From: an uncultured Oscillospiraceae bacterium | GTDB taxonomy: Bacteria; Bacillota; Clostridia; Oscillospirales; Ruminococcaceae | Assembly (NCBI GenBank): GCA_949298535.1 | Contig: CASFXA010000016.1 | Coordinates: 1 to 34,753, forward strand | Reading direction: 5' to 3' | Length of the DNA: 34,753 nucleotides | In this document: one piece after another, positions 1-34,753 of the stretch | How positions within the stretch are numbered: position 1 is the first letter of the stretch | Layout of the letters: each line of letters begins with the position of its first letter | The notes under the pieces: generated by a model | Databases searched by the model: none | What the model was told of the DNA's origin: nothing | What the model saw: the letters and a program-made list of their open reading frames with translations, nothing else | Translations under genes and position numbers: made by a program

Positions 1-1
1 G

Positions 2-40
2 GACATTGGAGGGATCATCCCGTTGGAAACGGTAGACTGA
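2..40 (+). CDS. possible C-terminal end of a gene cut by the window edge
   Basis: Frame 2 reads a short sensible tail (DIGGIIPLETVD) ending in TGA, and a small hairpin with four T follows it. Twelve residues cannot identify a family. The other plus-strand frames end at 31-33 and 73-75 and look less protein-like. This is only a guess at the upstream neighbour of the insertion. Confidence 0.2.
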   Translation, partial: DIGGIIPLETVD

Positions 41-47
41 ACCGCCA

Positions 48-71
48 ACAGGTTCCATCCTGTCTGATTTT
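48..71 (+). terminator. weak intrinsic terminator candidate
   Basis: ACAGG (48-52) pairs with CCTGT (59-63) around a 6-nt loop, and TTTT follows at 68-71. The stem is only 5 bp. It would fit as the end of the partial reading frame at the left edge. Confidence 0.3.
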
Positions 72-116
72 ATAAAGTACTACATAGAAAGGCGGAACAA
101 TCCGGATGAAGGCACG

Positions 117-158
117 GGAAAATCAATGGATGCAGAAATCGGTTTCAGTTGATTTTCC
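117..158. repeat. 10-bp perfect inverted repeat beside the left direct repeat
   Basis: GGAAAATCAA (117-126) and its exact reverse complement TTGATTTTCC (149-158) flank a 22-nt loop. The structure ends 4 bp before the left 19-bp direct repeat at 163. If the insertion model is right it belongs to the host flank and could be a terminator or an accessory site. No function is proven. Confidence 0.55.
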
Positions 159-162
159 ACTT

Positions 163-181
163 CCCTAAATTTCGCTAAATT
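163..181. repeat. left copy of 19-bp direct repeat (putative attL core)
   Basis: CCCTAAATTTCGCTAAATT is identical to 2899-2917; identity stops on both sides. To its right lies element sequence ACTGTTTAACG instead of the palindromic right arm seen at the other copy. That is the expected pattern for a hybrid attachment site. Confidence 0.55.
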
Positions 182-243
182 ACTGTTTAACGTCAATTTC
201 TGGCATACTCCCGCCGAGATTGCGTTAAACATGAAATTTAGCG
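173..243. repeat. long imperfect inverted repeat at the left element end
   Basis: CGCTAAATT then GTTTAACG (173-192) face CGTTAAAC then AAATTTAGCG (223-243). The arms match over about 17 of 20 positions around a 30-nt centre. The outer half reuses the AAATTTCGCTAAAT motif of the direct repeats. It could be an arm-type recombinase binding site, an operator or a replication origin hairpin. Confidence 0.5.
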
Positions 244-298
244 GGCCAGGGGCCGCTGTGCGGATCGTTCCTATTACGCCAGTGGCCCCGCCTGGGCC
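243..298. repeat. GC-rich imperfect hairpin in the non-coding left end
   Basis: GGGCCAGGGGCCGCTG (243-258) is largely complementary to CAGTGGCCCCGCCTGGGCC (280-298), leaving a 21-nt loop. It continues the run of inverted repeats starting at 117 and lies before the replication gene. A single-strand or double-strand origin is a possible role, but this is inference. Confidence 0.4.
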
Positions 299-409
299 GT
301 AAAATTTCGGGCAGGGCAGGCAGGGAGCAGGATTCTGCAGCGCCCCCGCCTATCTTCGGATGGGTGGGGGAAGGGGGGCCAGGCGCAAGAGCAGCGCCCG
401 GATGCAGCT

Positions 410-439
410 GTACCATCCGCCAGGGGCGGCGGGGGGTAC
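410..439. repeat. 30-bp hairpin repeat, copy 1
   Basis: The unit starts GTACCATCCGCC and ends GGGGGGTAC. Its ends pair (GTACC with GGTAC) and CCGCC pairs with GGCGG, giving a bulged hairpin. Identical to 2600-2629 and one mismatch from 2494-2523. It sits 69 bp before the Rep start. Confidence 0.8.
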
Positions 440-507
440 GGCTGCGAAAGGGCAGCGGGCGGGGTTCTATACTTGACAAAGTATCGTTAAGCGGGAAATC
501 CTGTGGC

Positions 508-1491
508 ATGGGGTTGAAAAATTCTCTCTTGCGGTGTGGCGATTTTGTTGTGATTCGGCGGTACGGGGATCGGTATAAGATGATCTACTTTCGTTATGGC
601 CGCAAGCCGCCGGAGGATCGAGAGGGGCGGCAGTTTGGTCACAGTCGGGTCGATTTGGGCGGAAATGAATCTGAATCGGGTGGAAATGAGCCTCGTCGGT
701 TGCAGAATAATATCAGTAGGGCGAAGGGAAGGGTTTTTGAATTGGGGATGTGTAATCCCTGGGAGTGGTTTTTCACGGGAACTTTGGATGGCGCTATGTG
801 GGATAGGGGCGATTTGGATGTCTGGTATGGAAATTTCAGCCAGTATATTCGGGATCAGAGACGAAAGGGATATTTGTGCGCCTATCTGTTGATTCCGGAA
901 CAGCACAAGGATGGTAGCTGGCATATTCATGGGTTGCTGTCTGGTTTTCCTCCTGCCGCTTTCCGGGCGTTTAGCCTGGATGAGCGCTTGCCGATGCGGA
1001 TTATCAAGAAATTGCAAAAGGGGGAACAGGTGTATGAATGGGTCGGGTATCGGCGGCGGTATGGGTTCAATACGTTGGAGCCGTTGCGAGACAGGCAGCG
1101 GGCGGCGGCTTATGTGACGAAGTACATAACCAAGGACTTCGGCGGCGGGGGCCGGGGCGGGGCGCCTGGTCTTGAGCCTGGGAAGCATTTGTATTATGCA
1201 AGCCGTGGTTTGGCGGGGTCGGAATTGCTTTTGTTGGATAAGATAGCTTTTCCGTCTGGGTATCGGTGGGATTTTGAGGGGGATTATTGCAAAATTTTGT
1301 GGAAGGATAGCCTGGAAGACTTTGGTCTGGAAGGGCTGCGCATGGAGGACGGAAAAGTGGTGTATAGTCTGCTAGATGAAAAGTTTACTTCACTAGACAA
1401 CGGATGTGATTGGGAAGCTGCTTTGAAGAAGGCCATGGCGCAAGCGGCAGCGGAACGCCTGGCCGATCTGGGGGCCGGACGCTTCATGTGA
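508..1491 (+). CDS. HUH-type rolling-circle replication initiator (Rep)
   Basis: Predicted single-strand endonuclease that nicks the origin and stays bound to the 5' end during rolling-circle replication. In the 327-residue product the three Rep motifs are visible in order: FFTGTLD at 88-94, the metal-binding HIH of WHIHGLL at 139-141, and YVTKYITK at 202-209 with two candidate catalytic tyrosines (Y202, Y206). KHLYYASRGL follows at about 226. This layout resembles the ORF2/G2P-like initiators of filamentous phages and microviruses and of some Firmicutes plasmids. The frame is open from 364, but the first 48 codons cross hairpin repeat copy 1, so ATG 508 is preferred; no good ribosome site is seen. 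A TTGACA lies at 473-478 without a clear -10. Clustered GG-rich codons differ from the chromosome. Family call firm; phage versus plasmid origin is open. Confidence 0.8.
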   Translation: MGLKNSLLRCGDFVVIRRYGDRYKMIYFRYGRKPPEDREGRQFGHSRVDLGGNESESGGNEPRRLQNNISRAKGRVFELGMCNPWEWFFTGTLDGAMWDRGDLDVWYGNFSQYIRDQRRKGYLCAYLLIPEQHKDGSWHIHGLLSGFPPAAFRAFSLDERLPMRIIKKLQKGEQVYEWVGYRRRYGFNTLEPLRDRQRAAAYVTKYITKDFGGGGRGGAPGLEPGKHLYYASRGLAGSELLLLDKIAFPSGYRWDFEGDYCKILWKDSLEDFGLEGLRMEDGKVVYSLLDEKFTSLDNGCDWEAALKKAMAQAAAERLADLGAGRFM

Positions 1492-1554
1492 AGCGCGAAA
1501 TAGTCCTGTTTATTGGACTGAAAAGTGGTTCCGTTATCTTTTGGCGTACAAGTT

Positions 1555-1573
1555 GGGGGCCATCACGGCCCCC
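1555..1573. repeat. 7-bp GC hairpin between rep and the recombinase gene
   Basis: GGGGGCC (1555-1561) and GGCCCCC (1567-1573) form a perfect stem with a 5-nt loop ATCAC. No T run follows, so it is not a normal intrinsic terminator. Placed just after a rolling-circle rep gene, it is a candidate nick-site hairpin. Confidence 0.5.
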
Positions 1574-1610
1574 AGCAGCCAAAAGGGCCGGATACACTTT
1601 TGAAAATCTG

Positions 1611-1636
1611 GGTTAACTTTTTGCGGAAAGTTAACC
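1611..1636. repeat. 10-6-10 palindrome upstream of the recombinase gene
   Basis: GGTTAACTTT (1611-1620) and AAAGTTAACC (1627-1636) are exact reverse complements around a 6-bp centre TTGCGG. The geometry resembles a tyrosine-recombinase core site (two arms and a 6-bp crossover region) and also an operator. It ends 23 bp before the preferred GTG start, so autoregulation is plausible. Confidence 0.55.
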
Positions 1637-1659
1637 ATTGCGTTGAAAGGGTGTTAAAA

Positions 1660-2175
1660 GTGCGTAGTGCCTGGGTTAAGACGGAAGAATTGAGCCATGT
1701 ATTGGCTGCTCTTACACCAGCAAACAGATTAGCTTGTGAAATTTCGCTTGCTACTGGACTTCGGATCGGCGACGTGCTACAATTGAAGTCTGAAACGGTA
1801 ACTCGGAGTAATCGTTTCACGGTGCAAGAACAGAAAACCGGAAAGCGGCGCAGGGTGTACATACCTCGCCCTCTTTGGCTGCGGGCTTGCGCTGCTGCGG
1901 GTCCTGTGTATGTGTTTTCAGGGCGGTGCAACGGGCGGAAGCATCGTACACGGCAGGCGGTTTACAAGGATTTGCGACGGGCGGCAGAGGCGTTCCGCCT
2001 CGATCTGCCGGTTACGCCGCATAGCTGCCGAAAGGCGTGGGCCGTGGACAAACTGGCGGAGCCAGGGAGCAGCTTGAAACGAGTTCAGCGCTTGCTGAAT
2101 CATGATAGCGAAGCGGTGACGATGTTGTACGCCATGGCGGACAAGTTGGAGCAGCGCAAGCGGAAGGGGCGATAA
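1660..2175 (+). CDS. minimal tyrosine recombinase/integrase (catalytic domain only)
   Basis: Site-specific recombinase expected to cut and rejoin the attachment sites. From GTG 1660 (GAAAGG 9 nt upstream) it has 171 residues. All active-site residues can be seen: R35 in ATGLRIGDVL, K59 or K62 in QKTGK, H121 and R124 in HSCRK, H148 in LLNHDS and the nucleophile Y157 in MLYAMAD. The N-terminal core-binding domain of normal integrases (usually 80-150 residues) is absent. Upstream in-frame starts (GTG 1525 or 1651) would only add codons crossing the two palindromes. The basic C-terminus (EQRKRKGR) may bind DNA. It lies 168 bp after rep and 2 bp before the next small ORF, suggesting one transcript. 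Family call is firm; partners and target site are inferred. Confidence 0.8.
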   Translation: MRSAWVKTEELSHVLAALTPANRLACEISLATGLRIGDVLQLKSETVTRSNRFTVQEQKTGKRRRVYIPRPLWLRACAAAGPVYVFSGRCNGRKHRTRQAVYKDLRRAAEAFRLDLPVTPHSCRKAWAVDKLAEPGSSLKRVQRLLNHDSEAVTMLYAMADKLEQRKRKGR

Positions 2176-2177
2176 AG

Positions 2178-2576
2178 GTGTCCAGTTTGACGCATGGCGG
2201 CAGGTGGGTTCAGGTTAAAGTCTCTACTTTGGAGCGGTTGCGGAGAGCCGCCAGAGATGGAGATTTTGGTCAGGTAAACCAGCTGCTGGATGATCTGTTA
2301 GATTTTGGGCGGCAGTCGGAATATCGTTTGTTGCAGGACGAAGTTTATCAGAGATGGAAAGCGGGGGCGGACGATGCCTGGTACAAAGAGTGCCGGGAGA
2401 GGCTGGAAAGCCTGATTCTGTTAACCTCCCTTCCCTGTGGGAAAAAGCCCCCGGTGGGGGCACGGCAGGGGGCGGCGGCACCGCCCGCCCCCTGTACCAT
2501 CCGCCAGAGGCGGCGGGGGGTACGGGGGCAACCTGTAGGGAGCGAGGCAGAGGGTTGCGCTCCGATAGGAGGTTGA
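2178..2576 (+). CDS. small hypothetical protein of the element
   Basis: GTG start two bases after the recombinase stop (AAAGG just upstream), so probably translationally coupled. The first 80 or so residues look like a compact helical, charged protein (STLERLRRAARDGDFGQ and a Leu/Asp-rich helix, then YRLLQDEVYQRW). I recognise no family. The last 50 residues are translated from the GC-rich hairpins and hairpin repeat copy 2 and are low-complexity, rich in Gly, Pro and Arg. The repeat may therefore have extended or replaced the original end of the gene. An excisionase or copy-control role would fit the position but is not supported by a motif. Confidence 0.5.
   Translation: MSSLTHGGRWVQVKVSTLERLRRAARDGDFGQVNQLLDDLLDFGRQSEYRLLQDEVYQRWKAGADDAWYKECRERLESLILLTSLPCGKKPPVGARQGAAAPPAPCTIRQRRRGVRGQPVGSEAEGCAPIGG
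2466..2494. repeat. very GC-rich hairpin abutting repeat copy 2
   Basis: CAGGGGGCGGCGG (2466-2478) pairs with CCGCCCGCCCCCTG (2481-2494) with a single bulge and a 2-nt loop. It shares its last base with hairpin repeat copy 2. A smaller TTCCC/GGGAA hairpin precedes it near 2431-2445. The block could be a single-strand origin. Confidence 0.5.
2494..2523. repeat. 30-bp hairpin repeat, copy 2
   Basis: Same unit as 410-439 with one change (CAGAGG instead of CAGGGG). It lies inside the 3' part of the small ORF, where it encodes CTIRQRRRGV. Confidence 0.8.
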
Positions 2577-2599
2577 GGGCGGGAGGACAAAGGCCGCTT

Positions 2600-2629
2600 G
2601 TACCATCCGCCAGGGGCGGCGGGGGGTAC
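2600..2629. repeat. 30-bp hairpin repeat, copy 3
   Basis: Exact copy of 410-439, in the same orientation, 76 bp after copy 2. It lies in the non-coding stretch 2577-3017, which otherwise holds only G-rich sequence and the right attachment-site region. Confidence 0.8.
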
Positions 2630-2898
2630 GGCGGCCAAGTTAAGGGGCAGAGATTAGGGCGGCGGAGTGGCTGGCGCATTTGTCAGGCGTAGGCCGGTCC
2701 GGTTTTTGTGGCGGGATGCAAAGATAGAGGCAGAGAGCGGATGCAAAAACCGTACTTTTGGCCCCGCCTGCGTGCAGACAGCCGCCCGCCGCAAAACCGC
2801 CAAGTACAGATTGTCCCACTGATTGCAATAGGGCCGGAGGCCCGGAAAATGATAGGAGGTGTGGGTTTCCCGGAAAATGAGGAGGACTAACCGCCCTG

Positions 2899-2933
2899 CC
2901 CTAAATTTCGCTAAATTTGTATTTAGCGAAATT
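2899..2933. repeat. right copy of the direct repeat within a 13-4-13 palindrome (putative attR)
   Basis: 2899-2917 is the second copy of CCCTAAATTTCGCTAAATT. It overlaps a perfect inverted repeat: AATTTCGCTAAAT (2904-2916) and ATTTAGCGAAATT (2921-2933) around TTGT. Counted as 11-bp arms, the centre is 8 bp, which fits a tyrosine-recombinase crossover site. The right arm is absent from the left copy, so it is probably host sequence. The palindrome lies 85 bp upstream of the chromosomal recombinase gene and may also be its operator. Confidence 0.6.
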
Positions 2934-3017
2934 ATATCTTCCCAAAAGGAAGGCTGGCTTCATAGAATTGTTTTAGGACAATTTCTTCCTTCTCCGATCA
3001 TCTTCCGAAACAATGCC

Positions 3018-4112
3018 ATGTCAAATATCAATCAATATGAAGCGCCGCCGCTGCTGCGGGAATTTCTCACATATCTTCTCACTATCAAAGGCCGCTCCCC
3101 CAGAACGGTGGACGGCTATTACATCGATCTGCGCTTTTTTCTGCGGTATCTGAAGGCTTCCCGGAACGGACTGCCTATGGAGGAAAAAAATCTGGCTGAT
3201 GTGACCATCTCTGATATTCCGGAGGAACTGATTTTGCAGGCCAGCATCTCTGACGCCTACAGCTTTTTGAATTTTGCCCTGCAGGAAAATGAAAACAAAG
3301 CTGCCACCCGCTGCCGGAAAGTCTCCAGCATCCGGGCGTTTTATACCTATCTTCAAACCAAAACCACCAAACTTCCCACCAACCCCATGGAGCACCTGGA
3401 GACTCCGGCCAAGAAAAAGGCTATGCCAAAATATCTCACTCTGGAGGAAAGTATACAGCTATTGAACGCCATCGGCGGCAAGCAGCGGCAACGGGATTAC
3501 TGTATGATCGTTTTTCTTCTCAACTGCGGGATGCGTCTGTCTGAACTGGTGGGGATTAAAACCACCAGCTTTCAGGGCGATAACGGCCTGAGGCTGCTGG
3601 GAAAAGGAAACAAGGAGCGGATCGTTTTTCTCAATCAGTCCTGCCTGGAAGCCAAGGCAGCTTACGATCAGGTGCGCAGCGAATCCTCCGTGGCAAAGTA
3701 CAAGGAGTTCTACTTTCTTTCCCAACAGGGCCGTCCCCTCTCCCCCCGCCGGGTGGAACAGATTCTGGAGGGACATCTCCAGGCTGCCGGATTAAGCGGA
3801 CGGGGCATCAGCCCTCACAAACTGCGGCATACCGCCGCCACGCTGATGTATCAGCATGGCCATGTGGATATTCGGGTGCTGAAAGATGTGCTGGGACACG
3901 TGAATCTGGGCACAACCGAGATTTATACCCATCTGGCCGGCAGCCAGATTGAACAGGCGGCAAACGCCTCCCCACTGTCCACTTTTCATCAGCCTCCGCA
4001 GCCTCAGCCCATTCAGCTGTCATTGGAGCCACAACAGTCCCCGGAAGACGTAGAGGAGGAAACTCTGGAACAACAGAGCAAAAAGAAACAGCAGCAGATA
4101 AAGACGGACTGA
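3018..4112 (+). CDS. xerD: tyrosine recombinase XerC/XerD family
   Basis: Chromosome-dimer-resolution type recombinase acting at dif-like sites. The 364-residue product has a normal N-terminal SAM-like core-binding domain (about 10-115) and catalytic domain with R173 (CGMRLSELV), K196 (GKGNK), H267/R270 (HKLRH), H294 (LGHVNLG) and Y303 (EIYTH). An unusual Pro/Gln/Glu-rich tail of about 45 residues follows position 320 and overlaps the convergent SpoIIM-like gene. The frame is open from 2859, but those codons cross the insertion palindrome, so ATG 3018 is preferred although its ribosome site is poor. A xerD next to a spoIIM gene is known from Bacilli and Clostridia, which favours the chromosomal XerD role over a second integrase of the element. 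The XerC/XerD distinction is not certain from sequence. Confidence 0.75.
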   Translation: MSNINQYEAPPLLREFLTYLLTIKGRSPRTVDGYYIDLRFFLRYLKASRNGLPMEEKNLADVTISDIPEELILQASISDAYSFLNFALQENENKAATRCRKVSSIRAFYTYLQTKTTKLPTNPMEHLETPAKKKAMPKYLTLEESIQLLNAIGGKQRQRDYCMIVFLLNCGMRLSELVGIKTTSFQGDNGLRLLGKGNKERIVFLNQSCLEAKAAYDQVRSESSVAKYKEFYFLSQQGRPLSPRRVEQILEGHLQAAGLSGRGISPHKLRHTAATLMYQHGHVDIRVLKDVLGHVNLGTTEIYTHLAGSQIEQAANASPLSTFHQPPQPQPIQLSLEPQQSPEDVEEETLEQQSKKKQQQIKTD

Positions 4113-4631
4113 CGCCTCCCCTTCCCTTCCCTCTTTTCTCCCGGCGGTTTCTTGTCCGCAGGTGCGGGAACAGCGGTTGCAGGCAGACAGCAGCAGCAGC
4201 ACCAACAGCAAACGAGGCACAAAAACACAGCTCAGCAGATAGGCCCAGATCCCCAAACCATACTCTGATACCAAAACTGCCACCAGGCCGCCAGTGGAAA
4301 GACCAAATACAAACGGCACCAATAAAACCAGCCATTTTCCTTTGGTGCAGTAGAGGCAAAGATACAGATACAGCAACATTCCCAACATTCCTATGGCGCC
4401 GCTGATAACCAGCTCCCGAAAGCTGCGCTGCTGCTGCAACACCAATTCTTCGAGGACAATGGCCCGCAGCAGCGCGCTTCCCTCCCCTTCTCCCAAAGCA
4501 TAGAAACTACCCCAGGTAAGCCCGCAGCAAAGAAGAAAAAAGAACTGGAGGGTACTTTTCCTGGCTCTTGCATAACGCAGCCAGGATCTTTGTTGGCTTT
4601 TTGGATTGATCGTTGCTACCATCCTTACCAT
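4020..4631 (-). CDS. SpoIIM-like integral membrane protein
   Basis: A 203-residue protein with about five hydrophobic helices (roughly 28-46, 75-93, 100-118, 125-147 and 175-197), a basic N-terminus and a cytoplasmic loop rich in Cys, Lys and Glu before the last helix. The first helix (FFFLLCCGLTWGSFYAL) and the topology match SpoIIM, part of the SpoIID/M/P engulfment machinery, and its place next to a xer gene matches SpoIIM synteny. Sequence similarity as I can judge it is loose, so the symbol is left open. ATG 4631 has GGGAGGA upstream. The last 93 nt run antisense to the end of the xer gene, an unusually long convergent overlap of two coding regions. Confidence 0.5.
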   Translation of the reverse strand: MVRMVATINPKSQQRSWLRYARARKSTLQFFFLLCCGLTWGSFYALGEGEGSALLRAIVLEELVLQQQRSFRELVISGAIGMLGMLLYLYLCLYCTKGKWLVLLVPFVFGLSTGGLVAVLVSEYGLGIWAYLLSCVFVPRLLLVLLLLSACNRCSRTCGQETAGRKEGREGEASVRLYLLLFLFALLFQSFLLYVFRGLLWLQ

Positions 4632-4658
4632 CTCGTCTTCCTCCCTTTTGGCACATCA

Positions 4659-4707
4659 AAAAACCCCTGCGCAGGATGCTCTGATGCAATCCTATGCAGG
4701 GGTTTTT
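4659..4707 (-). terminator. intrinsic terminator after scfB (bidirectional form)
   Basis: AAAAACCCCTGC (4659-4670) and GCAGGGGTTTTT (4696-4707) are perfect complements, and an inner GGATGC/GCAATCC pairing extends the stem. On the minus strand it ends in a run of T and lies 71 bp after the scfB stop. The reverse orientation also has a T run but no upstream plus-strand gene. Confidence 0.85.
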
Positions 4708-4777
4708 GTGTTTAGTACAAGCTCCTCACCGGAATCCTTTTCCGACAGAAAAAGAACACTGTACGGAACTCAGAAAC

Positions 4778-6211
4778 TTACAGGGCCGCTTCACAGGCGC
4801 CGCAGCCTTCCTCGCCGCAGCTGCCGCAGTCCTTCTGCGCGGAGACGGGAGCCCCGTCAGCCAAAGCCGCTTTAATCATGATGGCACATTCCACCCGTTT
4901 CTTTTCCAGCTCACAGGAGAGGTGATAGGGCTTGAGGATGCTGCCGCAGTAGGTCTGGCTGTTGGCGTTGCAGCCGCCGCTGCAATAGAACTTGGCCCAG
5001 CAATTGCGGCAGTCCTCCTTGCCATAGACGGTGGAGGCGGCAAACTTTTTCTTCATCTCCAGGTCGATGGACTGAGTGAAAACATCCCCCATCTTCCATT
5101 CCGGATGTCCCACAAACTGATGACAAGGATAAACGTCACCGTCAGGGGTGACCGCCACATACTCGTTGCCGGCTCCGCAGCCCCGGAGGCGTTTGATGGC
5201 GCAGGGTCCCTGATCCAGGTCCAGCATAAAGTGGAAGAAATTGAAGCCGGTTCTTTCTTTGCGCCGCTGAATCAGAATTTTTGCCAGCCGCTCGTACTCC
5301 GCATCGATCACCGGCAGATCCGCCTCCGTGATGGCGTAGGGATATTGGGGATCGGCCACTACCGGCTCTACAGAAATCTGGTCGAAGCCGCAGCGGTTCA
5401 GATGAAGGACATCCTCGGTAAAATCCAGATTATACTTGGTGAAGGTACCCCGGACGTAGTACTGGCTGTCTCCCCGCTTGTCCACCAGCTTTTTGAACTT
5501 GGGCATAATGGCCTCATAGCAGCCGCTGTGGTCCACCCGATGGCGCACCCGGTCGTTGACTTCCTTGCGGCCATCGATGGAAAGCACCACATTGTACATC
5601 TGCTCATTGATGAAGTCAATTTTATCATCCGTCAGCAAAACGCCGTTGGTGGTGATGGTGAAACGAAATTTCTTGTTGTATTTTTCTTCCAGGCTTCTGG
5701 CATAAAGGACCACTTCTTTGACCACGTCAAAATTCAGCAGCGGTTCTCCGCCAAAGAAATCCACCTCCAGATTCCGTCGGTTTTCCGACTTGGCAATGAG
5801 GTAATCAATGGCCTTTTTACCCACTTCCAGGGGCATATTCTTCCGACCATTGCCATAGTCCCCGGTACCGGCAAAGCAGTAATCACACCGGAGGTTGCAG
5901 TCATGGGAGATATGCAGACACATGGCCTTCACCGGAGAGAGGGTCATCAGATTCTGGAACTTGTCATAATCGTCCTCACTGAACAGGCTCCCCTCTTTAT
6001 AAAGGGTGAGGATCTCCTCATAAGCCTCCTGCAGCTCCTCCTCAGGATAGGATGCCTTCAGTTTATCCAGCACCTCCTGGGGACAGCTTTCCCCCAAAGG
6101 AGGGGTCAGAGAGGTGGTCAGATCATAGAACAGATCATCCACCACATGAACGCCGCCGCTGTGAACATCCAGAATAATATTGTAGCCATTGAGCTTGTAA
6201 GCATGGATCAT
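4778..6211 (-). CDS. scfB: SCIFF peptide thioether-forming radical SAM maturase
   Basis: Radical SAM/SPASM enzyme that installs Cys-to-alpha-carbon thioether bonds in the six-Cys SCIFF peptide encoded just upstream. The N-terminal 90 or so residues correspond to the RiPP recognition element of this family. The [4Fe-4S]-SAM motif is C105-x3-C109-x2-C112 (CNLRCDYC), with FFGGEPLL at about 152. The C-terminal SPASM region carries GPC, GCGAGN, YPCHQF, CRNCWAKFYCSGGC and further Cys. After the SPASM domain is an extra tail with two CxxC pairs (CGSC, CGAC). 477 residues is close to the family length. ATG 6211 has AAAGGTGAG upstream. It follows scfA by 89 nt with a terminator-like hairpin between them. 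Confidence 0.93.
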   Translation of the reverse strand: MIHAYKLNGYNIILDVHSGGVHVVDDLFYDLTTSLTPPLGESCPQEVLDKLKASYPEEELQEAYEEILTLYKEGSLFSEDDYDKFQNLMTLSPVKAMCLHISHDCNLRCDYCFAGTGDYGNGRKNMPLEVGKKAIDYLIAKSENRRNLEVDFFGGEPLLNFDVVKEVVLYARSLEEKYNKKFRFTITTNGVLLTDDKIDFINEQMYNVVLSIDGRKEVNDRVRHRVDHSGCYEAIMPKFKKLVDKRGDSQYYVRGTFTKYNLDFTEDVLHLNRCGFDQISVEPVVADPQYPYAITEADLPVIDAEYERLAKILIQRRKERTGFNFFHFMLDLDQGPCAIKRLRGCGAGNEYVAVTPDGDVYPCHQFVGHPEWKMGDVFTQSIDLEMKKKFAASTVYGKEDCRNCWAKFYCSGGCNANSQTYCGSILKPYHLSCELEKKRVECAIMIKAALADGAPVSAQKDCGSCGEEGCGACEAAL

Positions 6212-6250
6212 TTTTTATTCTCACCTTTTTGCATCAACATTGGGATCGTC

Positions 6251-6277
6251 AAAAAAATAAGGGACAGTAACTGTCCC
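6251..6277 (-). terminator. terminator-like attenuator between scfA and scfB
   Basis: GGGACAG and CTGTCCC (6261-6277) form a 7-bp stem with a 3-nt loop; on the minus strand it is followed by TTATTTTTTT. It sits between the precursor gene and its maturase gene. Partial termination here would give much more precursor than enzyme transcript. Confidence 0.8.
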
Positions 6278-6300
6278 CCATTTTTGAAATTATTCCGGGC

Positions 6301-6444
6301 TTATTTGCCGTTCTCGCACTTCTGGTTGGCAACAGTGCAGGAAGTTTTGCAGGCAGACTGACAGGATGCCTGGCACTCCCCGCAGCCGCCCTTGGCAGCG
6401 GTAGCCTTGAGATTGGCATGATTGATAGTTTTAACGTGTTTCAT
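6301..6444 (-). CDS. scfA: SCIFF RiPP precursor (six cysteines in forty-five residues)
   Basis: A 47-residue ribosomal peptide precursor. The leader MKHVKTINHANLKATA is typical of SCIFF peptides, and the core holds exactly six Cys (21, 24, 28, 32, 36 and 43), beginning at CGECQASCQSACKTSC. The adjacent radical SAM enzyme is expected to cross-link it. ATG 6444 has AAAGGAG 9 nt upstream and a consensus promoter 50-80 nt upstream. SCIFF is almost universal in Clostridia, but the mature product's role is not established. The pair follows yajC and a TIGR04086-type gene, which is the common clostridial neighbourhood. Confidence 0.95.
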   Translation of the reverse strand: MKHVKTINHANLKATAAKGGCGECQASCQSACKTSCTVANQKCENGK

Positions 6445-6494
6445 TCGTAAACACTCCTTTGTTTGAGTTTGTTGTGAGTAGGATCGTTATGGTG

Positions 6495-6523
6495 ATTATA
6501 GCATATATGACAACATTTTTCAA
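6495..6523 (-). promoter_or_regulatory. sigma-A promoter for scfA
   Basis: Minus strand TTGAAA (6523-6518), 17-bp spacer, TATAAT (6500-6495). It lies directly after the TIGR04086-type gene and predicts a leader of about 44 nt before the scfA ATG. This gives the peptide its own promoter within the queA-tgt-yajC gene group. Confidence 0.85.
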
Positions 6524-6527
6524 TCAT

Positions 6528-6959
6528 TCAGCGGACTTTTCTTTTGCAGTTGACGCCGAAGACGCCGCCGGTCATACCGCTGAAGCAACAGATCGCCAGT
6601 TTGTACAGCGCCTGTTTGCCCACCTCTCCGTCCAGAAAGGTCAGCTCACAGAAAAGGGTCAGCAGAAAGATCACACATCCGCACGCGAGCCCCAACAGGA
6701 GCCCTCCTTTGCGCACTGCATAACCGCTGACAAAACCCGCTCCGGCGCAACCGGCCACTGCCGCAACCGCCGCCATGGGAAACACCGCGCCATGAGGAAG
6801 ATCCACCGACGACATCGCCAGCGCAAAAAGCAACAGCAACACCGCAGTGATGCCCACCCCCAACAGGCTGGACAGCCCGATTGTACGATAGAGCTTGGAA
6901 AACTGTCTGGCGTCCTGAGACGTAGATGGTTTTTTCAAGAAAAACGCCCCTTCCGTCAT
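6528..6959 (-). CDS. TIGR04086-type four-helix membrane protein (YrzE-like)
   Basis: A 143-residue protein with four predicted membrane helices (about 28-48, 58-80, 84-105 and 117-137) separated by short loops, and a cytoplasmic N-terminus MTEGAFFLKKPSTS. Small family proteins of this size and topology sit between yajC and scfA in many Clostridia and are grouped as TIGR04086/YrzE; their function is unknown. ATG 6959 has no strong ribosome site. 61 nt separate it from yajC, so co-transcription from the queA promoter is likely. The family call rests on size, topology and position. Confidence 0.7.
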   Translation of the reverse strand: MTEGAFFLKKPSTSQDARQFSKLYRTIGLSSLLGVGITAVLLLLFALAMSSVDLPHGAVFPMAAVAAVAGCAGAGFVSGYAVRKGGLLLGLACGCVIFLLTLFCELTFLDGEVGKQALYKLAICCFSGMTGGVFGVNCKRKVR

Positions 6960-7020
6960 AGTTTCATACGATCCATTTTATTCAGCAGGGCGTTTTGTTA
7001 TGCGCTGCGAAGGACGGCAA

Positions 7021-7362
7021 TTATTTCTTGCTGGCCTTGGTGTCAGCAGCAGCTTCCTTGGGGGTGGTGTTCTGCTGGACAGCCCAACGGGTAATGCGGA
7101 TCTTGTTGCGGTCACCGCTGGTTTCGATCACCAGAGTATCCTCCTTGAGGCTGACAACAGTGCCCACAATACCACCAATGGTGATGATGTCATCCCCTAC
7201 TTCCAGGCTGGAGCGCATATTCTGAGCCTCTTTATCCCGCTTCTGCTGGGGTCTGAGCATAAAGAAATAGAAGATCAGAATAATCAGAGCCAAGCTGCCA
7301 AAGGTGCTGATCATGCTCATGGTGCCGCCGGCCTGTGCCGCGGTCAGGAAAGAAAGATTCAT
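7021..7362 (-). CDS. yajC: preprotein translocase subunit YajC
   Basis: Accessory subunit of the Sec holotranslocon, membrane-anchored by one helix. In the 113-residue product the helix is at about 20-40 and is followed by the family signature FYFFMLRPQQKRDKE and the cytoplasmic domain (VGDDIITIGGIVGTVV). ATG 7362 is chosen over 7377 because GGAGG lies 8 nt upstream of it and overlaps the earlier ATG. It follows tgt, the same order seen in many bacteria. Confidence 0.93.
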   Translation of the reverse strand: MNLSFLTAAQAGGTMSMISTFGSLALIILIFYFFMLRPQQKRDKEAQNMRSSLEVGDDIITIGGIVGTVVSLKEDTLVIETSGDRNKIRITRWAVQQNTTPKEAAADTKASKK

Positions 7363-7456
7363 TTTCAATACCTCCAAAAAGTACTTTCATCATTATACAC
7401 AGAAACAGTACAGGTTTCAATAGCTTCCGGCAGTAAAAAAACAAAACTTGTCCTCA

Positions 7457-8611
<1,155 letters not shown>

Positions 8612-8646
8612 TCATTTATCCCCATTTTCCCAGGCGGAAATAGACC

Positions 8647-9675
8647 TCATCCATGGATGAACATGGCGTCTCCAAAACTGAAGAAACGATAACGTTCTTT
8701 AATCGCCGTCTTATAGGCGGCCATAGTATGGTCATAGCCCGCCAGTGCGCTGACCAGCATAATCAGGGTGCTTTCCGGCAGATGGAAATTGGTAATCAGG
8801 CCGTCCAGACATTGAAACTGGTAGCCGGGATAGATGAAAATATCGGTGTACCCGGAGCAGGGGTCCAGTCTTCCGTCTTTGAACGCGGATTCCAAAGTGC
8901 GGCAGGAGGTGGTCCCTACAGCGATCACCCGTCTCCCCTCCTTTTTCGCGGCAGTGACGGCGCTCGCTGTCTCCTCCGGAACAAAATAATGCTCCGAGTG
9001 CATATGATGTTGTGTAATGTCATCCACCTTTACAGGTCTGAAAGTTCCCAATCCCACATGAAGGGTCACATACCGGATCTCTACCCCTTTCTGCTTCAGG
9101 GCATCCAGCAGTTCCGGTGTAAAATGAAGCCCCGCCGTAGGCGCGGCGGCGCTGCCTACTTCCCGGGAATAGACCGTCTGATACCGCTCCTTGTTTTCCA
9201 GCTTGGCTGTGATGTAGGGAGGCAGGGGCATCTGGCCAATTTGTTCCAAAACGTCAAAGAAATTGTCGCCTTCATATTCAAAATAGGCCAAACGATTGCC
9301 GTCCTCCAGCACTTCTGTAATCTCTCCGATCAGAAGACCATCTCCAAAAACAAATCTGGCTCCCGGCTTTGCCTTTTTTCCCGGACGTACCAAAATTTCC
9401 CACAGATCGGTTCCCTTTTGCTCCAGCAACAGAAATTCCATAGCGCCGCCGGTTCCTTCCTTCCGGCCCAGCAGTCTGGAGGGCAACACCCTGGAATCAT
9501 TGAGAACCAGCACATCTCCCGGCTTCAGCAGTTCTGTCAGGTCGTGGAAATGCCGATGCTCCACTGCGCCGGTATTCTTATTCAGACACATTAATCTGGA
9601 ACTGTCCCGCTGCTCCAGCGGCGTCTGGGCAATCAGCTCCTGGGGCAGATCAAAATAAAAATCTGATTTTTGCAT
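8647..9675 (-). CDS. queA: S-adenosylmethionine:tRNA ribosyltransferase-isomerase
   Basis: Transfers and isomerises the ribosyl part of SAM onto preQ1-tRNA to give epoxyqueuosine. It is 342 residues long from ATG 9675, the usual size; earlier ATGs at 9705 and 9687 are possible, but GGAAG sits correctly before 9675. Family signatures: [20 protein letters not shown] at the N-terminus, [38 protein letters not shown] and the C-terminal [18 protein letters not shown]. First recognised gene of the queA-tgt-yajC-TIGR04086-scfAB run. Confidence 0.96.
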
Positions 9676-9737
9676 GATGACTTCCATCTCCAGTCTGTCG
9701 ATCAACTTGCTTTTTGCGGTTGCTTTGCTCTTTTCTT

Positions 9738-10013
9738 TCAGGACCGGGAGCGGATGAGTTTCCTCTGCTCCACGTCTTCAGAAAGCGGAAGAGGCCAAAG
9801 ATCATCTTTCAGCTTCCTTTCTCCGGGAAACAGATGGAAAAACAGGCTTCCCCGTCTTTGGCGGCTCCCCTTTGCTCTGATGCTGCGCCTTTGTGTCCTG
9901 GGCCTGTACCGTGAGGGAAAAACACTGTTCTTCGCTCCGGGGCATCCCTGCTCTGGAGGCCCTTTTTTCCTGCATTTCTCCCGTTGCCCGCTGTCAGGAA
10001 TCATTGACATCAT
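9738..10013 (-). CDS. doubtful 91-aa basic ORF upstream of queA
   Basis: The stretch 9676-10003 lacks a recognisable gene. The best minus-strand frame gives a 91-residue Arg/Lys/Ser-rich product with no hydrophobic core, no motif I recognise and no ribosome site. A plus-strand frame (9670-10023) is no better. The region probably holds the queA leader or promoter, or decayed sequence. Confidence 0.15.
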
Positions 10014-10032
10014 GGCCGCATAATGATAATAT
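10004..10032 (+). promoter_or_regulatory. sigma-A promoter of the lysine-riboswitch operon
   Basis: TTGACA (10004-10009), 17-bp spacer, TAATAT (10027-10032). The expected transcription start near 10039 falls right at the first base pairs of the lysine riboswitch, which supports both calls. Confidence 0.85.
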
Positions 10033-10035
10033 AAA

Positions 10036-10213
10036 GAAAGTGATAGAGGCGCGGCTTTGATGAGTATTTCCTTTTTGTGATGACCGCCCGGTCAAACGGA
10101 AAAAAAGGCAACGCCGCCGAAGAGGACGGAACGGCATCCCTTCTCTGGTCGAATTGCTGAACAAGGATCCGACTGTCGCCGGAAATCCCGGCGAAGCGCT
10201 ATCAGAAGGACGG
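10036..10213 (+). promoter_or_regulatory. lysine riboswitch (L box)
   Basis: Conserved L-box elements appear in order: TGATAGAGGCGCG (10041-10053), GAGTAT (about 10062), GCCGCCGAAG (about 10113), TTGCTG (about 10154), and the closing CTATCA (10199-10204), which pairs exactly with TGATAG to form P1. Binding of lysine to this aptamer normally causes premature termination. It sits before asd-dapA-dapB, whose pathway ends in lysine, so the logic is feedback repression. Confidence 0.9.
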
Positions 10214-10214
10214 G

Positions 10215-10295
10215 GTCAAAGGGGTCTGAGACCTGTTTGACGGTCAACGCTTCTATTATATTGTGTTCAGTGCCGGTTTTCAACCGGTTTTTTTT
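10215..10295 (+). terminator. riboswitch expression platform with intrinsic terminator
   Basis: Two hairpins follow the aptamer. GTCAAA (10215-10220) pairs with TTTGAC (10236-10241), with an inner GGTC/GACC. Then CCGGTT (10273-10278) pairs with AACCGG (10282-10287), followed by eight T (10288-10295). The second is a clear terminator stem. The antiterminator partner could not be assigned with confidence. Confidence 0.75.
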
Positions 10296-10346
10296 CTATC
10301 ACCAATATTTTGACGTCTTTGGACGGATTGTAAGGAGAGAACAGCG

Positions 10347-11426
10347 ATGAAAAATTATCAGGTGGGCGTCATTGGCGCAACGGGCATGGTGGGACAGCGG
10401 TTTTTGACTCTGCTGGAAGGGCATCCCTGGTTCACAGTCACTGTACTGGCGGCTTCAGGACGTTCCGCAGGGAAAACCTATCGGGAAGCGGTAGGCTCCC
10501 GTTGGGCCATGAGGGCTCCCATCCCCGAAAGACTGAAAGATACCGTTGTGCTGGACGCGGAGAAAGACGCCGAGGCCATTGCGGCTCAGGTGGATTTTGT
10601 GTTCTGCGCTGTCAATATGCCCAAAGCGGAGATTCGGGCTTTGGAGGAGCGGTATGCCCGCCTGGAGTGCCCGGTTATGTCCAATAACTCCGCTCATCGG
10701 GGTACGCCTGATGTTCCCATGATTATTCCGGAACTGAACCCTCACCATGCAGAGATTATCCCCGCGCAGCGCAAGCGTTTAGGCACCAAACGGGGTTTTA
10801 TCGCGGTCAAATCCAACTGTTCCCTCCAAAGTTATGTTCCTGCGCTTCATCCCCTGCTGGATCTGGGGGTCACCAAGGCCCTCGCCTGCACTTATCAGGC
10901 TATTTCCGGCGCTGGAAAAACTTTTGATACCTGGCCGGAGATGCTGGATAACGTCATCCCCTATATCGGGGGCGAGGAAGAAAAAAGCGAACAGGAACCT
11001 TTGAAAATTTGGGGCACTGTGGAGGCGGATGGTATTCATCCCGCCCAGGAGCCTCCCATTACCACCCAATGTATCCGGGTGCCGGTTTCTGACGGACATC
11101 TGGCGGCAGTATTTTTCTCTTTGAAAAACAAGGTTTCCCAAGAGGAAATTCTGGATCGCTGGGCCCGCTTCCAGGGGGAACCTCAGCGGTTGGCGCTGCC
11201 TTCCGCCCCCAAGCAGTTCCTTCATTATTTCACTGAAAATGACCGTCCTCAAACCCGCCTGGATCGGGATCTGGAAGGCGGTATGGCCATTTCTGTGGGG
11301 CGTCTGCGTCCCGATACCCAATACGACTACAAATTTGTTTGTCTGTCCCACAACACCATCCGTGGTGCAGCCGGCGGCGCTATTCTGATGGCCGAACTGT
11401 TGGCTGCCAAAGGATACCTGGACTGA
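10347..11426 (+). CDS. asd: aspartate-semialdehyde dehydrogenase
   Basis: Reduces aspartyl phosphate to aspartate semialdehyde, the branch substrate for lysine and threonine/methionine. The 359-residue product has the NADP-binding start VGVIGATGMVGQRF, the active-site cysteine C158 in SNCSLQ and the histidine of SDGHLAAVF at about 249. Length and motif context match the archaeal/fungal subclass rather than the classic enterobacterial type. AAGGAGAG lies before ATG 10347. First gene after the lysine riboswitch; dapA follows 33 nt later. Confidence 0.95.
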   Translation: MKNYQVGVIGATGMVGQRFLTLLEGHPWFTVTVLAASGRSAGKTYREAVGSRWAMRAPIPERLKDTVVLDAEKDAEAIAAQVDFVFCAVNMPKAEIRALEERYARLECPVMSNNSAHRGTPDVPMIIPELNPHHAEIIPAQRKRLGTKRGFIAVKSNCSLQSYVPALHPLLDLGVTKALACTYQAISGAGKTFDTWPEMLDNVIPYIGGEEEKSEQEPLKIWGTVEADGIHPAQEPPITTQCIRVPVSDGHLAAVFFSLKNKVSQEEILDRWARFQGEPQRLALPSAPKQFLHYFTENDRPQTRLDRDLEGGMAISVGRLRPDTQYDYKFVCLSHNTIRGAAGGAILMAELLAAKGYLD

Positions 11427-11459
11427 TTTATCTCAAAACAAGTCAGGAGGCCGAAAGCT

Positions 11460-12350
11460 ATGAAAGAAACCATTTTTACCGGTTCCGGCGTCGCCATTGT
11501 CACTCCCATGAGGGAGGACTTTTCCATTGACTATGATGAACTGGGACGCCTTATTGATTTTCAGCTGGAGAACGGCACCGATGCAATCATCATCTGCGGC
11601 ACCACCGGAGAATCCTCCACGATGACCGATGAGGAGCACGTGGAGTGTATCGCTTATGCCGTCAAGCGGGTGGCCGGCCGGGTGCCGGTAATTGCTGGCG
11701 CTGGCAGCAACGATACCGCCTACGCCATCTGGGTCAGCAAAGAGGCGGAGGCTGCCGGAGCGGATGCCCTGCTTCAGGTGACCCCTTACTACAACAAAGC
11801 GACCCAAAAAGGACTGGTGGCCCATTTCACCGCCATTGCCGACGCCACCACCCTTCCCATTATTCTCTATAATGTTCCCAGCCGCACCGGCGTCAACATC
11901 AAGCCGGAAACCTATCTGGAGCTGAGCCGTCATCCCCGGATTGTCGCGGCCAAGGAGGCCAGCGGCGATCTCTCTGCGGCGGCCCGCACCGCAAAACTTT
12001 GCGGCGACGCCCTGACTCTGTACTCCGGCAATGACGACCAGGTACTGCCGATCCTTTCCCTGGGCGGAAAAGGGGTAATTTCAGTGCTTGCCAACGTCGC
12101 TCCCAAGGACACCCATGAGATGGTGACGGCTTATCTGGCGGGAGATACCACAAAGGCCACCGCGTTGCAGCTGAAATACATTCCCCTGATTGACGCTCTT
12201 TTCTCCGAGGTCAATCCCATTCCTGTAAAAGAGGCGCTGAATCTCATGGGATTCCATTGCGGCCCATGCCGCCTGCCATTGACGGCCATGGAGGAAAAAA
12301 ACCGGGAAAAACTGGCGGCGGCACTGAAAGAATTGGGGCTGATGGGTTGA
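11460..12350 (+). CDS. dapA: 4-hydroxy-tetrahydrodipicolinate synthase
   Basis: Condenses pyruvate with aspartate semialdehyde, the first dedicated step to diaminopimelate and lysine; dipicolinate for spores also derives from this branch. The 296-residue TIM barrel shows GTTGES (47-52), Y137 in YNVPSRTG and the Schiff-base lysine K165 in [15 protein letters not shown] precedes ATG 11460. In the riboswitch operon. Confidence 0.97.
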
Positions 12351-12379
12351 TTTTCCCTGGAAGGATGGTTTAAAAAAAG

Positions 12380-13135
12380 ATGAAATTAATTGTTTCCGGC
12401 TGCGGCGGAACCATGGGAAAGGTTCTGGTCCAGACCATAGAAGAACAAACGGATTGCCAGTTGACAGCCGGCTTTGATCCCCGGGAGATTCCGTCCCAGT
12501 CCTTTCCTGTGTTCCACCGCTGGGAGGACTGGAACGGTTCCTGCGACGGGGTAATCGACTTCTCCCATCCGGACAATCTGGAAGGACTGCTGAATTTTGT
12601 CCGGACAAGCAGGATTCCGGTGGTAATTGCCACCACCGGCTATACTCAGCAGCAGATTGACCGGATTCACAAGGCCTCCCTGGAGATCCCGGTTTTCTTC
12701 TCCGCCAATATGTCCTTGGGGGTCAGCCTGATGCGGGAGCTGTGCGTCAAGGCGGCCAAAGTGCTGGGAAGTCAATACGATGTAGAACTGGTGGAAAAGC
12801 ATCATCACCTGAAGGTGGACGCCCCCAGCGGCACCGCGCTGATGTTGGCTGACGCCGTGGCTCAGGCCCTTCCCTATGAACCCAGATATGTCTATGACCG
12901 CCACAGTGTGCGGGCCAAACGGGATCCCCATGAAATCGGTATCCACAGCGTTCGGGGCGGAACCCTTGTCGGGGAACATGAGATGATTTTTGCCGGAACC
13001 GACGAGGTTATCACCATTACCCATACCGCTTATTCCAAAAAGATTTTTGCCCAGGGGGCTGTCAACGCAGCCCGTTTTCTCCAGGGGAAAAAGCCTGGAC
13101 TGTATACCATGACCGATCTGGTAGAGCAAGTTTAA
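12380..13135 (+). CDS. dapB: 4-hydroxy-tetrahydrodipicolinate reductase
   Basis: NAD(P)H-dependent second step of the diaminopimelate branch. 251 residues with the nucleotide-binding start LIVSGCGGTMGK and the catalytic block ELVEKHHHLKVDAPSGTA (H141, H142, K145). The C-terminal VRGGTLVGEHEM is also typical. It begins 29 nt after dapA. No clear ribosome site other than GGAAGG some distance upstream of ATG 12380. Confidence 0.96.
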   Translation: MKLIVSGCGGTMGKVLVQTIEEQTDCQLTAGFDPREIPSQSFPVFHRWEDWNGSCDGVIDFSHPDNLEGLLNFVRTSRIPVVIATTGYTQQQIDRIHKASLEIPVFFSANMSLGVSLMRELCVKAAKVLGSQYDVELVEKHHHLKVDAPSGTALMLADAVAQALPYEPRYVYDRHSVRAKRDPHEIGIHSVRGGTLVGEHEMIFAGTDEVITITHTAYSKKIFAQGAVNAARFLQGKKPGLYTMTDLVEQV

Positions 13136-13150
13136 AAAGGAGGAAAACCT

Positions 13151-13621
13151 ATGAATGGCGTGTCCAGAATCTCTGTTACCGAGGATGTGGCCCTGATCAC
13201 CCTGCGCCATGAAACCAGCGAAAGCCAGCTGATCGGAAAAATATTCTCGGAGTTCTCCCAGGAGGGAATCATTATTGACATGATTTCCCAAACAGCTCCC
13301 CAAGGTTCTCAAATGGATATTTCCTTTACCACCGATTCCCATCAAGTGGTAAAGGTTCTCACTGTGATCAGCCGGATTCGGGATCAGTACCGTCAGATCA
13401 AAATTATGGTTTCCACCGGCAATTGCAAACTTCAGCTTTATGGAGAGGAAATGCGGGAAATGACCGGCGTGGCTTCCCGGGCCATCCAGTCGCTGTTGGA
13501 GCAGGGCATTGACATTATCATGATTACCACCTCGGAGATCGATATTTCTTTCATCGTCTCCCCTGCCAATCAGCTGCGGGCTACCCAGGTGCTGGAACGG
13601 GCCTTCCAGGTAAAGGCGTAA
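13151..13621 (+). CDS. stand-alone ACT protein resembling the aspartokinase regulatory part
   Basis: 156 residues with two tandem ACT-like units. The first starts VSRISVTEDVALITLRH; the second carries GEEMREMTGVASRAIQSLLE and IDIIMITTSEIDISFIV, close to the lysine/threonine-binding ACT pair at the C-terminus of aspartate kinase (EMxxxxGVxxxxxxxL, ITTSEIxISxxV). No kinase domain is present in this ORF or beside it. AAGGAGG precedes ATG 13151, 15 nt after dapB, so it is the last gene of the lysine-riboswitch operon. It may sense lysine or act as a separate beta-like subunit for an aspartokinase encoded elsewhere; this is inference. Confidence 0.8.
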   Translation: MNGVSRISVTEDVALITLRHETSESQLIGKIFSEFSQEGIIIDMISQTAPQGSQMDISFTTDSHQVVKVLTVISRIRDQYRQIKIMVSTGNCKLQLYGEEMREMTGVASRAIQSLLEQGIDIIMITTSEIDISFIVSPANQLRATQVLERAFQVKA

Positions 13622-13626
13622 TTTTG

Positions 13627-13668
13627 CCGCGCCGCCCTTATCTCTATGAAGGGTCGGCGCGGTCCTTT
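13627..13668 (+). terminator. intrinsic terminator of the asd-dapA-dapB-ACT operon
   Basis: CCGCGCCG and CCCTT (13627-13639) pair with AAGGG and CGGCGCGG (13649-13662, one bulged T) to give a strong 13-bp stem. The following TCCTTTT is a weak T tract. It begins 5 bp after the ACT gene stop. Confidence 0.8.
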
Positions 13669-13770
13669 TGCCTCTGGTTTGCTTGCTTTTTCTCTGGATG
13701 CCATTCAGAACTCTCCTTTTTATTTCCCGGAAGACACACTCCCTGACTACTGACAGAAAGGACCGATGAT

Positions 13771-15741
13771 ATGGACCGCTATCCTCAACCTCAGGATATG
13801 ACCATCAAATATCTGGAGCTTCTCGCCCAGGGTTATCCCACCATCCAGACCGCTTCCACCGAAATCATCAACCTCCGGGCGATTTTGAATCTTCCTAAGG
13901 GCACGGAGCATTTTATCAGCGACATCCACGGGGAGTATGAGGTTTTTACTCACATCCTTAAAAATGCCTCCGGTTCCATCAAGCGGAAGATTGACCAGTG
14001 TTTTGGGGACACCATCCCCAATGAGGAGAAAAAACTGCTGGCCACCATCATCTATTATCCGGAGAAAAAACTGGCCTCCATCTGTGCCCAGGGCCTCAAC
14101 ACACGGGAATGGTATCGGACTATCCTGGAGCGGCTGATTATGGTCTGCCGGGTGGCTACCTCCAAATATACCCGCTCCAAAGTGAGAAAAGCGTTGCCGG
14201 TGGATTTCCAGTACATCATTGACGAGCTGATGTACACCGATAATTTTGAGACCAATAAGCAGGAATATTTTTCCAATATCCTGGAGACCATTATTGATAT
14301 TGACCGGGCGGATGAGTTTATCATCAAAATCTCCCAACTGGTTCAGCGGATGGTCATTGATAAGCTCCATATCATCGGCGACATTTTTGACCGAGGTCCC
14401 GGCGCCCACTTTATTATGGACGACCTGTGCAAGCATCACAATGTGGATTTTCAATGGGGCAACCATGATATTCTGTGGATGGGGGCTGCCTGCGGACAAC
14501 TGGCCTGTATTGCCAACGTCATCCGCAACTGTATCCGTTATGGAAACTTCGATACCCTGGAGGATGGTTATGGCATCAATGTCCGCCCTTTGGCTGTCTT
14601 TGCCATGGAACAGTACCGCCAGGACCCCTGCGCCTCCTTCCGGCCCAAGCAGGTGGAAAACGCTTTAAGCAGCCACGACGAAGAGATGGCTGCCCGAATC
14701 AACAAGGCCATTTCCATCATCCAGTTCAAGCTGGAGGGACAGGTGATGATGCGCCACCCGGAATACCAGATGGATTCCCGGCTGCTGCTGGACAAGATTG
14801 ATTGGGAAAAAGGAACAGTGACCATCGACGGCGCCGTTTATCCCATGAACGACCTTTCCCTGCCCACGGTGGACCGCGCCAATCCTTATCAGCTGACTCA
14901 GGAGGAAACTGAGCTGATGGAAGGGCTGCGTCTTTCTTTCCTCCACAGTGAAAAGCTGCAGCAGCACATTAAGTTCCTGTTCAAAAAGGGCGGTATGTAT
15001 AAAATCTACAATGATAACCTGATGTATCACGGCTGCATCCCCCTGTCGGAAGATGGCGGGTTCGCTGGATTTGTGGTGGACGGCGTGGAGTACAGCGGCC
15101 AGTCCCTGCTGGACTACTGTGACCGTATCTGCCGCAGAGGTATTTATGGCACCGGTCAGGCTCAGCGGGACGGGCAGGATTTCATGTGGTACCTTTGGTG
15201 TGGCCCCATGTCCCCCCTCAATGGCAAGGACAAGATGACCACCTTTGAACGTTGCTTTATTGACGATAAAAACTGTTGGGAAGAGCATAAGGATTGGTAT
15301 TACAGCTATATCAACACCAGGGCCACCGCCGAAATGATTCTGAGGGAATTTGGTATTACCGCCAAACGGGCTCACATCGTCAATGGTCATGTGCCGGTAA
15401 AGATCAAAAAGGGAGAATCTCCTGTGAAGGCGGGGGGAAAACTGTTGATTATCGACGGCGGCATCTCCAAGGCCTATCAGCAGGTGACCGGCATTGCGGG
15501 ATATACGCTGGTGTCCAACTCCCACGAATTGGTGTTATCTGAACATCAGCCCTTTACCTCTTTGGATGCCATCATCCAGGAAAACCAGGATATGCACTCC
15601 AAAAACATCACGATAGAGGTGTTTCCGCAGCGGGTCAAAATTCAGGATACCGATGAGGGCCGGATCATTTCCGCCCGCATCGTGGAGCTGGAAAATCTGC
15701 TGAACGCATACCGAAGAGGCATTATCAAGCAAAACGGATAA
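13771..15741 (+). CDS. fbp: fructose-1,6-bisphosphatase, class III
   Basis: Gluconeogenic dephosphorylation of fructose 1,6-bisphosphate by the Firmicutes-type metallophosphatase family. 656 residues, near the usual 640-670. Calcineurin-like metal motifs are clear: SDIHGEYE (D51, H53), GDIFDRGPG, WGNHDILWMGAA and a late NGHVPVK. AGAAAGGA precedes ATG 13771. Its own transcription unit between two terminators; no obvious promoter consensus was found in the short upstream gap 13669-13770. Confidence 0.96.
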   Translation: MDRYPQPQDMTIKYLELLAQGYPTIQTASTEIINLRAILNLPKGTEHFISDIHGEYEVFTHILKNASGSIKRKIDQCFGDTIPNEEKKLLATIIYYPEKKLASICAQGLNTREWYRTILERLIMVCRVATSKYTRSKVRKALPVDFQYIIDELMYTDNFETNKQEYFSNILETIIDIDRADEFIIKISQLVQRMVIDKLHIIGDIFDRGPGAHFIMDDLCKHHNVDFQWGNHDILWMGAACGQLACIANVIRNCIRYGNFDTLEDGYGINVRPLAVFAMEQYRQDPCASFRPKQVENALSSHDEEMAARINKAISIIQFKLEGQVMMRHPEYQMDSRLLLDKIDWEKGTVTIDGAVYPMNDLSLPTVDRANPYQLTQEETELMEGLRLSFLHSEKLQQHIKFLFKKGGMYKIYNDNLMYHGCIPLSEDGGFAGFVVDGVEYSGQSLLDYCDRICRRGIYGTGQAQRDGQDFMWYLWCGPMSPLNGKDKMTTFERCFIDDKNCWEEHKDWYYSYINTRATAEMILREFGITAKRAHIVNGHVPVKIKKGESPVKAGGKLLIIDGGISKAYQQVTGIAGYTLVSNSHELVLSEHQPFTSLDAIIQENQDMHSKNITIEVFPQRVKIQDTDEGRIISARIVELENLLNAYRRGIIKQNG

Positions 15742-15772
15742 GATTCCTTTTGATCTACAGGCAGAAACAAGA

Positions 15773-15816
15773 AAATCCCCGGCCAAAATCCATTGCGGTT
15801 CTGGTCGGGGATCTTT
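15773..15816. terminator. bidirectional terminator between fbp and zupT
   Basis: AATCCCCGGCCA (about 15775-15786) pairs with TGGTCGGGGAT (about 15802-15812) around a 15-nt middle with further pairing. Plus-strand CTTTT and minus-strand TTTTC tails serve the two convergent genes. Confidence 0.8.
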
Positions 15817-15828
15817 TATGTTGTTTTT

Positions 15829-16599
15829 TCAGAGCAGATGGGTCAGCGGCATCAGACAAATTCCTGTAAAGGTGGCAATCAGCGCGGCCCGGTCATGACC
15901 GTATTGGCGGGAGCTGGGAATCAGCTCCTCCAGGCAGATGTGCAGCATGATGCCGGAGACCAGGGCGAAGATCGCTCCCAGCATCAAGTCGGTAATAAAG
16001 GGACGCAGCACAAGGAAGGCCAGCAGCGCGCCAATCGGCTCCGCGATTCCGGAGAGAAAGGTATATTGAAACGCCTTCCATCGATCCGAGGTGGCAAAAT
16101 AGACTGGCATCGCCACCGAAATTCCTTCGGGAATGTTGTGGAAAGCGATGGCCAGGGCAATGGACGCTCCCAGAGACGCATCGTCATAGCCCGCCATAAA
16201 GGTGGCGATTCCCTCCGGAAAATTGTGCAGCCCAATGGCCAGCATGGAGACAAAGCCCACCCGAAACAGATCCTTATGGGGCTTTTCTCCGGTGGTGTCG
16301 TCATACTCCTCATGAGGAACAAAATGATCCAGCGCCGCCGCCATCAGTACTCCGCCGATGAGAAACAGGATGGACAGCACCGTTCCGCCCTTCTCCCCTG
16401 CCACACCGCGAAGCAGCTCATCCGCGTTGGGCATCAGATCCGCAAAGGAGACGCTGAGCATCACCCCTGCCGCAAATCCCAAAGACACCGTCACCAACCG
16501 CTCGCTTCGCTTTTTCGCCGCGAAAACCACAACCGCCCCCAACAGTGTTGCCAAGCCTGCTGCCAGGGACAGCCCCAGGGCAAAGAATACACGATCTAT
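15829..16599 (-). CDS. zupT: ZIP-family metal transporter ZupT
   Basis: Inner-membrane importer of zinc and other divalent metals. Eight-helix ZIP fold with the metal-site helices AIGLHNFPEGIATF and AIAFHNIPEGISVA, plus an acidic/His loop (HFVPHEEYDD). The first standard start, TTG 16554, would cut into helix 1 and has no ribosome site. The frame stays open upstream to a stop, and AAAGGAG lies 10 nt before an ATA codon at 16599, giving IDRVFFALGLSLAAGLATLL as a complete first helix and 256 residues. I therefore annotate an ATA start. 27 nt after tyrS, so probably read from the T-box promoter. Confidence 0.85.
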   Translation of the reverse strand: MDRVFFALGLSLAAGLATLLGAVVVFAAKKRSERLVTVSLGFAAGVMLSVSFADLMPNADELLRGVAGEKGGTVLSILFLIGGVLMAAALDHFVPHEEYDDTTGEKPHKDLFRVGFVSMLAIGLHNFPEGIATFMAGYDDASLGASIALAIAFHNIPEGISVAMPVYFATSDRWKAFQYTFLSGIAEPIGALLAFLVLRPFITDLMLGAIFALVSGIMLHICLEELIPSSRQYGHDRAALIATFTGICLMPLTHLL

Positions 16600-16626
16600 G
16601 GAACAACAGCTCCTTTCTCAGGGCTT

Positions 16627-17847
16627 TTATCCCAAGGTTACCTTATGGTAAACCTTTTTGCCCTTCCTGATTATCATATGCCCGGAAAGCTGCTCCTGTT
16701 CCACTTTGGCGGCAGGATCGGTCACCTTCTCGTCATTGAGGGAGATTCCGCCCTGCTGAATCAGGCGGCGGGCCTCCGCTTTGGAGGGAGCCAGGCCGGT
16801 CTTTACCAGCAGATCGGTCAAACCAATGGATCCGTCGGTGAAGTCCTCCCCGCTCAAAGCGGTGGTGGGCATATTCTCGTCATGACCGCCGGAAACAAAC
16901 AGCGCCTTCGCCGCGGCAAGGGCCTTGTCCGCTTCCTCCTGACCATGAACAAACTTGGTTACCTCGTAAGCCAGGCGCTCCTTGGCTTTGTTGAGATCGC
17001 TGCCCTGCCATTTCTCCATTTCCTCGATCTCCTCAACGGGAACAAAGGTGATGAGCTTGAGGCAATTGATTACATCGTCATCTCCCACGTTCCTCCAGTA
17101 CTGGAAAAAGTCGTAGGGAGAATATTTCTTGGGATCCAGCCAGACGGCGCCGCTTTCGGTCTTGCCCATCTTTTTGCCTTCCTTGGTGGTCAGCAGAGTG
17201 AAGGTCATGCCGCAGACTTCCTCCCCTTCCACACGGCGCACCAGCTCCACACCGCCGATGATATTGGACCACTGGTCGTCTCCGCCCAGCTCCATGGTGC
17301 AGTTGTGGGTCTGATACAGCTTGAGGAAGTCGTAGCTCTGCATAATCATGTAGTTAAACTCAATGAAGGAAAGACCGCGCTCCAGGCGGGATTTGAAGCA
17401 CTCCGCCGTCAGCATCCGGTTGACAGAGAAATGGACGCCGATGTCCCGCAGCAGCTCGATATAGTTGAGCTTCATCAGCCAGTCGCCGTTGCGCTCCACA
17501 ATGCACTTATCCAGCGGCACCAGCCGCCCCATCTGCTCCAGAAAACGATCCGCGTTGTAGTTGATTTCCTCCACCGACAGCATCTTGCGCATATCGGTCT
17601 TACCTGTGGGATCGCCCACCATGGTGGTGCCGGTACCCAGCAGCAGGATGGGGGTATGTCCTGCCCGGATCATATGGTTAATCACCATCAGCTGGAGAAA
17701 ATGTCCCACATGGAGGCTGTCGGCGGTGGCGTCAAAACCGATATAGAAGGTGGTCTTTTCGTTATCCAGCTTCTCCCGGATCTTCTCGGGATGGGTCATC
17801 TGGGCGATAAGGCCCCGGCGCTCCAGTTCTTCAAAAACCTTGCTCAT
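16627..17847 (-). CDS. tyrS: tyrosyl-tRNA synthetase
   Basis: Class I aminoacyl-tRNA synthetase charging tRNA-Tyr. 406 residues from ATG 17847 (AAAGGAG upstream); the frame is open further upstream only because it runs through the T-box leader. HVGH at 46-49 is the HIGH motif and KMGKTES at about 230 the KMSKS counterpart. GAWLDP-like [17 protein letters not shown] follows. The C-terminal S4 domain ([30 protein letters not shown]) is complete. Transcription depends on uncharged tRNA-Tyr through the leader. Confidence 0.97.
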
Positions 17848-17903
17848 GTTTTTTCGATCTCCTTTTGTGTTGATGTGGTTTGTGCAAAGGGGACTTTTCC
17901 CTG

Positions 17904-18145
17904 AAAAATAATAACGCCCCCGCACAGGTTTGTGCAGAGGGCGAATCAATTCGCGGTACCACCTCAGTTCAGCAGGATGTCGCCATGCCTGCCCTTTGGA
18001 AGTTCCAGAAGAAACTTCTGTGATATAACGGTCACACCCGGCAAACCCTACTTTCGGTTCAGGCCGCAGCTCCAAGAGGTATTTCCCACGGAGGCGGACG
18101 CTTTTTTCCACCAGCCAAAAGCTCTCTGAGGACCGCTTGGTCCGT
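17904..18145 (-). promoter_or_regulatory. tyrosine T-box leader
   Basis: Minus strand shows a stem I region (5' side around 18140-18110, AGAGAGC), a candidate specifier TAC (18081-18079) for tyrosine, the T-box AGGTGGTACCGCG (17964-17952), and a terminator: CGCCCCCGCACA (17915-17926) pairs with TGTGCAGAGGGCG (17931-17943), followed on the minus strand by TATTATTTTT. Uncharged tRNA-Tyr would stabilise the antiterminator and allow tyrS-zupT to be read. Confidence 0.93.
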
Positions 18146-18176
18146 GGTACTGATTCTTTTCACAGCAATTAAGTGG

Positions 18177-18205
18177 ATTATAGATGATTTGTCGCCAAAA
18201 GTCAA
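18177..18205 (-). promoter_or_regulatory. sigma-A promoter of tyrS-zupT
   Basis: Minus strand TTGACT (18205-18200), 17-bp spacer, TATAAT (18182-18177). The predicted start near 18170 lies just ahead of the T-box leader. Confidence 0.88.
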
Positions 18206-18212
18206 GCCTCAG

Positions 18213-18237
18213 AAAAGGCGCTTTTGGAAATGACGCC
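18213..18237 (-). terminator. weak terminator after the recN-GNAT genes
   Basis: On the minus strand GGCGT (18237-18233) can pair with GCGCC (18221-18217) across an 11-nt loop, followed by TTTT. The stem is only 5 bp with a G-T pair. It lies between the GNAT stop and the tyrS promoter, where an end signal is expected. Confidence 0.35.
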
Positions 18238-18262
18238 GAAGCCAACCGCCGGACAATGGAAT

Positions 18263-18850
18263 TTACGAAAAAGGATTCTCCCCCTCTTCCGGGGATTTTC
18301 CAGGCGCCAGAACCAAGCCATACCGAAGCTCCCGGGCCCGCTCCCCGGTTTTGGGGTAGGTACGGAATCCATCGGCATCTTCCAGCAGCAATCCCGCTTT
18401 TTCCATCACCCGACGGGAAGGTACATTTCGCCAGTCACAGTGGGCAACCACCTTTTCAAGGCCCAATCTTCTGCAAAACTCCACCAGCGCCGCAGCGGTT
18501 TCGGTTCCAAAACCCTTGGCGCAATCTTTCTGGCGGATAATCCAGCTCAACTCTCCCTCCCTGCGGTCCTCGTCCAGCGAAACGGTTCCCAAACCAATCA
18601 GTTCTCCTTCATACAAAACCCCAAAGGGATAACAGGCAGGTTTTTTCTTGCCCCGCTCCCCTGCCGGCTCCAAAAGAAAAGCTCTCATCGCCTCTTTGGA
18701 GTCAGGAAGCCCATAAAGAAGATAAAGCAAGTGTCCCTTCTCCGAGGCCAGCAGCAAAAGGGGTTCCAAATCCTCCTCCCTCAGCAGCCGCAGAATCAGC
18801 CGCGGGGTTTGGAACCAAAGGTTTCCGCTGGTACCGAATTTATTTTTCAT
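18263..18850 (-). CDS. GNAT-family N-acetyltransferase (RimJ/RimL-like)
   Basis: Acetyl-CoA-dependent acyltransferase of 195 residues; substrate unknown. The opening TPRLILRLLREEDLEPL, the acetyl-CoA loop QKDCAKGFGTETAAALVEF and the end motif CDWRNVPSRRVMEKAGL are typical of RimJ/RimL-type enzymes acting on protein N-termini or small molecules. ATG 18850 overlaps the recN end by 11 nt, so it is the last gene of the asp23-recN operon. Confidence 0.85.
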   Translation of the reverse strand: MKNKFGTSGNLWFQTPRLILRLLREEDLEPLLLLASEKGHLLYLLYGLPDSKEAMRAFLLEPAGERGKKKPACYPFGVLYEGELIGLGTVSLDEDRREGELSWIIRQKDCAKGFGTETAAALVEFCRRLGLEKVVAHCDWRNVPSRRVMEKAGLLLEDADGFRTYPKTGERARELRYGLVLAPGKSPEEGENPFS

Positions 18851-20519
18851 GGATAAATTCCTGTTCCGCCAGCGTCAGCATTTCCCGGGCGCTCTCCAAA
18901 GCCTTGGGGGTGATGTTCTCTCCCACTGTGATTCGGGCCAGTTCTTCCACCCGCTCCTCCCGGGAAAGGGGCCGGACCATGGTATAGGTGCGTTCTCCCT
19001 GAATTTCTTTGTAGATCTTCAGATGATGGGTACCGTAGGCCGCCACCGGAGCCAGATGGGTGACGCAAAGGACCTGGCGATGGCAGGCCACCTGCCGCAG
19101 CTTGCGGCCAATCTTTTGGGCCGCCCGTCCGCTGACGCCGGTGTCGATCTCATCAAAAATCATGGCGCCGATCCCATCCCGATCCGCCAGTACATTTTTT
19201 ACCGCCAGCATCACCCGGGACAGCTCGCCGCCGGAGGCGATCTTGGACAAAGGTTTGGGCGCTTCCCCGGGATTGGCGGAAATGAGCAGCTCCATCACAT
19301 CAGCGCCGTTGAGCGCCGGCTCCTTTTCCTGGCAGGACAGCGCCAGGCGTACATGGGGCATATCCAGATAAGTCAGTTCCTGCTGAATCAGACGGATCAG
19401 CTCCGCTCCCGCCTGCTTGCGCTGCTGTGTCAGCCCAGCAGCCAGATTCCGGACTTCCTTGGACAGCTGACCTTCCTGCCGCTCCAGAGAAGCGATCCGT
19501 TCATCGGAATGATCCAGCTGTTCCAGCTCGTCGCTGATATGCTCCAAATAATCCAGAATATCCGGAATTTCTCTTCCGTATTTCTTTTTCAGCCGCTGAA
19601 TGTGATCCACCCGGGTTTCAATCTCATCCAATTGCCTGGGATCAAAATTATACTGATCCAAAAAATCCCGAACTGTGCCGGACAATTCCTGAAGATCATA
19701 ACCTGTCTCGGTGACCCGGTCATCGTATTCTGACAGTTGCTGTAAATATCGGGAGGCGGTGGTCAATTCCTCCCCCAGCGCTTCAAAAGAACTCAATAGT
19801 CCCTGCTGTTCTTCCGTTCCGTTGAGGAGGTCATAGATAGCTCCCAGCGCCCCGGTAATTTTTTCCGCGTTGCGGATGATCTCCCGTTGGGAAAGAAGCT
19901 CTTCCTCTTCCTCCTCGCTCAGCTGGGCGGCAGTGATCTCATCCACCTGATAGCGCAGCATATCCTGCCGTTGCAGGCGATAGCTCTCATCCATCCGGGA
20001 ACGCTCCAGCTCCTCCCGAACATCAGCCAGCTGATGGAAAAGCTCCTGGTACTTTTCCAATCGGATCCCGCCGAAATTATCAATAAAGCTGAGATGCCGG
20101 TCCGGGGAAAGAAGTTCCTGGCTGTCCCGCTGACCATGAACATCTATCAGCTGTCCCGCCAGCTGTCGTAATAATCCGGTGGTGGCAGGGCGTCCCCCGA
20201 TCCGGCAGTTTCCCCGGCCTTCGGTATCCAGCTCCCGGGAGATCATCAGCTGACCGTCCTCCGCTTCATATCCCAGTTCCTCCACCATGCGGCAGACCTG
20301 TTCCGGCAGTTGGGTAAACAGAGCGGACACCAGCGCCCGCCGTTCCCCGCTGCGGATAATCTCCCGGGAAGTACGGCCTCCCAATACCGCGTTGATGGCG
20401 CTGATGAGCATGGTTTTTCCTGCTCCGGTCTCACCGGTGAAAACATTGAGGCCCTCTTCCAATTGGATAGAGGCTTTCTGGATGACCGCGATATTCTCGA
20501 TATAAAGCTGTGACAGCAT
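18840..20519 (-). CDS. recN: DNA repair protein RecN
   Basis: SMC-like ATPase acting early in double-strand-break repair. 559 residues: Walker A GETGAGKT at 29-36, long coiled-coil arms (about 150-370, rich in Glu, Leu and Gln), ABC signature in ASGGELSRVMLAVK and Walker B MIFDEIDTGVSG. It follows argR by 28 nt; argR-recN is a classic Firmicutes order. Confidence 0.97.
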   Translation of the reverse strand: MLSQLYIENIAVIQKASIQLEEGLNVFTGETGAGKTMLISAINAVLGGRTSREIIRSGERRALVSALFTQLPEQVCRMVEELGYEAEDGQLMISRELDTEGRGNCRIGGRPATTGLLRQLAGQLIDVHGQRDSQELLSPDRHLSFIDNFGGIRLEKYQELFHQLADVREELERSRMDESYRLQRQDMLRYQVDEITAAQLSEEEEEELLSQREIIRNAEKITGALGAIYDLLNGTEEQQGLLSSFEALGEELTTASRYLQQLSEYDDRVTETGYDLQELSGTVRDFLDQYNFDPRQLDEIETRVDHIQRLKKKYGREIPDILDYLEHISDELEQLDHSDERIASLERQEGQLSKEVRNLAAGLTQQRKQAGAELIRLIQQELTYLDMPHVRLALSCQEKEPALNGADVMELLISANPGEAPKPLSKIASGGELSRVMLAVKNVLADRDGIGAMIFDEIDTGVSGRAAQKIGRKLRQVACHRQVLCVTHLAPVAAYGTHHLKIYKEIQGERTYTMVRPLSREERVEELARITVGENITPKALESAREMLTLAEQEFIHEK

Positions 20520-20547
20520 CCTTCATCGCCTCTCGTTCCTGTTTTTT

Positions 20548-21012
20548 TTACTTGGCTGCCTTACCTGTAATTCCGGAAAGATACGCCGCCAGCTCCTCGG
20601 CGTTATGCTCTGTGCGCAGCAGCAAAAAGATGGTATCATCTCCGGCGATGGTCCCCACAAGGCCATTCCAGCTGATGCTGTCGATGGTGGCGCAGACGGC
20701 GTTTGCCATGCCGGTGAAGCATTTGACCACAACAAAATTGCCTGCATGGTCCACCGTCTTCACCGACTCCAGAAAGACGGAATTGACGTTGACGCTGAAG
20801 GATTCCGGCTTTCTCTCCTGGGGTACCGTGTAATAATAGGTACCGTTGGGGGACAATGCTTTAATCAGGCGCATTTCCCGAATATCTCTGGATATGGTGG
20901 CCTGGGTAGCAGAAAAACCCTCCTGTTCCAGATAGCTTTGCAGCTCTTCCTGAGTGGTGACAGTGTGGGCGGCGATGATGTCCAAAATTTTGCTTTGACG
21001 TTTTGCTTTCAT
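20548..21012 (-). CDS. argR: arginine repressor ArgR/AhrC
   Basis: Hexameric arginine-responsive repressor of arginine synthesis and activator of catabolism. 154 residues: N-terminal winged helix (AKRQSKILDIIAAH, ATQATISRDIREMRLIK, to about 75) and C-terminal oligomer/arginine-binding domain with GTIAGDDTIFLLLR at about 120-133. GGAAAGGA lies 10 nt before ATG 21012. No arginine genes are in the window, so targets lie elsewhere. Confidence 0.96.
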   Translation of the reverse strand: MKAKRQSKILDIIAAHTVTTQEELQSYLEQEGFSATQATISRDIREMRLIKALSPNGTYYYTVPQERKPESFSVNVNSVFLESVKTVDHAGNFVVVKCFTGMANAVCATIDSISWNGLVGTIAGDDTIFLLLRTEHNAEELAAYLSGITGKAAK

Positions 21013-21054
21013 GTTGATACGATCCTTTCCTGTCAGCCTGATGATTTATATTCG

Positions 21055-21915
21055 TTATCCTCTTTGTTTGATTTTTGCCGTCAGAATCTCAAAAAATTCC
21101 TGATCGTGGAAATCCACAAAGCGGGCCTGATACCGGGACTGCTGAATATCAATGACACAACCGGGAGGCACTGTGATCCTGTCCCTTCCATCTGCAATAA
21201 TGGCAAGGGAAGAATCCGGAGAAGAAATGGTGAGATGATTTTCCGCCGCAAAGACCATGGGACGGATGGAAATGGCATGGGGACAGATGGGAACCATGAC
21301 CGTAGCTTTCAGCTGGGGATCCAGCACCGGCCCCCCGGCAGAAAGGGCATAAGCGGTGGAACCGGTAGCTGTTGAGAAAATCACGCCGTCTGCCCGATAG
21401 GCATCAATTTTCCGACCATTGCAGCGCATTTCAAAGCAGGCGATATTCTTTTCCGGAGTTTTGGTCAAAACGATGTCATTGAGAGCAAAGTCCAGCTCTG
21501 GTCGTTCTTCTCCATCCAAAGTGGCGGCCAAAGCGTTGCGGACCGTCACATGATAGTGCCGCTGCCGCAGCTGTTCCAGATAGCGGGAGAGGTGTTCCCG
21601 TTCAATCTGGGCCAAAAATCCCAAATGTCCCGCATTGATCCCAACAATAGGGCGATTGCCCGCCGAAGCGAACCGCGCGCAATGGATAATGGTGCCGTCG
21701 CCTCCAATAGACAGCACCATATCGCAGCCGGACAGAAAATCTTGCTGCGCCTCTGTCAGCTGAGAATCCAGCTGTTCCCCGCCGCTTTCCAGCAGCTGCC
21801 GGCCCAGAGGGAATACCAAATACTCGTCGCCCCCTTGCTCCAGCAGCCTCAGGAGTTCATTGAGAATATTCCGGGTTTCTTTTTTACCGTAATTGGGCAC
21901 GATAAAAAAGCGCAT
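21055..21915 (-). CDS. nadK: NAD kinase
   Basis: Phosphorylates NAD to NADP. 286 residues with the GGDGT motif at 71-75, NDIVLTK at about 146, GSTAYALSAGGPV and the ICPHAISIRP block, all diagnostic of the NadK/PpnK family. GGAGGGG precedes ATG 21915. Between tlyA and argR, the usual clostridial order. Confidence 0.96.
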   Translation of the reverse strand: MRFFIVPNYGKKETRNILNELLRLLEQGGDEYLVFPLGRQLLESGGEQLDSQLTEAQQDFLSGCDMVLSIGGDGTIIHCARFASAGNRPIVGINAGHLGFLAQIEREHLSRYLEQLRQRHYHVTVRNALAATLDGEERPELDFALNDIVLTKTPEKNIACFEMRCNGRKIDAYRADGVIFSTATGSTAYALSAGGPVLDPQLKATVMVPICPHAISIRPMVFAAENHLTISSPDSSLAIIADGRDRITVPPGCVIDIQQSRYQARFVDFHDQEFFEILTAKIKQRG

Positions 21916-21941
21916 CCTTTCCCCTCCTTTGCTGTGGAAAA

Positions 21942-22745
21942 TCAGCCATCCAGCTGCTGATGGGACTGCTCTACCGTCTGTATGGCTGTTTCCTTCGTCA
22001 CCAGCGGTTCTCCCTGCTCCTTGGATAAAAACAACAAGTATTCAATATTGCCTTCCGGTCCCCGAACGGGAGAAAAAGTGAGACCCATTGGGCGAAAACC
22101 GATTTCCTGGGCCACATTCAGCACCTTTTCCAAAACCATCTGATGGGTGGCCGGATCCCGGACCACGCCTTTTTTTCCTACCAATTCCCGGCCCGCCTCA
22201 AATTGCGGCTTGACAAGGCATACAACTTTACAGCCTTCCTTGAGAAAATTCCAGACCACGGGGAGCACCAATGCCAGGGAAATAAAGGACACATCAATCG
22301 AAATAAAATCCAACTGTTCCGGCACCTGCTCCCGGGTCAGATAACGGACGTTGGTGCGCTCCAAATTGACCACCCGGGGATCGGTCCGCAGCTTCCAGGC
22401 CAGCTGTCCATACCCTACATCAATGGAATAAACCTTGCTGGCGCCGTTTTGCAGCATACAATCGGTAAAGCCTCCGGTGGAGGCCCCAATATCCCCACAG
22501 ACACAGCCTTCCAGAGAGATGGGAAAGGTTTCCATCGATTTTTCCAGCTTGAGTCCTCCCCGGCTGACATACCGCAGCGTTTCTCCCCGGACTTCAATCT
22601 GGTCTGTATCGCTGACCAGCTGTCCTGGCTTGTCCGCTTTTTGCTGGTTGACATAAACCTGTCCCGCCATGATGATTCCTTTCGCCCGGTCCCGGCCCGA
22701 AACCAGGCCCCGTTCCACAACAGCGGCATCCAGTCTTTTTTTCAC
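21942..22745 (-). CDS. tlyA: TlyA-family rRNA 2'-O-methyltransferase
   Basis: 267 residues: an N-terminal S4 RNA-binding domain (KRLDAAVVERGLVSGRDRAKGIIMAG) and an FtsJ-like SAM methyltransferase domain (GDIGASTGGFTDCML, YSIDVGYGQLAWKLR, CLVKPQFEAGRE). The mycobacterial relative methylates 16S and 23S rRNA cytidines; the Firmicutes form is often named YqxC and was once called a hemolysin. The start codon is GTG with AAAGGAG upstream. Confidence 0.93.
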   Translation of the reverse strand: MKKRLDAAVVERGLVSGRDRAKGIIMAGQVYVNQQKADKPGQLVSDTDQIEVRGETLRYVSRGGLKLEKSMETFPISLEGCVCGDIGASTGGFTDCMLQNGASKVYSIDVGYGQLAWKLRTDPRVVNLERTNVRYLTREQVPEQLDFISIDVSFISLALVLPVVWNFLKEGCKVVCLVKPQFEAGRELVGKKGVVRDPATHQMVLEKVLNVAQEIGFRPMGLTFSPVRGPEGNIEYLLFLSKEQGEPLVTKETAIQTVEQSHQQLDG

Positions 22746-22778
22746 GCGAAACTCTCCTTTTGAGCTTGTCCGTTTTGT

Positions 22779-23294
22779 TTATACCGGCATCGGCAGCAGA
22801 GACGCGATAATGATCCCCAGCAGCGCGCCGCCGAACACTTCCAGCGGCGTATGACCCAAGTATTCCTTCAATTCCTTGTGTCCCACAATATTGTCGGTAT
22901 TCTCGTTATATTCTTCTTCGATTTCCTCATTGAGCAGATCAAAAATTTTGCTGATGTCTTTAAAGCTGAAAATCATTTTGTTCAGCACCTTGGCCTGCTC
23001 CCCTGCCGCCCGCCGGACGCCCATGGCGTCATACATCACGACCATCGCAAAACAAAGGGTCAGGGCAAAAAGAGGCGAAGAATAACCCTCTAATTTCGCC
23101 ATTCCCACTGTAATGGAGCAAACCAGCGCAGAATGAGAGCTGGGCATCCCTCCCGCCCCGAACAATCGCTCCGCCCGAAACTCCTTGAACTGAATCAGCG
23201 TCAACAGGGTTTTAATGATCTGGGCCAGGCTCCAGGAGATGAAGGCCAGATTGACGATATAATTGCTTGTAATGATTTGCCAGGTAGACCCCAT
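22779..23294 (-). CDS. divergent PAP2-family membrane protein (DUF212/YuiD-like)
   Basis: 171 residues with about four membrane helices and the family block FGAGGMPSSHSALVCS followed by YDAMGVRRAAGEQAKVLN. The GGMPSSHSA motif is the shortened acid-phosphatase signature of this group; the normal full PAP2 active site is not complete. The acidic loop EEIEEEYNENTDN precedes the last helix. GAGGAG sits 8 nt before ATG 23294. Possibly a lipid- or prenyl-phosphate-handling protein, which would suit its place next to ispA, but this is unproven. Confidence 0.85.
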   Translation of the reverse strand: MGSTWQIITSNYIVNLAFISWSLAQIIKTLLTLIQFKEFRAERLFGAGGMPSSHSALVCSITVGMAKLEGYSSPLFALTLCFAMVVMYDAMGVRRAAGEQAKVLNKMIFSFKDISKIFDLLNEEIEEEYNENTDNIVGHKELKEYLGHTPLEVFGGALLGIIIASLLPMPV

Positions 23295-23374
23295 GTGGTT
23301 CGTCTCCTCGTTGATGTTTTAAAGCCAAACAAAAGAAATCCGCCTTAAAACAGACGAAATTCCCTTCTTTCCAA

Positions 23375-24262
23375 CTACATTGTGCGTTGCAGCAGCTGTT
23401 GGGACATTTCCCGGAAAAAAGATTGATCCAGGCGGGTTCCCTTCAGAGCGCCGGCGCCCTCCCGGGCGATCTCCCGGGCCATCCGCCGGGCCCCTTCCAC
23501 ACCGTACAGGGTGACATAAGTGGTTTTCCGATTTTCCGCATCGCTTCCAACCGGCTTGCCCAGCTGTTCCGGCGTGGAGGTTACATCCAGAATATCATCA
23601 ATGATCTGGAAAACCAATCCCAAATTTTCTCCGTATCGGTCCGCCGCAGCCAATTCCTCCGCCGAGGCCCCTGCTGTAATGCAGCCAATGCGGATGCTGG
23701 CCCGGATCAGCGCTCCGGTTTTCATCCGGTGAAGGATGTTCAGCAGCTGTGGAGAGATTTCCTTCCCCTCTTGCTGAATATCAATCACCTGTCCGCCGAT
23801 CATTCCCCCGGTTCCTGCCGCTGTGGATAAGGCGGCTATCGCAGCGCAGACCCGTTCCTGGGGCAATTGACCGCAACAGGTGGACAGAACCTGAAAGGCA
23901 TGGGTCAGCAGTCCATCCCCTGCCAGCAGCGCCATGGCTTCGCCATACCGGACATGGCAGGAGGGCTTTCCCCGGCGCAGGTCGTCATCATCCATACAGG
24001 GCAGATCATCATGGATCAGGGAGTAAGCATGAACCATCTCCAACGCGCAGGCCGCCGGCAGCGCCTGACGATAATCGCCTCCGCAGGCCGCATGAAATGC
24101 CAGCACCAATACGCCCCGCAGCCTTTTGCCCCCGGAAAGAAGACTGTAGGCCATCGCTTCCTCCACCGTCCGATGAGGACCGCCGCTGTCAGGAAGATAC
24201 CCGGGAAGGGCTTGTTCCACAGCATCCCGATAAAGCTGATATTGTTCCAAATAGGAGTTCAA
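23375..24262 (-). CDS. ispA: farnesyl/geranyl diphosphate synthase
   Basis: Short-chain trans-prenyl synthase that adds isopentenyl diphosphate units. 295 residues, the usual length. First Asp-rich motif DDLPCMDDDDLRRG from 85, second FQIIDDILDVT at about 217, plus LLSGGKRLRGVL near the start. The start codon is TTG with AGAGGGG 7 nt upstream. It follows xseB by 17 nt, as in many Firmicutes. Confidence 0.95.
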   Translation of the reverse strand: MNSYLEQYQLYRDAVEQALPGYLPDSGGPHRTVEEAMAYSLLSGGKRLRGVLVLAFHAACGGDYRQALPAACALEMVHAYSLIHDDLPCMDDDDLRRGKPSCHVRYGEAMALLAGDGLLTHAFQVLSTCCGQLPQERVCAAIAALSTAAGTGGMIGGQVIDIQQEGKEISPQLLNILHRMKTGALIRASIRIGCITAGASAEELAAADRYGENLGLVFQIIDDILDVTSTPEQLGKPVGSDAENRKTTYVTLYGVEGARRMAREIAREGAGALKGTRLDQSFFREMSQQLLQRTM

Positions 24263-24279
24263 AACGGATCCCCTCTTTT

Positions 24280-24477
24280 TTATTCCAAAGGTTGACGCTG
24301 TTCCACAATCTGTTCAGCGGCATCAATCTGTTTGAGACACTGCTGGGACAGCTCAAGCCCTTCCTCATAAAGGCGGATGGAATCATCCAGAGAAGTACCG
24401 CTGTCCTCCAGCTTGCGCACAATCTCCTCCATCCGCTTGAGCGCCTGTTCAATCGTCAAGGTTTCTTTTTTCATCAT
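24280..24477 (-). CDS. xseB: exodeoxyribonuclease VII small subunit
   Basis: 65-residue partner of XseA, made of two helices. Typical sequence: LTIEQALKRMEEIVRKLEDS then LDDSIRLYEEGLELSQQC. ATG 24477 overlaps the xseA stop in an ATGA, so the subunits are translationally coupled. A second ATG follows directly. Confidence 0.95.
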   Translation of the reverse strand: MMKKETLTIEQALKRMEEIVRKLEDSGTSLDDSIRLYEEGLELSQQCLKQIDAAEQIVEQRQPLE

Positions 24478-25730
24478 TTTATTCCATTCTGGCCGTCGTT
24501 GGACCCATGGTTTTTCTCCTCAGGGAGCAGCCGTACCGCCGTTACGGCAGAGAACACCTCTCCGTCCGACAGTTTTGTCCGCAACAGCTGCCCTGGAGCC
24601 ACATCCGATGCGTGACGCAGCAGCCGGTCCTCCTGCCAGGTGATGGAGTAACCCCGCAGCAGCAATGCGGCGGGATTGACCAGCTCCAGGCGGGCGAGGA
24701 CAGACAGGGTGGCATCACGCAGTCGCTCCATCCGGCGCTGCTGAGTATCCTGCATAGATTTTATCAAATATTCTAAAGTTTGTCTATTTTTTTTCAGTTC
24801 ATTTCTGGGAGAATTTTGGGACAGCAGCAGTGCCAGCCGCTCTCTGCGCCTGCGAATCAATTCCAGCTTTGCGCGGAATGTCTCCTCAATCCGCTGCTGC
24901 CGCCGCAATACCTCTTCCCTTACCAGGGAGACGCTTCCGGTCATCAGCTGGCAGGCCGCCGTAGGGGTAGCCGCCCGGGCATCCGCCACAAAATCCAGAA
25001 TGGTATAATCCACCTCATGGCCCACTGCGGAAACCAGGGGAACTCCACAGGCGGCGGCCCGCCGCGCCAGCGCCTCATCATTAAAGGCGGAAAGATCGTC
25101 GCTGGAACCTCCTCCGCGAGCGATGACGCAGCTTTCACAAATTCCTTCCGCCTCCATCTGATCCAGCGCCCTCATCACAGAGCGGGGAGCCTGGTCCCCC
25201 TGCACGGTGGCGGGATAGAGGATGAGCCGCACCATGGGATTGATCCGGCGAAAGGTGGAAATGAGATCCTGAAGCGCCGCCCCTTCCGGCGCAGTGATAA
25301 TGCCCACCGTTTTCGGCATGGGCGGCAGAGGCTTCTTTCGGGCGGAATCAAAAAGCCCCTCCTGATAGAGACGCTTTTTCAGCTCCTCCAACGTTTCTTT
25401 CTGCGATCCCTTACCCAGGGTTTGAATATCGTAGGCGATCAGCTGAAAGCTGCCGTCCCGTTCGTAGAGAGTGACGGTTCCCCTCACCACGGCGGCGCTT
25501 CCCTCCTGGGGCCACTGCCGCAGCTGTCCGGCGTACCGGCTGAACATCACACACCGCAGCAGGCTGTCCCCCTCCCGAAGGGAAAAGTACAGATGCCCCG
25601 AAGCGGAACGATAATAAAGATCGCAAATCTCTCCCCGAACCAGCAGATCTTTCAGCTGCCGCTGCTCCTCCAGCAAAGATTTGACATACCGGGCCAGCTG
25701 TGCGACGGAAATCAAGCCCTGCCGATTCAT
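24474..25730 (-). CDS. xseA: exodeoxyribonuclease VII large subunit
   Basis: Catalytic subunit of the single-strand-specific exonuclease. 418 residues from ATG 25730. OB-fold domain at 1-100 (SVAQLARYVKSLLEE, RGEICDLYYRSASGHLYFSL), then the nuclease domain with VGIITAPEGAALQDLISTF, ARGGGSSDDLSAFNDEALAR and SAVGHEVDYTILDFVADARA, then a C-terminal coiled coil. The frame is open for another 114 codons upstream, but that is the TsaD-like gene out of frame; ATG overlaps its stop in an ATGA. Confidence 0.96.
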   Translation of the reverse strand: MNRQGLISVAQLARYVKSLLEEQRQLKDLLVRGEICDLYYRSASGHLYFSLREGDSLLRCVMFSRYAGQLRQWPQEGSAAVVRGTVTLYERDGSFQLIAYDIQTLGKGSQKETLEELKKRLYQEGLFDSARKKPLPPMPKTVGIITAPEGAALQDLISTFRRINPMVRLILYPATVQGDQAPRSVMRALDQMEAEGICESCVIARGGGSSDDLSAFNDEALARRAAACGVPLVSAVGHEVDYTILDFVADARAATPTAACQLMTGSVSLVREEVLRRQQRIEETFRAKLELIRRRRERLALLLSQNSPRNELKKNRQTLEYLIKSMQDTQQRRMERLRDATLSVLARLELVNPAALLLRGYSITWQEDRLLRHASDVAPGQLLRTKLSDGEVFSAVTAVRLLPEEKNHGSNDGQNGIK

Positions 25731-26677
25731 TTCCCATTCCCCCTTCGGGCCAGCAGCGCCCCCAGCAGCGCCACACCGCAGGCGTTGTCCGCCGAAAAGG
25801 CAGGCTGCGCAAAATAGCGCTCCGGCCCGGTTAGCTGTTCCCGAAGGAAGGCATTGGACATGACCCCGCCGGAATACAGCACCGGCATCGGTCCCGTCCG
25901 TTCCAGACACCAATTGGTCATGGCGATGAGAACTCCCGCCAGATAGGTTTGGATATAGCAGGCGATGTCCTGAGGCGCTGCCGATTCCCGCTGCATCTTC
26001 TCCACCTGATTTTCCATTCCCGACAGACAGCAGCAGCCCTCCTTCAGCACAGGCTTTGGGACTTTTCCCCAATGTCCCTTCTCCGCCAGCCGCTCCAGGT
26101 GCGGGCCGGCAGGGAAAGGCAGGCCCAGCCGAACGCCGGTGCGATCAATCAGTTGTCCCGGACTGATGTCCAGGGTGTGGACCAAAATTTCCGCCGACAA
26201 CACTTGTTCTTCATCGGGGGTGATACGAAGCCCCTCAAAGGTCCCCCCTGAAACATGGAAGGCCAAAAAAGGCCGGTTGAGAAGCTCCAGCTTTCCGGCA
26301 GAATACAAGGCCGCGGCGATATGTCCCGCCTGATGGGAGGTATAATAAACCGGAATCCGCAGCGCGGCGCCGATACATTCTCCCGCCATTTTTCCCGCCA
26401 AAAAACAGGGCATATAGGACCCTTCCACCCCTCTTGGGCGGTCCGAAACGCAGACAGCGGACACCGGAAGCTTGGTTTCATTCATCACGCCGCTGATTTG
26501 AGCGCTCAACTGCCGCACATGATGAAAAAGGGCGTCGCTCTGCCGCAAACCCAGCGCGCCTTCCTTGACAGGAAGAAGCTGTTTGCGCTGCAGGATGACG
26601 CCGCTTTCCAGGTCGTAAACAGCCGCAGAAGTGGTATAATTGCTGGTATCCAGCCCCAGCACCACACCCCCGGTCAT
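25727..26677 (-). CDS. Kae1/TsaD-like ASKHA protein (TsaD paralogue)
   Basis: 316 residues. The family start LGLDTSNYTTSAAVYD, the metal-ligand HQAGH near 115, HVSGGTFEGL, LYSGGVMSNAFLREQL and the C-terminal SADNACGVALLG match TsaD/Kae1, which makes threonylcarbamoyl-adenosine in tRNA. Similarity is reduced: TsaD normally has SGGHT and a different insertion. This operon position (nusB-x-xseA) is characteristic of a clostridial paralogue usually labelled M22 peptidase, rather than tsaD itself, which tends to lie near tsaB/tsaE. Function unknown. ATG 26677 overlaps the nusB stop (ATGA); an earlier TTG at 26683 is less likely. Confidence 0.8.
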   Translation of the reverse strand: MTGGVVLGLDTSNYTTSAAVYDLESGVILQRKQLLPVKEGALGLRQSDALFHHVRQLSAQISGVMNETKLPVSAVCVSDRPRGVEGSYMPCFLAGKMAGECIGAALRIPVYYTSHQAGHIAAALYSAGKLELLNRPFLAFHVSGGTFEGLRITPDEEQVLSAEILVHTLDISPGQLIDRTGVRLGLPFPAGPHLERLAEKGHWGKVPKPVLKEGCCCLSGMENQVEKMQRESAAPQDIACYIQTYLAGVLIAMTNWCLERTGPMPVLYSGGVMSNAFLREQLTGPERYFAQPAFSADNACGVALLGALLARRGNGK

Positions 26678-27075
26678 GGGCAATCCTTGCTGCGGACATA
26701 TCCGCCCAGAACGCCGTTCACATAAGAAGCGTCTTCTTCACCGCCGTATTTTTTGGCCAGCTCCACGGCTTCATTGATGATCGCTCCGGTAGGAACATCC
26801 TCCATGTAATCCAGCTCTCCCACCGCCAACCGCAGCACCGACAGCGTTACTTTTGGCAGGCGATTGAGTTTCCATTTGGTGGAGTGGGTTTCGATGATTT
26901 TGTCGATCTCCTCCCGGTGAAGCTGCACTGCCCGGGCCGCCTCCACCGCATAGGAATCGATCTCTATCTCCCGGCACTCGCTGGCGTTCTCCACCAGCTC
27001 TGCCACAGGCATATTGTTGAATACCATCTCGAAAACCAGGGCAAAAGCCTGCTCTCGGGCCTCTCTTCTTGTCAT
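26674..27075 (-). CDS. nusB: transcription antitermination factor NusB
   Basis: 133-residue all-helical factor binding boxA RNA with NusE during rRNA transcription. Family blocks: TRREAREQAFALVFEM at the N-terminus, WKLNRLPKVTLSVLRLAVGEL and PTGAIINEAVELAKKYG, YVNGVLGG at the end. CGGAGG precedes ATG 27075. First of the run of ATGA-coupled genes. Confidence 0.95.
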   Translation of the reverse strand: MTRREAREQAFALVFEMVFNNMPVAELVENASECREIEIDSYAVEAARAVQLHREEIDKIIETHSTKWKLNRLPKVTLSVLRLAVGELDYMEDVPTGAIINEAVELAKKYGGEEDASYVNGVLGGYVRSKDCP

Positions 27076-27325
27076 GTTTTTCCTCCGTTTTATTCCGGGG
27101 AGGTCCGGGGAATATTCTGAGGAACTATTCTCCCTCCAGTTTCCCTTGCATCCCCTTGTGCAATTTTGATTTTCCCGGATAACAAACTACCCCCCATATT
27201 CGTCTGCGGACCGGAAGAGAAAACCCAAGTCCCCGGAACAGTGGAATCCTGTCAGGATTCCAACAGCCCCGGGGGCAGGCACTCCCGCGTCCAACAGGCC
27301 GCATAAGGAGGGTGTTTCATTTTTC
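27076..27325 (-). other. gap between asp23 and nusB with a symmetric hairpin
   Basis: No gene seen. GGAATCCTG (27243-27251) and CAGGATTCC (27253-27261) form a perfect 9-bp stem, and an outer CCCCGG/CCGGGG pairing flanks it across AACAG-containing internal loops. Minus-strand GGGTTTTC follows about 8 nt later, so it may be a leaky terminator after asp23. No convincing promoter for nusB was found. Confidence 0.45.
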
Positions 27326-27694
27326 TCAGACTGCGGGAGTTTCCTCAAATTCGATGCCCGCAATGTAAAGGTTCACCTTGGAAACTACGATGCCCGTCAT
27401 ATTCTGGACCGCTTCCTTCACGGCGGACTGAAGCCGTTTGGACAGTTCCGGAATCTTGACGCCGCTTTTTACGATGATGCGGATGTCAATGGTGGCTACG
27501 CCGTCGGTGATGTCAATGGAAATGGGCTTCATTGTTTGTTTCTCCAACAGCCAACCGGTGAGATTGGAACTCATGGGCGCCAAAGAGGCTACGCCCTCCA
27601 TCTCCGTAACAGTATAGCCGGCGACGGAAGCCAACACATCGTGAGAGATCTTCAGGCTGCCGGCAGTGGACCGGTCCATTTTAATGTCCTGCAT
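27326..27694 (-). CDS. Asp23/Gls24 family protein (YqhY-like)
   Basis: 122 residues with the family pattern GSLKISHDVLASVAGYTVTEMEGV, SIDITDGVATIDIRIIVKSG and AVKEAVQNMTGIVVSKVNLYI. In Firmicutes this envelope-stress or lipid-related family member is encoded next to nusB; the Bacillus homologue YqhY is linked to acetyl-CoA carboxylase control. CGGAGG lies about 11 nt upstream of ATG 27694. It has its own promoter inside the end of spoIIIAH. Confidence 0.92.
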   Translation of the reverse strand: MQDIKMDRSTAGSLKISHDVLASVAGYTVTEMEGVASLAPMSSNLTGWLLEKQTMKPISIDITDGVATIDIRIIVKSGVKIPELSKRLQSAVKEAVQNMTGIVVSKVNLYIAGIEFEETPAV

Positions 27695-27768
27695 ATTGTA
27701 CTACCTCCGGTTCATCTGAGTTTACGTTGTCAAAGTTCGTTTCCGGTCACCCCGGAACAGAAAGCGGG

Positions 27769-27834
27769 GAGCGGCGATGATCTGCCGCTCAGGTCCCTTT
27801 TCTGTTATTATATCATGTTTTTGCGGTGAAACAA
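27769..27834 (-). promoter_or_regulatory. promoter of asp23 with leader hairpin
   Basis: Minus strand TTGTTT (27834-27829), 16-bp spacer, TATAAT (27812-27807). In the leader, GAGCGGC (27769-27775) pairs with GCCGCTC (27784-27790), and a TTCCGG/CCGGAA hairpin lies at 27741-27757. The hairpins may end spoIIIA transcripts or act on the leader; no T run follows. Confidence 0.55.
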
Positions 27835-27835
27835 C

Positions 27836-28390
27836 CTATTTGATTTCGATAATTGAAATTTTTTCGTCCGGCAGCGTCACCTCGCCCAGGATGGCGTCTT
27901 TGATCTGAGCGGCCTGGCTGTCAGTCATGCCGTCGCACTTGACCAAAACATCGATCTTGTCTTCCTCCAGATAAACCATACAGTCGGCAAAGCCCTTGGT
28001 TTTGATAAGATTTTCAATTTTTCCCTCTTTTTCAATACTTTCTGCCAGATCCGCCGCCCTGGCGGTCAACGCAGCCATATCGTCGGCGGAAAGCTCCGCG
28101 TCCTCCAGCATATACTTCAGCGCATCCATCGCTTCATCCCGGGATTTGCTGCGGGAGAGCTTCGCTTCCGCAAAATAGGCCTCTCCATAGGCGGCGGTTT
28201 CCGCCACGCCTCCATCCGGTTCATCCTCTGCCGCGGCGCTGGCAGCAATATTTTCTGTTGCAATAAAGTCGGTTCCGTTCGCCTGGACGTACTGCCAGTT
28301 GAGATACACTGCAATACTCAGGGACAACACCAGCGCGGACAGTATGATATGACGTTTGCTGACGATCATGTTCAATCTGATCTTCTTCAT
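27836..28390 (-). CDS. spoIIIAH: stage III sporulation protein AH
   Basis: Mother-cell membrane protein whose YscJ/FliF-like domain faces the intermembrane space and binds forespore SpoIIQ to build the channel between the two cells. 184 residues: one helix at about 12-30 (HIILSALVLSLSIAVYLNW), a variable linker and a C-terminal ring-forming domain (KGFADCMVYLEEDKIDVLVKCDGMT). ATG 28390 is preferred over 28423 because GGAGAAGG lies directly before it. Separated from spoIIIAG by 76 nt without a gene. Confidence 0.92.
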   Translation of the reverse strand: MKKIRLNMIVSKRHIILSALVLSLSIAVYLNWQYVQANGTDFIATENIAASAAAEDEPDGGVAETAAYGEAYFAEAKLSRSKSRDEAMDALKYMLEDAELSADDMAALTARAADLAESIEKEGKIENLIKTKGFADCMVYLEEDKIDVLVKCDGMTDSQAAQIKDAILGEVTLPDEKISIIEIK

Positions 28391-28466
28391 CCAACCTTCT
28401 CCTCCCGTTGTACGTTGGTACATCTTATGGCGCGCGGCGCCGGAATATACAAACCCGGAGCAACTT

Positions 28467-29036
28467 TCATCCTCCCGGCGGGACGGTCCCGGCGCTCATG
28501 GGACAAACGGACACCATCGCCGCCGGAATATCCAGCGCCACCCGAACCAGATCGGTGACGAATAAAATGGTGGCTGGATCCGCGCCGCCATCGCAAACCA
28601 CCACCACGCCCCGGATCTCCGGCTCCATCCGCACGGTCACCAAAGGCATCTCCCCTTCTGCACCGTCTATAAGGACATAGGTTTGTTCCGTGGTGTTGCG
28701 CTCCTGGGTTTTCTGCCCTCCCTCCGCCCGGTCGTCCAGGGTCCGGTCCAGGTCATTTTTTTCGGAACGGGCATAAATATTGCTGTACCCGCTTTTGAGG
28801 GTCACCATCACCTGAACCCGGCCTACGCCGGAAACCTCCGCCAAAAGGGATTCCAATCGCTGTTCCAGCCTGTCGGCGTAAAGTTCGCTGTCTTCTTGTT
28901 GAAACTGTTGGGCAGTCTCCGGGGGTTTTCCCTCCAGAAAGGGGGTCAGGGCGATCAGCAAAACTCCGCCGAAGCCCAGCAGCACCAGAAACCACAATTT
29001 CCTTTCCGTCTTCAGCTTACTCCAATCGAATTTCAT
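28467..29036 (-). CDS. spoIIIAG: stage III sporulation protein AG
   Basis: Forms a large ring in the mother-cell outer forespore membrane channel. 189 residues: N-terminal KLKTERKLWFLVLLGFGGVLL helix, then RLESLLAEVSGVGRVQVMVTL and the C-terminal IRGVVVVCDGGADPATI domain typical of SpoIIIAG. ATG 29036 overlaps the spoIIIAF stop in an ATGA. Confidence 0.93.
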   Translation of the reverse strand: MKFDWSKLKTERKLWFLVLLGFGGVLLIALTPFLEGKPPETAQQFQQEDSELYADRLEQRLESLLAEVSGVGRVQVMVTLKSGYSNIYARSEKNDLDRTLDDRAEGGQKTQERNTTEQTYVLIDGAEGEMPLVTVRMEPEIRGVVVVCDGGADPATILFVTDLVRVALDIPAAMVSVCPMSAGTVPPGG

Positions 29037-29524
29037 GATTCCTCCCCCTTATACTGAATCACGATGGGGAAATCCAGCTCCTTTTCCAGTCGTTCCTGAA
29101 TTTCCAGATGCCGCTGCATCAGTTTCTCCGGCAGCGTCAGCCGGATCCGGACGGAGGTTTCTCCATCCGGCTCTGTTTCCAGTTCCAAATAAATGGCGTA
29201 CTCCCCCTCCTGCGCCCCCATTTGGGACATCAGTTCGCTGATCTGCCGCTCCAATTGCCGTTCTCCTTCCTCCTCCAGCCTCTGGCGAAAGGGCTCCCCG
29301 GCTCGTTTGGCCGCTTGCTGCCGCTGCAGCTCCATCTCCTGCCAATCGATCTCGGGAAGTTCCCATGAAACTGATAACGGAAGCAAAAAGCACAGCAGCA
29401 GAAAAAAACCCAATAACATCCGCAGCGGTCCGGCCAATGCCTTGGCTGGGGACAGAACAGAAACAATTCCACAGATCATAGCGCCCACACAAACGGCGTA
29501 TACCCATCGGGCCGCTTGTTCCAT
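29033..29524 (-). CDS. spoIIIAF: stage III sporulation protein AF
   Basis: 163 residues with two N-terminal membrane helices (about 8-27 and 32-52), a Gln/Arg/Glu-rich helical linker and a C-terminal soluble domain resembling the ring-building domains of SpoIIIAG/AH. Assigned from topology and position between AE and AG. 18 nt after spoIIIAE. Confidence 0.88.
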   Translation of the reverse strand: MEQAARWVYAVCVGAMICGIVSVLSPAKALAGPLRMLLGFFLLLCFLLPLSVSWELPEIDWQEMELQRQQAAKRAGEPFRQRLEEEGERQLERQISELMSQMGAQEGEYAIYLELETEPDGETSVRIRLTLPEKLMQRHLEIQERLEKELDFPIVIQYKGEES

Positions 29525-29542
29525 CGCTTTCCTCTCCTTTCC

Positions 29543-30697
29543 CTATGTTGTTTGAAAAGCGATCAACACCATGGTGGTGGAGATTGCTACCAGCAGCAGC
29601 TGACAGCACAGCACCGCCAGCAGCAGGCCCAGCGCGCCGGAAATCCGCCGCAGCAGTCCGGCAATACTGGAGGATCCCAGAATATTGCTCATCAGGGCCG
29701 CCAGATTCAAAGAAAAATACCACAATCCAATCCGCAGCAATAAGGGCAAAAAGGTCAGCACCGTCACCGCCACTCCGAAGGCTCCCAACGTCCCTTTGGC
29801 AATCTGCAAATATCCCTGTGCCGCCACATACAGATCTGAAAGAGCGCCGCCGATCCCCGGAATGAGACTGCCAATCATAAATTTTGCCGTCTTAACGGTG
29901 GCCTGATCCCCTCCCGAGGCCACCACTCCCTGAATGGTCAGCAGCCCTGTAAAGATGGTGAGAAAAAGGGTCAGCGCCCACACTCCGAAGGTTCGCAGCC
30001 CCGCGGCGGCATCCTCCAGATGAAATCCGGGGCAGGTGACGGAGGAAACGGAAAGGGCCAGGTAGGCGCACAGAAGGGGGGCTAAAAAAGTGCTGACGAA
30101 GGCAGACATCAGTTGGCAGGCGCCAAAAAGGAGAATGTTATATGCCGCCCCGGTCAGGGGCTGTCCTCCCGCTGTCATCACTCCGGCCAAAATGGGAATG
30201 AAGGTGGTGATAAAAAGGGAAAAGTCATGCAGAGCGGTCACAACATCCAGAATACAATCCACAACCGGCCCGGTAACAAAGGCCGCCACAAAGACGCATA
30301 AAAGAATTTTCATCACTGCCCCTTGTTCCCCCGCCAGAAAAGAGGAGCCCATCCCATCCAGTATACCGCATAAAATCAGCACCCCTGTCAGCACCAGCAG
30401 CGCCTTGGCGGGGGCTGTCACATACTGCTGCAATAAGGCTTTGCAGCGGGCCAACAAAATTTGAGGCTGGAAGCCATCCAGGGTGTCGTGGATGCTTTCT
30501 CCCGCTTCAGGGGCCAGTTCCCGGGCGGAGGGCGGGACCGCTTCCACCAGTTCTTCTCCGTCCCCTTGTTCCAGGTATTCGTCCAGCGCTTCCTGAAAGC
30601 TGTCCTGTGGCTGGGAGGATTCCTCCTCCGCCCAGGCGGTGATTCCGCTGAAAAGAAGGAGGGACAGAAACAACAGCAGCAAAACAAAACGCCTCAT
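29543..30697 (-). CDS. spoIIIAE: stage III sporulation protein AE
   Basis: Polytopic channel component, 384 residues. A cleavable signal peptide (MRRFVLLLLFLSLLLFSGITAWA) is followed by an acidic stretch and about seven membrane helices. Conserved SpoIIIAE segments include SSVTCPGFHLEDAA and KFMIGSLIPGIGGALSDLYV. It starts 10 nt after the spoIIIAD stop. Confidence 0.94.
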   Translation of the reverse strand: MRRFVLLLLFLSLLLFSGITAWAEEESSQPQDSFQEALDEYLEQGDGEELVEAVPPSARELAPEAGESIHDTLDGFQPQILLARCKALLQQYVTAPAKALLVLTGVLILCGILDGMGSSFLAGEQGAVMKILLCVFVAAFVTGPVVDCILDVVTALHDFSLFITTFIPILAGVMTAGGQPLTGAAYNILLFGACQLMSAFVSTFLAPLLCAYLALSVSSVTCPGFHLEDAAAGLRTFGVWALTLFLTIFTGLLTIQGVVASGGDQATVKTAKFMIGSLIPGIGGALSDLYVAAQGYLQIAKGTLGAFGVAVTVLTFLPLLLRIGLWYFSLNLAALMSNILGSSSIAGLLRRISGALGLLLAVLCCQLLLVAISTTMVLIAFQTT

Positions 30698-30707
30698 TCT
30701 CCCCCTC

Positions 30708-31109
30708 CTATCCCGCCGCCGACAGCAGCGCAGACACTGTTTGCAATAATTGGTAAAACAGCGGCAGCGCCAGCAGCAGCAGCGCCACCCGTCCCGCCAG
30801 CTCCACCTTCAGCGCAATGGCGCTCTCCCCCGCGTCCCGGCACAGCTGCCCGGCAAATTCTCCCAACACGCAGATTCCAAGGCCCTTAAACACCACTGTC
30901 AGCAGCTCCGAAGGCAGCATTGTCGCCGCCAGCATCTGTTCCAGCTCCTGACGGATCTCCCTGATCCCTTCCAACAAAAACAGCAGTGCGGCGATGCCGC
31001 AGGCCATGGAGATAAGCATGGAAAATTCAGGGCGATATGGCCGCAGCACCAACGCCAGGATGGCGGAAATCAGGCAAAACACCGCAATCTGCTCCCATGA
31101 TACTGTCAT
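30708..31109 (-). CDS. spoIIIAD: stage III sporulation protein AD
   Basis: 133 residues, small polytopic membrane protein with four helices and the family segment LVLRPYRPEFSMLISMACGIAALLFL; VVFKGLGICVLGEFAGQLCRDAGESAIA is also typical. ATG 31109 overlaps the spoIIIAC stop in an ATGA. Confidence 0.94.
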   Translation of the reverse strand: MTVSWEQIAVFCLISAILALVLRPYRPEFSMLISMACGIAALLFLLEGIREIRQELEQMLAATMLPSELLTVVFKGLGICVLGEFAGQLCRDAGESAIALKVELAGRVALLLLALPLFYQLLQTVSALLSAAG

Positions 31110-31300
31110 AGGTCAAACACCGTCTTCACCGTTTCAAAAAGATTGCTGATCTCCTGAATCATCATCATCAGTACCACGATCAGCCCCGCCAGGGAGGTCA
31201 TCATCGCCTGCTCCTCCCGTCCGGAGCGGAGCAGCACCTGATACAGCACCGACACAATAATCCCAATGGCCGCAATGCGAAAGATCAAATCCACGTCCAT
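31106..31300 (-). CDS. spoIIIAC: stage III sporulation protein AC
   Basis: 64 residues with two membrane helices; MDVDLIFRIAAIGIIVSVLYQVL and the LAGLIVVLMMMIQEISNLF helix are close to the family pattern. Starts 22 nt after spoIIIAB, with GGAGG upstream. Confidence 0.94.
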   Translation of the reverse strand: MDVDLIFRIAAIGIIVSVLYQVLLRSGREEQAMMTSLAGLIVVLMMMIQEISNLFETVKTVFDL

Positions 31301-31322
31301 CGCTATATTCCTCCTCTTTCCC

Positions 31323-31832
31323 CTACAACAAAATCACCGCCGCCAGACATCCGCAAAGCAGTCCCAAGCGTCGGTAGAGCAGCCCATACCGCTGCTCCTT
31401 TTCCAGCGCCTGCTTCGCTGCCCGGTGAAAGAGCTGAATCGCGGCGCTGAGGGCCGTTTGCTGGATTTCCAGCCCAAAACGTCCGATTGTATCCATAAGG
31501 GGAATCAAAGGCGCCGTTACTTCCCGATCCGCCTCCCAGCTCAGCGCTGTCAGGGTCCGTTTTAAGGCCCCGGAAAAATCCGGGACAGCGTGCAGCTGTT
31601 CTGCCAGCTGGCAAGCAAAGGGCAAACCTTTAAATTCCTCCAGCGCGGCCAGAAGCTCCGCGATTTCCCCCGGTGTACGGCCCAGATGCTCCAACTGGAG
31701 AGAAAATTGCGTCCAGTATTGTTCCATTGCTTCCAACAGCTCTCTCCTCTGGCGCAACAGCGCTGCCCGCCACCAACCGTATAGGCCGATGCTCCCTGCT
31801 ACCATTACAACTCCCACCTCTTTGAACATCAT
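31323..31832 (-). CDS. spoIIIAB: stage III sporulation protein AB
   Basis: 169-residue membrane protein with helices at both ends; its cytoplasmic part resembles a GspF half of type II secretion systems. It begins MMFKEVGVVMVAGSIGLYG and ends LGLLCGCLAAVILL. ATG 31832 or 31829 follow AAAGGAGG. The upstream spoIIIAA frame continues through the first 200 nt of this gene in another frame. Confidence 0.9.
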   Translation of the reverse strand: MMFKEVGVVMVAGSIGLYGWWRAALLRQRRELLEAMEQYWTQFSLQLEHLGRTPGEIAELLAALEEFKGLPFACQLAEQLHAVPDFSGALKRTLTALSWEADREVTAPLIPLMDTIGRFGLEIQQTALSAAIQLFHRAAKQALEKEQRYGLLYRRLGLLCGCLAAVILL

Positions 31833-32769
31833 ACTCCTCCTTTGACAGCAGCGTTTCCAATTGACAGGGCTGGGCAGAAGAGTGCAGCAGCGCAATCATT
31901 CCAAAAGCTCCTGTATCCATCAGCCGCCCCACGATGGGGCTGCGCAGGAGTTCTTCCCGTCCCCCGCAATGAACGGAAACGGCAAAAGCCACGCCGCAGC
32001 ACAATCCCGCGGCAATTTCCTCCGCCTCCTTCAGGCTGCCCACCTCATCGCAAACAATAAGCTGCGGAGAAAGGGTGCGGACCGCCTGAGCAATAGCGGC
32101 AGCCTTCTCCTGCCCGCAGAGAATATCGCAGCACCCCAGATCCCGCCTGGGGATTCCTTCCGCCATGGCGGACAATTCATGGCGCTCGTCCACCACCGCT
32201 ACCTTGATACAGCTCCCCCCAAGACCCAGCGAGAGACTCCGGGCCAAATCCCGCAGCAAGGTGGTCTTTCCGCTTCCCGGAGCCCCGGCAATCAAAACTC
32301 CTTTTTGGGGATCAACTTGTTTCAGCAGGACTGCCGCTGCCCCGGGGATTTCCCTGGAGACGCGGATACACAGGGAAGAAATCTCGCGGCAAACTCCCTG
32401 GCCCTGTCCATCTGTTGTCACAACGCCGCAGACTCCCGCGCGATCCCCCCAGGAGGTGGTTACAAAACCTTGTTTCAGTTCCTGCTGGTGGGTATGGACA
32501 GAAAAATTGCAGAGACGGTAAAAGCAGTCTTCCAGTTCCTTTCTGGACAAAGTCCAGTCCCCCTTCGCCGGAAAGCTGTGAAGCCTGCCTGTGGAAGAAA
32601 GGAAAAAACTTTGCTTTCCATCAAACAGGGCCACCGGGCAGCCTGTCCGCAGACGAAATTCCTGTACCTTTGCCAATTGTTCCGTTGGCAGCTGCCTGAG
32701 GGCCAGGGCCAATTTTTCTGGTAATAACGGCCAGATCTTTTCCAGTTCCTCCGTCCTGGGCATGGACAT
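31630..32769 (-). CDS. spoIIIAA: stage III sporulation protein AA (secretion-type ATPase)
   Basis: AAA-like ATPase related to type II/IV secretion ATPases that drives the SpoIIIA channel. Walker A GAPGSGKT at 162-169, Walker B LIVCDE at 237-242, and ERHELS at about 195. The conserved body ends near residue 313 (SKEEYD), exactly where spoIIIAB starts, but the frame goes on for 66 more residues of Gly/Ser/Arg-rich sequence. The natural stop therefore seems lost or shifted. ATG 32769 follows AGGAGGAGG; ATG 32763 is an alternative. Confidence 0.9.
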   Translation of the reverse strand: MSMPRTEELEKIWPLLPEKLALALRQLPTEQLAKVQEFRLRTGCPVALFDGKQSFFLSSTGRLHSFPAKGDWTLSRKELEDCFYRLCNFSVHTHQQELKQGFVTTSWGDRAGVCGVVTTDGQGQGVCREISSLCIRVSREIPGAAAVLLKQVDPQKGVLIAGAPGSGKTTLLRDLARSLSLGLGGSCIKVAVVDERHELSAMAEGIPRRDLGCCDILCGQEKAAAIAQAVRTLSPQLIVCDEVGSLKEAEEIAAGLCCGVAFAVSVHCGGREELLRSPIVGRLMDTGAFGMIALLHSSAQPCQLETLLSKEEYDVQRGGSCNGSREHRPIRLVAGSAVAPEERAVGSNGTILDAIFSPVGASGPYTGGNRGASGRAGGI

Positions 32770-32784
32770 CCCTCCTCCTGATCG

Positions 32785-32816
32785 TTGATCCCAGTATATG
32801 AAGAAATGGACAGGTT
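32785..32816 (-). promoter_or_regulatory. possible sigma-E promoter of spoIIIA
   Basis: On the minus strand CATATACT, 14 nt after TCTAAAA, resembles the sigma-E -10 (CATACAAT) at 6 of 8 positions; the -35 is poor. The spoIIIA operon is known to be sigma-E dependent in the mother cell, so a site is expected here, between the larA terminator and the ATG. Confidence 0.35.
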
Positions 32817-32839
32817 TTAGAACTTCCCGTAGCTCCTTT

Positions 32840-32923
32840 TCAAACAAAACAACAGCCGCATTCCATAGGCTTCCAATCCTTTGAGAGGATTTTGTCAGAA
32901 AGCCTTTTTTGGAAAACGGCTGT
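32840..32923 (-). terminator. long imperfect hairpin ending larA transcription
   Basis: Three nested pairings line up: ACAGCCG (32852-32858) with CGGCTGT (32917-32923), AGGCTT (about 32867) with AAGCCT (about 32900), and AATCCT with AGGATT around TTGAG. On the minus strand it is followed by a TTGTTTTGTTTG tail. It lies between the larA stop and the spoIIIA start. Confidence 0.6.
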
Positions 32924-32988
32924 CATGGAATCGTTTCAATAATGGGGGCTCTTTTCCGCTATGTACAATATTTCTTCGCCCTGTTTGC

Positions 32989-34245
32989 TCAGCGCTCTGT
33001 TTTTATTTTAGGCAGCGTGGAGCCTCCAAAAGGCATCGCCAACACCGTAGCGTTTTCTCCGCACTTTTTTCTGGCCGCTTCATACGCTTCCTCCACAGTA
33101 GAAAATGGAGTTAAAAAAATCCTTTTTACAAAATCCGCCGGCAGAGAACTGACCAAATAGACGTCTGCCCGGCGCAGCACCATGGCAATGGCGGCGGCTT
33201 TATGGCCTCCCAGCTGAAAATCCCGTTCAATTCGCCGGATCATAAATTCCGGAGAGGGCGAGGTTGTCATCCACTCTTCAAAAGTTTTCTCCCCCAAACC
33301 CTCTTTGCAGCAACCAATTAAAATCACAACTCCTCCATTTCGCACCGCATGAGCAGCGTTATCCAGCGCCTTTTGAGTCTGATAAAGGTTCAGATCCTTG
33401 GGAGCGCCTCCCTGAGAAGCGATTACAATATCTGCCTGGCAATCCAGCTCCTTTCGGTACAAATGATCCAGGTAATTGCAGCCCGCCCGATGAGCCAGGG
33501 TCACATCTCCCGCCACTGCATAAAGGATTTGCTTTTGTGGATTCAATACCACATTGAGAATAAAATCCACCCCTACCATGGCAGCTGCTTCCTCAATATC
33601 TTCCCGCACCGGATTGCCGGCAATACGGCCAGCGCACGCTTCGGGCCGAATCATCCGGCTGTGATTGGCTTGAATGGCGTTTCGGGTGGAAACACCCGGC
33701 ATGATGGCCTTTGCGCCTCCGGAATAACCGGCAAAATAGTGATATTCAATATTGCCCAAACAGATTCTGCGATCCGCCGACACCACACGGCGATCAATCT
33801 CCACCGGCGTTCCTCTGGAGGTGGTTCCAACCCGAACACAATCGGTGACGTCCAGATCCATACACTGAATCTCACGATACGCCCGCTCTCCCGCCAGTTT
33901 TTTTTGCTCCTCAGGAGTGTGCCGGCGATGGTTTCCCAAGGCGAATATCAAAGTGATGTCCTCCTTGGAGATGCCTGCCCCGTACAATTCATCCAGCAAT
34001 ATCGGCATCACGGCCCAAGTGGGCATAGGACGGGTGATGTCGCTGGTAACAATGGCAATTTTCTCCCCTGGATGTACAAGTTCTCCTAAATGGGGAGATC
34101 CTATTGGGTGTTTGATCGCGTAAAGGACAGCCTCCAATCCCCGCAATCCTTTTGGCGCCTCATTGGGTTCCAAAACCCCCAGAATATTTTTTTCCTCTAC
34201 TGTCACAGTTTGTGTTTCTGTTCCTATGGCAAATTCCAGTTTCAT
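32989..34245 (-). CDS. larA: LarA-family nickel-dependent racemase/epimerase
   Basis: Racemase using the nickel-pincer (NPN) cofactor; the model enzyme interconverts D- and L-lactate. 418 residues, the normal length. Visible motifs: SDITRPMP (about 68), GNHRRHTPEE (about 103) with a conserved His, EYHYFAGYSGGAKAIMPGV (about 167) with the His and the Lys that carries the cofactor, and ANHSRM with a further His. The cofactor genes larB, larC and larE are not in the window, and the LarA superfamily has members acting on other 2-hydroxy acids, so the substrate is open. Single-gene unit with its own promoter and terminator. Confidence 0.88.
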   Translation of the reverse strand: MKLEFAIGTETQTVTVEEKNILGVLEPNEAPKGLRGLEAVLYAIKHPIGSPHLGELVHPGEKIAIVTSDITRPMPTWAVMPILLDELYGAGISKEDITLIFALGNHRRHTPEEQKKLAGERAYREIQCMDLDVTDCVRVGTTSRGTPVEIDRRVVSADRRICLGNIEYHYFAGYSGGAKAIMPGVSTRNAIQANHSRMIRPEACAGRIAGNPVREDIEEAAAMVGVDFILNVVLNPQKQILYAVAGDVTLAHRAGCNYLDHLYRKELDCQADIVIASQGGAPKDLNLYQTQKALDNAAHAVRNGGVVILIGCCKEGLGEKTFEEWMTTSPSPEFMIRRIERDFQLGGHKAAAIAMVLRRADVYLVSSLPADFVKRIFLTPFSTVEEAYEAARKKCGENATVLAMPFGGSTLPKIKTER

Positions 34246-34284
34246 TATTTTTCCCTACTTTTTTCAACATTTGAATCTATTTCT

Positions 34285-34313
34285 ATCATATCTATCCGAA
34301 TTAAATACGTCAA
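34285..34313 (-). promoter_or_regulatory. sigma-A promoter of larA
   Basis: Minus strand TTGACG (34313-34308), 17-bp spacer, TATGAT (34290-34285), in an AT-rich stretch. It predicts a leader of about 33 nt before ATG 34245. The ribosome site is weak (TAGGGA). Confidence 0.75.
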
Positions 34314-34330
34314 ATATTGTTTTCTTTTAA

Positions 34331-34618
34331 GATAATAGTTTTAAATTATAATTCTCTTTACAGCCCGCAGCTGAAACAGTACTCCGAAAACGGCCATACC
34401 CCCACAGCGTCTTTTTCCCTGCTTTTCATGCGCGAAACAGGTGCCAGCCTTGCTGAAAATGTTCTTTTTCGAAAAAACCTGAGAACCAGGCAGAAGAACA
34501 AAACAGTGGGCGGTCAAAGCCGCAGACTAACGGCGACCTAACATCTGCCCACAGAAAACACAGAAAACATCAGGCTGTCGAAAAACCTACTTTCAAAAGG
34601 AAAACAACATTCAAAATC
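34331..34618. other. gene-free stretch
   Basis: No convincing gene. A 74-codon plus-strand frame (34317-34541) has no ribosome site and no recognisable sequence. An imperfect TTCTTTTTCGAAAAAAC palindrome lies near 34461. GGCTGTCGAAAAA at about 34573 resembles the terminal sequence of some IS families but has no partner in the window. Confidence 0.5.
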
Positions 34619-34649
34619 ATAAAAATCAGGACATGCGCCTGATTTTTAT
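34619..34649. terminator. bidirectional intrinsic terminator
   Basis: ATAAAAATCAGG (34619-34630) and CCTGATTTTTAT (34638-34649) are exact complements around a 7-nt loop, with T-rich arms on both strands. It would end a minus-strand gene entering from the right edge. Confidence 0.85.
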
Positions 34650-34753
34650 CCCACGACCCGCGCCCACAGGGGCGCGAAACCGGGGGTATCGATTCTGGTT
34701 TCTTCTGGAACCAGAATCGTATCCAGGGGGTATGGGATACCCCCTGGAAGCGT
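34646..34753 (-). CDS. possible C-terminal end of a minus-strand gene cut by the window edge
   Basis: One minus-strand frame reads 35 codons without interruption (segments IPYPLDTILVPEETRIDTPGF and FAPLWARVVG) and stops with TAA exactly at the terminator. No family can be recognised. The same bases hold three perfect hairpins, which argues instead for a non-coding structured region; both readings stay open. Confidence 0.3.
   Translation of the reverse strand, partial: TLPGGIPYPLDTILVPEETRIDTPGFAPLWARVVG
34659..34747. repeat. three consecutive perfect hairpins
   Basis: CGCGCCC/GGGCGCG (34659-34676, 4-nt loop); CGATTCTGGTT/AACCAGAATCG (34690-34719, 8-nt loop); CCAGGGGGTAT/ATACCCCCTGG (34723-34747, 3-nt loop). 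GGGGGTAT also occurs at 34682-34689, so ATACCCCC (34737-34744) could pair with either copy, giving two exclusive folds. Confidence 0.7.

What the first reader, a model, noticed from the sequence alone, without database searches (positions are those of the whole stretch)
163..2917. Minimal 2.7-kb integrated replicon: HUH Rep plus a catalytic-core-only tyrosine recombinase
An exact 19-bp direct repeat encloses only a rolling-circle initiator with all three Rep motifs, a 171-residue tyrosine recombinase with every active-site residue but no core-binding domain, and one small unknown ORF. There is no capsid, Zot, relaxosome or partition gene. This is one of the smallest layouts that could both integrate and replicate, and may be a satellite that borrows other functions.
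Basis: partly seen in the sequence, partly recalled or inferred. Interest (0 to 1): 0.7.

Follow-up and report, generated by a model that had tools for sequence, protein, structure and literature searches.

The report
Tiny replicon inserted at dif
A 2.7-kb element that carries little more than a replication gene and a stripped-down recombinase sits in what looks like the chromosome-unlinking site of a gut bacterium, and it belongs to a group of such elements in gut Clostridia whose attachment sites often look like those of a filamentous phage.

Summary
An exact 19-bp repeat (163-181, 2899-2917) bounds a 2,736-bp element with an inovirus-type HUH Rep, a catalytic-domain-only tyrosine recombinase (TyrR) and one unknown ORF. 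The target is new to the finding: the right end is a perfect 13-4-13 palindrome 84 bp before a full-length xer gene. Such a palindrome lies before xer in 21 of 29 relatives' loci, and a same-genus genome has it empty between matching flanks. It is most likely dif. The element is one of a family: 34 further loci in public genomes and seven circular 2.2-3.8-kb rat-cecum plasmids encode related TyrR. Of 35 loci, 32 have a replication initiator upstream, of four types. In 10 of 18 elements tested, the window's included, the boundary site has an inverted partner that would fold on single strands as CTXphi attP does. Best reading: an integrative rolling-circle plasmid that exploits dif/Xer. A phage-satellite life is possible but not shown: 17 of 19 carrier genomes have no detected Zot. 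What TyrR does is unproven. New variant of a known kind.

The parts
2..40 (+). 3' end of the left flanking chromosomal gene (...DIGGIIPLETVD stop)
   Evidence: 10 of 12 residues as in the C-terminus (...DVGGIIPLATVD stop) of the gene left of the empty site in G002, L041 5518-6348 minus
163..181 (.). left copy of the 19-bp direct repeat
168..197 (+). attL / attP1: dif left arm AATTTCGCTAAAT, centre, divergent second arm GTTTAACG
216..243 (+). attP2: inverted partner of attP1; 163-252 folds as one hairpin as single-stranded DNA (z -6.0)
   Evidence: 0 of 500 shuffles as good
405..445 (+). GC-rich hairpin, copy 1 of 3 (TGTACCATCCGCC...)
   Evidence: three copies in the whole genome (up to 2 mismatches), all inside the element
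469..484 (+). probable rolling-circle origin, ATACTTGACAAAGTAT; ACTTGA is conserved before rep
   Evidence: 26 of 27 G2P-type loci, 0 of 8 with other Reps; also before rep in inoviruses
508..1491 (+). rep, HUH initiator of the inovirus G2P type (start codon uncertain)
   Evidence: PF23343; the 25 phage records hit are bajarodino and Dulem viruses, the two opened are Inoviridae
1660..2175 (+). tyrR, catalytic-domain-only tyrosine recombinase, 171 aa
   Evidence: PF00589; alignments A1, A2
2178..2576 (+). ORF of unknown function, accessory
   Evidence: no family hit; no tblastn hit over 40 bits in the 45 loci
2489..2530 (+). GC-rich hairpin, copy 2
2595..2635 (+). GC-rich hairpin, copy 3 (weaker, z -2.2)
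2899..2917 (.). right copy of the 19-bp direct repeat
2904..2933 (.). attR = reconstituted dif, 13-4-13 perfect palindrome
   Evidence: only place in the own genome with up to 3 mismatches
3018..4112 (+). chromosomal xer, full-length tyrosine recombinase (not part of the element)
   Evidence: single match in the own genome

Best explanation
The element is an integrative rolling-circle plasmid that uses the host's dif/Xer site, one of a family in Oscillospirales. Rep nicks an origin just before its gene and makes single strands (inferred from the Rep family). The attP on the displaced strand folds attP1 onto attP2 into a dif-like stem; one strand pair is exchanged with chromosomal dif and replication finishes the job, leaving one working dif and two dead dif-like sites (inferred by analogy with CTXphi). 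Host Xer most likely makes that exchange, since inovirus-like prophages without TyrR sit at the same kind of site. TyrR, catalytically intact, most likely helps or replaces Xer on the element's divergent arm, or excises or resolves the element; this step is inferred and weak. Shown: insertion at the palindrome beside xer, an empty site, the recurring layout, the att architecture, circular relatives on record. Inferred: that the palindrome is dif, the single-strand route, and the role of TyrR.
For: Palindrome within 260 bp before xer in 21 of 29 loci, two more slightly farther. xer lies at 51% and 54% of the map from dnaA in two of three genomes with both positions. Empty site in same-genus G002. 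35 loci: initiator upstream on the same strand in 32, palindrome within 3 kb downstream in 22, Xer in 24 (the table's Rep_trans for L128 is the neighbouring inovirus's, its own Rep is G2P). In 29 of the 34 loci, palindromes of the dif design number 21 in 83.6 kb just downstream of TyrR and 1 in 302 kb elsewhere. Left arm repeated with at most 1 mismatch in 17 of 24, for eight different dif arms. Inverted att pair in 10 of 18. Origin motif 26 of 27 versus 0 of 8. Seven circular plasmids with TyrR, six with a recognised Rep, three with dif-like arms around a 9-12 nt centre. dN/dS 0.04-0.47 in six TyrR pairs, a seventh not computable.
Against: No read-level or experimental evidence; the window is a contig of an 86%-complete genome and starts 162 bp before the element. 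8 of 18 elements have no attP2 partner. 13 of 35 loci show no palindrome within 3 kb (4 cut by the contig end). In one of the two genomes with xer opposite dnaA (G044) no palindrome was found before xer; in G002 xer lies 1.26 Mb from dnaA in a 2.99-Mb contig. The element's own DNA has no match among plasmids. None of the seven circles shows the G2P Rep of the window. The three attP-like sites on circles were picked by eye among several palindromes, without a chance control.
Confidence: 0.72

Rival explanations
1. Inovirus satellite, in the manner of RS1: the element replicates with an inovirus-type Rep, integrates at dif and is packaged by a helper inovirus.
For: Rep and origin motif match those of inoviruses. 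In G187 and G137 the element sits in tandem with an inovirus-like prophage carrying Zot; G137 has two units identical at 2543 of 2544 positions. RS1 and TLCphi are precedents (PMC4246890, passages).
Against: Zot in 2 of 19 carrier genomes versus 24 of 388 in the order; none in the window's 86%-complete genome. Relatives use plasmid Reps (Rep_1, Rep_OBD) and are on record as plasmids. No packaging signal shown.
Confidence: 0.2
2. The element integrates by its own TyrR alone; dif is just the attachment site it evolved to use, and host Xer is not needed.
For: TyrR defines the family and its active-site residues are invariant in 34 sequences; the second att arm diverges from dif in the window and several others.
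Against: Inovirus-like prophages sit at the palindrome in G014 and G011, and neither genome has a TyrR match at E<=1e-8, so Xer may suffice. The left arm matches each host's own dif arm in 17 of 24. XerH grips DNA with two domains (PMC5241119, passages); TyrR has one.
Confidence: 0.2
3. A decayed inovirus prophage that lost its morphogenesis genes and is no longer mobile.
For: Inovirus-type Rep and origin; small ORF without relatives found.
Against: Same gene order in 32 of 35 loci, low dN/dS on TyrR, four initiator types, circular relatives.
Confidence: 0.05

Closest known systems
IMEX (integrative mobile elements exploiting Xer), CTXphi type
   Same: Inserted at a dif-type site; one intact dif-like site and two imperfect ones after integration; inverted attP1/attP2 that can fold on single strands; rolling-circle Rep.
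   Different: Encodes its own catalytic-only tyrosine recombinase; the host seems to have one Xer with its site beside the gene; no phage structural genes; attP1 centre 6-10 nt (counted by eye) versus 12 in CTXphi.
RS1 satellite of CTXphi
   Same: About 2.7 kb (size of RS1 recalled), Rep, dif insertion, no coat genes; in two genomes relatives lie in tandem with an inovirus-like prophage.
   Different: The small ORF matches no PHROG; no Zot in 17 of 19 carriers; own recombinase.
LME-1 of Legionella with XerL
   Same: Mobile element at a single-recombinase dif with perfectly symmetric arms; one intact and one altered site flank it (passages).
   Different: LME-1 is phage-like and larger (size recalled); no catalytic-only recombinase in the passages read.
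Small circular plasmids of the rat cecum metamobilome (HG796380 pRGI00836 and six others)
   Same: 2.2-3.8-kb circles with TyrR and, in six of seven, a rolling-circle Rep; three with dif-like arms.
   Different: Rep_1 or Rep_OBD instead of G2P. In the passages seen the paper only counts 83 'phage integrase' domains among 616 circles (PMC3913684).
FimB/FimE-like tyrosine-type invertases (NF007371, NF007370; the FimB/FimE names are recalled)
   Same: Models of 198-200 aa that align to the catalytic domain of the window's Xer only.
   Different: TyrR does not match these models at E<=1 and is linked to Rep and dif.

Membership tests
IMEX | inserted at the host's dif site | tested here: met
   Palindrome beside xer, empty site in G002; that the palindrome is dif is inferred
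IMEX | att site mimics dif arms | tested here: met
   17 of 24 loci with at most 1 mismatch to the host's own arm, the window exact
IMEX | integration by host Xer, no integrase of its own | tested here: inconclusive
   The element encodes TyrR; use of Xer cannot be tested here
CTXphi-type single-strand integration | inverted attP1/attP2 folding into an attP stem | tested here: met
   Window z -6.0, 0 of 500 shuffles; absent in 8 of 18 family members
CTXphi-type single-strand integration | integration depends on the single-stranded circle | not testable with these tools
   needs experiment
Inoviridae | Zot/pI morphogenesis ATPase and coat genes | tested here: not met
   none among the element's genes; no Zot in the genome
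Inoviridae | G2P-type Rep | tested here: met
   PF23343; phage hits are bajarodino and Dulem viruses
RS1-type inovirus satellite | packaging by a helper inovirus | not testable with these tools
   only co-occurrence was looked at: Zot in 2 of 19 carriers
Single-recombinase Xer/dif (XerH, XerS, XerL kind) | one xer gene, site next to it | tested here: met
   one Xer match in G000, an incomplete genome; palindrome within 260 bp of xer in 21 of 29 relatives' loci
Single-recombinase Xer/dif (XerH, XerS, XerL kind) | resolves chromosome dimers at that site | not testable with these tools
   needs experiment
Rolling-circle plasmid | HUH Rep with an origin nearby | tested here: met
Rolling-circle plasmid | circular form exists | tested here: inconclusive
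   on record for relatives, not for this element
FimB/FimE-like invertase | match to the family models | tested here: not met
   no such hit for TyrR at E<=1

The most novel reading that the evidence does not exclude
TyrR is a clamp-less recombinase specialised to act on folded single-stranded attP next to dif, pairing with the host's single Xer in a mixed complex, and it defines a family of minimal replicons that swap replication modules while keeping one integration module.
Probability: 0.3. Interest if true: 0.82.

Novelty: new variant of a known kind. Interest (0 to 1): 0.66.

Why it matters
It points to a hardly noticed class of very small integrative replicons in gut Clostridia, not found by a profile scan of the viral contig collection and present among unnamed circular plasmids. 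It also suggests a single-Xer/dif system in Oscillospirales and extends folded-strand dif integration, known from Vibrio phages, to plasmid-like elements of Firmicutes. A recombinase with intact active-site residues and no core-binding domain is a clean test of what that domain is needed for. At least two carriers bear strain names that suggest isolates: Anaeromassilibacillus senegalensis mt9 and Gemmiger sp. An194.

Tried and rejected
Plain degenerate prophage: rejected, see rivals. tRNA attachment site: ARAGORN finds no tRNA in the window. Chance repeat: rejected. Genomic repeat family for the GC-rich hairpin: rejected, three copies in the genome, all in the element; of 142 loci held then, only the four from this contig have it. 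Close DNA relatives of the element among plasmids: none. Rep relatives in IMG/VR: none by a single-sequence scan. TyrR in IMG/VR: none by the profile scan, which used one pattern; a scan with the single sequence gave 13 weak relatives at 24-34% identity, not followed up. TyrR among phage records: 69 records, at most 34% identity in the 15 listed, mostly records of Streptococcus phages. TyrR among plasmids: 139 records, of which the seven small circles lead and the next eight listed are at 31-34%; 124 were not listed. Hairpin att as a rule for the whole family: rejected, 8 of 18 lack it. Helper inovirus as a rule: not supported. Promoter and terminator scan: 4 and 5 sites, shuffles 2.1 and 4.1, not informative. 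Structure prediction of TyrR: the job failed and was later not accepted, so the missing domain rests on sequence alone.

Rows left out of counts: G188, G311 and G936 matched TyrR weakly (E 8.5e-9, 8.5e-9 and 2e-23) and were not counted as carriers. One search used 29 of the 34 loci (not L110, L116, L117, L126, L132). One search used 24 loci chosen because a palindrome was known there; one search used the 17 with a good left arm plus L067, whose boundary I picked by eye. L111/L112 and L119/L120 are near-copies and L131/L132 come from one sample.

Papers: passages only of PMC5357621, PMC4246890, PMC6813254, PMC9765430, PMC3025954, PMC8138268, PMC10061712, PMC3089051, PMC5241119, PMC3913684; all others were seen as listings. 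That this family is not described in print rests only on ten listing searches of an open-licence library.
Full report
What is there. The window is contig C16 of an unnamed, 86%-complete genome. An exact 19-bp repeat at 163-181 and 2899-2917 bounds an element with rep, tyrR and one small ORF. The repeat-to-repeat length is 2,736 bp. The right repeat runs into AATTTCGCTAAAT-TTGT-ATTTAGCGAAATT at 2904-2933, the only such palindrome in the genome with up to 3 mismatches, 84 bp before a full-length xer gene (3018-4112; PF02899 plus PF00589).

The target is very likely dif. I looked at the 260 bp before xer in 29 relatives' loci: 21 have a 13-4-13 palindrome with at most two mismatches, and in two more (L029, L033) it lies slightly farther off. 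The arm sequence varies between genera but the design is constant. In two genomes xer lies 51% (G044) and 54% (G029) of the way round from dnaA; in G044, however, no palindrome was found before xer. In a third, G002, xer is 1.26 Mb from dnaA in a 2.99-Mb contig, which is less clear. The own genome gives one Xer match, as do G012 and G013; many others give more, integrases included. Single-recombinase Xer systems are known (XerS and XerH, and XerL of Legionella; PMC5357621 and PMC9765430, passages). I saw no report of one in this order in the passages and listings read.

Empty site. In the same-genus genome G002 the gene on the far side ends ...DVGGIIPLATVD, then comes the intact palindrome, then xer at 90% identity. 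The window begins with ...DIGGIIPLETVD, then the left repeat. So the flanks match and the element is the difference. The match on the left rests on these 12 residues, because the contig begins there, and on the few bases next to the repeat; the rest of the left flank does not align.

It is a family. A profile of eight TyrR sequences found 34 loci in public genomes. By record title many are Oscillospiraceae or named genera such as Gemmiger, Fournierella, Anaeromassilibacillus, Neglectibacter and Merdivicinus; others are only called Clostridia, Bacillota or uncultured, and one short contig is labelled Bacteroidales.

Layout. Of 35 loci (34 plus the window), 32 have a replication initiator upstream on the same strand; in two the contig begins too soon and one (L117) is broken. 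A palindrome lies within 3 kb downstream in 22, is cut off in 4 and is not seen in 9. Xer lies in the locus in 24, in 20 of them downstream on the same strand. The initiators are G2P 24 (counting L128, for which the script chose the neighbouring inovirus's Rep), Rep_1 2, Rep_OBD 1, and 5 of a fourth type. The fourth type reaches no Pfam, PHROG or NCBIfam cut-off in the two proteins scanned; its best solved-structure match is a replication initiation protein, 4cwe, E 3.6e-5 (RepD/pT181 kinship recalled). In 29 of the 34 loci, palindromes of this design number 21 in 83.6 kb just downstream of TyrR and 1 in 302 kb elsewhere (the search form was fitted to the known sites). TyrR proteins are 168-223 aa from the nearest start, and about half have an in-frame stop within a dozen codons upstream, so the missing N-terminal domain is real in those. 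Four initiator types beside one recombinase need at least three replacements. On the TyrR tree three is what is found, with moderate support for the nesting. Six of seven TyrR pairs gave dN/dS of 0.04-0.47, some with saturated dS; one could not be computed.

Ends. In 24 loci with a known palindrome I looked upstream of rep for the left arm of the host's own dif: 17 have it with at most one mismatch, 11 exactly, for eight different arm sequences; seven have no good match, and in five of these the contig begins within 700 bp of rep. Element sizes are then 1.9-4.1 kb (in L118 the arm belongs to the next unit of a tandem). After this arm comes a centre of other sequence, by eye 6-10 nt against 6 in dif, and a second arm. 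In 10 of 18 elements tested, the window's included, an inverted copy of the site follows within about 85 bases (at most 1 of 500 shuffles as good); 8 lack it. Folded as single-stranded DNA, the window's 163-252 gives -21.9 kcal/mol against -8.0 for shuffles, z -6.0. The eight other such elements that were folded range from z -3.3 to -7.0. Two elements without attP2 also fold better than shuffles (z -4.3 and -2.9), so the inverted-site test is the one to trust. [quoted passage not shown]

Replication. ACTTGA lies within 400 bp before rep on the coding strand in 26 of 27 G2P loci and in 0 of 8 with other Reps; 179 of 2700 shuffles hold it. The same motif lies shortly before rep in bajarodino virus 5, Dulem virus 73 and the prophages of G014 and G011; other copies lie elsewhere in these records. 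It resembles phiX174/pC194-type nick sites (recalled). So rep and origin look like one module shared with inoviruses. Three GC-rich hairpins occur only in this element; their role is unknown.

Circular relatives. Seven records of the rat cecum metamobilome (accession range HG796247-HG796860, PMC3913684), 2.2-3.8 kb and marked circular, encode TyrR at 41-53% identity. Five have Rep_1, one Rep_OBD, one no recognised Rep. Three show dif-like arms around a 9-12-nt centre, much as at the boundaries of integrated copies; I picked these by eye among several palindromes and have no chance control, and in the other four I found none. That study tested 40 circles by PCR, 38 with the expected product; I do not know whether these seven were among them. 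The window's own DNA has no match there.

Phages nearby. In G187 the minimal element (1.94 kb) lies in tandem with an inovirus-like prophage carrying Zot, and in G137 two units, identical at 2543 of 2544 positions, lie next to another. L118 holds two units identical over 3,417 bases, which may be real or an assembly effect. Inovirus-like prophages with a Zot-like gene sit at the palindrome in G014 and G011, and neither genome had a TyrR match, so TyrR does not seem needed for integration as such. Zot is found in 2 of 19 carriers and in 24 of 388 genomes of the order: no clear link. The Pfam Zot model may miss divergent ones.

How it most likely works. Rep makes single strands; the folded attP exchanges one strand pair with dif by host Xer; replication completes the insertion. 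TyrR may act on the divergent second arm, alone or mixed with Xer, or excise or resolve the element. Only the anatomy is shown; the reaction and the division of labour are inferred. XerH clamps DNA with two domains (PMC5241119, passages), and the classification paper describes simple recombinases as usually having both (PMC8138268, passages), so TyrR is unusual, though FimB/FimE-type enzymes are also short (recalled; model lengths).

Verdict. A real, mobile-looking, minimal integrative replicon of a family that seems not to have been recognised; a new variant of elements that exploit Xer, with an unexplained recombinase.

Noticed in passing
L073 8698-9335 and 12273-12368 (G059): TyrR is in pieces: residues 1-143 on one strand, the C-terminus on the other strand next to it and again 3.6 kb away, between repeated dif arms; an inversion, a collapsed tandem or a broken copy. 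A stretch of N lies nearby.
   Followed up: partly
L070 1717-2051 (G272): Four dif-like sites in about 330 bp beside the element, as if several insertions had left scars.
   Followed up: no
L040 1478-10492 (G011): A 9-kb prophage with G2P Rep and a weak Zot-like ORF between a dif arm and a dif-like palindrome; its boundary folds as a hairpin too (z -3.0).
   Followed up: partly
window 10036-10209 and 17934-18172: A lysine riboswitch and a T-box leader, well above Rfam thresholds.
   Followed up: no
window 4778-6211, minus strand: ORF that looks by eye like a radical SAM/SPASM peptide maturase (cysteine motif and cysteine-rich C-terminus); no family search run.
   Followed up: no
L110 (LBCX01000313.1): Rep_1 plus TyrR on a 3-kb contig labelled Bacteroidales bacterium Barb4, far from the other hosts; contamination or a free circle in the sample.
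   Followed up: no
L068 9259-10245, L069 8816-9784, L106 6922-7887, L122 674-1645: An initiator type over no Pfam, PHROG or NCBIfam cut-off (L068 and L069 scanned), with a weak RepD-like hint and a solved replication initiation protein as best match; 47-63% identical to the first among the four.
   Followed up: partly
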